A DNA stretch of 64,000 bases from an uncultured Verrucomicrobia subdivision 3 bacterium (lineage in GTDB: Bacteria > Verrucomicrobiota > Verrucomicrobiia > Limisphaerales > UBA11358). Position 1 is the first letter of the stretch, and each line of letters starts with the position of its first letter. Both the position numbers and the translations under genes were made by a program. Positions 1 through 64,000 of this stretch are shown here, piece by piece. Location: positions 84,551-148,550 of the forward strand of contig CAIXUZ010000020.1 of assembly GCA_903922735.1 (NCBI GenBank). Direction: 5' to 3'. The notes under the pieces were generated by a model. That model did no database searches, was not told the DNA's origin, and worked only from the letters and a program-made list of their open reading frames with translations.

Positions 1-3
1 GCG

Positions 4-372
4 TTGCCGCCGTGTCACACGATGTTTCAGTTCTTCGTGCAGGACGGTGAGTTGAGCTGCCAGCTTTACCAGCGCAGCGCGGATTTGTTTCTCGGCGTGC
101 CGTTCAACATCGCCAGCTACGCGCTGCTCACGCGCATGGTGGCGCAGGTGTGCGACCTGAAACCGGGCGATTTCGTTCACACCTTCGGCGACCTGCATCT
201 CTACGCGAATCATCTCGATCAGGCTAAACTCCAGCTCTCGCGCGAATTCCGTCCGCTGCCGCAGATGAAGCTCAATCCGGCGGTGAAGAACATACACGAC
301 TTCCAATTCGAGGATTTCACGCTGGAAGGCTACGACCCGCATCCCGGTATCAAGGCGCCGATTGCGGTGTGA
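4..372 (+). CDS. thyA: Thymidylate synthase, C-terminal part (gene truncated by window edge)
   Basis: Translation contains [39 protein letters not shown] and HLYANHLDQ, typical of ThyA; open at 5' window edge. Confidence 0.95.
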
Positions 373-447
373 TTTTTATGAAGCCACAGAGACACAGAGA
401 ACACAGAGGGGAAAATGGTGGCCGTGCGCAAGCACCTCTGAGCCTCG

Positions 448-1059
448 GTGGCAATGTTTGACATGAAACACTTCAAAGCCATCGCCGCGATGTCGTTGAA
501 CCGGGTGATCGGTGCGGGGAACAAGATTCCCTGGCATCTGCCGGAGGATTTCAAGTGGTTCAAGCGGATGACCTCGGGCAACGTGGTGATCATGGGGCGG
601 AAGACCTTCGAGAGCCTCGGCGGCAAACCGCTGCCCAACCGCATCAACATCGTCTTGAGCCGGCATCCGGGGCGGTTGCAGGCGAGTTTGCCGGAGGTGT
701 TCGGTCAGGCCTGGGTCGGGCGCGGCAAGACGCATTTTCCCGATAAGCCGACCCAGTTTGAACTGCCCAAGGTCGGCGGCGCGGCGACGGTGGACCTGCG
801 CATCATCAAAAACGTGCTGAAGCTCGACCCGGCCAGCTCGCCGTTGGAGTTTTATATCGCTGGCGGCGCGCAGATTTACAAAAAGGCGCTGCCGTTCTGT
901 TCCGACCTTTACCTGACGCTGGTGAAGCGCGAGGTGGAAGGCGACGCGTTTTTCCCGCCGTTCGAGGACAAGTTTGATCTGGTGGAAACCATTCGCGATG
1001 AGCCGGAGTTCAAGATTCTGCATTACCGGCATAAGGCGCTGTTTGAGCTGGCGGCATAA
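448..1059 (+). CDS. folA: Dihydrofolate reductase (start probably the internal ATG near 463)
   Basis: AIAAMSLNRVIGAGNKIPWHLPEDFKWFKRMTSGNVVIMGRKTFESLGG...YIAGGAQIYKKAL; next to thyA. Confidence 0.93.
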   Translation: MAMFDMKHFKAIAAMSLNRVIGAGNKIPWHLPEDFKWFKRMTSGNVVIMGRKTFESLGGKPLPNRINIVLSRHPGRLQASLPEVFGQAWVGRGKTHFPDKPTQFELPKVGGAATVDLRIIKNVLKLDPASSPLEFYIAGGAQIYKKALPFCSDLYLTLVKREVEGDAFFPPFEDKFDLVETIRDEPEFKILHYRHKALFELAA

Positions 1060-1060
1060 G

Positions 1061-1127
1061 GTTGGAGTTCAAGCTTTAGCTTGTTTCGCCTTGCCCCTGG
1101 CACGCAAGCTGAAGCTTGAACTCCAAC
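1061..1127. repeat. Imperfect inverted repeat GTTGGAGTTCAAGCTTTAGCTTG / CAAGCTGAAGCTTGAACTCCAAC
   Basis: 23-nt arms (1061-1083, 1105-1127), 22/23 complementary by eye. Confidence 0.9.
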
Positions 1128-1130
1128 AAA

Positions 1131-1162
1131 AAAACGGCGGACTGTTGCCAGTCCGCCGTTTT
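1131..1162 (-). terminator. Rho-independent-like terminator between convergent folA and rpsA (probably bidirectional)
   Basis: AAAACGGCGGACTG-TTGC-CAGTCCGCCGTTTT perfect 14-bp stem with A/T flanks, just 3' of the rpsA stop. Confidence 0.85.
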
Positions 1163-1179
1163 GAATTTGATGACTAGAA

Positions 1180-2853
1180 TTATTCCTTGTCGGTGACCTT
1201 GACGTCGTCGAGCGCGTCGAAGGCGTGCTGCAGGGCGACCAAGTCTTCGCCGGGCTTGAGCGCGTCGAGGATTTTCTGCTCTTCCTTGAGCTGCTCGTCG
1301 GAGTAGCTGGCGGCCTTGATGGACAGACCGATGCGGCGTTCGTTGCGGTCGATTTTGACCACGCGGGCGCTGACATCTTGGCCGACCTTGAGGACGTTCT
1401 TGATCTTCTCCACGCGTTCTTCGCTGATCTGCGAGATGTGGACGAGGCCGTCGATTTCGTGCTGGAGGCCGACAAACGCGCCGAAGCTGGCGAGCTTGGT
1501 GACTTTGCCCTGCACGAGGTCGCCGACTTTGTAGAGCGTCTCGATCTTTTCCCATGGGTCGATTTCGAGTTGCTTCATGCCGAGCGCGATGCGCTGGGCG
1601 CCCTTGTCCACTTCGAGCACGGTGGCTTCAATCTCGTCGCCCTTCTTGAGCATTTCGCTCGGGTGATTGATCTTGCGGGTCCAGGACATGTCGGAGACGT
1701 GCACCATGCCGTCGATGCCTTCTTCCAGTTCGACAAACGCGCCGTAGCTGGTGAGGTTGCGGACCTTGCCTTTGACGCGTTCGCCCACTTTGTATTTGGC
1801 GTCGGCGGCGTCCCACGGATTGTTTTCCAGCTGGCGGATGCCGAGGGAGATTTTCTGCTCGTCGCGGTTGATCCCGAGGACGACCGCTTCGATTTCCTGG
1901 TCTTGCTTGAGGACGTCGCTGGGCTTGGCCACGCGTTTGGTCCAGGAGAGTTCGGTGACGTGCACGAGGCCTTCCACGCCGGGTTCGAGCTGCACAAACG
2001 CGCCGTAAGGCACGAGGCTGACCACCTTGCCCTTGACCTTGGTGCCGATCGGGAACTTGGTTTCAATCTGGTCCCACGGATTGGCCATCTTCTGCTTGAG
2101 GCCGAGGCTGACGCGTTCCTTTTCCTTGTTCACGTCGAGGACGACCACGTCGATTTCCTGACCAACTTTAAGGAGTTCCGACGGATGGCCGAGGCGGCCC
2201 CAGCTCATATCGGTGATGTGGAGCAAACCGTCGAGGCCGTTCAAATCGATGAACGCGCCGAAATCGGTGATGTTCTTGACCGTGCCCTTGCGGATGTCGC
2301 CCGGGGTCATGTCGGCCAGCAGCTTGCCGCGCTTCTCGTTGCGCTCGGCCTCGATGAGTTCGCGGCGGGAGAGCACGATGTTCTGGCGTTCCTGGTTGAT
2401 CTTGACGACCTTGAATTCGTAGCTGTTGCCGACGAACGACTGGAGATTCTTCGGGGTGACCACGTCGAGCTGCGATGACGGCAGAAACGCCTCGACGCCG
2501 ACATTGACGATGAGACCGCCTTTGACCACTGCCGTGACCTTGCCGGTGACGCGGCCGCCTTCATTGCAAATCGAGAGGATGCGCTCCCAGTTCTTCTTGA
2601 ACTCCGCCTTCTGGTGCGAGAGGACGACGGTGCCTTCCTTGTTTTCGAGTTTTTCGACCAGCACATCGATCTCGTCGCCGACTTTGACGGCGGCGGGTTC
2701 GAGAAATTCATTGAGCGGGACGATGCCTTCGCTCTTGTAGCCGATGTCCACGAGGACTTCCTTGGCGCGAACTTCGATGATGGTGCCTTTGACGATCTCG
2801 TTTTGGGTGACGAGCTTGGTGCCCTGTTTCAGGGCTTCTTCCATGGTTAACAT
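1180..2853 (-). CDS. rpsA: 30S ribosomal protein S1 (multiple S1 domains)
   Basis: Repeated S1 motifs (KGTVKNITDFGAFIDLNGLDGLLHITDMSW, KGKVVSLVPYGAFVQLEPGVEGLVHVTELSW etc.). Confidence 0.95.
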   Translation of the reverse strand: MLTMEEALKQGTKLVTQNEIVKGTIIEVRAKEVLVDIGYKSEGIVPLNEFLEPAAVKVGDEIDVLVEKLENKEGTVVLSHQKAEFKKNWERILSICNEGGRVTGKVTAVVKGGLIVNVGVEAFLPSSQLDVVTPKNLQSFVGNSYEFKVVKINQERQNIVLSRRELIEAERNEKRGKLLADMTPGDIRKGTVKNITDFGAFIDLNGLDGLLHITDMSWGRLGHPSELLKVGQEIDVVVLDVNKEKERVSLGLKQKMANPWDQIETKFPIGTKVKGKVVSLVPYGAFVQLEPGVEGLVHVTELSWTKRVAKPSDVLKQDQEIEAVVLGINRDEQKISLGIRQLENNPWDAADAKYKVGERVKGKVRNLTSYGAFVELEEGIDGMVHVSDMSWTRKINHPSEMLKKGDEIEATVLEVDKGAQRIALGMKQLEIDPWEKIETLYKVGDLVQGKVTKLASFGAFVGLQHEIDGLVHISQISEERVEKIKNVLKVGQDVSARVVKIDRNERRIGLSIKAASYSDEQLKEEQKILDALKPGEDLVALQHAFDALDDVKVTDKE

Positions 2854-3177
2854 AACTTAACGGTTTTGAACTGCGGGAGGCTTTGGGTTCCGGAAGGAAC
2901 TTGAAGACTCCATTGCCTAAACTAACAAACGCTGCGGAGCAACGGAGGTTAAAGGTTAGGTTGTTGGTTTAACGACTTTTCTCAGCCTCATACGAACATC
3001 CGCACACGCGGCGTTCAGGCAGGATGGAAAATATGAAAAAAGCCATGAATAGCAAGCCGAATCCGACCGATTCGAACGATATAATGGCAAGGGGATCGCA
3101 TCGGTTCTGGATAGGTTCTCCGACTTTTAAGTCCGGATTCAATTTGCCGGTTGCGGCGGCGGCCGATTTCGTAGATT

Positions 3178-4734
3178 TTGTCGCGCGTGAAAATTCAACG
3201 CGCATTGCTTTCCGTTTCCGACAAAACCGGCCTCGTGGCCTTCGCTCAAATCCTCGCCGCCCAGGGCGTCGAACTCATTTCCACCGGCGGCACCGCCAAG
3301 GCGCTCCGCGAAGCTGGCCTCGTGGTGAAGGACATCAGCGAGCACACCGGCTTTCCCGAAATGCTCGACGGTCGCGTCAAAACCCTGCACCCGCTCGTTC
3401 ACGGGGGGTTGCTCTTCATCCGCGGCAACGCCACCCACGAAGCGGCGGTCAAACAACACTTTATCAAGCCAATCGATCTCGTCGTCGTGAACCTCTATCC
3501 GTTCGAGGCTACCGTCGCCAGGCCGGACGTGAAGCTGCACGATGCCATTGAAAACATTGATATCGGCGGCCCTTCGATGCTCCGTAGCGCGGCGAAAAAC
3601 CACGACAGCGTAACCGTCATCGTTGATCCGTTGGATTACTCCGAAGTGGCGCAACAAATTACTGCGACTGGCAATACGACGCTGGAGTTGCGCCGCAAAT
3701 TATGTGCGAAAGTCTATGCGCGCACCGCCGCCTACGACGCCGCCATCGCGGCGCATCTGCAAAAGGAATTCGCCGCCGACAAGTCCGCGCTGCCGCCGGT
3801 GCTGACGATTTCCGCCCCCCTGGCGCAGCCGTTGCGCTACGGCGAGAATCCGCACCAGACCGCCGCGCTCTACGGCAAGTTTCACGAATTCTTCAAACAG
3901 CTTCACGGCAAGGAACTTTCCTACAACAACATTTTGGACCTCACTGCTGCAACCGCGCTCATCGCGGAGTTCCGCGAGGACGTGCCGACGCTGGCGATTT
4001 TGAAGCATACGAATCCGTGCGGCGTCGGCCAGGGCGCTAATCTGCGCGAGGCGTGGGACAAGGCTTTTGCGACGGACAAACAAGCACCGTTCGGGGGCAT
4101 TATCGCCGTGAATCAAACGCTCGACGGTGCGTGTGCCGAGGCGATTGTGGAGATTTTCAGCGAGGTCATCGTCGCGCCGGAATTTTCGGCCGAAGCGCTG
4201 GCGGTTTTACAGAAGAAAAAAAACCTGCGCCTGCTCCAAATCCAGAAATGCCCGCTGTCCGCGCAGCCGTGGGACGTGCGCAGCGTCGGCGCAGATTCGT
4301 TCCTGCTCCAGCAGCGCGATTTGAAAGTGACGACGGCCGCAGATTTGAAAATCGTCACGAAACGGCAACCCGCCGAGGCGGAGCTGAAGGCGATGCTGTT
4401 TGGCTGGCGCGTGGTGAAGCATTTGAAATCCAACGCGATTCTTTACGTCGGCGCCGGTCGCACCCTCGGCACCGGCGCGGGCCAGATGAGCCGCGTGGAT
4501 TCCAGCCGCATCGCGGTTTGGAAGGCGGGCGAGGCCAGGCTGCCGCTCGCTGGCAGCGTGGTTTGCAGCGATGCGTTCTTTCCGTTCCCCGACGGCCTGC
4601 TGGCGGCGGCGGATGCCGGTGCGACGGCGGCGATCCAACCGGGCGGTTCGGTGAAGGATGCGGAAGTCATTGCGGCGGCGGATGCACGCGGGATGGCGAT
4701 GGCATTCACTGGCGTGCGGCATTTCCGGCATTGA
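3178..4734 (+). CDS. purH: Bifunctional AICAR formyltransferase/IMP cyclohydrolase
   Basis: [41 protein letters not shown]...[10 protein letters not shown]...[11 protein letters not shown]. Confidence 0.95.
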
Positions 4735-4811
4735 AATCCGGCTTGCGAGGACGCTCGCCCCGCCCTGTCCGGTTTCAAAAAACATCACGCGAAACAAAAT
4801 CGCAAGGTTGT

Positions 4812-5201
4812 TTATTTCACCAAACAGTAAATCAGAAAGAATTGAAAGCCGGTGACGAGGATCAGCAGCAGCCAGACAGAGAGTTCGCGGAGGCGCAGGC
4901 CGCGCTGCTTCGGGGCGGCCAGCCAGAACTGGATTTTGGCGGAGCCGAAGGAGAGGATGTCCCCGTTGCGAAGCCGCGCGGCGGTTTGCGGCTGTTCGTT
5001 GATGGCGACAAATGCATCCGAGATGGTTTTTACGGTGAAGCCTTCATTTTTTTGGACTTCCAGAACCAGGTGATTGTCCCAGACGCCATCATCGTCCATC
5101 TGCAATTCATTGCCCGCCGCCCGTCCGATGCGGAATGGAAAACGGCGGACAACGTGAACGTCACCCGCCGTTTTTCCGGAGAGGATGCAAATCTGGACCA
5201 T
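4812..5201 (-). CDS. FHA-like domain protein with C-terminal transmembrane helix
   Basis: FRIGRAAGNELQMDDDGVWDNHLVLEV...RLRNGDILSFGSAKIQF resembles FHA; hydrophobic C-terminus LSVWLLLILVTGFQFFLIYCLV; start abuts the export-protein gene. Confidence 0.65.
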   Translation of the reverse strand: MVQICILSGKTAGDVHVVRRFPFRIGRAAGNELQMDDDGVWDNHLVLEVQKNEGFTVKTISDAFVAINEQPQTAARLRNGDILSFGSAKIQFWLAAPKQRGLRLRELSVWLLLILVTGFQFFLIYCLVK

Positions 5202-5845
5202 CAGAATGCGCGGCGCGTGACTTCAATCTGATCGCCGGGATAAACCTGGGGATCCGGAGCCTCGCCGTCGAGAATGGTGTTGCAGTTGAGCTTGAAGCGC
5301 TGGCCGTTGGCGCGGGTGAGGATGACTTTTTTGCGGTTGGCAAAGTCGGTGAAGTCGCCGGCGGAGGTGATGGCTTTGGTGACGGTGATTTGACCGACAT
5401 AAATCTGACGGCCGGGGGATTTGATTTCGCCGCGGACGTAAAAGACGCGGTCGCCGGTTTTCACGGTGACGGTGACGTGGGTGTAATGATTGGGAACGTA
5501 AAGGTTATGAATGGCCTCTTGCAATTCACCAGCGGTTTGACCGGCCGCCTTGACCCGGCCAATCAGGTCGAGGTTGATCGTGCCGTCTTCCTTGATGGAT
5601 TCTTCGTGCGGGGCGATGATTTCCGGCAAGCCGTCCAGGAGCACGGTAATCGTATCGCCAACATGCAATCGGGCAACTGCGGGGTCGCCGGGGTAATTGG
5701 CGGAAGGCGGAGCCATGACGGCGGTGTTGTCGGTGCTGGCACAGCCTGAAAAGAGGATCGCGAGCAATGGCAGAATCAGCAATTGGCGGTGAGGGTAAAA
5801 CCGAAACATTTTTGATTTCATCTGCGATAAACGTATTTGGCTCAT
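5201..5845 (-). CDS. Polysaccharide export lipoprotein (Wza/SLBB family)
   Basis: Lipobox-like LLAILFSGCAS; LHVGDTITVLLDG...GTINLDLIGRVKAAGQTAGELQEAIHNLYVP. Confidence 0.85.
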   Translation of the reverse strand: MSQIRLSQMKSKMFRFYPHRQLLILPLLAILFSGCASTDNTAVMAPPSANYPGDPAVARLHVGDTITVLLDGLPEIIAPHEESIKEDGTINLDLIGRVKAAGQTAGELQEAIHNLYVPNHYTHVTVTVKTGDRVFYVRGEIKSPGRQIYVGQITVTKAITSAGDFTDFANRKKVILTRANGQRFKLNCNTILDGEAPDPQVYPGDQIEVTRRAF

Positions 5846-7998
5846 GTGACTCGGGTAATATTTTTTCCAGTGGTGCCAGCGGGCACGGCGGCGGCTTCCT
5901 GTTCGCCGGTGCGGCTGTAATAGTAGTCGTGGTAGTAGCCGCTGTAGTAATAATAGCCTTCGTCCTGTGACATGTTGATGTTGTTAAGCACGATGCCGAC
6001 GAGATTGCCGCCGACTTTTTCAATCATCTGCTTGGCGCGGACGGTCATCGGTTGCGGATAGCGGCGGTATTGGACCACTTGCATGACGAGGTCCACTTCG
6101 CTGGCGAGAATGGAAGCGTCGCTGACGCCGAGAATGGGCGGAGAATCAAAAAAGATAAAATCATACCGCTGCTTGAGCTCCGCAATCATTTCCTTCATCT
6201 GGGCGGAGCCGAGAATACCCATAGAGCTGTTGGGTAATTTGCCGCTGGCCATGAAGTCGAGGTTGGGTACCGACGTGGTCTGGACAACTTCGGCAATGGT
6301 GTTTTGCTTAAGCAGGTAATTCGTCAAACCGAGGTTGTTGGCCACCTTGAAAAGTTTGTGCATCGTGGGACGCCGCAAGTCGGAATCCACAATTAAAACC
6401 CGGTTGCCGGCCTGGGCGAAGACGGTGGCCAGATTGATGGTGGTGGTGGATTTGCCTTCGCCGGCGCCGGCGCTGACGACGACGATGGTGTTGAATTTTT
6501 CATCCTTGCGGGAGAAGAGGAGGTTGGTGCGTAGCACTCGGTAGGCTTCGGCGTGCTTGCTCTCGGTTCCTTCTTCAACCAAATAGCCAATGTTTTGAGG
6601 TATGACGCCGAGCACCGGCGCTTGGAACATGCGTTCCACGTCGTCAATTGTTTTTACGCTGGTGTCGAGATACTCGATGAAAAATGCGAGGCCGACGCCC
6701 ATGATCAGTCCGAAAATGAGGCCGAGGACGATATTCACGGTCTTGTTGGGCTTGACCGGTGACTTGCCGGGTTCGGCGTTGTCAGTGATTTGAACCATGA
6801 ACGATTTGGGCATGGCGATGTCGAGTTCCTCCGCCTTGATTTTCGAGTACAGTAATTTGTGCATGTCCCGGCGTTGTTCCAAATCCCTTTTGGCGTCGTA
6901 GTAGGGCTGGTTCTTGGCGGCTTCCATCAAGTCCTTGGCCTTGGCTTCCTCAACTTTCAGGGACAGGGCGTCCAAGGCGGCCTTCTTGGAATGCACCTGG
7001 CTGGTGAGACCGATCATGATGCCGGCAACGCAGTCGTCAATCTGCCGGTTCAAGGTGTCAATCAACGTGTCCACGCGGGCGACATTCAGGTTGTTGGTGG
7101 CATAGTCAATGACTAGGGCTGCCCGTTTGCGCTGCGCCTCATGAAATTGGTCGAGCATGCTGGACAGAGCCGGATCGGGGTAAGCTCGGGGCAAAACGTC
7201 GCGCAATTTCATCTTGTCCTGCGCCTTTAGTTCGTCCAGCAGCGACAGGGATTCCTTGTAGTTGTGTTCGCCATCCAGCATTTCCGCGTGGATTTTTTGC
7301 AGCTCGGCGTCGTTGAGGGTCGGGGTTGGGCCGGCGGCATTGGCTGAATTTTCATTGATGCCGAGTTCATGGCGCAGTTTGTCCACCCGCTGCTGGGTTG
7401 CCTGAATCTGTTGTTCCTCTTGTTGATATTGTTCCTTTAATGCTTCCAGCCCTTTGGATACGACCTGTTGTCGTGACTCAATCCGATAGGTCTTATAGGC
7501 GGCGGCTATGGCGTTGGCCAGCACGGAGGCTTCCGTGGCGACATCGCTGTAAACCGTGATGGCGATCAGTTTGGTGTTGCGCACCGGGGCGAGGCTCATG
7601 CGTCCCTTGAGGATGGCCATGGTTTCAGGCGTCTTGAGCGTTTCGCCGTTAAAATATTTTTTGCCCCATTCGACGTTCAGATTCATGGCGCTGATGACAT
7701 TGCTCAGCACCAGCTGCGACTGCATGATTTCAAATGTCGTCTGGATGAAATAGGGGTCATACGGCATCATGGAAGGCGTCAAAGCGCTGGATCCCAAGGT
7801 GTCGGTAAAGTCATTTTCCACCTTGATGCGGCAGGTGCTCGCGTAGGATTCCGGCAGGATGAAGGTCACCGCCGTGGCAATGATGGCGGTGATCAGAAAG
7901 ACCGTAATAATGATCGCCTTGCGAATGCGGATGACGCGCCAGTAATCCAAAAAATGCAGCCGGGCTTCCGGCGCCGTGAGAGTTTTTTCTTGATCCAT
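5842..7998 (-). CDS. Wzc-like polysaccharide biosynthesis tyrosine autokinase (BY-kinase)
   Basis: N-terminal Wzz-like domain; Walker motifs VVSAGAGEGKSTTTINLA and VLIVDSDLRRP; C-terminal Tyr cluster DEGYYYYSGYYHDYYYSRTG. Confidence 0.92.
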   Translation of the reverse strand: MDQEKTLTAPEARLHFLDYWRVIRIRKAIIITVFLITAIIATAVTFILPESYASTCRIKVENDFTDTLGSSALTPSMMPYDPYFIQTTFEIMQSQLVLSNVISAMNLNVEWGKKYFNGETLKTPETMAILKGRMSLAPVRNTKLIAITVYSDVATEASVLANAIAAAYKTYRIESRQQVVSKGLEALKEQYQQEEQQIQATQQRVDKLRHELGINENSANAAGPTPTLNDAELQKIHAEMLDGEHNYKESLSLLDELKAQDKMKLRDVLPRAYPDPALSSMLDQFHEAQRKRAALVIDYATNNLNVARVDTLIDTLNRQIDDCVAGIMIGLTSQVHSKKAALDALSLKVEEAKAKDLMEAAKNQPYYDAKRDLEQRRDMHKLLYSKIKAEELDIAMPKSFMVQITDNAEPGKSPVKPNKTVNIVLGLIFGLIMGVGLAFFIEYLDTSVKTIDDVERMFQAPVLGVIPQNIGYLVEEGTESKHAEAYRVLRTNLLFSRKDEKFNTIVVVSAGAGEGKSTTTINLATVFAQAGNRVLIVDSDLRRPTMHKLFKVANNLGLTNYLLKQNTIAEVVQTTSVPNLDFMASGKLPNSSMGILGSAQMKEMIAELKQRYDFIFFDSPPILGVSDASILASEVDLVMQVVQYRRYPQPMTVRAKQMIEKVGGNLVGIVLNNINMSQDEGYYYYSGYYHDYYYSRTGEQEAAAVPAGTTGKNITRVT

Positions 7999-8078
7999 AT
8001 ATCTAAAAAATAATGGGAGCCTGCTTTAGACTAGGCTCCCAACGTTGTGTTCAAACCATATCGAGTTTTAACTTCCGC

Positions 8079-9515
8079 TTAATAATTTGCCCCAAAACCG
8101 GCATAAACCCGGTTGCGTGAATAGTCGCGGCCGTTAATTCCCGAGGTCAGGTTGTCGAAGTTATAGCCAATGTCAGCCGAAAAATGGGTGCTGATTTGAT
8201 AGCGCAAATTGACGCTGAGACTGAAATCTGTGTCGGTAACACTGTCGCTGACTCCGCCCTGATAGGTTGAATATTGGCAGCGACCGATGATGGTGCCCAG
8301 CAATCGGGCGGTGATCTGGTGATTGAGGCTCGCGTAAATCACGGAGCTTTCTTGATATTGCGTCAGCGAACCGGTGACGGAGTTGACCGATGCTATATCG
8401 GTGGCATTGATGTCATGCGTGAATCCAAGCTGAACGTAGCTGCCCGGGCTGTAGGTGTAACTCAAGGACAAATCCGCATAGGGCGAGAGCGAAGTCGTTG
8501 CTTGCAACGGATCGTTGTAGCTGTCCGTGTAAGAAACACCGCCCTTGACGGAGCCGCTCAAGCTGGCGGTGAATTGATGCTGCAGACCGAGGTAAGCGTA
8601 GTGGGTATCGCTGTTGCGGGAATCGCTGCGATATACAACGGATCGGGCGGAAGAGTTTTTATCAACATAGTTGAAAACCCCGATCGGCTCATTTCCTAAA
8701 TAGTTGGCCCAACTAAAATTATATCCAATAAAGCCCATGGTCTCCGGTTGAAAATGCCACTGTAAATCCAGGGATATATTCTGCTCGCTGCGGTTTAAAA
8801 GCCCCGCCATGCTGGCTGTTCCTGACAGGGCTTGAAAACCGTAACCACCCGGAGTGCTCGTCGGCATCACTGAATATTTGCCCGAAGAAACTGTTCCGCC
8901 TAACGTTGTTCCTTTGTTGTCGTAATCGTAAAAACTATTGCCATAGCTGAGCGAAGTGCTGAACAGGCGGGTCCACTCCGTGCTCAAAGTGGCGGTGGCG
9001 TGATTGGCAAAATTATTGCCCGAAACACGGTAGGGCACCCCGTTCGGGGCTGACGCGCTTACGGGGCCAAGTAGTTCCGGCTCCTGTCCACGGGACGCGG
9101 TGTCAGAAACAGTTGCTTTCCAACGCTGGTTGAAAGCGTGATCCAGCCAGAGATTTAACTGGTGGGTCTGGTCAAACGGATTCATGCCTGCCGCATCCCG
9201 GTCTTGATAATAATAAAGCCCGTAAGTGTAGCGCAGTCCAAAATCGGTTTGTTCCATCGGGACATGCAGGGAAATCGTTGGCGAAAGCTCCACTCCGAAG
9301 CTGCCTTTCCCGGCGCTGGAAATATTATAATTGTCGTCGTAAAATCCGCGGAGTGAGGCGGACACATTCCATGCCTTGGGCGAAATAAGATCCGGGCCGG
9401 CGGCCATTGCTGTTTGCAACCCGGCCAAACCCGCCGCCAACATTCCGGCAGAGACAAAGATTTTCTTCATAAAAACTAGATTTTCTTTTGACCGTGCGTA
9501 GCCGTTGCCATTCAA
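8079..9515 (-). CDS. Outer-membrane beta-barrel protein associated with the exopolysaccharide locus
   Basis: Signal peptide; alternating aromatic beta-strand patterns ending in ...YAGFGANY; upstream of the BY-kinase gene in the same orientation. Confidence 0.7.
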   Translation of the reverse strand: MNGNGYARSKENLVFMKKIFVSAGMLAAGLAGLQTAMAAGPDLISPKAWNVSASLRGFYDDNYNISSAGKGSFGVELSPTISLHVPMEQTDFGLRYTYGLYYYQDRDAAGMNPFDQTHQLNLWLDHAFNQRWKATVSDTASRGQEPELLGPVSASAPNGVPYRVSGNNFANHATATLSTEWTRLFSTSLSYGNSFYDYDNKGTTLGGTVSSGKYSVMPTSTPGGYGFQALSGTASMAGLLNRSEQNISLDLQWHFQPETMGFIGYNFSWANYLGNEPIGVFNYVDKNSSARSVVYRSDSRNSDTHYAYLGLQHQFTASLSGSVKGGVSYTDSYNDPLQATTSLSPYADLSLSYTYSPGSYVQLGFTHDINATDIASVNSVTGSLTQYQESSVIYASLNHQITARLLGTIIGRCQYSTYQGGVSDSVTDTDFSLSVNLRYQISTHFSADIGYNFDNLTSGINGRDYSRNRVYAGFGANY

Positions 9516-9636
9516 AAAACGCTTATGGTCGAATTGTGTTGAAGTCTAACAGTCAGCCAAGCATCCCGTCAAAATATATTTACCGCGTTATCTTGCCACA
9601 TTAATCCTTGTTGATTGATGCATTAATTCAACCCCG

Positions 9637-11394
9637 TTAACACTTGTCGCTAAAACCCTTTCGTCTCAGTTGAGAAAATAATGATTTCAATGGCAGCGTA
9701 TTAATCACATCCGCTTTTTCCAGCCACCCCTTTCTGGCAATGCCTGCTCCCAGCCGTAAAAAACCGGCATGCGTATTCCGGTGCGCGTCGGGATTGATGA
9801 CGCATTTTACGCCTTTGCTCTTGGCGTAGAGCCAGTTGCGCCAGTCCAAATCCAGTCGATAGGGATTGCAGTTCAACTCAATCCACGTCCCCGTTGCCGC
9901 GCAGGCGTCAATCACCGCCGAAATGTTGACCGGATACGCCTCGCGCTCCAGCAGCAGTCGCCCCGTCGGATGCCCAAGCATGTGGATCAACGGATTTTCC
10001 GCCGCCCGGATCAGTCGCTTTGTGTTCTCCACCTCGCTGCTTGAAGGAACATGGAGACTGGCGACGACTACATCCAGTTCCGCGAGCACATCATCATCGA
10101 AATCCAGCCGGTCCTTCAAAATGTCCACCTCACTGCCCGTCAACAGCCGGAAGTCTCGGCCTTCCTCGGCCATTCGATTGTTTATTTTTTTGATTTCCCC
10201 GATCTGTTGCCGTAGCCGCGTTGTATCCAGCCCCTTCGCCTGAAATGATGACTTGGAGTGGTCGGTGATGGCCCAGTATTCGAGCCCCAGACCGTCCATG
10301 AACTCGGCGATCTCCTCGAGTGTATTGTGCCCGTCGCTCCAGTTCGAGTGATTGTGCAGCGCGCCCTTCAAATCCGGCCACTCGACCAGCTTCGGCAGTT
10401 CGTTTTTCTCCGCTGCCGCAAATTCTCCATGATCCTCGCGCAGTTCCGGCGGCACAAATGCCAGGTCCAGCCTGGCGAAAATGTCTTCCTCGGTATGGCA
10501 TCGCACCAGCCGTTCCGGGTCGCGCGTTTCTTCTTTCGATTTGAACAAGCCGTATTCATTCAGCCGCAAACCGCGCTGGATGGCCCGTTGCCGCATCACG
10601 ATGTTGTGTTCCTTGCTGCCCGTGAAATACGCCAGCGCATACGGATATTCCGCATCGCTGACCACGCGCAAATCACACTGGATGCCCCCTTCCAAGATCA
10701 CGCTCGCCTTGGTCTCGCCCCGCGCCAGCACCTTCACGATGCCCGGCTGCGAAACAAAATATTCAATCACGCTCGCCGCATTTTTCGACGATGCCAGCAG
10801 ATCAATGTCGCCGATGACCTCCTTGAACCGCCGCAAACTGCCCGCCGTGCTGCATCGGGTCACGTCGGGGTGCTGCCGCAAATTTTCCAGCAGCGGCTCC
10901 GCCGCCAGCCAGGCGTCGCTCAAACGATGTTTGCTGGCATAGGCGCGCTTCCGTTCGATGCCCTCGAGGATGTTGGCTTGCGTTTTATCACCAAAACCAT
11001 CCAGTTCCGCGACTGTGCCGGCCTTGCCCGCCGCCTCCAGTTTTTCAATCGAATCAATCCCCAGCTTTTTGTTCAGCGCCTGGATTTTCTTCGGGCCGAG
11101 GCCGGAAATCTCCAGCATTTCCAGCAATCCGGGCGGAATGGAAGCCTTGAGTTCCTCGTAGTATTTGAGTTCCCCCGTCTCGACCAGTTCCGTGATTTTC
11201 TGCTCCAGCGCTTCGCCAATGCCTTTGATTTCGCCGAGTCGTTTTTCCGCCACCAGCTTCGCCAGCGGCTCGTTTAGTCCTTCGATGATGCGTGCGCCGT
11301 TGGCGTAGGCGCGGGTTTTGAACGGATTTTCGCCCTTCAATTCCAGCAGCACGCCGATCTCGACGAGAATCTCCGCAACTTTGGCTTTGTCCAT
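9637..11394 (-). CDS. polX: DNA polymerase/3'-5' exonuclease PolX (Pol beta + PHP)
   Basis: N-terminal HhH region, STAGSLRRFKEVIGDIDLLASS, C-terminal PHP ALHNHSNWSDGHNTLEEI. Confidence 0.92.
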   Translation of the reverse strand: MDKAKVAEILVEIGVLLELKGENPFKTRAYANGARIIEGLNEPLAKLVAEKRLGEIKGIGEALEQKITELVETGELKYYEELKASIPPGLLEMLEISGLGPKKIQALNKKLGIDSIEKLEAAGKAGTVAELDGFGDKTQANILEGIERKRAYASKHRLSDAWLAAEPLLENLRQHPDVTRCSTAGSLRRFKEVIGDIDLLASSKNAASVIEYFVSQPGIVKVLARGETKASVILEGGIQCDLRVVSDAEYPYALAYFTGSKEHNIVMRQRAIQRGLRLNEYGLFKSKEETRDPERLVRCHTEEDIFARLDLAFVPPELREDHGEFAAAEKNELPKLVEWPDLKGALHNHSNWSDGHNTLEEIAEFMDGLGLEYWAITDHSKSSFQAKGLDTTRLRQQIGEIKKINNRMAEEGRDFRLLTGSEVDILKDRLDFDDDVLAELDVVVASLHVPSSSEVENTKRLIRAAENPLIHMLGHPTGRLLLEREAYPVNISAVIDACAATGTWIELNCNPYRLDLDWRNWLYAKSKGVKCVINPDAHRNTHAGFLRLGAGIARKGWLEKADVINTLPLKSLFSQLRRKGFSDKC

Positions 11395-11458
11395 GTCCCC
11401 AAGATGGCGTTGTAAGTTCCAAGTTTCAAGTTGTCCGTGGCTCCGCTAAATTCTGCGC

Positions 11459-12349
11459 ATGACAAAACGCAGACCCCGGCCCGTCGCCCTCACCATCGCC
11501 GGCTCCGACAGTGGCGGCGGCGCGGGTGTTCAGGCTGACTTGAAAACTTTTGCTGCGCTGGGCGTTCACGGCACCAGCGCCATTGCCTGCCTGACCGCGC
11601 AAAATCCGAAGCGCGTCCTCGGTGTGGAACCGTGTTCGCCCAAAATGCTGCGCCGGCAAATCGAGGCCGTTTTTGAGGAGCTGCCGCCGTCGGCGGTGAA
11701 AACCGGGATGTTGTTCTCGCCGGAAAATATTTCGGTCGTGGCGAGCTTTTTCCGAAACCCAAAACTTAAAACTCAAAACTTAAAACTGATCGTTGACCCC
11801 GTGATGGTCTCCACCAGCGGCGCGCGCTTGCTGAAGCCGTCCGCGGAAAAAATTCTGAAGGAAAAACTCCTGCCGCTCGCCGCGCTCGTCACGCCGAATC
11901 TGGACGAGGCGGAAATCCTGGCGGAACAAAAAATTTATTCGCCGGAAGACCTGCGCTCTGCGGCGCGTAAAATCGTTTTGCGCTACGGCTGCGCAGCTTT
12001 GGTTAAGGGCGGTCACCTGAAGCATTCCCGCGTGGCGATTGATGTGTTTTTCGATGGCGAAACCGAGCTGCTATTGTCGGCCCCGTTCGTGCGGGGTGTT
12101 TCCACGCACGGCACCGGCTGCACCTATTCCGCTGCGATTTGCGCCGCGCTGGCTTTGGGTCGCGATTTGCCGGCAGCCGTGGAGATCGGGAAAAACTTCA
12201 TCACGACGGCGATTTCAAACAGTTATACCATCGGCAAACACTTCGCGCTGGACCAGTTGGGTGGCCGTTTCAAAAATTCGGGCTGCGCAGGCGGAAAAAT
12301 TGAAAAGCATTCGTCGCCTTCAGAATCAGGCTGTTCATGCTGTTCGTGA
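11459..12349 (+). CDS. thiD: Hydroxymethylpyrimidine/phosphomethylpyrimidine kinase
   Basis: ALTIAGSDSGGGAGVQADLKTFAALGVHGTSAIACLTAQN...IVDPVMVSTSG...GTGCTYSAAICAALALG. Confidence 0.92.
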   Translation: MTKRRPRPVALTIAGSDSGGGAGVQADLKTFAALGVHGTSAIACLTAQNPKRVLGVEPCSPKMLRRQIEAVFEELPPSAVKTGMLFSPENISVVASFFRNPKLKTQNLKLIVDPVMVSTSGARLLKPSAEKILKEKLLPLAALVTPNLDEAEILAEQKIYSPEDLRSAARKIVLRYGCAALVKGGHLKHSRVAIDVFFDGETELLLSAPFVRGVSTHGTGCTYSAAICAALALGRDLPAAVEIGKNFITTAISNSYTIGKHFALDQLGGRFKNSGCAGGKIEKHSSPSESGCSCCS

Positions 12350-13874
12350 AGGCCGGGTCCGGAAGATCGTTGGTGCTCCAGAGGGGCGAAGCCAGGTTCG
12401 TGGTCGCCTCCGCGCGGAAACCGGCGGGATAAACCGGCCAGGTCAAACTCAGGTTTGTGCCGGCCGTCGCCAGATTTGGCTCCGGCGAAACGAAGGCAAA
12501 TGCCAGCGCGTAAGTTTCTCCATCGCTGACCACATTCGTGCCGCCGTTTTTCAAAACCTGCACGTCATAGCGTCCCACCGGCAGCTGCGGGAGGAAGAGG
12601 TGCTCGACATTGTCCACGCGGCTGGTGCTGCCGGCGACCAGATTGCTGTTGGCGGCGTCGAACAGAAACAGGTCGAGGTCGTTGATGTTCGTCTGTCCCA
12701 ACTGACGGTTCCAGACGAGCGTGATCGTGGCCATGCCCTTGGAAACATTGAAGAGATAATGAATCACCGCGTCGTTGGTCGCGCTGCTGGAGATGCTTTC
12801 CCGGCTCCAGCCGCTCGTGGCGGCCACGGTGTTGGTGTCCGCCACCGGCGGATGTGCCGCGCCGCTGGCGACCGAATTCGATGCGCAAAAAACTTGTTTG
12901 CCGCCCGCCAGTTGTTCGTAGGCATTGAACACATTCACCACTCCCGCGCCGTAACGCAGGTCGAGCGGTGCGGCGCTTGAGTTCGTCCAGTTCGCCGGCT
13001 TCACCGCGCCGTTGAGCAGCAGCGCCTTGATCGTTCTTAAATCCGCGGCGGCATTGGTGTCGCTCCCGCCGTCGCCGCGCCGCGCCGCCTGCATCAGCAC
13101 TGCCGCCGTGCCGGAAACTTGCGGCGTGGAAAAACTCGTGGCGCCTTCCGGCGCGGTGATGTCCGGCTTGCACCGGCCATTGTCCAGCGTGGGACCGATG
13201 CTGGAAAAGCCGCCATACGCGCCGACGCCGATGCCATTGTAGCCCGTGCCGGGCGGGCTGACCGATCCGCCGTTGTTTATGGCCGACACAAAGAGCGTTC
13301 CATAGAGCGCGGCGTAATCGTCATACGCCGAATCCACCGCTTGCTGGTCGCTGACCGAGAGATAATTGGCCGGTGTGGGCAGGTTGGTGGACACATTGCC
13401 GAACGTGAAGCTCTGGTTCACCACCGGGGCGTCCGGCATCGGCGCGGCATTAAAAACATAGTTGGTGATGAAAAAATCCGCATCATAGCAGTCCACTTGG
13501 GCGACGTTGGTGGCCACCCCGCCGGCTTGGCCGTAAAAATAATTACCCACGGTGTTGGCGTGCCACGATTCCGCCCCGAGCGAATTGGGAAAAACATTGG
13601 TGCTGCCGGGATTGGAGGCATAGGTGAATCGCCCGGCCAATTGCGGGTAATTGCCTGCATTGACCTGCCAGCTCGGCGGATTGGTGGACACCTGCGCCTC
13701 CGGATGCGCCACGCGGATGCCCGCTCCGTTGAGGTTGGTCGTCATCGCGCGCAGCAGCGTCATCCCGATGGTGTCCAGCGTGGTCGCTTGGCTGCTGGCA
13801 CAGATCAGTATGAAAACCGCCAGCAGATTGAGCTTGGTATTGCGTCGGATCATGCGTCTGAATCGGTGAACCAT
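12270..13874 (-). CDS. S8 (subtilase-like) serine peptidase; ORF extends to 13997 but the start is likely near 13874
   Basis: GRCKPDITAPEGATSFSTPQVSGTAAVLMQAA matches the subtilase Ser motif; signal-peptide-like N-terminus after MVHRFRR. Confidence 0.75.
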   Translation of the reverse strand: MVHRFRRMIRRNTKLNLLAVFILICASSQATTLDTIGMTLLRAMTTNLNGAGIRVAHPEAQVSTNPPSWQVNAGNYPQLAGRFTYASNPGSTNVFPNSLGAESWHANTVGNYFYGQAGGVATNVAQVDCYDADFFITNYVFNAAPMPDAPVVNQSFTFGNVSTNLPTPANYLSVSDQQAVDSAYDDYAALYGTLFVSAINNGGSVSPPGTGYNGIGVGAYGGFSSIGPTLDNGRCKPDITAPEGATSFSTPQVSGTAAVLMQAARRGDGGSDTNAAADLRTIKALLLNGAVKPANWTNSSAAPLDLRYGAGVVNVFNAYEQLAGGKQVFCASNSVASGAAHPPVADTNTVAATSGWSRESISSSATNDAVIHYLFNVSKGMATITLVWNRQLGQTNINDLDLFLFDAANSNLVAGSTSRVDNVEHLFLPQLPVGRYDVQVLKNGGTNVVSDGETYALAFAFVSPEPNLATAGTNLSLTWPVYPAGFRAEATTNLASPLWSTNDLPDPAFTNSMNSLILKATNAFQFFRLRSPNF

Positions 13875-13952
13875 AATCCACCCCCACGAAGAATTCCAGT
13901 TGCCCGTGTGAAAAATCCTGTTTAATTCCAGCGGTTCCGCTAACTTTTCCCC

Positions 13953-14696
13953 GTGTCCGATCCGCTCGTCGTCAACGAAATCTATCTGAGCTTGCAAGGC
14001 GAAAGCACCTTCGCCGGGCTGCCATGCATTTTCATCCGGCTCACCGGCTGCGACCTGCGGTGCTCCTACTGCGACACCGCCTACGCCTTTACCGAGGGAA
14101 AAAAAACACCGCTGGCGGAAATTCTAAACCAAGTCCGTGAACTCGCCGGGCCGTTTTTTAACTCAAAACTCAAAACTCAAAACTCAAAACTTCCACTTGT
14201 GGAATTAACCGGCGGTGAGCCGTTGCTCCAGAAAAACGCCCTGGCCTTGATGCGGCAGCTTTGCGATGACGGTTTTACCGTGCTCCTCGAGACGGGCGGC
14301 GCGCACGATATCTCCCGGATTGACCCGCGCGTTCACCGCATCGTGGACTTGAAATGCCCCTCCAGTGGTGAGGTGGAGCGGAATCTTTTTTCCAACCTCG
14401 TCCACCTTAAATCCACCGACGAAATCAAGTTCGTCATCGGCACGGTGGAGGATTATGAATGGGCGAAATCGCAGCTGGCCGCGCACCGGCTGGCCGCCCT
14501 TTGTCCGGTGCTGTTCTCGTGGGTCCATCCGCTGGCGCCCGAGCAGCAGAACCAAGTGTTGAAAAAAGTTCCCGCCGGCCTCACGCCGGTTTCGCGGCGG
14601 GCGCTCGCGGAAAAAATCATCGCCGACGCGCTGCCCGTGCGCTTTCAGATCCAGCAGCACAAAATCATCTGGCCGCCGGAGCAGCGGGGGGTTTGA
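13953..14696 (+). CDS. queE: 7-carboxy-7-deazaguanine synthase (radical SAM)
   Basis: EIYLSLQGESTFAGLPCIFIRLTGCDLRCSYCDTAYAF...LTGGEPLLQ. Confidence 0.9.
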   Translation: MSDPLVVNEIYLSLQGESTFAGLPCIFIRLTGCDLRCSYCDTAYAFTEGKKTPLAEILNQVRELAGPFFNSKLKTQNSKLPLVELTGGEPLLQKNALALMRQLCDDGFTVLLETGGAHDISRIDPRVHRIVDLKCPSSGEVERNLFSNLVHLKSTDEIKFVIGTVEDYEWAKSQLAAHRLAALCPVLFSWVHPLAPEQQNQVLKKVPAGLTPVSRRALAEKIIADALPVRFQIQQHKIIWPPEQRGV

Positions 14697-14697
14697 A

Positions 14698-16032
14698 ATG
14701 AGAAAGACCAGCCAGACTATCCGACTGCTCCGTGACTATGAATCACGAAACATCACGTTCCTTGATTCTGACGGCTCGTGGCCGATGGTCTGGGAGCGCG
14801 CCCGGGGAGTTCACGTCTGGGATGCCGAGGGGAAAAAATATCTCGACCTCACCGCCGCCTTCGGCGTCGCTGCCGCCGGTCACGCCAATCCCAATGTTGT
14901 CCAAGCCGGTCAGCGGCAGATGGCGAAGCTCCTGCACGCGATGGGCGATGTGCATCCCCACGCGCTCAAGGCGCAGCTCGTGCGTGAATTGAGCCGGATC
15001 ACCTTCGAGCGCTGGACAAGTTCAACCGAACTAAAAACTAAAAATTCAAAACTAAAAACTGCCAAGACCATTTTCTCCAACTCCGGCTTTGAAGCCGTCG
15101 AATCCGCCCTCAAGACCGCCCTGCTGGCCACCGGCAGACGCGGCGTTATCGCCTTTCAAGGCGGTTACCACGGGCTCGGCTACGGCGCGCTCAACGCTAC
15201 GCACCGCGAACATTTCCGTCGCCCGTTCCGCTCGCAGCTGCGTGAATTTGGCCGCTTCGTAAAATTCCCGACCGGGCCGGAACCGCTTGCGAAAACTGAG
15301 AAAACCATCCGCCGGATTTTCCGTCGCGAAAAAATCGGCGCGATTCTCGTTGAACCAATCCAGGCGCGCGGCGGCATCAATCTTCCGCCGCCGGAATTTC
15401 TGCCGCTGCTCCGCCGGCTCTGCGATGAACACGGCGCGCTGCTCATCCTCGATGAGATTTACACCGGCTTTGGCCGCACCGGCAAATGGTTCGCCTGCGA
15501 GCACAGCGGCGTGATTCCGGATTTGATCTGCCTCGGCAAGGCGCTCACCGGCGGTTTTCCGCTGTCCGCCTGCGTTGGCCGCGCCGGTTTGATGGACGCC
15601 GCCTGGCCCGCCTCGACGGGCGAGGCGATTCACACCAGTACGTTTCTCGGTCATCCGGTCGGCTGCGCGATGGCGCTGGCCCAGATCAAAGAAATTCAAC
15701 GGCTGAAACTGTGCGGGCGCAGCGCGAGGCTGGGTAAATTTTTGCTGGGCGAACTGGCTTCAATAAAAAACTTAAAACTTAAAATTAACAACTCTTCGCG
15801 CGGCCTCGGCCTGATGGCCGGCATCGAATTGACTTTGCCTGACGGGAAACCGGCGACGCAAATTGCGCTCAATGCCATCAAAACATTATTGCATCGCGGC
15901 TACATTTTTCTGCCCGAAGGCGAACACGCCAACATCATCAGTTTCACCCCGCCGCTGACGATTACCGGGACGCAACTCGCCAAAGCGGTTGGCGAGCTTA
16001 AAGAGGTATTAACCGCAGATTTAGAACAATGA
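14698..16032 (+). CDS. Class III PLP-dependent aminotransferase
   Basis: YLDLTAAFGVAAAGHANP, FSNSGFEAVESALKTA, LLILDEIYTGFGRTGKWFACEHSGVIPDLICLGKALTGGFPLSA. Confidence 0.9.
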   Translation: MRKTSQTIRLLRDYESRNITFLDSDGSWPMVWERARGVHVWDAEGKKYLDLTAAFGVAAAGHANPNVVQAGQRQMAKLLHAMGDVHPHALKAQLVRELSRITFERWTSSTELKTKNSKLKTAKTIFSNSGFEAVESALKTALLATGRRGVIAFQGGYHGLGYGALNATHREHFRRPFRSQLREFGRFVKFPTGPEPLAKTEKTIRRIFRREKIGAILVEPIQARGGINLPPPEFLPLLRRLCDEHGALLILDEIYTGFGRTGKWFACEHSGVIPDLICLGKALTGGFPLSACVGRAGLMDAAWPASTGEAIHTSTFLGHPVGCAMALAQIKEIQRLKLCGRSARLGKFLLGELASIKNLKLKINNSSRGLGLMAGIELTLPDGKPATQIALNAIKTLLHRGYIFLPEGEHANIISFTPPLTITGTQLAKAVGELKEVLTADLEQ

Positions 16033-16093
16033 CCCCAATCCGATTTTCCTTCATCTGCGTTAATCCGCTTTCATCTGCGGGAAAAATTTCCCC

Positions 16094-17104
16094 ATGACTC
16101 TCAACGAAATGCGCGAATTGCTGGCTAAGCGCAACCTCCAGCTCACGAAATCGCTCGGCCAGAATTTTTTGCACGACGGCAACCAGCTCCGCCGCATCGT
16201 GGACACGGCGGAAATTGCACCGACGGACAAAATTCTTGAGATCGGTCCGGGGCTGGGACCGTTGACAGAATTGCTGCTGGAAAAAGCGGGCGAGGTTCTC
16301 GCCGTCGAGATGGACGGGCGGCTGGTGGAATTCTTGTGCGAACGGTTCGGGTTGACCACCAAGTCAGATGACTTGCCCGCCCTCGCCCCAACCCGCTCTC
16401 CCGGGGAGCCGGAGAACTTGGAGGACGCCATCGTGAATCCAGCGCTTCCGGATTCATCCCGGTGCGGGAACGAACCTCCCCCTCTCCTTGGGGAGAGGGC
16501 AGGGGTGAGGGAGGTCGAATCCCCCGCTCGCCAAAATATCACCCGAAACCTTTTCCTCCTCCACGATGACGCGCTCGCCTTTCTTAAGCGCGAGCCGCGC
16601 GATTGGAGCGATTGGAAGCTGGTGGCCAACCTGCCGTATTCCGTCGCCTCCCCGATCCTGGTGGAGTTGTCCGCCGGCGTTCGCGCGCCGAAGCGGATGG
16701 TGGCCACGCTCCAGCTCGAGGTCGCGCAGCGGCTCATGGCGCAGACGGACGACGATGATTACGGCATTCTGACGCTGCTGGTGCAGTTGGATTTCCAGCC
16801 GCGCGGATGGTTCAAGATTCCGCCCGGCTGTTTTTTCCCTTCGCCGGAGGTGGATTCCGCGTGCATCTGCCTGGAGCGCCGGGCCGCGCCGCTCTTGCCG
16901 GAAGAGCAGCGCGCAACGTTTCGTCGCCTCGTGAAAAAAGCCTTTTCCCAGCGGCGGAAAATGATGTTAAAACTGTTGAAACAGGAATGGCCGAAGGAAA
17001 CTCTGGAAGCCTCCTTCGCCGCGCTGGGCATTTCGCCGATGGAGCGGGCGGAGAAACTGAGTCTGGAACAGTTTGTGGCTTTGACCAAGTTGCTGGCCGC
17101 TTGA
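16094..17104 (+). CDS. rsmA: 16S rRNA (adenine1518-N6/adenine1519-N6)-dimethyltransferase with internal repeat-derived segment
   Basis: LTKSLGQNFLHDGNQLRRIVDTAEI...ILEIGPGLGPLTELLLEKAGEVLAVEMD...WKLVANLPYSVASPIL. Confidence 0.92.
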   Translation: MTLNEMRELLAKRNLQLTKSLGQNFLHDGNQLRRIVDTAEIAPTDKILEIGPGLGPLTELLLEKAGEVLAVEMDGRLVEFLCERFGLTTKSDDLPALAPTRSPGEPENLEDAIVNPALPDSSRCGNEPPPLLGERAGVREVESPARQNITRNLFLLHDDALAFLKREPRDWSDWKLVANLPYSVASPILVELSAGVRAPKRMVATLQLEVAQRLMAQTDDDDYGILTLLVQLDFQPRGWFKIPPGCFFPSPEVDSACICLERRAAPLLPEEQRATFRRLVKKAFSQRRKMMLKLLKQEWPKETLEASFAALGISPMERAEKLSLEQFVALTKLLAA

Positions 17105-17448
17105 AATCTGCGCGCATAAAAATCCTGTTCGTGTGCAGCCGTAACCGGCGGCGCAGTCTGACGGCGGAAACGATTTTTAAAAGCGAGCCGGCGTGGGAGG
17201 TGCGTTCGGCGGGAACCGAAGCGGGCGCGCGCATCAAAGTGACCGCCGGACAGCTCGGCTGGGCGGATGTCATCGTGGTGATGGAGAAGCGGCACAAGGA
17301 ACGGTTGCGGCAAAAATATCCCGAAGCGCTGGCGGCGAAACCGTGTGTCTGCCTTTTCATTGCCGACGATTACGAATTCATGGATGCCAGTTTGATCGAA
17401 GTATTGCGTGAGAAAATGCGCGAACATTTTCCGGCGGCGGGAAAATGA
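17101..17448 (+). CDS. Low-molecular-weight protein-tyrosine-phosphatase-like protein (TTG start proposed)
   Basis: IKILFVCSRNRRRSLTAETIF...RSAGTEAGARIKVTAGQLGWADVIVVMEKRHKERL. Confidence 0.75.
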   Translation: MKSARIKILFVCSRNRRRSLTAETIFKSEPAWEVRSAGTEAGARIKVTAGQLGWADVIVVMEKRHKERLRQKYPEALAAKPCVCLFIADDYEFMDASLIEVLREKMREHFPAAGK

Positions 17449-17554
17449 ACAGCCAAGAAACGAAGGAACAAAGGGGGTTCGGCTAAATTGAGACACTGCC
17501 AACCAAGGTCAGGCTTGGCTTTGCTTCGTTACTTTGTTCCTTTGTTGTAAAAAT

Positions 17555-18292
17555 ATGAGCGAAGAAATCTTTGATGTGGTAAACGAGCGTGACGAGGTGG
17601 TCGGGCAGGCACCGCGCCAGGAAGTCCATGCACGCGGGCTGTGGCATCGCGCCGTCCATGTGCTGGTGTTCAATGCCCGCGGTGAGATTTTTCTCCAGAA
17701 GCGTTCGCTGAAAAAGGACATCGCCGCCGGGAAGTGGGATTCGTCGGCCAGCGGCCATCTGGATACCGGCGAGGCTTACGACGCCTGCGCGGTGCGCGAG
17801 GTGCGGGAGGAGATTGGTTTGGAGCTTTATCACCCTTCCCTCCCTCCCATTGGGGGAGAGATTTCTCCCCAGCAAGGTTCGCGCCCTGAATCCTTGAACC
17901 AGCCGGTGCTTTCAAACGTCAAGACGCCGGGAGCGTTTCCCCCTCTCCGCGTCGGCGGAGTCGGCGGAGCCGATGGGGAGAGGGCCGGGGTGAGGTGCGC
18001 GTCCCTCCATCTTGGGGTTCATGGCGCGGGTGGCCACCGGCCGGGTGAGGGGGAACGAGGGCTGCGCCGTCTGTTCAAGCTGGATGCGTGCCGGGAGACC
18101 GGCTGGGAATTCTGTTGGATTTATCGCTGCGTCAGCGAGGGGCCGTTCACGTTGCATCCCGATGAAATCGAGACAGGCGCGTGGTTCTCGCCGGACGCGG
18201 TCACCCGATGGGTGAATGAAAAGCCGCAGGATTTCGCGAGTTGCTTCGTGCTGATCTGGCACCAGCTTCTGGCCGCCGATGGGCACCGATGA
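17555..18292 (+). CDS. Nudix hydrolase (IDI-like/YfcD-like) with in-frame repeat insertion
   Basis: EIFDVVNERDEVVGQAPRQEVHARGLWHRAVHVLVFN...GKWDSSASGHLDTGEAYDACAVREVREEIG. Confidence 0.88.
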   Translation: MSEEIFDVVNERDEVVGQAPRQEVHARGLWHRAVHVLVFNARGEIFLQKRSLKKDIAAGKWDSSASGHLDTGEAYDACAVREVREEIGLELYHPSLPPIGGEISPQQGSRPESLNQPVLSNVKTPGAFPPLRVGGVGGADGERAGVRCASLHLGVHGAGGHRPGEGERGLRRLFKLDACRETGWEFCWIYRCVSEGPFTLHPDEIETGAWFSPDAVTRWVNEKPQDFASCFVLIWHQLLAADGHR

Positions 18293-18365
18293 TGCCCGGG
18301 TTTTGCGGCTCATTTGCCGGGTGCAGGGCCAAATGATTTTATTTGTGTTTCATCTGTGAATATCT

Positions 18366-19046
18366 GTGGCTGAAAAAACTTCCCGCCTTTACTTGCGTCG
18401 AAAATGGGGTAGTTATTTCCGCATGAACGACGCTAAAAATTTCCTGGTTCCCATCGTGGTTGAGCAGACGGCGCGCGGCGAGCGCAGTTGGGATATCTAC
18501 TCCCGCCTGCTGGTGGACCGCATTTTGTTTCTCGGCACGCCGGTGGACGACAACATTGCCAACATCGTCATCGCCCAGCTTTTGTTTCTCCAGATGAGCG
18601 ACCCGAAGAAGGACATCCATCTCTACATCAACTCCCCCGGTGGCAGCGTGTCGGCGGGATTGGCGATTTACGACACCATGCAATATCTCACCTGCGACGT
18701 GAACACCTATTGCGTCGGTCAGGCGGCGAGCATGGGCGCGGTGTTGCTGGCGGCGGGCACCAAGGGCAAGCGGTTCGCCCTGCCGAATTCCAACATCATG
18801 ATCCATCAGGTGCTCGGCGGCGCGGAAGGGCAGGCCAGCGACGTCGAAATCCGCGTGAAACACATGCTCAAGCTCAAGCATACGTTGAATGGCATCCTCG
18901 CCAAGCACACCGGGCAGTCCATTGCGCAGGTGGAAAAAGACTGTGACCGCGACAACTTCATGAGCGCCGAGGATGCCAGGAAATACGGCCTCGTGGACCA
19001 GGTCGTCCAGTCGCGAAAAGAGATTCCCGGCGCGGAAAAAGCGTAA
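18366..19046 (+). CDS. clpP: ATP-dependent Clp protease proteolytic subunit
   Basis: [26 protein letters not shown]...[21 protein letters not shown]...[19 protein letters not shown]. Confidence 0.93.
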
Positions 19047-19216
19047 GCTTGTCCGCAAATCAAAGCGTCCCGGTAATTTCACGGGCTTTTCCCTGCTCGC
19101 TGGGGCCAATGCCGGCGTTGGTCGGCGTTCGGCCATTTGCTCGGCCTGCTGTTGGTGGGGAAAGCTTTTTGACTCGCTTCCGGTGAAAATCTTCCGCAGA
19201 ATTTCCTTTTGCGCGA

Positions 19217-19459
19217 ATGAAAGCTAAAATCATTATCACCCCGAAAAAGGCCGTCCTTGACCCGCAGGGCAAAACCGTCCAGACCGCCCTCGAACACATG
19301 GGCTACACCGGCGTCACCGGCGTCCATATCGGCAAATACATCGAGATCGACCTCGCGCCCGGCACCGACAAGGCCGCCGCGCAAAAAGCCTTGAACGACG
19401 CGGCCCATAAGCTGTTGAGCAACCCCGTCATCGAAGACTATCGCCTCGAAATTGAATAA
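19217..19459 (+). CDS. purS: Phosphoribosylformylglycinamidine synthase subunit PurS
   Basis: KAKIIITPKKAVLDPQGKTVQTALEHMGYTGVTGVHIGKYIEIDL; upstream of purQ. Confidence 0.93.
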   Translation: MKAKIIITPKKAVLDPQGKTVQTALEHMGYTGVTGVHIGKYIEIDLAPGTDKAAAQKALNDAAHKLLSNPVIEDYRLEIE

Positions 19460-19544
19460 TAGAATTTACGATGTGCGATTTACGATTGATGACCCGCCCG
19501 CCGGTTCGCGCGTAAATTGTAAATCGTAAATCGTAAATCAAAAA

Positions 19545-20255
19545 ATGAACTTTTCCGTATTACAGTTCCCCGCCAGCAACTGCGACCAGGACGCCGTCCA
19601 CGCCGTCCGCCTGCTCGGCCACAGCGCCCGGCTGCTCTGGCATAAGGAAAGTTCCCTGGGCGATACCGACGTCGTGATCGTCCCCGGCGGCTTCAGCTAC
19701 GGCGATTATCTGCGCTGCGGCGCCATCGCGCGGTTCAGCCCCGTGATGCAGGCTGTGAAACAGTTCGCCGACAACGGCGGCCTCGTCCTCGGCATCTGCA
19801 ACGGCTTTCAAGTCCTTACCGAAGCCGGCCTGCTGCCCGGCGCGCTCATCCGCAACCGCGATTTGCAATTCCACTGCGAAAACATTTTCCTCAAGACCGC
19901 CACGAACGATTCGCCGTTCACCAGCCGGATTCCGGCGGGAAAAATCCTCCGCGTGCCCATCGCCCACGGCGAAGGCTGCTACTTTGCCGACGAAGCAACG
20001 CTCGCGAAGCTCAAGGCCAACAACCAAATCCTCTGGCAATACTGCGACGCCAGCGGCAACCTGACCGACACGGCGAATCCTAACGGCGCGCTGCAAAACA
20101 TTGCCGGCATCTGCAATGAGCAGCGCAACGTGGCCGGCCTGATGCCCCATCCCGAGCGCGCCTGCGAACCGCTCCTCGGCAGCGCCGACGGCCGGTGGAT
20201 TTTCGAAAGCATTTTCGCCGCGCTCAAAAACAAAACCGTCGCGGCGACGGCTTGA
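19545..20255 (+). CDS. purQ: Phosphoribosylformylglycinamidine synthase subunit PurQ
   Basis: [17 protein letters not shown]...[19 protein letters not shown]...[19 protein letters not shown]. Confidence 0.95.
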
Positions 20256-20275
20256 TAACAAAGACCTGAATTGAT

Positions 20276-20349
20276 AACCGCGAAATACGCCAAATAAGCG
20301 AAAAGAACTTTTGTCTGTTGGTTCGCGTATTTCGCGTGGTTCGCGGTTA
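20276..20349. repeat. Hairpin element (copy A): AACCGCGAAATACGCCAAATAAGCGAAAAG...GTTCGCGTATTTCGCGTGGTTCGCGGTTA
   Basis: Inverted arms at 20276-20305 and 20321-20349. Confidence 0.92.
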
Positions 20350-20358
20350 AAAAATTGT

Positions 20359-20775
20359 ATGAGCACCGACATTCTTTACAAGGACGAGAGCTATAAGATT
20401 GTCGGCGCATGCTTCGAAGCTTATCGCGAGCAGGGCTGCGGTTTTCTCGAGGCGGTTTATCAGGAGTGCATGGAGATTGAATTGCGGCTGCAAGGCATTC
20501 CGTATGAGCCCAAGAAGTCGCTGGCGCTCGAATACAAAGGCTGCCCTTTGCGCTCGACGTATGAGCCGGACTTTATTTGTTACGAAAAGATTGTGCTGGA
20601 ATTGAAAGCTGTGACTGAGCTGGCCGATGAGCATCGGTCGCAGGTTCAGAATTATCTCAAAGCCACCGGCCTGAAATTGGGATTGCTTGTGAACTTTGGA
20701 CATTTTCCCAAAGCACAAGTTGAGCGAATCGTGGCCGAACGTGGACGTTATGAAAACAAAGACCAGAAATCATAA
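20359..20775 (+). CDS. GxxExxY protein (PDDEXK_3-type predicted nuclease)
   Basis: YKIVGACFEAYREQGCGFLEAVYQECMEIELRLQGIPYEPKKSLALEYKG...FICYEKIVLELKAV. Confidence 0.9.
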   Translation: MSTDILYKDESYKIVGACFEAYREQGCGFLEAVYQECMEIELRLQGIPYEPKKSLALEYKGCPLRSTYEPDFICYEKIVLELKAVTELADEHRSQVQNYLKATGLKLGLLVNFGHFPKAQVERIVAERGRYENKDQKS

Positions 20776-20857
20776 CCGCGAAATACGCCAAATAAGCGAA
20801 AAGGGGAAAGACATTTTGATTTTGTCTTGTTCGCGTATTTCGCGTGGTTCGCGGTTA
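20774..20857. repeat. Hairpin element (copy B), near-identical arms to copy A
   Basis: AACCGCGAAATACGCCAAATAAGCGAAAAG (20774-20803) and GTTCGCGTATTTCGCGTGGTTCGCGGTTA (20829-20857). Confidence 0.92.
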
Positions 20858-20897
20858 AAGAATTTTTTGCAGTAAATTTTATCATTTTATTTTTGTC

Positions 20898-23525
20898 ATG
20901 ACTGAACCCGCCATCACCCCAGAGTTGGTTGCCAAGCACAACCTCACGCCGGAAGAATATGCCCACGCCGTGGCCATCCTCGGCCGCACGCCGAGCTACA
21001 CCGAGCTCGGCATCTTTTCCGTGATGTGGAGCGAGCATTGCAGCTACAAAAACACCAAGCCGCTGCTCAAGACCTTCCCCACCAAGTCGCCCAAGATTCT
21101 CGTCGGCGCGGGCGAGGAAAACGCCGGCATCATTGACATCGGCGACGGCATTGCCATCGCGTTCAAGATCGAATCGCACAACCATCCGAGCGCGGTCGAG
21201 CCGTTTCAGGGCGCCACCACCGGCGTCGGCGGCATCGTGCGCGACATCTTCACGATGGGCGCGCGCCCCGTCTGCGCGGTGAACTCGCTGCGCTTCGGGC
21301 CGATCACTTCGGATGTAGGAGACGACGTGAGGAGTCTCAAATCAAATTCCGAAAGGGAGAGTCTCGTCACCTCGACTTCTGCAAAGGGAGAAACGGATTC
21401 CGCTCCTGGGCAAGCCCGGACGCTTTCGGATTCAAGTGCGGCTGGAACCAAGAACCACCCTCTCCCCGGGGGAGAGGGCCGGGGTGAGGGCGGGCAAAAC
21501 CCTGCCGCCGAAGGCGCAAACTCTGAAATCGCAAATCGCAAATCGCAAATCGCAAATAACAAGCGATTGTTCGCCGGCGTCGTCAGCGGCATCGCCCATT
21601 ATGGCAATTGCTTCGGCATCCCGACCGTCGCGGGCGAGGTGTATTTCGATAAGACGTATCAGGGCAACCCGCTCGTGAACGCGTTCTGCCTCGGCGTGCT
21701 GCGGCATGAACAGATCACGCGCGGCGCGGCCAAGGGCGTGGGCAATCCCGTGTTCTACGTCGGTCCGGCCACGGGTCGCGACGGCCTCGCGGGCGCGGCG
21801 TTTGCGTCGCAGGATTTGACCGAGGAATCTTCCGAGCAGCAGCGCGGCGCGGTGCAGGTCGGCGATCCGTTCATGGAAAAACTCGTCTGCGAAGCGTGCC
21901 TCGAACTCCTCGCCACCGGCGCGGTCGCCGGCATGCAGGACATGGGCGCGGCCGGGTTGACCTGTTCCACCTGCGAAATGGCGGCGCGCGCCGGCACCGG
22001 CATCGAGATCGAATTGGATAAAGTCCCGCAGCGCGCGGCGAACATGAGCAGCTACGAGCTCATGCTCTCGGAATCGCAGGAGCGCATGCTCATCGTCGTC
22101 CACAAGGGCCGCGAAGAGGAAGTGAAGCGCATTTTCGACAAGTGGGATCTGCCGTGGTCGGAAATCGGCATCATCACCGACACCGGCCACATGAAGGTGC
22201 GTCACGGTGGCAAACTCGTCGTGGACATCCCCGCGAAGAAGATCGCCGACGAATCGCCGGTCTATCAGCGCGAAGGTGTTGAACCCGCCTATCTCAAAGA
22301 TGTCCGCGCCTTCCGCCTCGCCGGCATTTCCGACACCACGTCGCCTGTCGAAGATTTGAAAAAGCTTTTGGCGTGGCCGAGCATCGCTTCCAAGAACTGG
22401 GTCTATCGCCAATACGATCATCAGGTCCGCGACGGCTCGGTCGTCCTGCCCGGCAGCGACGCCGCCGTCATCCGCATCAAAACGGACTCCTTGCCCGTGA
22501 TGAGCGCGGAGCTTGCCGCCAAAGTCGGCGATCCGACCGTTTCTGATAAGTTGATCGCCATGACCGTGGATTGCAACGGCGGCTACGTTTATCTCGATCC
22601 CTACGAAGGCGCGAAAATCGCCGTGGCCGAGGCCTGCCGCAATCTCGCCTGCTCCGGCGCTTTGCCGCTCGGCGCAACCGACAACCTCAACATGCCCAGC
22701 CCGCTCAAGCCCGAGCTGTTCTGGCAGATCAAGGAATCCGTGCGCGGCCTGGCCGAAGGTTGCCAGGCCTTCAACGCGCCCGTCACCGGCGGCAACTGCT
22801 CGCTCTACAACCAGAATCCCGCCGGCCCGATTGACCCCACGCCCACCATTTCCGTCGTCGGCCTCATCGAGAAGCTCGAGCACGTCACCACCCAATGGTT
22901 CAAGGACGAGGGCGACGCCATCATCCTGCTCGGCTCCGCGGTGGAAGCCACCCCGTTGCAAGGCCTCGGCGGCAGCGCGTATTTGCAAGTCGTCCACGGC
23001 CAGAAAAACGGGTCGCCGCCGCGCTGCGATCTCGAAGTCGCCCGGACGCTCCACACCACGCTCATCGGCCTGATCCAATCCGGCCTCGTGAAGAGCGCGC
23101 ACGATTGCAGCGAAGGCGGCCTCGCCGTCGCGCTCGCCGAAAGCTGCATCAGCCAGCTCATCGCCCGCGAAACCCCGCGCCTCATCGGCGCGACGATTGA
23201 TCTTTCATCGGTGGGGCGAGCGTCCTCGCGAGCCGGTCAATCCGACCCCCTCTCCGCCGTTGGGGGAGAGGGACGGGGTGAGGTGGCTCTTCGCCTCGAT
23301 GCCTTGATGTTCGGCGAAACCCAATCCCGCATCGTCATCAGTTGCAAACCGCTCGACGCCGTAAAGGTGGTCGAACGCGCGAAGCTCATGGGCGTGCCCG
23401 CCGTGCAAATCGGCCAAGTCGGCGGCGACCAGTTGACGGTGAAGACCGCCACCGGCGAATTCTCCGCCCCCCTCACCGAATTGCACGACGCCTGGTGGAA
23501 CAGCATCGCCCGCGCGATGGCGTAA
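20898..23525 (+). CDS. purL: Phosphoribosylformylglycinamidine synthase subunit PurL with two repeat-derived in-frame segments
   Basis: [31 protein letters not shown]...[38 protein letters not shown]...[24 protein letters not shown]. Confidence 0.95.
23412..23523 (+). repeat. Direct repeat copy 1: native 3' end of purL
   Basis: 112 nt, 110/112 identical by eye to 24001-24112. Confidence 0.95.
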
Positions 23526-23694
23526 AATTTTGAATTATGGGACGAATCCGCCGCGCCATGTTCACGTCGAGACGGACAAGGGCAAGCTGATTGGCCGTTT
23601 TGATTTGCAAACCCGGCGCGGGATGGAAGGTTGGCAGCCGGACAAAAAACTGTTAAAGTTGATTACCGATTTGGAAAACGAAGGCCGCCTATGA
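23524..23694 (+). pseudogene. 5'-truncated DUF4160-like remnant
   Basis: Open frame NYGTNPPRHVHVETDKGKLIGRFDLQTRRGMEGWQPDKKLLKLITDLENEGRL* with no start codon, ATGA overlap with the next gene. Confidence 0.5.
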
Positions 23695-23984
23695 AATCAT
23701 TGACCAACCTCAAGAAACCGTTCGGCACTGCCAGGATGGTGCGCATTAAAAGCGTCCGCTATCTGGCGTGGGAAGACGCCTTTGACGTGGAATTTGACGA
23801 CGGTTTGAGCTTTCTGGAACCGCACGCTACCATCCGCAAGGCCAACAAAATTGCCGCCAAAGCCGAACCGGTGGAGATTGTCCTCGAAGCCGAATGTCGC
23901 ATCGGGTTTGACGTGCATTACGACAACGGCCAGACCGCCGAAGTCTCTTGGGCCTTCATCCGCGAACTGCCGCCGAAGAAATAA
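23691..23984 (+). CDS. DUF2442-like small protein
   Basis: RIKSVRYLAWEDAFDVEFDDGLSFLEPHATIRKANKIAAKAEPV...; partner position after a DUF4160-like remnant. Confidence 0.6.
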   Translation: MKSLTNLKKPFGTARMVRIKSVRYLAWEDAFDVEFDDGLSFLEPHATIRKANKIAAKAEPVEIVLEAECRIGFDVHYDNGQTAEVSWAFIRELPPKK

Positions 23985-24000
23985 CATGGTAAAGCTACGG

Positions 24001-24112
24001 GGCCAAGTCGGCGGCGACCAGTTGACGGTGAAGACCGCCAGCGGCGAATTCTCCGCCCCCCTCACCGAACTGCACGACGCCTGGTGGAACAGCATCGCCC
24101 GCGCGATGGCGT
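24001..24112 (+). repeat. Direct repeat copy 2: orphan duplicate of purL 3' end
   Basis: Encodes [37 protein letters not shown] again, 110/112 nt identical to 23412-23523. Confidence 0.95.
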
Positions 24113-24138
24113 GAACCAGCTTTTCAAGCCACGAAATT

Positions 24139-25244
24139 TTGGGGATGACTACCATCGGCCTAAAACCATCCGCGCCGGCAATTTATTCCCATACCGGCTT
24201 GCGGGGGATTGCCGCGATGTATGTCGTTATGTTTCATCTGGGGGGGGTGAAACCGATTTCCAAGCGGCCAATGCATTCTTTCAATTCTTTCATTGGGGCG
24301 GTTATGCGGTGGATCTGTTTTTTATCTTGAGCGGCTTTATTTTGAACTGGGTTTACCTTTCAAACGCGATTCAAATGAACTGGTCGTCTTACTTGCGGGC
24401 GCGGATAGCCAGGATTATCCCGCTTTATTATTTGACCATAATTTTTTGTGCGGCCGTGATTGTTTATAAGCTGGTTAGGTATGGATCCACTTATGGCAAC
24501 CTGGAATTTCCGAAAGATTATGTGTTAAACATTCTATTGCTTTCCGGCATCGTCAGCGGTTGGGAACACACCATAAATGTTCCGTCATGGTCAATCAGCG
24601 TTGAGTTTTTTTGCTATCTGGCGGTCTTTCCCCTGCTGTTTTTGTTGAAGAGGTTTTTGACGGGCAAACCGTACGCCGTGCCTGCCTTGATCGTGATGGC
24701 CGGTATCAGCACCCTGGGGCTGGTGACTTGCTATAATCTGGCTCCCGTTCCGATCTGGCATTGGCATTGGGATGCCAGTTGGTTGGCTCGGGGCATTTGG
24801 GGGTTTTCGACCGGATTTTTTCTGTGCTCTCTTCACCAGAAAACTACATTCTGGAAGCCGGGCGGTGCTTTAATTGACTGCGTGTATTTAATCTCCATCG
24901 GCATGTTTTTCCTCGTCGTCTTCAAATTCATGCCCAGTCAGCATGTGCTTTATGCCCTGCCTTTTCTCGTCTTTTTCTCTGCCACCGACCGGGGCTTGGC
25001 GGCCGGCCTGTTAAAAACGAAACCGTTTCAATGGCTGGGCGAGCGATCCTATTCAATCTACCTGTGGCATATGGTTTGCCTGGGCAGTTATACTTATTTC
25101 CTCCATGCCCGCCTGTCGGAATTCGGCTACGACCTGGTTGTGCTGGCTTTAATTCTCGGAATTTCTGAATTGTCGTATCGCTTTTTTGAATGCCCATGCC
25201 GGGAATACCTTCGGAAGTTTCCCCGTCCTGTCTCTCCGGGCTGA
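24139..25244 (+). pseudogene. OafA/YrhL-type acyltransferase 3, out of frame across a G8 tract (pseudogene or phase-OFF allele)
   Basis: N-terminus IYSHTGLRGIAAMYVVMFHLGG in one frame, FFHWGGYAVDLFFILSGFILNWVYL...ARIARIIPLYYLTII in another; frames meet at 24240-24247. Confidence 0.8.
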
Positions 25245-25426
25245 TTAGAGCATTGACAGAAAAGAGGTGGCGATGGGCGGCGAAGATTTTTGGTTTTTGG
25301 CGAGGCTTCCGTGAAGGCGCAGGGTTGAAACCCCTGTAACTGAGCGGAAACGAAGCCCAAAGCCAAAAAGACCGCTGCCACTTGGATAACCATCCCATCG
25401 CTACATATTTGATGGATATGCTCTAA
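25245..25426. mobile_element. MITE-like element with 33-nt imperfect terminal inverted repeats
   Basis: TTAGAGCAT(16 nt)GCGATGGG at left and its reverse-complement arrangement at right (CCCATCGC...ATGCTCTAA); no ORF of its own. Confidence 0.5.
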
Positions 25427-25483
25427 CCGTGGGCTTATGAAATTGAACCCCGCTGCCCGGCCAGCATGGTCCTTGGCGCCGGT

Positions 25484-26340
25484 CACGTCGCATCGCCGTC
25501 GCTGCCATTTCTGTTTGCCGACACCAGCGACGCGGCGCGCGTTCGTTGGAATCGCGACCGTCTGCCGCACCGCGAAAAATTGTCGTCGTAATTTAGCCCA
25601 TCCAACGCTGCGGAGCAGCGCGCGATAATAGCCCATGGCGCGAGCTATGGGTTCAGGGTTCAAAACGGAAAAGCTCCAGCAGGAGCGGCAGAAAAAACCG
25701 ATGCCGTCTTCTTTCGCCGCTCTGCGGCTTGATTTGTTATACGATCACACCCACGGCTGACGCCGTGGGCTGCTTTCTCCCCCCGCTCCGCGGCTGACAA
25801 AGCCACCGTGGTCTTTTCCGCCGGCCACGTCGCATCGCCGTCGCTGCCATTTCTGTTTGCCGACACCAGCGACGCGGCCTTGGTGCGCTGGAACCGCGAC
25901 CGTCTGCCGCACCGCGAAAAATTGTCGTCGTAATTTAGCCCATTCAACGCTGCGGAGCAGCGCGCGATAATAGCCCATAGCGCGAGCTATGGGTTCAGGG
26001 TTCAAAACGGAAAAGCTCCGGCAGGAGCGGCAGAAAAAACCGATGCCGTCTTCTTTCGCCGCTCTGCGGCTTGATTTGTTATACGATCACACCCACGGCT
26101 GACGCCGTGGGCTACTTTCTCCCGCCGCTCCGCGGCTGACAAAGCCACCGTGGTCTTTTCCGCCGGCCGCGTCAAATAGCCGACGGTGAAATTCCTGTTT
26201 GCAGACACGAGTGGCGAAGCGTTATCTCGCTGGAAGTCCTGGCGGCCAGCCACCGACCATCTGCCGCCCCGAGAAAAATTGCCGTAGCGGCTTTCGGCAG
26301 AAAGCCGCCATCTAATAAGCCCCGGAGAATTTTGCGGCGC
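25484..26340. repeat. Tandem duplication of a 342-bp palindrome-rich unit (two near-identical units plus a diverged partial third)
   Basis: CACGTCGCATCGCCGTCGCTGCCATTTCTGTTTGCCGACACCAGCGACGCGGC at 25484 and 25826; related sequence from 26168; contains CCCACGGCTGACGCCGTGGG. Confidence 0.85.
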
Positions 26341-26361
26341 TCTGCCGGGCCGCCGCTATCG

Positions 26362-27267
26362 TTAATTGGTCGGCTTGAACCGGTTGAGAATCTCGTGCCG
26401 CGGCACCGCTTGTTTCTTGAGCGTTTCCTGCCGTTCCGTCACCCCCTGGCCGTAGGTTGTGGGCGGATTGGGATTGCGATACAGCACGCCGGTGTAAAGC
26501 TTGGTGCCGTATTCCCGCGCCAGTTCGGTCGCTTTCGCCCGGTCGGCAGTGTCGTGCCCCATCGCTTCCAAACTCTGCATGTTCGTCTTGTGCGCCTTGA
26601 GCTGCTGATCCTCCATGCCGTAAGTCACACAGGGCGATTGGACATTGATGAAGGCAAAGCCGGGGAAACGGATGCCTTCCTCGATGATCTTGGCCAGGCC
26701 GGTCATGTCCGCCGGCGTGCCTTGGGCCACATACGACGCGCCATAGCCCATGACGTAGAGCAGGGGATTCACCGGGTCCTCGAGGCTGCCGAAGCTGGAC
26801 GTCACGGTCTTGCGCCCGCGTTGCGAAGTGGGCGAGAGCTGGCCTTTGGTGAGCCCGTAAATCTGGTTGTCCATCACGATGTAGGTGATGTCAATGTTGC
26901 GCCGGACGGCATGCGCCACATGGCCGCCGCCGATGGAGAAACCGTCGCCGTCGCCGCTCGCCACCAGCACCAGGAGTTCCGGGTTGGCCAGCTTGATGCC
27001 CTGGGCAATCGGCAGGGAACGGCCATGCACGGTGTTGAAGCCGTAAGCCGTGGTGTAGCCTGGGATGCGGCTCGAGCAGCCGATGCCGGAGACAAACGCG
27101 ATTTCATGCGGCGGCCGGCCGATGTTGGCCAGGGCGCGCGTGATGGCGGTGACGACGCCGAAATCGCCGCAGCCGGGGCACCAGATGGGCTTGAGGTCGC
27201 TCTTGAAATGGCCGGCCTGAAATTTGGTCAGCGAAATCGGTTTCGCAATGGGTTCGAGCGTGTTCAT
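26362..27267 (-). CDS. 2-oxoacid:ferredoxin oxidoreductase beta subunit
   Basis: PIWCPGCGDFGVVTAITRALANIGRPPHEIAFVSGIGCSSRIPGY...VASGDGDGFSIGGGH. Confidence 0.92.
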   Translation of the reverse strand: MNTLEPIAKPISLTKFQAGHFKSDLKPIWCPGCGDFGVVTAITRALANIGRPPHEIAFVSGIGCSSRIPGYTTAYGFNTVHGRSLPIAQGIKLANPELLVLVASGDGDGFSIGGGHVAHAVRRNIDITYIVMDNQIYGLTKGQLSPTSQRGRKTVTSSFGSLEDPVNPLLYVMGYGASYVAQGTPADMTGLAKIIEEGIRFPGFAFINVQSPCVTYGMEDQQLKAHKTNMQSLEAMGHDTADRAKATELAREYGTKLYTGVLYRNPNPPTTYGQGVTERQETLKKQAVPRHEILNRFKPTN

Positions 27268-27300
27268 GATAATTTTTCTTTCTTAAATGGTTTCGCCGGG

Positions 27301-29091
27301 TCAGTTTTCGCCGGCTTCGGGTTGTTGCTGGCCGCTTTGAATGGCGACGACCATTTCGCGGAGCTTTTCCAATACTTCCGTGGGCAGGATGGGATTGGAC
27401 CCGCTCTTGGCGAACGCCTTGACGTGCGCCGGCAAATCCACATTCATTCGCACGATGCGATAGAGTTGCGCCTGATAGGATTGTTCGATGAACAAGCCGC
27501 GCTGGACGGATGCGAAGAAGTCCTGATAGACCGTTTCGGCCACCGGATACAGCAGCGTGGGCACGAGCAGTTTCACCTGCAAGCCCTCCGCCTGCGCCAG
27601 CCGCAGGGCTTCGCGGGCCACGCCGGCCACGCTGCCCCAGCTCACCATGCCGATGGGTGCTTTGGGGTCGCCTTCGATGGTGAAGAGATCGCGGCGGCTC
27701 TTCAGCGGATTGAATTTGTTGAACCGCTTCTCATTCATGCGCGCGTGGATTTCGCCGCTGGCGGTCGGGCGGCCTGATTCACTGTGCTCGATGCCGGCCG
27801 CGAGATAGTTGCCGCCGAGCATGCCGGGATGGCTGATCGGGCTGATGCCGGATTCGGTCAGTTTGAAGCGCACGTAATTCGTCAGTTCCGCCCCGCTGGG
27901 CTGCCGCCGCTCGATGATCTGGAATTTCGAGGTGTCAATGGGGTCGAAGGTCTCCTTGCGTTGCGCGATCTCCTGGTCCGAGAGCACGATCACCGGCGTC
28001 TGATAATATTCAGCCAGATTAAAGGCTTCCACCGTGACGCCGAAAATGTCGGCGACACTCGTGGGCGCCAGCACCGGCCGCAGGCAGTCGCCGTGCGCGG
28101 AAAATGCCGCCTGGAACAGATCCGATTGCTCCGCCTTCGTCGGCATGCCCGTGGAGGGTCCGCCGCGCATGACGTTCACGCACACGAGCGGCAGTTCGGC
28201 CAGGCTCGCCAGGCCGAGAATCTCGGTCTTCAGCGACATGCCGGGGCCGGAGGTGGCGGTCATCGCCTTTTTGCCGGCGAACGAAGCCCCGACCACGGCG
28301 CCGATGCCCGCGATCTCATCCTCCGCCTGCAACACCGTCCCGCCATACTTCCAGATCTCGCGCTCGAGATATTGCATGATCTCCGTCGAGGGCGTGATCG
28401 GGTAGCCGCCGAAAAACGTGCAGCCGGCAAAAATGGCGGCCGCCGCGCACATGTCGTTGCCATCCGTCAGGAGCTTGGTCGTGCGGCCGGCGGGCGGGGT
28501 GGACAGCTTGCGGTCTTCCTTGAGCGGATTGGCTTCCGCGAAATCCAGTCCGGCCTGGAACGCCCGGACGTTGCCTTCCACCACGGTCGCGCCTTTCTTC
28601 GCAAACTTTTTGCGGATGCCGGCCAGCATGCTCTCGCGGCCGATGCCGAACCAGCCCGCGAGCAGCCCGGCGATGACGATGTTTTTGGCCTTGTCGGTGC
28701 CGGCATGGGTCGCGGCCATCTCGGTGATCGGCACGCTGAAGACGATGGCCGGTTTCACGCCTGGCAGCGGCAGCTTGTCCGGCGCGACGCCGGTGTTGCT
28801 CTCGTAGATCACAATCGTCGCGGCTTCGACGGGCAGCTCCGCGCCGAATCGGCGGAAATCATCCCAGTTCAGCGCCACCGCCACGTCGAGCGGGCCGTTG
28901 GGATTCAGCACCGGCTGGGTCGCCAGCCGCAGCCGGCACGAAGCCTCGCCGCCGCGGATCTGCGAGCCGAAGCTCTTCGTCATGACGCAGTGATAACCTT
29001 CCAGCGCCGCCGCCGTGAGCAGCGATTCGCCCGCTGAAATCACGCCGTCGCCGCCGGACCCGGCAATGCCGATAATCAAATCTTCACTCAT
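27301..29091 (-). CDS. 2-oxoacid:acceptor oxidoreductase fused gamma-alpha subunit
   Basis: GIAGSGGDGVISAGESLLTAAALEGYHCVMTKSFGSQIRGGEA (gamma) followed by GYPITPSTEIMQYLEREIWKYGGTVLQAEDEIAGIGAVVGASFAGKKAMTATSGPG (alpha). Confidence 0.92.
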   Translation of the reverse strand: MSEDLIIGIAGSGGDGVISAGESLLTAAALEGYHCVMTKSFGSQIRGGEASCRLRLATQPVLNPNGPLDVAVALNWDDFRRFGAELPVEAATIVIYESNTGVAPDKLPLPGVKPAIVFSVPITEMAATHAGTDKAKNIVIAGLLAGWFGIGRESMLAGIRKKFAKKGATVVEGNVRAFQAGLDFAEANPLKEDRKLSTPPAGRTTKLLTDGNDMCAAAAIFAGCTFFGGYPITPSTEIMQYLEREIWKYGGTVLQAEDEIAGIGAVVGASFAGKKAMTATSGPGMSLKTEILGLASLAELPLVCVNVMRGGPSTGMPTKAEQSDLFQAAFSAHGDCLRPVLAPTSVADIFGVTVEAFNLAEYYQTPVIVLSDQEIAQRKETFDPIDTSKFQIIERRQPSGAELTNYVRFKLTESGISPISHPGMLGGNYLAAGIEHSESGRPTASGEIHARMNEKRFNKFNPLKSRRDLFTIEGDPKAPIGMVSWGSVAGVAREALRLAQAEGLQVKLLVPTLLYPVAETVYQDFFASVQRGLFIEQSYQAQLYRIVRMNVDLPAHVKAFAKSGSNPILPTEVLEKLREMVVAIQSGQQQPEAGEN

Positions 29092-29730
29092 AGATTACCA
29101 ATGCTCTTAAATTGTTCAGCCGGTCCGCTCACCCTCTATTGCCAAATCCCTGCTCTGTTTTACCAATTGTTTTGGGCGTTCTACCGCCGCCCCTGGCTCA
29201 GCCAGCCTCAATTTTGACCGTGCATCTCGTTTTCCTGCTCCCTTTCCTTGCGCCCGCGTGGATTAAACTTTGCAGGATTTGTCGGCCGCCGGGGCGGGCG
29301 TTCCATTCCGGGTGGCCCAAACCGGCCTTCATCCCGGCCCGGCCGATTGCTGCGAACTTCGCCGGGTGGGGCGCGCGTCCCCGCGAGCCGTCCCACTCTC
29401 TTTCGCGCCGTGTGTTGGATGTTGCATGTTACTGACGCCGTCCGGTTACCCGCCGATTTCCCTGATTTACGAAGTTTTTTTATTCTGCGCTAATCTGCGC
29501 CATCTGCGGGCAATCCCTGGAACGCCACCTGTACTTCTGCCTCCTGACTTCTGGGCGTTGGCTGTTGGTTGTTCCCCACGCCGCCATCTGCTCTCTGCCC
29601 TCGCTGTCTCGTTGTCCGTGGTCAGTAGTTCGTGGTGTTGCGCCCGTGCGGCACGCACTTTCAGCGTTTCAGCATTTGATTTGGATGTTTCCGCTTTCCG
29701 CTTTGCCCCCACCGCTTTCCTCTTCGCCCT

Positions 29731-29793
29731 CTTCGCGATCTTCGCGCGCCGCATCCCAACTAAAAACTAACAACTTAAAATGAAAAACTCCCC
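29731..29793. repeat. ~60-bp interspersed repeat CTTCGCGATCTTCGCGCGCC.CATCCCAACT.AAAACTAACAAC..., copy 1 of 3
   Basis: Near-identical copies at 31700-31761 and 42974-43033. Confidence 0.9.
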
Positions 29794-29856
29794 CTGAATG
29801 CTTTCAGCATTCTGAGCCCGCAAGCAAAGCCATTTCCCGTCAATGACCGTCGAAGA

Positions 29857-30390
29857 TTAAAACGACCAGTTCACCACCGGCCAGACCGGCGCTAATTGCC
29901 GGGCGGCACCGGAAAACCACCGGTTCTGCGTCGTGATGTTCAATGCCCCGATCTGCAGTCCTTTGAGACTGTCGGTGGAGTTGACAACGCCGAGTTGCAG
30001 CCCCGTGCAATGGTCCGCAACGTTGATGATGCCGGATTGCAAGCCCTTGAACTCCGTGCCGGCATAATTGATGCCGCCAAACTGCCAGCCGGTGAAATTG
30101 TTCTTGGTCAAATTCAGCAGCCCCCACTGAACCCCGGTATAGGTTGCGGAATAATTGACGGTCCCGAAGGTGAAGCCCGCGCTGTCGCCGGTGATGATAT
30201 TGTAGAAACCGAGCGTGACGCCCTGCTGGGGATTCTCTCCGCAGAGGAGATTGAGCGTCAGGCCGTGAATGGTGGTTTCCGATCCTTCCAGGGCAATCGA
30301 CGGTATGAGCGAGAGTTGCAGCCCCGCATCGCCGGCCTGCATTTTGGTCATGGCGGTGAGCAGCAGGGCGACGCTAAAAAGTTTTTTCAT
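29857..30390 (-). CDS. Surface repeat protein (LA_2272-like)
   Basis: Signal peptide and repeats GVQWGLLNLTKNNFTGWQFGGINYAGTEFKGLQSGIINVADHCTGLQLGVVNSTDSLKGLQIGALN. Confidence 0.65.
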   Translation of the reverse strand: MKKLFSVALLLTAMTKMQAGDAGLQLSLIPSIALEGSETTIHGLTLNLLCGENPQQGVTLGFYNIITGDSAGFTFGTVNYSATYTGVQWGLLNLTKNNFTGWQFGGINYAGTEFKGLQSGIINVADHCTGLQLGVVNSTDSLKGLQIGALNITTQNRWFSGAARQLAPVWPVVNWSF

Positions 30391-30540
30391 GATGATTTTT
30401 CCAGGTTTTTTTGGTTGGTGATTGCTTTCGCAGCTTTATAAATGGGGTGCCAACCGGTGTCAAGCCGCCATTTGACTTTCAGCGGCAAAAGCAAGACCGC
30501 GAAATGGTCCACCTGCCGTCAACTTTCCGCCGCCCCCCTT

Positions 30541-30680
30541 CGGCGTTGAATATTGGATGCTGGTTGTTGGGTGTTGAGCGTTGAATGTTGAGTGTTGAAT
30601 GTTCCCCGTGGCGCCCCTTCTGGCTTCTGGCTTCTGAAAATATTTCAGCATTTCAGGTTTCAGCGTTTCAGCATTTGATT
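30541..30680. repeat. Interspersed repeat with TTGAATG-type heptads plus TTCAG runs, copy 1
   Basis: GTTGAGCGTTGAATGTTGAGTGTTGAATGTTCCCCGTGGCGCCCCTTCTGGCTTCTGGCTTCTGAAAATATTTCAGCATTTCAG; related copy at 32608-32740. Confidence 0.85.
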
Positions 30681-30924
30681 TGGCCCTCCATCCTCGCTTC
30701 GTCTCGGCTTGCCCTCGCGCCGCGCCCGGCGCAAACTCGCCCCGTTCCGCCAAACACACCGCCATTATGAAAAACGACCTGGCCATTTTTGAGGGATACG
30801 GAATCCGCCGCCGCTCCGACGATAAGACTGAAACAGGGTGGTTTTCCACCGTTGCCCATTGCTCCGCGCTCGCCGCCGCTTCTTCCGTCTTGAAAACCCC
30901 ATTCCACGAGGTATCTTATGGCCG

Positions 30925-31137
30925 ATGAACTGGATCGAGACCATCCAACAGTGGCGCCAACTCCCGGCGGCGGACAAACTCCGCCTCCGCTGGCAGGCCA
31001 TTCCCCAGGATGTGGCCCAGAGCATGGCCTTCGAACAGGAGCCGGTGGAGCTGCGCCGCCTGCAAGAGATACTCGACCAGATCGCGCGACCCGGTTCCTT
31101 GAAACCGCTCGCGGCATCCTCTCCTATTCCCAAGTAG
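30925..31137 (+). CDS. Small Fic antitoxin-like protein
   Basis: MNWIETIQQWRQLPAADKLRLRWQAIPQDVAQSMAFEQEPVELRRLQEIL...; SMAFEQ resembles the Fic inhibitory-helix motif [S/T]xxxE[G/N]. Confidence 0.55.
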   Translation: MNWIETIQQWRQLPAADKLRLRWQAIPQDVAQSMAFEQEPVELRRLQEILDQIARPGSLKPLAASSPIPK

Positions 31138-31141
31138 CCCC

Positions 31142-31667
31142 GTTGCTCGCCGAACGCGTCCTGCGCGTCGAGACCGCCCTCTACCAGTCCGAGTTTGCCG
31201 CGTGGCCGCCCGACGAACGGCTCGCCGCCGAATTCCATCGCCGCATCGGCCACGACCTCGTGCCCGACTGGGCCGGCCATTGGCGGACCATTGAAGTGCG
31301 CGTCGGCCATCTCACGCCGCCCCCGCCCCATCAGATTCCCCTCCTCATGCGGGATTACGGGGCCGACCTTGCCGCCCGCTGGCCCGCCGCCGCTGCGGCC
31401 CCCGGTGATTTCACCCTGGAACTGCTTGCCTTTGCCGAAGGCCGGTTTTTAAGCATCCACCCGTTTCAGGATTTCAACGGACGCACCATCCGCCTGTTCC
31501 TGTTGGAACTGCTGCGCCGGCTGGATTTGCCCCGCGTCGTCCTCGCCCCGGAATCGGAACCCGACCGGCAAACCTACTTTCAGGCCCTCGAAGCCGCCGA
31601 CCGCGCCGACTGGCAGCCGCTCATTCAAATCTGGCAAAATCGTTTCACCGCCCCACAAAACCCATGA
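31142..31667 (+). CDS. Fic-domain protein (start uncertain; ORF track opens at 30918)
   Basis: FLSIHPFQDFNGRTIRLFLLELLRRLDLPRVVL matches Fic HPFxxxNGRxxR. Confidence 0.85.
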
Positions 31668-31699
31668 AACCCTGTCCCATTCCATTGGAAATCGCCCCC

Positions 31700-31761
31700 T
31701 TCGCGATCTTCGCGCGCCCCATCCCAACTAAAAACTAACAACATAAAATTAAAAACTCCCC
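31700..31761. repeat. ~60-bp interspersed repeat, copy 2 of 3
   Basis: CTTCGCGATCTTCGCGCGCCCCATCCCAACTAAAAACTAACAACATAAAATTAAAAACTCC. Confidence 0.9.
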
Positions 31762-31867
31762 CTGGATGTTGAGCGTTGAATGTTCCCTTTGGAACTCGAC
31801 CTGGATTGCCGCGCGCCCCAAACACGAATGAAGGTTGCACGAAAAACGGTTTTGGATGATGATAAAA

Positions 31868-32182
31868 GCCATGAGCGTCGCCGAACTGCCCATCCAGATT
31901 GACCGCGAGAAGATCGCGGAGTTTTGTCGCGCGCGCGGCATTCGCAAGCTCAGCCTGTTCGGCTCGGTGCTGCGCGAGGACTTTGACCCGGCGCGCAGCG
32001 ACGTGGACGTGCTGGCGGAGTTCGCTCCCGGCGTGCGTCCCGGCCTGAAGTTTTTCGGCTATGGCGAGGATTTGGCCGGGATCATCGGGCGGCGGGTGGA
32101 TTTCAATACCGAGGCCTGGTTGAGCGAGTATTTCCGGGATGAAGTGGTGCGCGAAGCCGTGCTGATTTATGAGCAGGCATGA
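31868..32182 (+). CDS. MNT-type nucleotidyltransferase (MntA-like antitoxin)
   Basis: LSLFGSVLREDFDPARSDVDVLAEFAPGVRPGLKFFGYGEDLAGIIGRRVDF. Confidence 0.85.
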   Translation, partial: AMSVAELPIQIDREKIAEFCRARGIRKLSLFGSVLREDFDPARSDVDVLAEFAPGVRPGLKFFGYGEDLAGIIGRRVDFNTEAWLSEYFRDEVVREAVLIYEQA

Positions 32183-32522
32183 CCCCAGGGTGACGCTGCG
32201 GCAGATCGCCGACTACGCCCGGCGGGCGCAGGAACTCTGCACCCAAAACGAGTTGCCTGCCATCCTGACCGACTGGCAAAAACGAGCCGCCTTCGAGCGC
32301 GTGATGGAAGTTATCGGTGAGGCCGTAAAACGTCTGCCGTCGGATTTATGCCAGCGTTATCCCGCCGTGCCCTGGAAATTGATCGCCGGCATGCGCGACC
32401 GCGTCAGCCACGGTTACGACGGCATTGATTACTCGACATTGTGGGACACGGTCCATGAAGACTTGCCCGGACTGCTCACGGCCATCGAACAGATGCTCAA
32501 GGATTTGAACACTGGGAAGTAG
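32169..32522 (+). CDS. HEPN/DUF86 protein (HepT-like toxin)
   Basis: AFERVMEVIGEAVKRL...WKLIAGMRDRVSHGYDGIDYSTLWDTV with RX4HXY motif; overlaps the MNT gene. Confidence 0.88.
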   Translation: MSRHDPRVTLRQIADYARRAQELCTQNELPAILTDWQKRAAFERVMEVIGEAVKRLPSDLCQRYPAVPWKLIAGMRDRVSHGYDGIDYSTLWDTVHEDLPGLLTAIEQMLKDLNTGK

Positions 32523-32607
32523 TCCCATCCGGCTCAAGCCCCAAAGAACCCCTGCTTCCATATAAAAATCAAAAAAGCCATCAGCGGCAGTTGCAGCAAA
32601 GCGCCGC

Positions 32608-32740
32608 CCCTGGATGTTGGATGTTGAGTGTTGAGCGTTGGATGTTGAATGTTTCCCGTGGCGCCCCTTCTGGCTTCGGGCTTCTGAAAATATTTCAGCA
32701 TTTCAGTTTTCAGGTTTCAGCTTTTATTTGTCGCCCTCCG
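32608..32740. repeat. Interspersed repeat with TTGGATG-type heptads plus TTCAG runs, copy 2
   Basis: GTTGGATGTTGAATGTTTCCCGTGGCGCCCCTTCTGGCTTCGGGCTTCTGAAAATATTTCAGCATTTCAG; compare 30541-30680. Confidence 0.85.
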
Positions 32741-32889
32741 TGGTCCCGTGGTCCGTAGTCAGTAGTCTGTCCTAATCGTTGCGCCTTGGCGTCTTTGCGT
32801 GAGCCAGTTCCGGCCTCCGGTCTCAGGTTTCAGGTTTTGTTTTTCATTTGTTTGTAACCTTCCGCGATTTTTTCCTAATATTAGGGAAC

Positions 32890-33642
32890 ATGGCCCCCAC
32901 GCAAAACACCAGTTTCGCTCCCGTCAATCCCCGGGCCGTGTTTGCCACCACCCATTGGTCCGTCGTCATGCTCGCCGCCCGGCGCGACACCACCCGGGCC
33001 AGGGACGCCTTGGCCCGCCTCTGCCAGACCTACTGGTATCCGCTTTACGCCTATGTGCGGCGGCGCGGTTATCCCGTCCATGACGCCCAGGATTTGACCC
33101 AGGCCTTTTTCACCCGCCTGTTGGAACGCCACTCCCTCGCCAGCGCCGACCCCGAGCGTGGCCGGTTCCGCTCCTTCATCCTCGTCGCCATGAACCATTT
33201 CCTCGCCGGCGAATGGAAAAAGGGCAGGGCGCAGAAGCGCGGCGGCGGATGCGAGAAGTTATCCCTCGACTGGGCCGCGGCGGAACAGCGCTACGACCTT
33301 GAGCCCGCCACCCATGCCGCCCCCGACAAGCTGTTTGAGAAACAATGGGCCCTGACCCTGCTATCGGAGGTGATCAGCCGGCTCGAGCGCGAATATCACA
33401 GCGCCGGCAAAGCCGGTTTGTTCGCCGCCCTCAAGCACACCCTCATCGGCCTGCGCGACTCGCAGCCCTACGCCGAGCTCGCCGTGGCGCTGGACCTGAA
33501 CGAAAGCGCCGTCAAAGTAGCCGTCCACCGCTTGCGCAAGCGCTACCGCGAACTCATCCAGGCTGAAATCGCCGAAACCCTTTACGACCCGCAGGAAGTC
33601 GATGCCGAAATGCGCCATTTGTTCCAGGTGCTGGCGGATTGA
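32890..33642 (+). CDS. RNA polymerase sigma factor (ECF-like)
   Basis: LCQTYWYPLYAYVRRRGYPVHDAQDLTQAFFTRLLE...LNESAVKVAVHRLRKRYRELIQAEIAETL. Confidence 0.85.
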   Translation: MAPTQNTSFAPVNPRAVFATTHWSVVMLAARRDTTRARDALARLCQTYWYPLYAYVRRRGYPVHDAQDLTQAFFTRLLERHSLASADPERGRFRSFILVAMNHFLAGEWKKGRAQKRGGGCEKLSLDWAAAEQRYDLEPATHAAPDKLFEKQWALTLLSEVISRLEREYHSAGKAGLFAALKHTLIGLRDSQPYAELAVALDLNESAVKVAVHRLRKRYRELIQAEIAETLYDPQEVDAEMRHLFQVLAD

Positions 33643-33701
33643 GCCATGATTTTGAAAATAGTCGGTAACCTTGAGCTTTGTTTGGAGTAGTAACGGGCAT
33701 G

Positions 33702-36700
33702 AACACCACGCCAATTTGTCCCCGGTGCGGCAAACCGCTCGCCGCCGGTGCCCCGCTGGGGCTTTGCCCGGCCTGCCTGATGCAGGGCGCATTTCCCACC
33801 GGCGTGGACTCCGGTGCCGACCTCGGCGGTAAAACTCCGCGTTTCACCCCGCCCACCGTCGCCGAACTCGCCCCCCAATTTCCCCAGCTCGAAATCCTTG
33901 AATTCATCGGCCAGGGCGGCATGGGCGCCGTCTATAAAGCCCGGCAAAAGGAACTCGACCGCATCGTCGCCCTGAAAATCCTCCCGCCCGGCATCGGCCA
34001 CGACGCCGCCTTTGCCGAGCGCTTCACCCGCGAAGCCAGGGCCCTCGCCAAGCTCAACCACCCCGGCATCGTGACGCTGTTCGAGTTCGGAAATATCGAA
34101 AACGCCTCCGCCTCAGGCCCCGCGCCCAACGCCTCGCGCCTGTTCTACTTCCTCATGGAATTCGTGGACGGCGTCAACCTCCGCCAATTGCTCTCCGCCA
34201 GCCGCGTCTCCACCCGTGAGGCGCTCGCCATCGTCCCCCAGATTTGTGACGCCCTCCAATTCGCGCACGACCAGGGCATCGTCCACCGCGACATCAAGCC
34301 CGAGAACATCCTCCTCGACCGCCGGGGCCGCGTGAAAGTTGCCGACTTCGGCCTCGCCAAGATCATCGGAGACGCGGGCAGTCCTCGGCCCGATGGTGAT
34401 TCGCCAAATCCTTCCCTCGCCCCCGCCGGGGTAGAGGGCCAGGGTGAGAATTCTCCCAACCAAAGTTCGCGCTTTGAACCCCTGAACCAGTCAGTGCTTT
34501 CAGACGACAAGACGCAGGGAGCGTTTCCCCCTCTCCGCGTCGGCGGAGTCGGCGGAGCCGATGGGGAGAGGGCAGGGGTGAGGTGCGCGTCCATCCATCT
34601 TGAGGTTCATCGGGAGGGGGCGTCCGCTGTCCTCACTGACGCCAGCAAGGTCATGGGCACGCCCCAATACATGTCGCCCGAGCAGATTCAAGCGCCCGGC
34701 GAAGTGGACCATCGCGCCGACATCTATGCGCTCGGCGTCGTGTTTTACCAGATGCTCACCGGCGAACTGCCGGGCAAGAAACTCGAAGCCCCCTCCAGCA
34801 AAGTCCAGATCGACGTGCGCCTCGATGCCATCGTCCTGCGCGCCCTGGAAAAAAATCCCAACCTCCGCTACCAGCAAGTCAGCCAGGTCAAGACCATGGT
34901 GGAAACGATTGTGGCCACCCCGCCCGGTAGCAGCGGACGTGAGTCGGCTCAAACTGAAAGCGCAGCCATCCCGCCTGCCCACTGTGAAATACCCCCCACA
35001 GGTTCATCAAAACCACGGCTTCATCCTCACGGTATCATCATCAAAATTCTAAGCGGCTTCTGGGCGGGCTTCTACGCATATTATTGTGTGGGGTTCATCA
35101 TTGGCATCTACCAGTTCAAGCCTGACCGGCTTGACACCTTCATAACTGATTTTTTCTTCGTGCTTTTGTATTTCACTGGAGCGGTGACGGGTTTCTTTTC
35201 GCTTTTCGGTGCACGTGGGGCACGCATTATCCTTGGCCTTATCGCGCTCCTGACTGTCGCTGCTAGTTTGCTGGGGCTATTCGCATTCTTCAACGCGCGC
35301 CCATTTTCCGCTGTTTGGATCGCGTTTAACTTATTCTCGCTCGCTTCCGCTGCCGTCTTTTTTGCGTCACGGAGTAGCAGCCGACGTGAGTCGGCTCAAA
35401 CTAGAAAAGTGGGAAGCTCAAGCATGAATGGGTTCAGCTGGCCGCTGCGTATCTTCCTGCTCATACTGCTTTTTGTATTTGTTCTGCTGACGGTTTTCCT
35501 TGTTATAAAAAAACACCGTCTGAATTCAGAAATTGATAAAATCATTGCCAATCCTCTGGGCGATGCTGGGGTGGTGCAGGGCGGCGCACCACAAATCACG
35601 CTGCCGACCAAAACCATAAGGCTGGCTCGGCCCACGAATTCATTGGTCGGCACGACGACCAATACGCGCACGGTGGATGTGTGGTCGGATTCGACGCTGT
35701 TGCCGGGGGAGAAGTTACGCCAGCTCACCCGTCTCCCCGACGGCGAAACCGTGAGCGCCGACGCCAGCCTGTTCTTGCGGTATAAATCAGGCAAGGTCGC
35801 CACATCCACGTCGTTCAATTGGTGGTTCAAGGAGGCTGACGGATTCGGTGTGGCGGAGGCCGATGCTGCTGCGGCGCAAATCCGCGAGAATTGGACACAG
35901 AGGCCGTTGACGTTTAAGCAATCCGTGCCGCGCGAAGTCTTTTGCGTGACGAATGCGCACGGCGCGACGCTCGCGGGCAGCATCGAGTTTGTCCATACCG
36001 CGCCGCAGCCGCCGGATGCTTCCGGCCAGATCAAGACGACGGTGCAGGTCAAACATTTCCGCGACATCATTTCCATTCCCAGCATCGGCTTCACAGCGAT
36101 AGTGCCGGACGGTTATGAATTGCGCGCCACGTCCAATTACGGCGAAGGCGACATCAATTCACCGGCGGGGCCTTACGACTATAACGCCACTTGGTTCCCG
36201 ATGAACCATGGCGCGCAGCAGCCCGCCGCCAACGCGCTGGGTTGGAACTTGAAGCACGCGCCGTCGGCAAAGGCTCCAAACTGGATGAACGAACCGTCGG
36301 AAAAATTTGAAATCCTGTTGGGCCAGCCCCGGCTGATTGTGTCCATCACGAACGGGCCGGACGATGTGTTTCAAGGTTTTCTGGAACTGGTCGGGCCGCC
36401 CCCCGCCCCATCCGCCGCCATCGCCAAACCCGTCGCTCCCAAGCTTTCCTTCGGCCCGGTGATCGAGCGGGTGGTGAACATGGAATCGCCCGGCCCCAAT
36501 TCCGCGATTGATTTTGATTCGGGCCGGTTTGTGTCGCTGGCTTCTGTATCTTTCGCGACCGCGGATCTGGTGACGAATTCTGACAGCAGTATTGATTCAG
36601 AGCGTCGCACGAAAGACTTTTTAGAAAAGAACGGCGTGGATGCCATTGGCGCTTTGCAATTTCCCGAACTGGATACACACAAGCCAATGAAGGTTTTTGA

Positions 36701-37796
36701 ATTAAATGGGCTTCAGTGCGTCGACGGAACATCGGCAAAAGAGATTGATTCATCAAACTGGAATAATGCGGCTGCCAGCTGGGTTGCTGACAATGCCGGC
36801 AAGATTCAAGCTGGCGTGGATACTTGGACGATAAGCGGCATGGGCGATTTGCCCAAAACCTATTTGTTCAAAACCCGCGAAGGCGGCATGGGCCTCCTGC
36901 AAATCACCGGTTTCACCGAGAACCCGCGCGGCGTGAAGCTGCGCTACAAGCTGGTGCAAAATGCCAGCGCAACAAGAAATAATTCCGCATTCTCACCCGC
37001 CTTGCTTGCCAATCCGCCAAATCTTCAATTTCTCGCATGGCAGGATGAATGGCAGACCAAGCAGCCCGGTGCGGTGCGGCATCCCGACGGTTCTCCGGTG
37101 ACGGATGCAGAAGAAATAAAATGGCTCAAGGTCGTTTTCCCTGTCGGTTGCGAGGTGGGTAGCCCTCCGCTCTCGCCCGAACCGCGTTTCTTGCAGCTGT
37201 GGTTCTCGCATCCGCTCTTTGATGAAGCGAGTCTGGACGACGTGGCGTTGCTGGACGTGAATGGCCACGTTATTCCGCCAAGTGCACGCGGAAATGAGGG
37301 GAGCGGTTTCGCGCGCACGGGACACGGGCAATTGGCCTGGCGCACCAAGACCTTCAGCAAAGCCTATGACTTAAGCGGGTCGAACCCGCCCGGTCGCGTC
37401 ACCGTGCGGTTGCGCTACACCCTCGGCCCGCTGGAAAATACCAAAGAGGTCCCGTCTGATTTCCGGGGGGTGATGCCTTTGGAGGGCGATGGCATGGTCA
37501 ACATTGTCGGACAGGACCCTAAATACGGCGGGGCGTTTATTGGATTTTCCTACGATGCCGCCGCCTTGCCTGACCGCCAGATGTCCGCCGTGGCAGTCAC
37601 TCGTGACGGGCGGACGCTGGTTTGGCGTGGCATTATAGCCGGCGGACAGAGTGATGGCAAAGGCGTGGTGCGCGCTGCTGGCGTGCGCGCGGCGCAATTT
37701 ATCTTTCCCGTCCCGTTGTCCGACGTGGCGAAGTTCGTCATCGGCACGCGGCCTATCCGGACGATGGAATGGAAGAACGTGGTGCTGCCAAAATGA
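33702..37796 (+). CDS. Large Ser/Thr protein kinase with membrane segments and in-frame repeat insertion
   Basis: [27 protein letters not shown]...[30 protein letters not shown]...[10 protein letters not shown]. Confidence 0.93.
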
Positions 37797-38032
37797 ATCA
37801 CTCGCCCCCCGCCACCGCATTGGCAATTGACATTGCCGCCCGTCTGGAAAGACTTCTGGCATCACAGACAACAAATCCAACGCTATACGTTGCCCTTAAA
37901 ACTCCGGGCATCAACTAAACGGCCGCTAACCATGAAAACCCAACTTTTGAAAGCATTTGCCACCATCGCGGTGCTCATCGCTGGCGCGCCCTCCGTGAAA
38001 TCACGGAAGATAATTATGCGCCTTGAAACCGT

Positions 38033-40129
38033 ATGAATGAATCACCGGAAAAACCATCAGGCGTGCGGATTTTGCGCTGGATACTTTTGATCGTCGGCGC
38101 GATCGCGCTTTTCTTTGCCGGCAGCAAATTCATCTTCCATTTCCGCCCGTTTATCCCCCAAAAAGGTTTTTATGTGGGCTGCAATCTGATTGCGATTGGC
38201 TTTCTCATTTGGATGCTGATGCCGATCCTCCGCCGACTGGTCGCTTTGGAGCGGTGGTTCTTCCGCTGGTTTTTAACCTGGCGGATCCTTCGCCGCGTGC
38301 TGATTTCGGTTGGCGTTCTGGCCCTGTTGCTGCCGCTGTTTTATGCCGAAGAAAATTGGCGTGGCCGGCGCGCCTGGGAAAACTGCAAACGCGAGCTCGA
38401 AGCCAAAGGCGTAGTATTGGATTGGAACAAATTTATTCCGCCATCCGTCCCAGACGACCAGAATTTTTTCAAGGCGCCGAAAATGACGGAGTGGTTTGTC
38501 AGAAGCACGAATACAATTTACAGTCCAAATACTAATGGATTATCTCAACGGCTTTCGAATGCCTCGACAAACAATCCCGTCGTGCTGGCCGAATGGACGT
38601 GGCAATATCTGCTAACTGCAAAGAACATCGCCGCTGCGGAATCGGAAAATGCGGACCTTGTTTTGAAATATAGTTCTACAGCGTCGCATGTTCACACTTT
38701 TGTGGAGGCGAATGTCCCGCCCGTTGTAGACGAAACTCCGCGAACTCCGCAGAGTTATGCTTCGCCTGATTTGAACCGTAGAATTTCGCGGCTGCTCCAG
38801 AATGTTGTCGGCACGAATATAATAAAGGGCGTGCGCGGTGAATGGTTGATGGCAAAATCGCACGCTGAAATCAAACCCGCGCGCATCATTTTGCTTTCCG
38901 GCATAAAACCGGATACGGAAATCGTCGCGTGGTTCGCCCAATGCTTTCCGACAAACACAACCAGGGACGGTTCACCCAGAATTCATGTCGAACCTCCTAT
39001 TGGAACAATTCCTTTTCCCAAAACCTTTCGTGTCATTTTGGATTCCGTCTATTCCGCCGCCGACTTTCTGGCGTTGAGCGATCAGTTCGCGCCGGCGTTC
39101 GATGATGTGCGCGCGGCCTTGAAGCGGCCTTACGCCATCATTCCTGGCGATTACTCGATAGCTCCGCGCATGCCAATCCCAAACTTCGTCACGTTACGCA
39201 GCCTCGCGCAGACACTGGCGCAGCGCTGCCAATGCTATTTGCTGCTTGGCCAGCCGGACAAGGCGGTGCATGAACTGGAATTGATCCACGATGTCTGCCG
39301 CATTTTGGAAAAGCCGCCATCGGGCAAGCCGGAAACCTTGCTCGAAGCCATGATCAACGTGGCGATTCACGGACTTTACGTTGCGACCGTGCAGGATGGT
39401 TTGCGGCTCGGCGCCTGGCAGGAACCGCAGCTCAAAATCATCCAGCAGCAGCTTCAGGAAGTAAATTTATTGCCGTGGGTATCCGCCGCCTTTCACTTGG
39501 AGCAGGTGCAAACGGCGTTCATCGGCCAGACGTATAGCTTCCGGCAAATCATGAGAAATGAAGGTTTTGGCTTTGATTCATATAACAGAACATGGTGGGA
39601 AAAATTTAAATTACATGGATACGATTTGATACCCGCCGGCTGGATGTATCAAAACACGAAATACGCCGTCGCCTTGCAGCAATCTTTGTTGGATTGTTTT
39701 GATCCCGCCAATGAGCTGATCAATCCCAAAAAATTTGACGAAGCCAACGACCGGCTGATGGCGTCATTTGATCACTGGCATTTGTTTCAATATCTCGCGG
39801 CGGTTGCCATTCCAAACTTTCCGAAAGCCATTAAGACCTGCGCCTTCAATCAGACGCTTGCCAATCAGGCGCTAATTGTCTGCGCACTGGAGCGGTTCAA
39901 ACTCGCTCACGGCAGTTATCCCGAAACCCTGGTCGCCCTCGCGCCGCAGTTCATCGAAAAAATTCCCGCAGATATCATCGGTGGCCAGCCGCTGCATTAT
40001 CGCCGCGCGCCGGATGGCAAATTCCTGCTCTACTCCGTCGGCTGGAATGAAACGGACGACAACGGCTCCCCCGGAACCTTGGCAGACGTCAAAAATGGCG
40101 ACTGGGTCTGGCAATATCCATTACAATGA
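38033..40129 (+). CDS. Large membrane-anchored protein of unknown function
   Basis: Long ORF with N-terminal hydrophobic segments; no family recognised. Confidence 0.7.
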   Translation: MNESPEKPSGVRILRWILLIVGAIALFFAGSKFIFHFRPFIPQKGFYVGCNLIAIGFLIWMLMPILRRLVALERWFFRWFLTWRILRRVLISVGVLALLLPLFYAEENWRGRRAWENCKRELEAKGVVLDWNKFIPPSVPDDQNFFKAPKMTEWFVRSTNTIYSPNTNGLSQRLSNASTNNPVVLAEWTWQYLLTAKNIAAAESENADLVLKYSSTASHVHTFVEANVPPVVDETPRTPQSYASPDLNRRISRLLQNVVGTNIIKGVRGEWLMAKSHAEIKPARIILLSGIKPDTEIVAWFAQCFPTNTTRDGSPRIHVEPPIGTIPFPKTFRVILDSVYSAADFLALSDQFAPAFDDVRAALKRPYAIIPGDYSIAPRMPIPNFVTLRSLAQTLAQRCQCYLLLGQPDKAVHELELIHDVCRILEKPPSGKPETLLEAMINVAIHGLYVATVQDGLRLGAWQEPQLKIIQQQLQEVNLLPWVSAAFHLEQVQTAFIGQTYSFRQIMRNEGFGFDSYNRTWWEKFKLHGYDLIPAGWMYQNTKYAVALQQSLLDCFDPANELINPKKFDEANDRLMASFDHWHLFQYLAAVAIPNFPKAIKTCAFNQTLANQALIVCALERFKLAHGSYPETLVALAPQFIEKIPADIIGGQPLHYRRAPDGKFLLYSVGWNETDDNGSPGTLADVKNGDWVWQYPLQ

Positions 40130-40463
40130 CCCGCCCCACACCAACTCTGAAAACCGACACCCAATTTACATTCAGACCCAGACGAAGAGGCTAGGCCACT
40201 TGCATATTATGAGCAAAAGACATTTCATACTCGCCATGATGACTCTGATTCTCTGCGTCATCTGTTATTCATTTGGCTATCACAGAGGCGCGGAGCAGTC
40301 GCCCATTCCACAGATGATAAAGATTGACGGACTTGTTTCACGACGAAACGAGAGTGCATTGGCTGCGTTGAGTTCAATTTACGTCAACAGTCTCCACCCA
40401 ACCACAAACACGTTGGTGCAAGGCGGACACGTAAAGTATTGACATATGACGATGTTGTAGCAT

Positions 40464-40748
40464 ATGGATACCATATTCCCAATTATCGCTGTGGCCGCCG
40501 CGACTTTTGGCTGGCTGGCAGGCTATTTCTTGCGTGGCCGACTTCGCCCGACAATTCTCATTTGCACCATCACGCCGGTTTTGGTGCAGACGTTCATTCT
40601 GTTTTTTCTGACTCCTGCGGGTTACGTAAAAGAGGACATCTACTTTGTTCACTATCTCATGATCCCTTTTCTCCTATTGACTGTGCCATGCCTCATCAGT
40701 GGAATTCTGACGGCTCTTCTGGTAAATCACACGAAGCGGAAAGCATGA
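40464..40748 (+). CDS. Small membrane protein, unknown
   Basis: Hydrophobic ORF MDTIFPIIAVAAATFGWLAGYFLRGRLRPTILICTITPVLVQTFIL... Confidence 0.45.
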   Translation: MDTIFPIIAVAAATFGWLAGYFLRGRLRPTILICTITPVLVQTFILFFLTPAGYVKEDIYFVHYLMIPFLLLTVPCLISGILTALLVNHTKRKA

Positions 40749-41002
40749 TGCGACATTACGCGAGTTGAAAACATGAAGTCGCCAAGAATTATTTTGGTTG
40801 TTCTGTTGATGGCCACCGCCGTTTGTTGCTGGCTGTCAGTGCTTTCATTGCGGCAAGCGCACAACCAGGTGGTTCTTAAGGCACTGGTGGAGCGCTCCGG
40901 TGTCACGAAACTAACGGAGCCGGAGGTGGTCACCCGACATGATTTGGGTCCCGTCAACCGGATTTATTACGCTCAGAAATTCACTTTCGTAATCACGAAC
41001 CG

Positions 41003-41695
41003 ATGAACATCACGTTTATATTCGTAGTCGGCTTCGGGGTTTTGTTCTTTTGCGTTGTTGTCGCCACAATCATATTCAATGCGAAAGTTGGCGGCAGTTC
41101 TCAGTCTGCGCCATGGATGCGCCGGGTGCGGCAGTTCCAGAACGATAAAGAGAATGCCGGCTGGCGAATCCAGTTGATTCCTTACGACGATACCTCCAAG
41201 CCAATGTTTATGAGCATTGGCGGCATTTTGGCGGCCGTGCCAGTATTGGGTGGTTTTGGATTCATTGGCGGCCTTGCCTTGGCCACCTACGACCACGACA
41301 AATATAAAAGCTTAGGATTGGTGGTTGCCGTCTTGAGTTTTGTTGTAGTGCTTGGTGGCTCTTGGGTCAAAGAGCGCGTTGCAAGGCAGGATTGGGATTT
41401 TGCTCCGGGTCGTTGTGTTGACCGCGAACTGCAAAAAATCTGGATCCAACGGGGCCCGGATGTTTCCGGTGGGCATTGGGGCTGGTTTTGGCGCATCGTC
41501 TGTGAGTATGAGTATTTGGGAATCCGCTATCGCGTTACGCCGGAGGTTTATTGGACAAGTTTTAGTTCTGAAGATGCCGCCCTGAAGTTCTTAGCCGGGA
41601 GGATTTCACCGGATGGAAAATGCACACTCCGGGTCAATCCGAAGAATCTGCTCCGAACCGATTTGATGGAGCAAAGAAGCAAGCTGGAACACTAA
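41003..41695 (+). CDS. Membrane protein, unknown
   Basis: ORF with several hydrophobic segments. Confidence 0.5.
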   Translation: MNITFIFVVGFGVLFFCVVVATIIFNAKVGGSSQSAPWMRRVRQFQNDKENAGWRIQLIPYDDTSKPMFMSIGGILAAVPVLGGFGFIGGLALATYDHDKYKSLGLVVAVLSFVVVLGGSWVKERVARQDWDFAPGRCVDRELQKIWIQRGPDVSGGHWGWFWRIVCEYEYLGIRYRVTPEVYWTSFSSEDAALKFLAGRISPDGKCTLRVNPKNLLRTDLMEQRSKLEH

Positions 41696-41713
41696 AGTGT
41701 GTATGCCATTCTG

Positions 41714-41760
41714 AAGGGGTCGTGAAGGGTCTTTACTCTGCCCAATCCCCACCACTCCCG
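41714..41760 (+). repeat. 47-bp direct repeat copy 1 (AAGGGGTCGTGAAGGGTCTTTACTCTGCCCAATCCCCACCA...)
   Basis: 46/47 identical by eye to 42510-42556. Confidence 0.95.
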
Positions 41761-41812
41761 CCGATCGCACGGTGTCGGATATGTTTTGGAAGCCGTAAAT
41801 TGCGCCGGCGGT

Positions 41813-42453
41813 TTAGCGGATCGGTTGGTGGTCCAATTGTTCGAGCAATTGCAATTGCTGACGGATGGTCGCCGAGTAATCCCGCAGGATGAGCAGCTTC
41901 TCGCCGTCAATGGCAATGATGCTATTGCGCAGCTTTGAGAACGGCGTTATCGCGCACATGGCCTCGCTTGGCTTCAGGTATTTGAGCGTCACTTTTCGCA
42001 TCATGGGGGAACTGGATTCGGGCAGCAACTTCCACGGCAATGTGATTTCTGGCAGATTTTCACTGGTCGCCTGGTTGGCGGGCACGGCTTTCACGGCTAG
42101 CTCGCCGGAGAGCACCATGGCAATGCCGTTTTGCGCCAGCACGCTATCAAACAACTGCAAGGTCTGCACTGTGGTCAACGGTGTCTGCGTTTGTAAATTA
42201 ATCTTCGCCTCTGGCAGGCTTCCGCGAATCATGGTCCGTCCCGAGACGCCGGAATAAATCTTCAACACCTGCTCCAATGACACACCTTGAAAATTGATGC
42301 AACCGGCAGGTGCAGGCGTCTTGGAGGATGGATGATCCGAAGGCTGGTCAAAGCTGGAATACGCCAGTTTGTATCCCGTCGCTGATGGTGTGGAGCAACC
42401 GGTAGCCAGAACCAAAATGCCGACGGCGACCAGTGGGACGAGGGGGTTTTTCA
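41813..42453 (-). CDS. Lipoprotein with secretin N-terminal/STN-like domain only (start approximate)
   Basis: MKNPLVPLVAVGILVLATGCS lipobox; NFQGVSLEQVLKIYSGVSGRTMIRG...VTLKYLKPSEAMCAITPF...NSIIAIDGEKLLILRD resembles GspD N0/N1; no secretin pore domain. Confidence 0.65.
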
Positions 42454-42509
42454 TGGCTGATTTTTTAATCGTAAGCCGCATGTTAATTGCTGTCCAGCCA
42501 GTTCCATGA

Positions 42510-42556
42510 AAGGGGTCGTGAAGGGTCTTTACTCTGCCCAATCCCCACCATTCCCG
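42510..42556 (+). repeat. 47-bp direct repeat copy 2
   Basis: 46/47 identical to 41714-41760. Confidence 0.95.
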
Positions 42557-42589
42557 AACGTCCGCAATGTGGTACCCCTCCGGAAGGAG

Positions 42590-42793
42590 TGGGATTATAT
42601 ACTTCACAGAGGCATGGGGCAGAGGTTGTCCAAGCGGGTGTCTCGTTTGCGCTGTATAAATGCTGTTCACGCACTGTTGCGCGCTTCCAAAAAACATGAA
42701 TGCGGCTGCAAATTAGAACGCCGAAAAGGCCAATTTAAACCCCACAAACACTTGAGTTTTCGAACAATCTGCCTCTGTGAAGTATATAATCCC
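42590..42793. repeat. Perfect 23-bp inverted repeat pair GGGATTATATACTTCACAGAGGC / GCCTCTGTGAAGTATATAATCCC
   Basis: Arms at 42590-42612 and 42771-42793. Confidence 0.95.
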
Positions 42794-42973
42794 GGGAAGG
42801 AGTGTCCCCACAACTGGTGACATGCGGAAAATCCCGTCTCTGGTAGTATTTCCTCGTTGGGAGTTGTGTCCCGACCGAAAAACAAAGTGTGTTGAAAGAG
42901 CCCGGAGTAGTGTCCGGGCTTTTTTCTTTTACCCGGCGGTCTCATTTTCCGCTTTCCGCTTTGCCTTCGCCCC

Positions 42974-43033
42974 CTTCGCGATCTTCGCGCGCCCCATCCC
43001 AACTTAAAACTAACAACTTAAAATTAAAAACTC
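42974..43033. repeat. ~60-bp interspersed repeat, copy 3 of 3
   Basis: CTTCGCGATCTTCGCGCGCCCCATCCCAACTTAAAACTAACAACTTAAAATTAAAAACTC. Confidence 0.9.
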
Positions 43034-43119
43034 TCACATCGCCCTCCGCCCTTCGCCCTTTTCCCCAATCGTAAATCGGCAATCGTAAATCGTAAATCCC
43101 CACCCCCTGTCCACGGATG

Positions 43120-43812
43120 TCACACCGTCTGCATGATGGCCGGTTTCGGCGGCTTCATGCTTCGCCCCGGCGCCCATCCCGGCACGCAGTTCAGTTCCCG
43201 CCGCAGTTCCTCCAGGTCGCCCTTGCTCGGATCATCTACGAAGCCTGTCGCGCGCACGGCGGCAGGATCTATCCGTTCCATCGCCCGCCAGTCGCGCCAC
43301 GTCTGCGTTACGTTCGCTTTGAATGGTCGCCGGGCCAGTTGCCCGTCTATTTGCGCCCCCAGTTTGAAATCCTCCCGCGCACTCTCGCACCATTGCATGA
43401 ACGAATCCATCAGCCCCGGCAGCCGCTGCCGCTTCCGTTCCCCCGCCGGCGGCACCGCCGCCAGCAGCAGCAGTTCCATCGTGTCCACGCAATGCTCCAG
43501 ATGCCGCCGCGCGCTCGCCTCATCCGACCGGCCCCACTCCGTTTGCTGGTGCTTCTCAAAATCCGCCGCCGTGTAAACATGGGCATCACGGTCGCTGCTG
43601 ATCGGCACGTCGACTCCCAAATACAGCGCCTTCCCGTCCACCCCCGTCGCCAGCCCGATCCGTCGCGCAAAGGTGGCTGATATCTTGTTCCGCCCGATCT
43701 CCCAGCTCACCACCGCATCTTTTGATACCCCGATCATCTCCGCAAATTCCGCCTGCGTCATGCCGATGATTTTCCGCAGCTCCCGAACCGCATCGTTGGA
43801 ATATTTTTTCAT
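43120..43812 (-). CDS. XRE-family HTH regulator
   Basis: VRELRKIIGMTQAEFAEMIGVSKDAVVSWEIGRNKISATFARRIGLATGV. Confidence 0.85.
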   Translation of the reverse strand: MKKYSNDAVRELRKIIGMTQAEFAEMIGVSKDAVVSWEIGRNKISATFARRIGLATGVDGKALYLGVDVPISSDRDAHVYTAADFEKHQQTEWGRSDEASARRHLEHCVDTMELLLLAAVPPAGERKRQRLPGLMDSFMQWCESAREDFKLGAQIDGQLARRPFKANVTQTWRDWRAMERIDPAAVRATGFVDDPSKGDLEELRRELNCVPGWAPGRSMKPPKPAIMQTV

Positions 43813-43829
43813 TGTAGTAGTCTATGAAG

Positions 43830-44165
43830 TACGATAATTAGCCTGCTAGGTCAACTACTATTGCCGTATTGCATCAACCTAAATTCCGCAGTTTGGAATG
43901 AACAACCAAGCAACGAAGACCAAGTCCGAAATCAAGAATCGAGTCAAACCCGCTTTCACCTTCTGGGTGAAGGTTTTTGCCGGCGGTAGAAAGTAGAATC
44001 GTTTTGTAAACCGGCATTTGTGCCTTTGTTTCTTTGTTGTTCAAATGCGGCTTTTAGGTTCATTGGGTCACTTTATCGCAATGGTAGACTAAGTAATAAT
44101 ACGATAAAAAACACTTGCCAAGTCAACCGTGATTGATGTATCGTAGACAAGTCCTAACTACGATA
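43830..44165. promoter_or_regulatory. Divergent control region with four TACGATA/TATCGTA heptamers
   Basis: 43830-43836, 44100-44106, 44139-44145 (inverted), 44159-44165, flanking the XRE and terS starts. Confidence 0.5.
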
Positions 44166-44172
44166 CTATTTT

Positions 44173-44811
44173 ATGACTGAAAAAACTAATTTGGTTTCCT
44201 CGTCTGCGGTGGAAAAATCTCTTTCGCCCGCCGCCAGCCACATCCCCGTCGTTCCTTCGCCGGACCTTCCCGCTTTGGACTTCACTCCGGCCCGGGGCGA
44301 ATCCGCCCGCGCTTTCGAGGCTTTCCGCGCCTATTTCGAACTCGGTCCCCGCCGCCGCCTGGCGGTGGCCGCCCGCAAAGCGGGGGTTTGCCCGCGCACC
44401 GTCAAGCGCTGGGCCGCCGACTTCGACTGGCGCGGCCGCATCCAATCCCATGCCGCCCGCTCCCTGGAACAATCCGCCCGCGCCGCCGACTCGTTGCAGC
44501 GTGCCGATCTCCTCGATGCCGCCGCCCGCGCCAAAACTTTTCGCGACCGCCAATTCGCCCTCGCCGAATCCTTCCTCGACATCGCCGAACGCTATCTCGA
44601 ACGCATGGATGAGGACAATCTGGACCGGCTGAGCTTCACCGATGCCTGCAAGGCCTTCGCCTTTGCCTCGCAGCTCGGCAAACTCGCCCACGAAACCGAT
44701 CCCGCCGCCGCTCAGGATCACGGCCTGCGCGATCAGTTGGCCGCTCTGCTCGACCAGGCCTGCGCTGAAACCGAGGCCCAAAAAAACGCCGTCAACCCCG
44801 CCAACTCCTGA
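44173..44811 (+). CDS. Phage terminase small-subunit-like DNA-binding protein
   Basis: RRRLAVAARKAGVCPRTVKRWAADFDWRGRIQSH HTH-like segment; directly upstream of TerL. Confidence 0.6.
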   Translation: MTEKTNLVSSSAVEKSLSPAASHIPVVPSPDLPALDFTPARGESARAFEAFRAYFELGPRRRLAVAARKAGVCPRTVKRWAADFDWRGRIQSHAARSLEQSARAADSLQRADLLDAAARAKTFRDRQFALAESFLDIAERYLERMDEDNLDRLSFTDACKAFAFASQLGKLAHETDPAAAQDHGLRDQLAALLDQACAETEAQKNAVNPANS

Positions 44812-44873
44812 CCCGGCTGGACCATGAAACTCTCAACCACACAACCAGATGCAGAACCCCCGCTGCTCGCCAT

Positions 44874-44955
44874 GTCACCTTTTGTCCAATTTTGTCATTT
44901 TCAAAATCGGGTGACAAAAGGTGACAAAAAGGGACAAAAGGTGACAAAAAGTGAC
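44874..44955. repeat. GTGACAAAA iteron-like cluster with 14-bp inverted arms
   Basis: GTCACCTTTTGTCC (44874-44887) versus GGACAAAAGGTGAC (44932-44945); several GTGACAAAA units. Confidence 0.85.
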
Positions 44956-45005
44956 ATCCGGCAATCAGCATCGAGCACCAGCATCTTTTTTAAAAATTTT
45001 GAATT

Positions 45006-46514
45006 ATGACCACCCCGCCCAAACCTCTCTCGGCCGCGTCGCAAGCTCAGCTGATACAAGTGTTCCAGCTCGGTCTTGAGCACGGCTGTCCCAAGGACCA
45101 GCTCCTGAACTTATCCAACGCCGGCCTCATTCTTCAGGCCAAGCAGCTCGCGGCTTGTGCCGCCTCCCGCCTCTGCGATCTGCCCGATGGCCCCAAGGCC
45201 GTTGGTTACGGCGGCGCTCGCGGCGGCGGCAAATCCTACTGGCTCCATGCCCAGATCGGGGTTGACGATTGCCAGCGTGTCCCCGGCCTCAAATGCCTCA
45301 TCCTGCGCAAAGTCGGCAAATCCAATCTCGAACACTTTGAAGACCTCCGCCAGCGCCTTTTCGCCCGGTTGCCTCACGAGTTTAATGCCTCGCGCGGCCT
45401 CCTCGTTTTCGCCAACGGCTCGCAGATTCGCCTCGGCCATTATCAGTGCGAAAAGGACATTGATTCCTATCTCGGCCTCGAATACGACGTCATCGGCATC
45501 GAGGAGGCCACCCAGCTCACCCTCCGCAAATACGAGGATATCTCCACCTGCTGCCGCACCAGCCGGCCAGGCTGGCGTCCCCGCATCTATTCCACCACCA
45601 ACCCCGGCGGCATCGGCCACCAGTGGTATCTCGAAAAATTCATCATTCCCCATCAGTCCCGTGCGGAGTCCGACACCCGCTTCATCCCCGCCCGCGTGGA
45701 CGACAACGCCTTCGTCAACCCCGAATACAAATCCGAGCTCGCCCGGCGCTCCGGTTGGCAGCATGCCGCCTGGTATGAGGGCCGCTGGGATTTCGCCGCC
45801 GGCCAGTATTTCCGGAATTTCGATCCCCGGATCCACGTCCTGCCGGATAAATTTAATGAAACCATCGGGGAGGAATGGTTTGCCGCCATGGACTACGGTT
45901 TTACTCATCTCAATGCCGTCCTCCTCGCCTGCCGCGATCATGTCGATAATGTCTATGTCGTGGATGAGCACGCCGAGCGCCTTTGGATTCCCCAGCGCCA
46001 TGCCCGGGCCATCAAGGAAATGTTCGCCCGGCACAACATCTATTCCACCCAGGACCACCTGCGCGAAAGTCTGCTGGCCCGCTTTCCGGATCCCTGTCCG
46101 CTCCGGGAACGGCTTTGGTTCGATCTCAAGCGGCGGATGCTCTCCCGCTTCGTCGTCGGGGCCGACGCCTTCGGCGCCGAAAGCAACGGCGACAACGTCG
46201 CCCGTCAATACCGCGACTTCGGCCTTAAACTCACGCCCGCCTGCATGGACCGCGTTTCCGGCTGGTCCGCGATCACCCAGCGGCTGGGCGATCCCGAATC
46301 CGGCATCCCGCCCACGCTCTTCATCCATCCCCGCTGCAAAAAATTGATCGCCTGCCTCCCGTTTTTGCAGCACAACCCGGACCTGCCGGGGGATGTTCTG
46401 AAATCCAACCTCAGCGAGGATGGCTCCGGCGGCGATGACGCCGCCGATGCCCTGCGCTACCTCCTCGCCACCCGCAGCCGCACCGTTCGCGTCTGCCGGC
46501 TTTCCGGATTTTAA
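45006..46514 (+). CDS. Phage terminase large subunit
   Basis: GYGGARGGGKSYWLHAQIGVDD Walker A, DVIGIEEATQL Walker B, IYSTTNPGGIGHQWYLEKFI, nuclease-like AMDYGFTHLNAVL and GGDDAADALRYLL. Confidence 0.9.
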   Translation: MTTPPKPLSAASQAQLIQVFQLGLEHGCPKDQLLNLSNAGLILQAKQLAACAASRLCDLPDGPKAVGYGGARGGGKSYWLHAQIGVDDCQRVPGLKCLILRKVGKSNLEHFEDLRQRLFARLPHEFNASRGLLVFANGSQIRLGHYQCEKDIDSYLGLEYDVIGIEEATQLTLRKYEDISTCCRTSRPGWRPRIYSTTNPGGIGHQWYLEKFIIPHQSRAESDTRFIPARVDDNAFVNPEYKSELARRSGWQHAAWYEGRWDFAAGQYFRNFDPRIHVLPDKFNETIGEEWFAAMDYGFTHLNAVLLACRDHVDNVYVVDEHAERLWIPQRHARAIKEMFARHNIYSTQDHLRESLLARFPDPCPLRERLWFDLKRRMLSRFVVGADAFGAESNGDNVARQYRDFGLKLTPACMDRVSGWSAITQRLGDPESGIPPTLFIHPRCKKLIACLPFLQHNPDLPGDVLKSNLSEDGSGGDDAADALRYLLATRSRTVRVCRLSGF

Positions 46515-46573
46515 CCGTTCCCTGCTTTAACCGTTGGCAACGGCCCGTTTTTCCGTAAAATAATCAGACGTTC

Positions 46574-47536
46574 ATGCGACAATTTAGGAACATAGCGGTC
46601 AACGCCTTCATGGAGCTTATCCGGCAGCCGATTTTTCTGCTGCTGCTGACGGGCTCCGTGCTGTTTGAGATTTTTCTCGCCGTCCCGTATTACTTCGCAT
46701 TCGGCGATGAAATGAAGCTCGTGAAGACGAGCGCGCTGGCGGTGATGCTGCTCACGGGTTTGTTCGGCGCGGTGCTGAGCGCCTCGGCCTCGCTGGCGCG
46801 GGAAATTCGCTCCGGCACGGCCTTGGCGGTGCTGTCCAAACCGGTCGGTCGCGCGCAGTTTCTGATCGCGAAATTCGCCGGGCTGGCGGCGGCCTTGGCG
46901 CTGCTGGCTTACGTCAACCTCGTCGGCGTGATGACCGCCAGTTGGATGGCGTTTGACGCCTACGGCCGGACCAATCTGCAAGCCATCGGAATCTTTGGCG
47001 GCGGCATCCTGCTGGCCTATGCGCTGGCCGGCGTCAGCAATTTCTTCCTGCGCCGCCCGTTCGTCAGCGACGCGGTGATCGCCTTGGTCGTGATGATCAC
47101 GCTTGCGGCCTTCGTCATCTTTCAATTTTCCGAACAAACGGTGGGCATTGACCAGCATTCCTCCGCGGACTGGCGGCTGGTGCCGGCGGGCATTTTGATT
47201 TTGTTCGCCCTGTGGATTCTCGCCGCGGTGGCGCTGGCGTGCTCGACGCGGTTCGACATGATCGCGACGCTCGCCATCTGCTCGGCGATTTTTCTGGTCG
47301 GGCTGATGTCGGATTACTTCTTCGGATTGCCCGCCGCCAAAGGCAGTTGGTGGGCTTCGGCGCTTTACACCATCGTCCCGAACTGGCAGCTTTTCTGGCT
47401 CGCCGACGCGCTCGAAACGGGCAAAAACACGTTTCAATGGGCTTACGTCGGCCAGGCGCTCGGTTACGCGGTTTGTTATGTCGGTGCGGCGCTGGCCGTG
47501 GGCGTGGCGCTGTTTGATGATCGGGAATTGAGTTGA
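46574..47536 (+). CDS. ABC-2-type permease-like membrane protein
   Basis: Multi-TM ORF with ...SASLAREIRSGTALAVLSKPVGRAQFLIAKF typical of ABC-2 permeases. Confidence 0.75.
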   Translation: MRQFRNIAVNAFMELIRQPIFLLLLTGSVLFEIFLAVPYYFAFGDEMKLVKTSALAVMLLTGLFGAVLSASASLAREIRSGTALAVLSKPVGRAQFLIAKFAGLAAALALLAYVNLVGVMTASWMAFDAYGRTNLQAIGIFGGGILLAYALAGVSNFFLRRPFVSDAVIALVVMITLAAFVIFQFSEQTVGIDQHSSADWRLVPAGILILFALWILAAVALACSTRFDMIATLAICSAIFLVGLMSDYFFGLPAAKGSWWASALYTIVPNWQLFWLADALETGKNTFQWAYVGQALGYAVCYVGAALAVGVALFDDRELS

Positions 47537-47639
47537 AATGAATTTAATGAAAACACGAACCACGCTAAATAGATGAAATTAAATCCTTTTCGTGTGCTTC
47601 GTGTATTTCGTGGTTAATAAATTTCGCGGTTGATAAAAA

Positions 47640-49514
47640 ATGGAACGCAATATCCAAAAAAACGGGCTGGTGAACCTCGCGGTCGCGGTTTTGATTTTCC
47701 TTGCCGGCTTTGGCGTCACCGTTTTCGCCGGTTCGCTGGCGGGCCAGGCCGCGTCGGCCTTCCTGGGTATCGGTGTGTTGGTGGCCGTCATCAGCTGGTT
47801 CCAGATGCGGCTCGAGGACAATGAGCGCGCGGAAAAACTCGAGCTCGATGAACTCGCCCGCAGCCGGGGCGCTTCGCTGTTTGAAAGCAAGGACGGCGGC
47901 AGTTTCCCGGCGCAGAACGCGCGGCTGCAGTTCGAGAAATATTTCGTGCCGGGCTGCGCGGGTCTCATTCTGCTGCTCGAAGCGGGCGGCGCGTGGCTGC
48001 TCTGGCATTGGGGCGGCCAGGCCGCCCCCGGCCTCAAGGAAGCCAGCGCCACGGCCTCGCTGTCGCTCTTCGCCATTTTTGCGCTGCTGCTGTTTTTGAT
48101 CGGCCGCTTTTCCGTGACGATTGCGCGGCTGGAAAATCACCGGCTGTTGCGCCCGGGCGCCAGTTTTCTGCTGGCGGGCGCCTACGTTTGCGCCCTCACC
48201 GCCCTCGGCATCGCAGGCGTTGAGGCGAAATTCCCCCGCGCCGATTTCTGGGTGGCGCGCGGCCTGTGCGGGCTGCTGGGCTTGATTGCGGTGGAAAATC
48301 TGCTGACGCTGCTGCTGGAAATTTATCGCCCGCGGATCAAGGGGAACATCGCCCGGCCGCTCTACGAAAGCCGCGTCGTCGGCATTTTTGCGCAGCCGGA
48401 AAGCCTGTTCACCACGGCGGCGCAGACCTTGGATTACCAGTTCGGCTTCAAAGTTTCGGAAACCTGGTTCTTCCAGGCGGCGCAAAAAAATCTCGCCGCG
48501 CTGCTGCTCCTCCAGCTTGCCGCGCTGATTTTGTCCACCACGGTGGTGTTCGTGGACGTGGGCGAACAGGCGGTGCTGGAACATTTTGGCCGGCCGGTGG
48601 CGACGCTGCAACCCGGCGCGCATTTCAAGCTGCCCTGGCCGGCGGATAAAATTTACCGCTACCGCACCGAGCAGATTCAGTCCTTCGCCGTCGGCTACAC
48701 GCCGGACGCGCAGGGCGAGACCGCCGGCACGATCCTCTGGACCGTGGCGCACGCGAAGGAGGAAAATTTTCTCGTCGCCAACCGGGCCACGGTCACGGCT
48801 GCGGCCGTTGGCAGCGGCACGAATGACGCGGTCAGGGCGCAGGCGGTTGGGCTGATCACCGTCAGCATTCCGGTGCAATTCCAGATCACCAACGTCACTG
48901 ACTGGGCTTATAAAAACAGCGAGCCGGATGCGCTGCTGCAGGATTTGGCCACCCGGGAAGTCATCCGCTATTTCGCCGGGACGGATTTGAACGACGTGCT
49001 GTCGCAGGGCCGGTTGCAGGCGGCGGATGTGTTGCGCGAGCGGATCCAGGCCTCGGCCAACGCCCGTTCGCTGGGCGCGAAAATCATCTTCGTCGGCCTG
49101 CAGGACATCCATCCGCCGACGGCGGGCGACGTCGCCGCCACCTACGAAAAAGTCGTCGGCGCGCAGCAGACTAAGCTGGCCAAAATTCTCGATGCCGAAG
49201 CCGGGGCCATCCGTCTGAACGCGGTTTCCGGCGCGCAGGCCTTCACGATCACGAATGTCGCCGATGCGAAGCGTACCCAGTTGGTCAGCTCGAAAATTGC
49301 CGAAGCCGCGCTCTTCACCAACCAGATTCCCGCCTTTGCCGCCGCGCCGTCCGTTTACCGCCAGCGGCTGTATGCGCAGAGTTTTGCCGACGCGACGAAA
49401 AACGCGCGCAAATATGTTTTGCTCGTCACCAATACCTCGGACGTGTTGATCTTCAATCTGGAAGACAAAATCCGCGACGACCTGCTGAACCTTTCCCTCA
49501 CGAATACGCCATGA
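47640..49514 (+). CDS. SPFH/band 7 (HflK-like) membrane protein with extended N-terminal TM domain
   Basis: VFVDVGEQAVLEHFGRPVATLQPGAHFKLPWPADKIYRYRTEQIQSFAVG. Confidence 0.85.
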   Translation: MERNIQKNGLVNLAVAVLIFLAGFGVTVFAGSLAGQAASAFLGIGVLVAVISWFQMRLEDNERAEKLELDELARSRGASLFESKDGGSFPAQNARLQFEKYFVPGCAGLILLLEAGGAWLLWHWGGQAAPGLKEASATASLSLFAIFALLLFLIGRFSVTIARLENHRLLRPGASFLLAGAYVCALTALGIAGVEAKFPRADFWVARGLCGLLGLIAVENLLTLLLEIYRPRIKGNIARPLYESRVVGIFAQPESLFTTAAQTLDYQFGFKVSETWFFQAAQKNLAALLLLQLAALILSTTVVFVDVGEQAVLEHFGRPVATLQPGAHFKLPWPADKIYRYRTEQIQSFAVGYTPDAQGETAGTILWTVAHAKEENFLVANRATVTAAAVGSGTNDAVRAQAVGLITVSIPVQFQITNVTDWAYKNSEPDALLQDLATREVIRYFAGTDLNDVLSQGRLQAADVLRERIQASANARSLGAKIIFVGLQDIHPPTAGDVAATYEKVVGAQQTKLAKILDAEAGAIRLNAVSGAQAFTITNVADAKRTQLVSSKIAEAALFTNQIPAFAAAPSVYRQRLYAQSFADATKNARKYVLLVTNTSDVLIFNLEDKIRDDLLNLSLTNTP

Positions 49515-50419
49515 AAAAAAATCTGATAACCATCGTCATCGCCGCCGTGCTGGTGGTGATATTCGCGCTGCTGCTCTTCACCTTCCAGGTGCGCCAGTCC
49601 GAAGTCGCCGTGCTGACGACGTTCGGCAGGCCCGCCGCCGCGAACCTCGACCAGCCCAATCTCTACTTCAAATGGCCGTGGCCGATCCAGCAGGTCTATC
49701 GCTTCGATCAGCGCGTGCAGAATTTTGAGGACAAGTTCAGCGAAAACCTCACGTCGGACAACACGATGCTGCTGGCCAGCGTCTATGTCGGCTGGCGGAT
49801 TTCCGACGCGAAGGAGTTTTTCCCGAAGTTCGCCGGCGGCTCGGTGGTGGCGGCCCAGCGCCAGCTGGAAGCCATGCTCCGCAGCGCCAAGGCCGCGGTC
49901 ATCGGCAAACATAACCTGTCCGACTTCGTGAATTCCGACCCGAAGCAGCTCAAGTTCGCGTCGATCGAGGACGAAATCAAAGCCGCCGTGCAGGGCGAGC
50001 TGGCCTCGCAAAAATACGGCATCAGCATTGATTTTCTCGGGATCAAAAAACTGGGCCTGCCCGAAAGCGTGACCCAGACGGTTTTCGACCGCATGAAATC
50101 CGAGCGCTCGAAATATATCAGCGAGGCGCAGTTCCAGGGCGAAGCCGAGGCGACCAAGATCAAATCCGCCGCCGAGCGCCAGGCCGCCGATGTCATCGCC
50201 AATGCGCAGGCGGAAGCGACGCGCATCGAGGGCGCGGGCGTGGCCGAGGCCGCCAAGACGCTGGGCGTCTTCCAGCAGAATCCGGAACTGGCGATCTTTC
50301 AATTGCAGATCCAGGCGCTGAAAAGCTCCCTGAACCAGAAGACCACGCTGATCTTCGACGAGCGCACGCCGCCGTTCAGCCTGTTCCAGAACTTGCCGGC
50401 GAATTCGTCAACGAAATGA
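49511..50419 (+). CDS. SPFH/band 7 (HflC-like) protein
   Basis: VRQSEVAVLTTFGRPAAANLDQPNLYFKWPWPIQQVYRFDQRVQNFEDKFSENLTSDN. Confidence 0.87.
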   Translation: MKKNLITIVIAAVLVVIFALLLFTFQVRQSEVAVLTTFGRPAAANLDQPNLYFKWPWPIQQVYRFDQRVQNFEDKFSENLTSDNTMLLASVYVGWRISDAKEFFPKFAGGSVVAAQRQLEAMLRSAKAAVIGKHNLSDFVNSDPKQLKFASIEDEIKAAVQGELASQKYGISIDFLGIKKLGLPESVTQTVFDRMKSERSKYISEAQFQGEAEATKIKSAAERQAADVIANAQAEATRIEGAGVAEAAKTLGVFQQNPELAIFQLQIQALKSSLNQKTTLIFDERTPPFSLFQNLPANSSTK

Positions 50420-50537
50420 TGTTAATGAAATATTCAACCACCAGCCTTCAACGCTCAGCGCCCAAGGATTCGGCGCTGCGGGCGTTTATTGGATGTTCGG
50501 TGTTGAATGTTGAATGTTGAATGTTTTTTAATTTTTA

Positions 50538-51647
50538 ATGAGCGACCACGATCATCATCACCCTCATCCGCCCGCGCCGGAAATGCAGGACGCCGGTTCG
50601 CAGGCGCTGGCCGAGGCATTGCGCAGCAGCTTCGTCATCGTCAAGATCGCGCTGGTGGCGCTGGTGGTCATCATTTTCGCGGCCGGATTTTTCACCGTCG
50701 GGCCCCAGGAAAAGGCCGTCATTCTCCGCTTCGGCAAGCCGCAGGGCGAAGGTCAGAAGATGCTCCTCGGCGCGGGTTTGCACTGGTCGCTGCCGTATCC
50801 GATTGACGAAGTCGTCCGCATTCCCATCACCGAGATCCAGAAAGTCACTTCCACCGTCGGCTGGTATCTCACCACGCCGGAAATGGAACTCGCCGGCACC
50901 GAGCCGCCCCCCGGCGGTTCGCTGAATCCGCAGATTGACGGCTACGTGGTCACCGCCGACCGCAACATCATCCACACCCGCGCCACGGTTTCGTATCACA
51001 TCGACGATCCGCGCACCGCCATCTTCAATTTCACCAGCGGCACCAACCATACGTTCAACCTCGCCGGCGTGGCCAGCGCTTTGCAGAACGCCGCCAACAA
51101 CGCCCTCATCCTCACCGCCGCGCGCTTCAATGTGGACGACATCCTCACCCGTGACATCGCCGGGTTTCAGGACGCCGTCCGGCAGCACGTGACCGAGCTG
51201 GCCGAGCGCCAGCGTCTCGGTGTGGCGGTGGATCAGGTGCAGGTGCAGAGCGTCGCGCCGCGCCAGTTGAAGGACGTGTTTGCGATGGTCACCACCGCGC
51301 GCCAGAACCGCGACAAGCTCATCAACGACGCCTTGAGCGAGGAAAACCGCATTGCCAGCCAGGCCGGCGCGTCGGCGGCCTCCATCCTAAACGCCGCTGA
51401 ATCCGCCCGCACCCGTTTTGTCACCGGCGTGGCGTCGGATGCGGAGGCGTTCACCAAGCTGCTCCCGCAATACGAAAAGAATCCCAGACTGTTTGCCGAA
51501 CTGGAGCTGGCCAAGACTATGGCCGCCGTGCTGCCGAACGTGCAGGATAAAATTTTTCTGCCCCAGCGCGCCGATGGCAAACCGCGCGAACTGCGCCTGC
51601 AGTTGAACCGCGAGCCGCCCCAGCCGAAATCGGCTGCCAATCCGTAA
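50538..51647 (+). CDS. SPFH/band 7 (HflK-like) protein
   Basis: FFTVGPQEKAVILRFGKPQGEGQKMLLGAGLHWSLPYPIDEVVRIPITEIQKV. Confidence 0.88.
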   Translation: MSDHDHHHPHPPAPEMQDAGSQALAEALRSSFVIVKIALVALVVIIFAAGFFTVGPQEKAVILRFGKPQGEGQKMLLGAGLHWSLPYPIDEVVRIPITEIQKVTSTVGWYLTTPEMELAGTEPPPGGSLNPQIDGYVVTADRNIIHTRATVSYHIDDPRTAIFNFTSGTNHTFNLAGVASALQNAANNALILTAARFNVDDILTRDIAGFQDAVRQHVTELAERQRLGVAVDQVQVQSVAPRQLKDVFAMVTTARQNRDKLINDALSEENRIASQAGASAASILNAAESARTRFVTGVASDAEAFTKLLPQYEKNPRLFAELELAKTMAAVLPNVQDKIFLPQRADGKPRELRLQLNREPPQPKSAANP

Positions 51648-52068
51648 AGCGAAGATGGACGCGATGCAAAAAAGAAAAGTTTGGTTGATAGCTGCTAGCT
51701 ATTTTATTTTGTCAGTCTTGGCATTGCTGGTTTGTAATTACTGCTATGTTCCAGTCAAATCAGAGAAGTATTATGAGCCAGTTTGGGTTTGGCATGAAGC
51801 TGAGCATATTGGAACCGCGTGCGTTTGTTTTTTACAGCCGCAATTTTGGCTTACCTATAAATTTCCAACAGCGACGAATATGTTATTCCGCCCCTTTCCT
51901 GACTGGCTTCAAGCCGTAATTTTTTGGGGTTCAATTCCTTTCTGGAGCATTTGCTTCAGTTGGATTTTTGTGAGGCTGGATAACTGGCTGAACCATTTCC
52001 CGTTTCTCGGCAAAAGAGTTTTTTGAGCCATGAAATTTTTCAAAAGCCAGCACCGGCAAACGCTTCAA

Positions 52069-52193
52069 TGTCCCGCCGGGACAAAAGAAAATAGCCCGCC
52101 GTTTCAACGGCGGGTTGAAGCCGGAATGAAATCAAGCCCCGCAGGGGCGGCAGAACCCGTGACAACCTTTCCGGCCGTCCCTCCGGGACTTTT
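52069..52193. repeat. Cluster of four short palindromes (TCCCGCCGGGA, CCCGCCGTTTCAACGGCGGG, GCCCCGCAGGGGC, GTCCCTCCGGGAC)
   Basis: Read directly between a small ORF and the P-type ATPase gene. Confidence 0.9.
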
Positions 52194-52259
52194 GCGCCGC
52201 CAACCGTGCGTTGTGGACCGCTCAATTTTGAAATCGTAAATCGCCAATCGTAAATTTAT

Positions 52260-54245
52260 ATGCAGGTCACATCCCTTTTAAGCCAGCACGAGCACGGTCC
52301 GGAGTGCGGCTGCGGCCACGACCACGAACATTCCGTGGTGCACCTCTGGCAGGCCGTTCTTGGCGTCGTTTTCGTTCTCAATGCGTTCATCGTGGACTGG
52401 CTGTTTGATGCCGGCAGCACGCTCGCCAGCGCCAGCGCCATGATCGGCTCGATGATTCTTGGCTATCCAATCATCGTCACCGCCGTCAAGGATCTGCGCC
52501 GCGGCAATCTGAGCATCAACGAACTCGTCGCCATCGCCGTGCTGGCCGCCTTTTCGTCCGGCGATTACAAGACCGCCGGCATTGTCGCTTTCTTCATGCT
52601 CACCGGCGAAATCATCGAGACCCGCACCGCCCAGGGCGCGCGTGACTCCATCGAATCGCTCATCAAGCTCACTCCCACCAAGGCGCGCCGAATCAAAAAG
52701 GACGGCAGCGAGGAAGAAGTCGCCGCCAGCCAGCTCGCCGTCGGCGATGTCATCCGCATCCGCCCCGGCGACAACGTCGCGGCCGACGGCGTCATCCTGA
52801 GCGGCCAAGGTTCGTTCAACCAGGCCACCATCACCGGCGAATCGTTGCCCGCTGAAAAAAACACTGGCGATGAAGTGTTTGCCGGCACGCAGAATCTCAC
52901 CGGCGTTCTGGAAATCAAAGTCAGCCGCGCCGGCACCGACACCACGCTCGGCCGCGTGCGCGAACTGATTATCGCTGCCGAAAAAACCAAGCTGCCCATC
53001 CAGAAAATCGTGGATCAATACATGGGCTTTTACACGCCGCTGGTGCTGGTCATCGGCGCGCTGGTCTGGGCCTTCACCCACGATTTGAGCCGCGTCATCG
53101 CGGTGTTCGTCGTGTCCTGCCCGTGCGCGTTTATTTTGGCCACGCCCACCGCGATGGTCGCCGCGCTCTCCGCCGCCGCGCGGTTGGGAATTTTGATTAA
53201 GAACGTCGCGGACATCGAAACCGCCGCGAAGATCAACGCTTTCATCTTCGACAAGACCGGCACGCTCACTACCGGCCAGCTCGCCGTCAGCCGCCTCGCG
53301 CCGATGGGTGAAACGAAGCCCGCCGAACTTTTATTGCTCGCCGCGTCTGCCGAGAAATACAGCAACCATCCCACCGCCAAGGCCCTTGCCAATCTCGCGG
53401 GCGAAGCCGGCGTGCCGCTGACCGAGCCGAAAGATTTTGCCGAAACCCCCGGTCGCGGTGTGAAAGCCGAGATCAGCGGCGCGAAAATTCTGGTTGGCCG
53501 CGCGCAGTGGCTCAAGGATAACGGCATTGATGCCGGTTTTGAAAAATCCGTGGACGTGGACGACGCCGAAGGCTGGAGTTTGATTTTCGTCGCGCGCAAC
53601 GGCGTATGCGTCGGCTGGGTCGGCATGCAGGACCAGACCCGCAGCGAGGCCAAGGCCGCCTTGGCCGAACTAAAGGAGGCCGGTGTGCGCCGCATTTCGA
53701 TGGTGAGTGGTGATCGTCAGCCCGTCGCCACGCGCGTCGCGGCCGAGATTGCCTGCGAAGAAGCCAAGGGCGATTGTCTGCCGCAGGACAAAGTGGATTT
53801 CGTCCGCGCCGTGAAGGCGAAGGGTTACAAGGTTGCCGTCGTCGGTGACGGTGTGAACGATGCGCCCGCGCTCGCCGCCGGCGACATCAGCATCGCGATG
53901 GGTGCGGCGGGCAGCGAAGTGGCGATTCACAGCGCGACGATTGCGCTGATGAACAACGACCTGCGCCGGTTGCCGTTCCTCGTGAAACTCTCGCGCAGCA
54001 CGCGCGCCGTCATTAATCAGAATTTCCTGTTCGGCGTGCTGTTCATCATCGTCGGGCTGAGCGCGGCATCGTTTGGCATTGTGGGTCCGATTGTGGCGGC
54101 ACTGCTGCACAATGTCGGCTCGCTCATCGTGATTTTTAACAGCGCCCGGCTTGTCCGCAAAGGCGAGGAGCTGGAACATTTCCATCCCGAAATGGAAACC
54201 TTCCCGCCGCCGCCCGCCGGCCGGCTGACGCCGAAGTTGGCGTGA
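52260..54245 (+). CDS. Heavy-metal translocating P-type ATPase
   Basis: His/Cys-rich N-terminus HEHGPECGCGHDHEH; VVSCPCAFILATPTA; FDKTGTLTTGQ; VGDGVNDAPALAAGDISIAMG. Confidence 0.95.
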   Translation: MQVTSLLSQHEHGPECGCGHDHEHSVVHLWQAVLGVVFVLNAFIVDWLFDAGSTLASASAMIGSMILGYPIIVTAVKDLRRGNLSINELVAIAVLAAFSSGDYKTAGIVAFFMLTGEIIETRTAQGARDSIESLIKLTPTKARRIKKDGSEEEVAASQLAVGDVIRIRPGDNVAADGVILSGQGSFNQATITGESLPAEKNTGDEVFAGTQNLTGVLEIKVSRAGTDTTLGRVRELIIAAEKTKLPIQKIVDQYMGFYTPLVLVIGALVWAFTHDLSRVIAVFVVSCPCAFILATPTAMVAALSAAARLGILIKNVADIETAAKINAFIFDKTGTLTTGQLAVSRLAPMGETKPAELLLLAASAEKYSNHPTAKALANLAGEAGVPLTEPKDFAETPGRGVKAEISGAKILVGRAQWLKDNGIDAGFEKSVDVDDAEGWSLIFVARNGVCVGWVGMQDQTRSEAKAALAELKEAGVRRISMVSGDRQPVATRVAAEIACEEAKGDCLPQDKVDFVRAVKAKGYKVAVVGDGVNDAPALAAGDISIAMGAAGSEVAIHSATIALMNNDLRRLPFLVKLSRSTRAVINQNFLFGVLFIIVGLSAASFGIVGPIVAALLHNVGSLIVIFNSARLVRKGEELEHFHPEMETFPPPPAGRLTPKLA

Positions 54246-54254
54246 AATGTTCCT

Positions 54255-54560
54255 ATGCCGAAACTTTACGAATACTTCGGCCTGCGGGTTTATTTCTACG
54301 CCAACGAGCACGAGCCGGTTCATGTTCATGGCTTTTACCAGGGCTGCGAGAGCAGGGCGGAACTGGTGATTGAAAATGGCGTCATTGTCGGTATCCGCAT
54401 TTTGCGGGTGGCGGGCATGGAACCGCTGAAAGGCCGGGCCCTGGCGGATTTCAAGCTGTTGATTTCGCGGAAAGCCGGGGATATTGTTCGCAAGTGGATT
54501 GAGTTTTTTGTCCACCACCGGCAGATTGAAACGGAAGTCATCACTCGCAAACTGAAATGA
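54255..54560 (+). CDS. DUF4160 protein
   Basis: MPKLYEYFGLRVYFYANEHEPVHVHGFYQGCESRAEL. Confidence 0.85.
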   Translation: MPKLYEYFGLRVYFYANEHEPVHVHGFYQGCESRAELVIENGVIVGIRILRVAGMEPLKGRALADFKLLISRKAGDIVRKWIEFFVHHRQIETEVITRKLK

Positions 54561-54838
54561 TTGCAGTCGAAAAAACAAAATCGCGGATGCCGAAGGTCGT
54601 CCGCCTCGAGGCGGCGGAATATGTTCCGCCCTACAAGCTGAAGCTGCGCTTCGACGACGGCCACGAAAGCCTCGTGGACTTCGCCGCGTTCTTGAGTCAG
54701 TCGCGCAATCCGGCGATTCAGGCCTACCACGATCGCAAACGCTTCCGCAAATTCACCCTGGAAGATGGCTTCCTGCACTGGAACGATTTTGACCTCGTGT
54801 TTCCGATGGCGGATTTGTATGCGGGGAAAATCTCCTGA
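54557..54838 (+). CDS. DUF2442 protein
   Basis: PKVVRLEAAEYVPPYKLKLRFDDGHESLVDFAAFL...KFTLEDGFLHWNDFDLVFPMADLY; ATGA overlap with the DUF4160 gene. Confidence 0.85.
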   Translation: MIAVEKTKSRMPKVVRLEAAEYVPPYKLKLRFDDGHESLVDFAAFLSQSRNPAIQAYHDRKRFRKFTLEDGFLHWNDFDLVFPMADLYAGKIS

Positions 54839-54871
54839 TTCAGACCGCAGTTTTCAGACTCAAATTTCTTT

Positions 54872-54948
54872 ATGCCCGTCGCCGAACCAAATTTACAATC
54901 GCCAACCGGAAATCAAAAATCCGGCGAGGTCATCGTATCCGTGCGCGG
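54872..54948 (+). repeat. Orphan duplicate of the 5' end of the ABC ATPase gene
   Basis: 77 nt ungapped, about 82% identical by eye to 55580-55656; encodes MPVAEPN...GNQKSGEVIVSVRG. Confidence 0.85.
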
Positions 54949-54989
54949 GCAGGCTTGCCGGCGCCATGATTTGCGGCTAATTTAATGTC

Positions 54990-55193
54990 ATGAGTGCCAA
55001 TGAAATCATGCGGCAAATCGAGGAACTGCCCGCCAAGGAGCAGCAGGAACTTTTTGTGTTCCTGACCAAAAAAGTGGTTGGTTCGCAGACTGCCGGCGCC
55101 AAGCAGTGGATTGGGAAGAAACTTTCGTTTGAGGATGCCTGTAATGTCGTCTTCCGCGAAAATCGGGAACTCTTGAGTGCGCTCGCCAAGTGA
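54990..55193 (+). CDS. Antitoxin-like protein upstream of Doc
   Basis: Small ORF MSANEIMRQIEELPAKEQQELFVFLTKKV..., 4-nt overlap with the Doc gene. Confidence 0.6.
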   Translation: MSANEIMRQIEELPAKEQQELFVFLTKKVVGSQTAGAKQWIGKKLSFEDACNVVFRENRELLSALAK

Positions 55194-55573
55194 ACGAACC
55201 GATTTTCTTGGAGCTTGATGAGGTTCTCCGTATCCACGCCCGCAGTTTGGATGAGCATGGCGGCAGGGACGGAATCCGGGATTTGGGTTTGGTGGAATCA
55301 GCGCTGGCGTCTGCCAGAAACATTTTGTTTTACGCTGGTGGTGATTGGTTCGACGTCGCGGCTGGGTATGCCTTTCACTTGGCCGAATCGCAGGCGTTCA
55401 TTGATGGCAACAAGCGCACGGCGGTTGTCTCCGCGCTGGTTTTTCTGGCGATGAATGGAATCTATGCCACGCCTTCGACGTGGGAACTTTTCAATGCCAT
55501 GATTGACGTGGCGGAAAAGAAAAAGAACAAGGCTGATTTGGCGGAAATCTTTCGCCAGCGTGCCGGAGAATAA
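55190..55573 (+). CDS. Death-on-curing (Doc/Fic) family toxin
   Basis: FLELDEVLRIHARSLDEHGGRDGIRDLGLVESALASARN...ESQAFIDGNKRTAVVSALVFLAMNG. Confidence 0.9.
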   Translation: MNEPIFLELDEVLRIHARSLDEHGGRDGIRDLGLVESALASARNILFYAGGDWFDVAAGYAFHLAESQAFIDGNKRTAVVSALVFLAMNGIYATPSTWELFNAMIDVAEKKKNKADLAEIFRQRAGE

Positions 55574-55579
55574 GATTTT

Positions 55580-56797
55580 ATGCCTGTCGTCGAAACAAAT
55601 CGTAAATCGGAAATCGGAAATCAAAAATCCGGCGAGGTGGTCGTTTCCGTCCGCGGTCTCACCAAGGTCTTCAAAGATTTCTGGAACCGCCCGAAGGCGC
55701 GCGCGGTGGACGGCGTGGATTTTGAAGTCCGCCAGGGCGAGATCTTCGGCTTGCTCGGACCGAACGGCTCCGGCAAATCCACCACCATCAAGCTGCTGCT
55801 CGGTTTGCTGAATCCCACCAAGGGGCACATCGAGGTCTTCGGCCATTCGCCGCGTCATGTGCAGACGAAGTCGCGCATCGGCTATCTGCCGGAGGAATCG
55901 TATCTCTACCGCTATCTCAATTCCCGCGAAACGCTGGATTTTTTCGGCAACCTGTTTCACCTCAATAAAGCTGATCGCGACAATCGTGCGGAGCAGTTGC
56001 TGGAAATGGTCGGCCTCGGCCAGACGCAGACCCGTGCCGTGGGCGAATTTTCCAAGGGCATGCAGCGCCGCATCGGCCTGGCCCAGGCGCTCATCAACGA
56101 TCCCGACCTGATCATCCTCGACGAGCCGACCGCCGGTCTGGACCCGATCGGCTGTCGCGAGGTGAAGGACTTGATTGTTGCGCTCGCCCGGCGCGGCAAG
56201 ACGGTCATCTTGAGCAGCCATCTGCTTTCGGATGTGGAGGATGTCTGCGACCGCGTGGTGATCTATTACGGCGGCAAGATCCAAGCCGCCGGAACTTTGA
56301 AAGATTTGCTGGCGACGCCGGACACCTTGCGCATCACCACGCCGGTGTTGCCGCGCGAAACTTTGGGAAAAGTATTGGCGACCATCCGCCAGGATATCAC
56401 CACCGGCGAAGTGCGCGTGGACAATCCGACGCAGAATCTCGAAAGCTATTTTCTCGACGTGGTGGCCAAGGCCAAGCTGGCCGCGCACGAGACCAGCGGC
56501 GCGCAGTCCGGCGCGCGGGTGGCCGAATATCTGCGTGGCGGCGCCGGCGCCGGATCGCCGACGGAAAAAGTTTTGGAAAAGCTGTCGCTGCCCCCGGCCG
56601 CGCCGTCGTCGGCCGTCAGGTTGGCGGTTGAAGCTGCTGTCCCCCAGGCCGACGCAAGCAAGCTGGCTGCCCTGGTTCAACCGTCCGCGCCCGCCGTTCA
56701 GCCGGAAAAGCCGGCGGCCAAAGCGGAGCCGGCCAAGCCGGTGGACTTGTCCCAGGCGAACGAAAAACTTTCGTCGCTGCTCGGTGGAAAGAAATAA
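55580..56797 (+). CDS. ABC transporter ATP-binding protein
   Basis: FGLLGPNGSGKSTTIKLLLGLLNPTKG...FSKGMQRRIGLAQALINDPDLIILDEPTAGLDPIG. Confidence 0.95.
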   Translation: MPVVETNRKSEIGNQKSGEVVVSVRGLTKVFKDFWNRPKARAVDGVDFEVRQGEIFGLLGPNGSGKSTTIKLLLGLLNPTKGHIEVFGHSPRHVQTKSRIGYLPEESYLYRYLNSRETLDFFGNLFHLNKADRDNRAEQLLEMVGLGQTQTRAVGEFSKGMQRRIGLAQALINDPDLIILDEPTAGLDPIGCREVKDLIVALARRGKTVILSSHLLSDVEDVCDRVVIYYGGKIQAAGTLKDLLATPDTLRITTPVLPRETLGKVLATIRQDITTGEVRVDNPTQNLESYFLDVVAKAKLAAHETSGAQSGARVAEYLRGGAGAGSPTEKVLEKLSLPPAAPSSAVRLAVEAAVPQADASKLAALVQPSAPAVQPEKPAAKAEPAKPVDLSQANEKLSSLLGGKK

Positions 56798-56906
56798 TTT
56801 TTGCCCCGGATATTTACCGATGAAACCCAAATGGAGAAAAACTGTCGCCCCCGATTTCCGCTTTGTATCTGTGTTTCATTTGTGCCCATCTGTGGCTTCT
56901 GAATAA

Positions 56907-58292
56907 ATGCAACGAATTCTGGCCATCACCTGGTTGACGTGGAAAGCCGCCCTGCGGTTCAAGCTGTTCCTCGTCATCGCGGTGCTGCTGATCGCGGCGG
57001 TGGTCGGGTTGCCGCTGGTGATCGAGGATGACGGCACGGCCCGCGGGTTCACGCAGATCATTCTGACCTACACCCTGAGCGCGATCACCGGATTGCTCGG
57101 GCTGTCGACCCTGTGGCTCGCCTGTGGGACGCTGGCCCGCGACATTGAGGAATGCCAGATGCAGGTCGTCGCGACAAAGCCTATTGCGCGCTGGCAAATC
57201 TGGCTGGGCAAGTGGCTGGGCATCGTTTCCCTGAATGCGGCCTTGCTGGTCATCTCCGGTGCGTGCGTCTTCGGCCTGCTGCAGTGGCGGGCCGGGAAAC
57301 TGCCGGCGGCGGAACAAAAGGTTCTGCGGGAGCAGGTGCTGGTGGCGCGCGGTTCCGCGAAGGAGCCGGTTAATCCGGCCGAAATCGGGACCGAGACGGA
57401 GCGGGTTTTGCAGGCGCGTCTCAAGTCCAGCCCGGTGGAAAAAGTGGACCTGCCCGAAGTGCGCCGGCAGATTCGCGAGCAGGTGAAGGCCGCGTTACAA
57501 ATTGTGCCGCCGAGCTATCAGCGCACCTGGCAGATTGATCTGGGCTTCGCCAAAAATTATCTGGCGGGCCGCCCGCTGCAACTGCGGGTGAAGTTCAACG
57601 CGGCGCAAAAAAGCGCCTCGGGAACCTTTGGGGCGCTCTGGCAGATCGGCGTGCCGGAAAAGACGAAGTTCTGGCGCAGCGAGCCGATGAGTCTCGCGCC
57701 GGACACCTTCCATGAGTTTGAGATTCCGCCGGATTTGTTTGACGCGAAAGGCGTGCTGACCATCGCGTTTGCAAATCCAAACTCCACAGCACTGCTTTTT
57801 CCGCTCGATGACGGCATGGAGGTGCTGTATCCCGAAGGCGGCTTTGCCCTGAATTTTGCGCGCGGGCTGGGGATCATTTTTTGCTGGATGGCGGTGCTGG
57901 CCGCGCTCGGCCTGATGGCGGCGAGTTTTCTGTCCTTCCCGGTGGCGACTTTTTTTGCGCTCGCCATGCTGTTGGTGGTGCTGTCGAGCGGCACCTTGGC
58001 CGAGTCGGTCGAGTCGGGTTCCGTGGCGGCGGGCAATGAAGAAACGGGGCAGGCCGGTCATTCCGTGGCGGATGTGGTCTTGATTCCGGCGTTCAAAGGC
58101 ATGCTCTCGGTCATCAGTCTGGTGAAGAGTTACTCGCCGATCGACGCGCTGAGCAGTGGCCGCAGCATCACCTGGGGCGAATTGGGCGCCGCGTTTGCGC
58201 AGGTCGTTTTGCTGGTGGGTGGCATCTTTGCCGCGGCGGGCATCATCTTTTTCAACCGGCGTGAACTCGCCACGGCGCAGGGAACCCAATGA
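56907..58292 (+). CDS. ABC transporter permease
   Basis: Multi-TM protein following the ATPase; FTQIILTYTLSAITGLLGLSTLWLACGTLARDIEECQMQVVATKPIARWQIWLGKW. Confidence 0.85.
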   Translation: MQRILAITWLTWKAALRFKLFLVIAVLLIAAVVGLPLVIEDDGTARGFTQIILTYTLSAITGLLGLSTLWLACGTLARDIEECQMQVVATKPIARWQIWLGKWLGIVSLNAALLVISGACVFGLLQWRAGKLPAAEQKVLREQVLVARGSAKEPVNPAEIGTETERVLQARLKSSPVEKVDLPEVRRQIREQVKAALQIVPPSYQRTWQIDLGFAKNYLAGRPLQLRVKFNAAQKSASGTFGALWQIGVPEKTKFWRSEPMSLAPDTFHEFEIPPDLFDAKGVLTIAFANPNSTALLFPLDDGMEVLYPEGGFALNFARGLGIIFCWMAVLAALGLMAASFLSFPVATFFALAMLLVVLSSGTLAESVESGSVAAGNEETGQAGHSVADVVLIPAFKGMLSVISLVKSYSPIDALSSGRSITWGELGAAFAQVVLLVGGIFAAAGIIFFNRRELATAQGTQ

Positions 58293-59827
58293 ACTCCCGC
58301 GTCAAAAAAATTCTCCTGCTGCTGCTGGCCGGCGCACTGCTGTTCGGTTCCGGCCAGTTTCAAAAAGCGTTGAACCGCGGCCGCGACGCGCTCGGGTTGA
58401 CCCATGCGGCGGTGTTGGAAAATGCGCCGCCGGCGCTGGCTTTCACGACGGTGGCGCTGGGCGGGTTTCGCGGTTTGATCTCAAATTTCCTATGGATTCG
58501 CGCCAATAATTTGCAGCAGGACGACAAGTTTTTTGAGGCCGCGCAGCTCGCCGACTGGATCACGAAGCTGGAGCCGACCTACGCGCAGGTCTGGCTGTTT
58601 CAGGGCTGGAACATGGCTTACAACATATCCGTCAAGTTCAAGGATTTCCCCGACCGCTGGCGCTGGGTCGAGCGCGGCATCGAACTCCTGCGCGACGACG
58701 GCCTGCGCTACAACCCCAACAGCGTGGATATCTACCGCGAATTAGGCTGGTTCTTCCAGAACAAGATGGGCGCAAACCTGGACGACGCGAACCGGTATTA
58801 CAAAAGCCAGTGGGCTGGAGAAATGCGAAATTTCTTTGGCCCAAACGGTACGAACTTTGACCTGCTGTTGAGTCCGCCGGACGCCGCCGCCCGCACCAAC
58901 GCCGCAATTTTCCGCGACAAATACAAGCTCGACGCGGCCTTCGCCAGACAGGTGGACACGCAATACGGCCCGTTCGACTGGCGGTTGCCGGAAGCGCACG
59001 CGATTTACTGGGGCGCGCGCGGCCTCCGGGCGGCAAAGGAAAATCCCGACAAGGTGAAGGCGGACGATCTCATCAAACTGCGCCGCATCATCTACCAATC
59101 CATGCTTCAGGCTTTTCATCATGGGCGGATTATTATCGATCCGTTCGCCAAGACTTACTCGCTGGGTCCGAACCTTGACCTGGCGTCCCAGGTCAACGCG
59201 GCCTATGAACGGATGTCTGCCGAGGAAACCCAGTCCGGGATGCGGGATGGCATCATCAAGGCGCATCGCAATTTTCTCCGCGACGCGGTCTATTTTCTTT
59301 ACGAGAACAACCGCCTCGCCGAGGCCAGGAAATGGTTCAAGTATCTTGGCGACAATTATCCCGACAAGCCCATCATTGATGGGCGGCCGGATTCATTGCC
59401 GAAGAACCTGACGCTGGACGAATATGCCGTGGCGGTGGTGCAGATCGACATCGGCGAAACGTCGCAGGATCGCGTCACTTCCGCCCTGCAGGGCTTGCTA
59501 AGCCGTGCCTATTATAATCTCGCGACCGGACAGGATGATCGCTATGAAAACCTCAAGCGCCTTGCGGTCAAAGTCTATGAGCGCTACCTCAGCAAGACCA
59601 GTGCGCATGGCGAACAGCGTGTTCCCCTGCCGCCGTTTGATACTTTGAACAGCGAGGTGCTGCGGCAATTGCTCGATTTCAAGACCGGCATGCCCTACGC
59701 CGCCCGCGCTGAATTGGTCACCAAATTGGGTTTGCCTTCGGCCTTGCTGGAAGCGCCCGCTTCCGCCGCCAATCCGGTGGAGAACAATCCGGTTAATTCC
59801 GCCAACACCAACTCCGCAACGAAATAG
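58289..59827 (+). CDS. Predicted membrane-anchored protein, possibly TPR-like, linked to the ABC operon
   Basis: FFEAAQLADWITKLEPTYAQVWLFQGWNMAYNISVKFKDFPDRWRWVERGIELL; ATGA overlap with the permease gene. Confidence 0.65.
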   Translation: MNSRVKKILLLLLAGALLFGSGQFQKALNRGRDALGLTHAAVLENAPPALAFTTVALGGFRGLISNFLWIRANNLQQDDKFFEAAQLADWITKLEPTYAQVWLFQGWNMAYNISVKFKDFPDRWRWVERGIELLRDDGLRYNPNSVDIYRELGWFFQNKMGANLDDANRYYKSQWAGEMRNFFGPNGTNFDLLLSPPDAAARTNAAIFRDKYKLDAAFARQVDTQYGPFDWRLPEAHAIYWGARGLRAAKENPDKVKADDLIKLRRIIYQSMLQAFHHGRIIIDPFAKTYSLGPNLDLASQVNAAYERMSAEETQSGMRDGIIKAHRNFLRDAVYFLYENNRLAEARKWFKYLGDNYPDKPIIDGRPDSLPKNLTLDEYAVAVVQIDIGETSQDRVTSALQGLLSRAYYNLATGQDDRYENLKRLAVKVYERYLSKTSAHGEQRVPLPPFDTLNSEVLRQLLDFKTGMPYAARAELVTKLGLPSALLEAPASAANPVENNPVNSANTNSATK

Positions 59828-59907
59828 TTTTCCCGGTGGGGCGGGCGTCCCCGCGGGCCGCTTCCCAAGATTGCCCCCTGACAAAACTCTGCTAACCTCC
59901 GCCGACT

Positions 59908-61596
59908 GTGACGAAGAAAACATCCAGTTCCCCGCCGCTGCGCGTTGGCTTGATTTCGCTTGGCTGCGCCAAGAACCTCGTGGACGCCGAGATCATGCTT
60001 GGCTCGCTGCTCCAGAGCGGCGTTGAAATTACCAATGACGCCGCGAGCGCCGACGCCGTCATCGTCAACACCTGCTCCTTCATTGACTCCGCGCAGGAGG
60101 AGAGCGTGGACGCCATTCTTGAATCCGTCGAATTGCGCGACGCGAATCAGCGCGGTCAGGCGGTCATTGTGTCCGGTTGTCTCTCGCAGCGGTTTCGCGA
60201 GGAATTGCCGAAGCTCATGCCCGAGGTGGACGCCTTCATGGGCATTGATCAGGTCGCGCAGGTCGGCGACATCGTGGGCAAGGCCATTGCCGGCCGCGCC
60301 CAAAAAACTCAAAGCGGAAAGCGGAAAGCGGAAAGCGGAAAAGTAAAACAGCGTCTGAATGAATTGGAGAAAAACCGTCCGCTGGACGAACACGAAAAGG
60401 AAAACGCCGTTCGCGGTACGGACAAATTTGGCAAAACAAAGTCGGTCCTCACGCCCAAAGCCTCAAGCCCGGCGCCTGTCTTCGACATCACCCCGCGCCC
60501 CGTCTTCATTCCCGATTACGACACGCCGCGCTTTCGCCTCACGCCGAAACATTTTGCCTACGTCAAGATCGCCGAGGGCTGTAATCATCCATGCAGCTTC
60601 TGCATCATCCCGCGCATGCGCGGCTCGCACCGCAGCCGCACGCAGGCCGACATCGTCAAGGAAGTGAAGGCGCTCATTGCCGATGGCGTGAAAGAAATTA
60701 ATTTAATCTCGCAGGACTCGACCTACTACGGACTCGATCTGCGTCCCAACCACAGTCGCGCCATTTCCTCACCTGAGAAATTCAAAGCCGCTGCCAAGTC
60801 GCTGGCTGCCGATGCCACGACCATTTGCACTTTGCTGCGCGAGCTCAATTCGATCAAGGGTGATTTCTGGATCCGCCTGCTCTACACGCATCCGGCGCAT
60901 TGGACAGATGAACTCATCCAGACCATCGCCGGGTGCAAGAAAGTGGCGCGCTATATTGACATCCCGCTCCAGCACATCCACGGGAACATGCTCGAACGCA
61001 TGCGCCGCGAAACCTCGCAGCAATACATCGTGGATCTCATCCAGCGCATCCGCGCCGGTATTCCCGGCATCGCATTGCGGACGACCTTCATCGTCGGTTT
61101 TCCCGGCGAGACCGAGGCCAGTTTCAATACGCTGCTGGATTTCATCCGCGACACGAAGTTTGAGCGCCTTGGCGTTTTCGCCTATTCCAAGGAAGACGGC
61201 ACGCGCGCCGGCGCGATGGCCGGACAACTCACCGACAAGGTGAAGCAAAAGCGCCGTCAACTCGCCATGGCCGCGCAGCACCAGGTTGCCATCGCGGTCT
61301 CCGAATCCTTTGTCGGGCGCGAAATCAAAGTCCTCATCGAAGGCGAGGCGAACGCCAAACAACTTCTGGGCGCGAATGTCAGTTCGTGGGAGCACGGTTT
61401 GATGCGCGAGGCCGAAACTAAACACTTAAAACTTAAAACTAAAAACTACCTCGTCGGACGAGGTGAAGCGGATGCGCCGGACATTGACGGTCGCGTGTAC
61501 ATCCGCGCCGCGAAAGGCGCCTTGCCTGTCGGCCAGTTTGCCAGGGTCAAGGTCATCGGCCACACGGATTACGATTTGATTGCCGAGCCGGTTTGA
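59908..61596 (+). CDS. rimO: Ribosomal protein S12 methylthiotransferase with repeat-derived segments
   Basis: VGLISLGCAKNLVDAEIMLGSL...VNTCSFIDSAQEESVDAIL...KIAEGCNHPCSFCIIPRMRGSHRSR. Confidence 0.92.
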   Translation: MTKKTSSSPPLRVGLISLGCAKNLVDAEIMLGSLLQSGVEITNDAASADAVIVNTCSFIDSAQEESVDAILESVELRDANQRGQAVIVSGCLSQRFREELPKLMPEVDAFMGIDQVAQVGDIVGKAIAGRAQKTQSGKRKAESGKVKQRLNELEKNRPLDEHEKENAVRGTDKFGKTKSVLTPKASSPAPVFDITPRPVFIPDYDTPRFRLTPKHFAYVKIAEGCNHPCSFCIIPRMRGSHRSRTQADIVKEVKALIADGVKEINLISQDSTYYGLDLRPNHSRAISSPEKFKAAAKSLAADATTICTLLRELNSIKGDFWIRLLYTHPAHWTDELIQTIAGCKKVARYIDIPLQHIHGNMLERMRRETSQQYIVDLIQRIRAGIPGIALRTTFIVGFPGETEASFNTLLDFIRDTKFERLGVFAYSKEDGTRAGAMAGQLTDKVKQKRRQLAMAAQHQVAIAVSESFVGREIKVLIEGEANAKQLLGANVSSWEHGLMREAETKHLKLKTKNYLVGRGEADAPDIDGRVYIRAAKGALPVGQFARVKVIGHTDYDLIAEPV

Positions 61597-61678
61597 ACCG
61601 CCAAGGCGCCAAGAGCGCCAAGGATTTCAAAATAAATCCGGAAGTTTTTTCTTGGCGTTCTTGGCGTCTTGGCGGTTA
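61597..61678. repeat. Hairpin of GCCAAGGC-type direct repeats
   Basis: AACCGCCAAGGCGCCAAGAGCGCCAAGG ... CTTGGCGTTCTTGGCGTCTTGGCGGTT. Confidence 0.92.
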
Positions 61679-61688
61679 ATCTTCGGGC

Positions 61689-62405
61689 ATGGCCACCCTC
61701 GTATTCGACATCGAAACCTCCGCGCAGCCGATCGACAACTTTGACGAGGCGCAGCAGGAATACCTCTTCCGCGAAACCGAGAAGATTGGCGACGCCATCG
61801 CCAAGCAGGCCAAGCGCGAGGAGATCACCCGGTTCATGTCGCTCTGGCCGTTCACCTCGCAGGTCGTTTGCATCGCCATGCTCAATGCCGAGACCGGACG
61901 CGGCCAATCCATTTTCATCGCGGAAGATTTTGAGGATGCCGGCGACGCCGGGCTGGTGGAGTTCGTGCCGGTGGCCGACGAGACCGAACTGCTCACCGCC
62001 TTTTGGGATGTGGCGAAGCATTACGATTCCGTCGTCACCTTCAACGGGCGCGGGTTCGATGTGCCGTTCATCTACCTCCGCTCGGCGCTGCTCAATGTGC
62101 CCATCTCCAAGAAGAACTGGCTCGGCTACCGTTACGCCGTGGAGCCGCACTGCGACCTGGCGGAGCAACTGACGTTTTACAGCGTGAGCGGGCGCGACGG
62201 CGCGGCGCGGCGGTTCAATCTGGATTTCTACTGCAAGGCGTTTGGTATCGAATCGCCCAAGAGCGCGGGCGTGACGGGAATGGATGTGAAGGATTTGATG
62301 GAAGCGGGCAAATACCGCGAGATTGCCGAATACTGCCTGCGCGACGTCCGCGCCACCGTGGACCTTTACAAAATCTGGAAGGAACGGCTGGCGGGGATTA
62401 AATAA
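61689..62405 (+). CDS. 3'-5' exonuclease, ribonuclease H-like (PolB-type)
   Basis: LVFDIETSAQPIDNFDEAQQEYLF...VVTFNGRGFDVPFIYLRS...EYCLRDVRATVDLYKIW. Confidence 0.85.
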   Translation: MATLVFDIETSAQPIDNFDEAQQEYLFRETEKIGDAIAKQAKREEITRFMSLWPFTSQVVCIAMLNAETGRGQSIFIAEDFEDAGDAGLVEFVPVADETELLTAFWDVAKHYDSVVTFNGRGFDVPFIYLRSALLNVPISKKNWLGYRYAVEPHCDLAEQLTFYSVSGRDGAARRFNLDFYCKAFGIESPKSAGVTGMDVKDLMEAGKYREIAEYCLRDVRATVDLYKIWKERLAGIK

Positions 62406-62435
62406 AATACGACGGGCGAACCGGATTATGAACTT

Positions 62436-63401
62436 ATGAAAAAGTTTATCTGCTTAATCTACGTAGTTCTGACTGTTGTCTGTGCTTTTGGGCAAGCTCG
62501 ACCAGGTGCATATCCGTGGAGCATCACACTCAAAATCCTTGATGATGATGGCAAGCCGGTTGGATGCGCTCGAATTTGGGTTGCATACGGTAATCCGAAA
62601 GAAGGGCAATCCATAGATCCATTTCAGCCCAATGATTGGGCAATAGCTGGCTTAACTGACACCAACGGATTGTTCATAGCAAAACATATTGACCATTCAT
62701 GGTCTTTGGGGATTCAAATCCAAAAAGCTGGATATTACTCAGTTTTTAAGAGCTACGAACTATACAAGCCCGGACAATTTGATGATCAAACAGTTGCTGC
62801 GAATCGGAATCCAAAATTAACGCTGAATCTTAAAAAAATCGGCCAGCCAATCCCCATGTATGCCAAGCAGCTAAACACCCACGTTCCAGATTTAGATAAG
62901 CCAGTGGGATTTGATTTAATGGCTGGCGATTGGGTTGGTCCGTATGGCAAAGGAATCAATTCCGACATCAACTTCACCGGACATTTTGACAAACATGATG
63001 ATGGCGAATCTGACTTTACACTCACAGTGAGTTTTCCAAGCATCGGTGATGGGATTCAGGAATTTACCATCCCAGAGGCAGAAAAAACTAGCGCCCTGCA
63101 TTCCCCGCACGAGGCTCCAAAAGATGGCTACAAGCCGCAATGGGTGCAGTTTGACAATCGAAAACCCAACACAAAGATAAAAACCAACCGAGATTTGAAC
63201 CGAAATTATTTTTTCCGCGTGCGGACTCTTTTGGATGATAAAGGGAATGTTGTTAGTGCGAATTACGGCAAGATATACGGAGATTTTATGACCTTTAGTT
63301 ACTATCTCAACCCCGCATCCAATGACCGGAACATAGAATTTAATCCGGCCCAAAATTTGGTTCGCAATCTCAAGTTCGATGAGGAAGTCAAAGCACCGTG
63401 A
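62436..63401 (+). CDS. Secreted protein of unknown function
   Basis: Signal peptide MKKFICLIYVVLTVVCAFGQA followed by a carboxypeptidase-regulatory-like stretch. Confidence 0.6.
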   Translation: MKKFICLIYVVLTVVCAFGQARPGAYPWSITLKILDDDGKPVGCARIWVAYGNPKEGQSIDPFQPNDWAIAGLTDTNGLFIAKHIDHSWSLGIQIQKAGYYSVFKSYELYKPGQFDDQTVAANRNPKLTLNLKKIGQPIPMYAKQLNTHVPDLDKPVGFDLMAGDWVGPYGKGINSDINFTGHFDKHDDGESDFTLTVSFPSIGDGIQEFTIPEAEKTSALHSPHEAPKDGYKPQWVQFDNRKPNTKIKTNRDLNRNYFFRVRTLLDDKGNVVSANYGKIYGDFMTFSYYLNPASNDRNIEFNPAQNLVRNLKFDEEVKAP

Positions 63402-63480
63402 GCCTTCCATCCTCGATTCTCATCTGCTTCGCCCTGAAAGCAGCCGTGTGCCGTTTCACCCAATCACGGTGTTTTCCGGC

Positions 63481-63630
63481 AGCACCGTAGGTGCGAAATC
63501 TTTGTAGAATCAGAACCAACCCCATTTCCCAGCTCCGTAGGAGCGGCATATTCCGAAGATGTCGCTCCTGACGGAGCTAAAATCATTTTGGGTTTCATTT
63601 TCTACAAAGATGTCACGCCTACGGCGTTCC
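63481..63630. repeat. Nested inverted-repeat element (GCACCGTAGGTGC ... GCTCCGTAGGAGC ... GCTCCTGACGGAGC ... ACGCCTACGGCGT)
   Basis: Outer arms share ATCTTTGTAGAA/TTCTACAAAGAT; inner arms pair AGCTCCGTAGGAGCGGCAT with ATGTCGCTCCTGACGGAGCT. Confidence 0.9.
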
Positions 63631-63781
63631 AGAAAGTCGCCGCACCGTTTCGGCTCATCCCGGCGGATCTTTAGCCGTGGGAGGCGAGAGGACGAGGCAT
63701 AGCCCCTAAAATCAAACAGAGACTCCTCACGTCGTCTCCTACAAATCGGGGTTTTCTGGTCAAAACCGTCGCGGAACCGTT

Positions 63782-64000
63782 TTGAAAAGCCTCAAAACAA
63801 GCTTGAAATGCCGTGTTTTAACCTTGAAATGCTTCATTCCAAGCTTGGAATGAAGCGTTTCCGTTGGAAATGAAGTTTTTCCAGTTGGAAATGAAGTTTT
63901 TCCAGTTGGAAATGAAGTTTTTCCAGTTGGAAATGAAGTTTTTCCAGTTGGAAATGAAGTTTTTCCAGTTGGAAATGAAGTTTTTCCAGTTGGAAATGAA
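63782..64000. repeat. 21-bp tandem repeat GTTGGAAATGAAGTTTTTCCA running off the window
   Basis: Units start at 63863, 63884, 63905, 63926, 63947, 63968, 63989; degenerate copies begin near 63782. Confidence 0.97.

Follow-up and report, generated by a model that had tools for sequence, protein, structure and literature searches.

Does a run of eight G residues in a membrane acyltransferase gene act as a switch that turns the gene ON and OFF, does it mark where a gene no longer under selection first broke, or is it a miscounted homopolymer in an otherwise intact gene? This question is raised by a frame break in the window (i.e., the whole 64-kb stretch of DNA analyzed here), for which an earlier note, made from the letters of the sequence, had proposed candidate phase variation, with the present sequence as a possible OFF allele. 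We addressed it by analyzing the frames of the gene, its orthologues in related genomes, and the other G/C tracts of the same assembly and of other genes of the family.

An acyltransferase-3 gene divided between two frames

The assignment of the broken gene to the acyltransferases was borne out by profile searches. More specifically, the downstream frame matched Pfam Acyl_transf_3 (PF01757) with an E value of 3.9e-23 over profile positions 37-321 of 326, and a profile built from acyltransferase-3 (AT3) homologues of the genus aligned with the start frame at columns 24-47 and with the second frame at columns 49-372. Two motifs have been reported as essential in AT3 proteins (PMC9558356): the first helix (TM1) carries R/K-X10-H, and the first cytoplasmic loop carries RXXR. 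By motif scan, the window gene has both of them, i.e., RGIAAMYVVMFH (His codon at 24235) and RIAR, in different frames (Table 1). A sequence search for a solved structure of the protein returned no match. Judged by these family matches, the gene is predicted to encode a stand-alone AT3 membrane protein that most likely acylates a surface or exported glycan. According to the ORF list of the window, it lies alone behind purL, with no surrounding glycan cluster.

As the earlier note had it, the two frames of the gene meet at the G8 run (Table 1). They lie one base apart, so that they fuse whenever the number of Gs is a multiple of three, and the arithmetic by which nine or six Gs would restore one ORF is right. 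From its ATG, the start frame gives MTTIGLKPSAPAIYSHTGLRGIAAMYVVMFHLGG followed by 27 out-of-frame residues and stops at TGA 24328-24330, for a product of 61 aa in the OFF reading. The run starts at the end of the codon next to that of the histidine, one codon past R-X10-H, and it separates the catalytic helix from all of the remaining protein. Other disabling mutations, which had been named beforehand as grounds against a switch, were looked for in the window copy, and no second defect is visible across the 331 downstream codons.

The downstream frame is open 5'-ward as far as a GTG in the ORF list (Table 1), and a gene caller would list the resulting 386-aa ORF as an intact acyltransferase. 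Its residues before approximately codon 55 are out-of-frame translation and the true first helix is missing, so that automatic calling from this wrong start conceals the frame break, which makes the locus an annotation trap.

Apart from the G8 tract, no run of G or C in the 64-kb window reaches a length of 7, and there are ~35 distinct G/C runs of at least 8 in the 4.48-Mb assembly. Because the frame break coincides exactly with so rare a run, its position exceeds what chance would give. Glycine codons of the window genes are mostly GGC (192, versus 22 GGG), and the GGG run of the AT3 gene is kept in both the window and a sister species (see below), whereas a nearby Gly codon differs between the two (GGG versus GGA).

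Table 1. Coordinates of the AT3 locus in the window, and loci and positions of the other tract-associated frame breaks in the same assembly
Feature	Position	Strand	Description
purL (FGAM synthase)	20898..23525	+	Conserved upstream neighbor of the AT3 gene in G000 (window genome), G013, and G009
Spurious 386-aa ORF, GTG start	24084..25244	+	From the ORF list and comparison with intact homologues
AT3 5' part, start frame	24145..24330	+	ATG, first transmembrane helix with R-X10-H, shifted tail to TGA
G8 homopolymer at AT3 frame break	24240..24247	+	Run read from the window sequence
AT3 remainder, second frame	24249..25244	+	331 codons uninterrupted, RXXR codons from 24402; PF01757 match
RCC1-repeat/DUF11 protein	L056 1501		G/C8-9 tract at frame break
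Prepilin-like protein	L053 1302		G/C8-9 tract at frame break
RecQ, before HTH_40 domain	L051 1501		G/C8-9 tract at frame break
TPR protein	L057 1501		G/C8-9 tract at frame break
GH42-like protein, before CBM9 domain	L079 1501		G/C8-9 tract at frame break

The locus behind purL in related genomes

A comparison of related genomes, as proposed in the earlier note, yielded a second tract length and no in-frame allele. The sister species (VK1_bin-0319; G013) has an AT3 orthologue directly behind purL at 86% DNA identity, with a G10 run at the site of the window G8. Its frame is also broken, but differently, in that the G10 places a TGA immediately 3' of the tract. A DNA search of 49 genus genomes yielded only the G8 copy, the G10 copy, and one that is truncated; likewise, we detected no in-frame orthologue by protein search of genome contigs or, as an exact pattern, in viral contigs. 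More distant homologues in G033, G015, and L031 (40-44% identity) are encoded in a single frame and carry no tract.

To compare the window and the sister species on both sides of the tract, 50 codons were available, for which dN was 0.082 and dS was 0.376 (purL, 0.043 and 0.386, respectively). By these values, purifying selection has acted on the AT3 codons on either side of the tract. Taken together with the G8/G10 difference, this indicates that the two lineages kept the tract, and came to differ in its length, during a time when the protein was still being conserved.

The relatives carry further damage. After approximately codon 53, the sister-species gene enters a 105-base stretch that adjoins an IS3-type transposase and is shared by 19 genus genomes, in which it is often located where a contig ends; by this recurrence and the adjoining transposase, the stretch is the end of an IS3-like mobile element. 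In G009, only the first AT3 codons are left, followed by an IS630-like transposase region. As assembled, all three copies behind purL (3/3; G000, G013, and G009) are therefore broken, which fits a gene being lost and also fits a gene that is often OFF.

These observations bear directly on the possibility that the AT3 gene is no longer selected in the clade, in which case the G tract would merely be the hot spot of the first inactivating indel and there would be no switch. Consistent with such decay, none of the three copies is functional as assembled (G8; G10 plus the IS3-like end; IS630-like truncation), the other members of the genus searched by DNA (49 genus genomes) lack this AT3 gene behind purL, and the two mobile elements suggest loss of the gene rather than its maintenance. 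Decay is less easily reconciled with the 331 undamaged codons of the window copy or with the low dN/dS that the codons comparable with the sister species show to either side of the tract, and loss in a sister species is also to be expected of a phase-variable gene that is often OFF. On this evidence, we consider decay somewhat unlikely, although it is the strongest of the alternatives.

Duplications lie on either side of the gene in the window. One of them repeats the final 115 bases of purL (23412-23526 and 24001-24115, 97% identical), and the ~475-base insert between the two copies holds a small ORF (23631-23984) that has no Pfam match and is DUF2442-like by eye; the sister species has neither the insert nor the duplicated purL end, and its acyltransferase gene follows purL directly. 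A duplication of ~480 bases (25460-25928 / 25802-26285, 88% identical) is located 3' of the acyltransferase gene, before genes for a 2-oxoacid:ferredoxin oxidoreductase.

Other G/C tracts in the same assembly

By means of coding-potential scoring and Pfam searches, we found five further G/C8-9 tracts of the window's assembly at frame breaks (Table 1). For the recQ, GH42-like/CBM9, and RCC1 proteins, known domains were matched by both halves. Rejoining the six broken tracts (AT3 included) requires +1 in three cases and -1 in the other three. In this assembly, long G/C tracts in general have thus changed length or been miscounted, which is not special to surface genes, and recQ is not plausible as a contingency gene. 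That such breaks are general, recQ among them, weakens the case for selection of a switch at the AT3 gene in particular.

The same breaks raise the possibility that the consensus or assembly is miscounted, i.e., that the run really has nine Gs (G9) and belongs to an intact, constitutively expressed gene. The five other breaks would be explained in this way, including that in recQ, whose broken C-terminal domain selection should not favor, and the window genome is a draft assembly (82 contigs, 5.6% contamination). In contrast, ~20 other homopolymers of 6-8 nt within window reading frames of good coding signal leave those frames unbroken, and the window is not a generally noisy sequence. Moreover, the implied error is mixed in sign across the six tracts, and in the sister species, which was assembled separately, the run departs by one from the in-frame length in the opposite direction. 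Noisy long reads typically undercall homopolymers, which is a one-sided error, and we set this particular source low in view of implied shifts of both signs. Overall, a miscounted tract appears unlikely.

The full-length protein could in principle also be made by programmed -1 ribosomal frameshifting, or by slippage of RNA polymerase along the Gs, at a perfect slippery heptamer in the start frame (G-GGG-GGG), from which a -1 step enters the downstream frame directly (GGT GAA). We rate such recoding as very improbable because the G8 requires a -1 step and the G10 orthologue the opposite one (+1, at the TGA stop), so that the frame relation at the slippery site, which is conserved among orthologues in programmed frameshifting, is not conserved here, and the three more distant homologues are single-frame genes with no tract. 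Some leaky transcriptional slippage at the G8 may occur.

Tracts in other acyltransferase-3 genes

When 140 other AT3 loci of the genus were examined, three proved to hold a G/C run of at least 8, which is about the genome-background expectation, i.e., there is no clear excess of tracts in these genes. One of the three, an unrelated AT3 gene of genome G005 (L166 424-433), has its frame broken at a G10 immediately past the first helix, with its remainder intact; this is the same break architecture and, as a single case, is suggestive. When 384 genomes of the class were searched for TTYCAYYTG followed by a G tract, three matches were obtained besides the window and the sister species; L096, the match for which we read the frames, proved not to be an AT3 gene.

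Among 30 AT3 loci of another genus of the class, one coding sequence has a C8 at its start, two loci have a G9 run just upstream of the gene (L263 1416 and L267 633), and a G10 is located ~280 codons past the start of an AT3 reading frame. The G9 run of L267 follows a TATACT sequence. No frame break was seen at the C8, G9, and G10 tracts of this 30-locus set, and these tracts do not suffice for a claim of enrichment. Being upstream of their genes, the two G9 runs are possibly promoter-type tracts.

A broader reading is that homopolymer tracts of G or C serve the environmental Verrucomicrobia of this genus as a contingency system of general use. It draws on four G/C8-9 frame breaks in one genome (in the genes for the surface acyltransferase, a secreted RCC1-repeat protein, a prepilin-like protein, and a secreted glycoside hydrolase with CBM9) and on the G10 break past the first helix of the unrelated second acyltransferase, and we regard it as quite doubtful.

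A tentative model of phase variation by slippage

Phase variation by slippage is the best explanation that we can offer for the AT3 locus, and its parts are not equally secure. Slippage at the tract is well supported, by comparison of the orthologous sequences, as the source of the G8/G10 difference. A selected and reversible ON/OFF phase variation of the window gene is put forward tentatively, with a chance that we place a little below even. In the model, the G run one codon past the catalytic histidine would be a slippage hot spot at which slipped-strand mispairing adds or removes a single G, so that the gene moves reversibly between ON and OFF. It would be ON whenever the number of Gs can be divided by three, which in this lineage probably means G9. 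The window G8 and the sister-species G10 would both be OFF, with the protein ending inside or just after the first helix, and the assembly would have captured the OFF state. The reversibility, the ON cells, the substrate, and the selective benefit are all parts of the model that we infer.

Two features by which phase-variable genes are recognized are present at the locus. First, a one-unit change in the intragenic repeat breaks the protein early; second, the tract length differs between related genomes (G8 versus G10). Work on the Neisseria phasome applied a threshold of at least 9 G/C bases for tracts (PMC5953494), and the window tract of 8 lies below this value, whereas the sister tract has 10. 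Thus, of the proposal of a phase-variable OFF allele, the expected difference in tract length between orthologues was found, but the sister copies proved to be further broken and the tracts of recQ and other genes are broken as well.

Poly-G phase variation is best known from host-associated bacteria. If the window gene does vary, as mixed tract lengths would reveal, the switching of glycan enzymes would extend to uncultured environmental Verrucomicrobia, for which the likely drivers would be phages or grazers rather than immunity.

Comparison with known systems

The closest precedent by phylum is Amuc_1413 of Akkermansia muciniphila, which functions in exopolysaccharide export and is full length at G9 and truncated early at G8 or G10; its tract gave mixed-length reads in culture and differs in length between genomes (PMC13055324). 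Amuc_1413 and the window gene belong to the same phylum, and both are surface-glycan genes with a G tract near the start. They differ in that the former is a Wzz-type EPS gene whose length change was seen in culture, whereas the window gene is known from assemblies alone. A second A. muciniphila gene, Amuc_2098, is given in the paper on that genome as an acyltransferase with a C10 repeat (PMC3048395). As listed there, it resembles the window gene in being a same-phylum acyltransferase gene with a long G/C homopolymer, and differs from it in having no reported frame break.

Outside the phylum, Neisseria pglI codes for an AT3-SGNH pilin-glycan O-acetyltransferase that is phase-variable through a poly-G tract of 9-15 (PMC5953494, PMC9558356). 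Like the window gene, pglI is an AT3 acyltransferase gene with an intragenic G tract, which in pglI switches expression ON and OFF; unlike it, pglI has a fused SGNH domain and a tract of 9-15, and its phase variation is established, whereas that of the window gene is a candidate. Similarly, oafA of Haemophilus influenzae, which codes for a lipooligosaccharide (LOS) O-acetyltransferase, is an AT3 gene of phase-variable expression (PMC9558356), in this case in an established pathogen system. The mechanism is already known, including from the same phylum, and the window AT3 gene is a new candidate for it from an uncultured environmental lineage.
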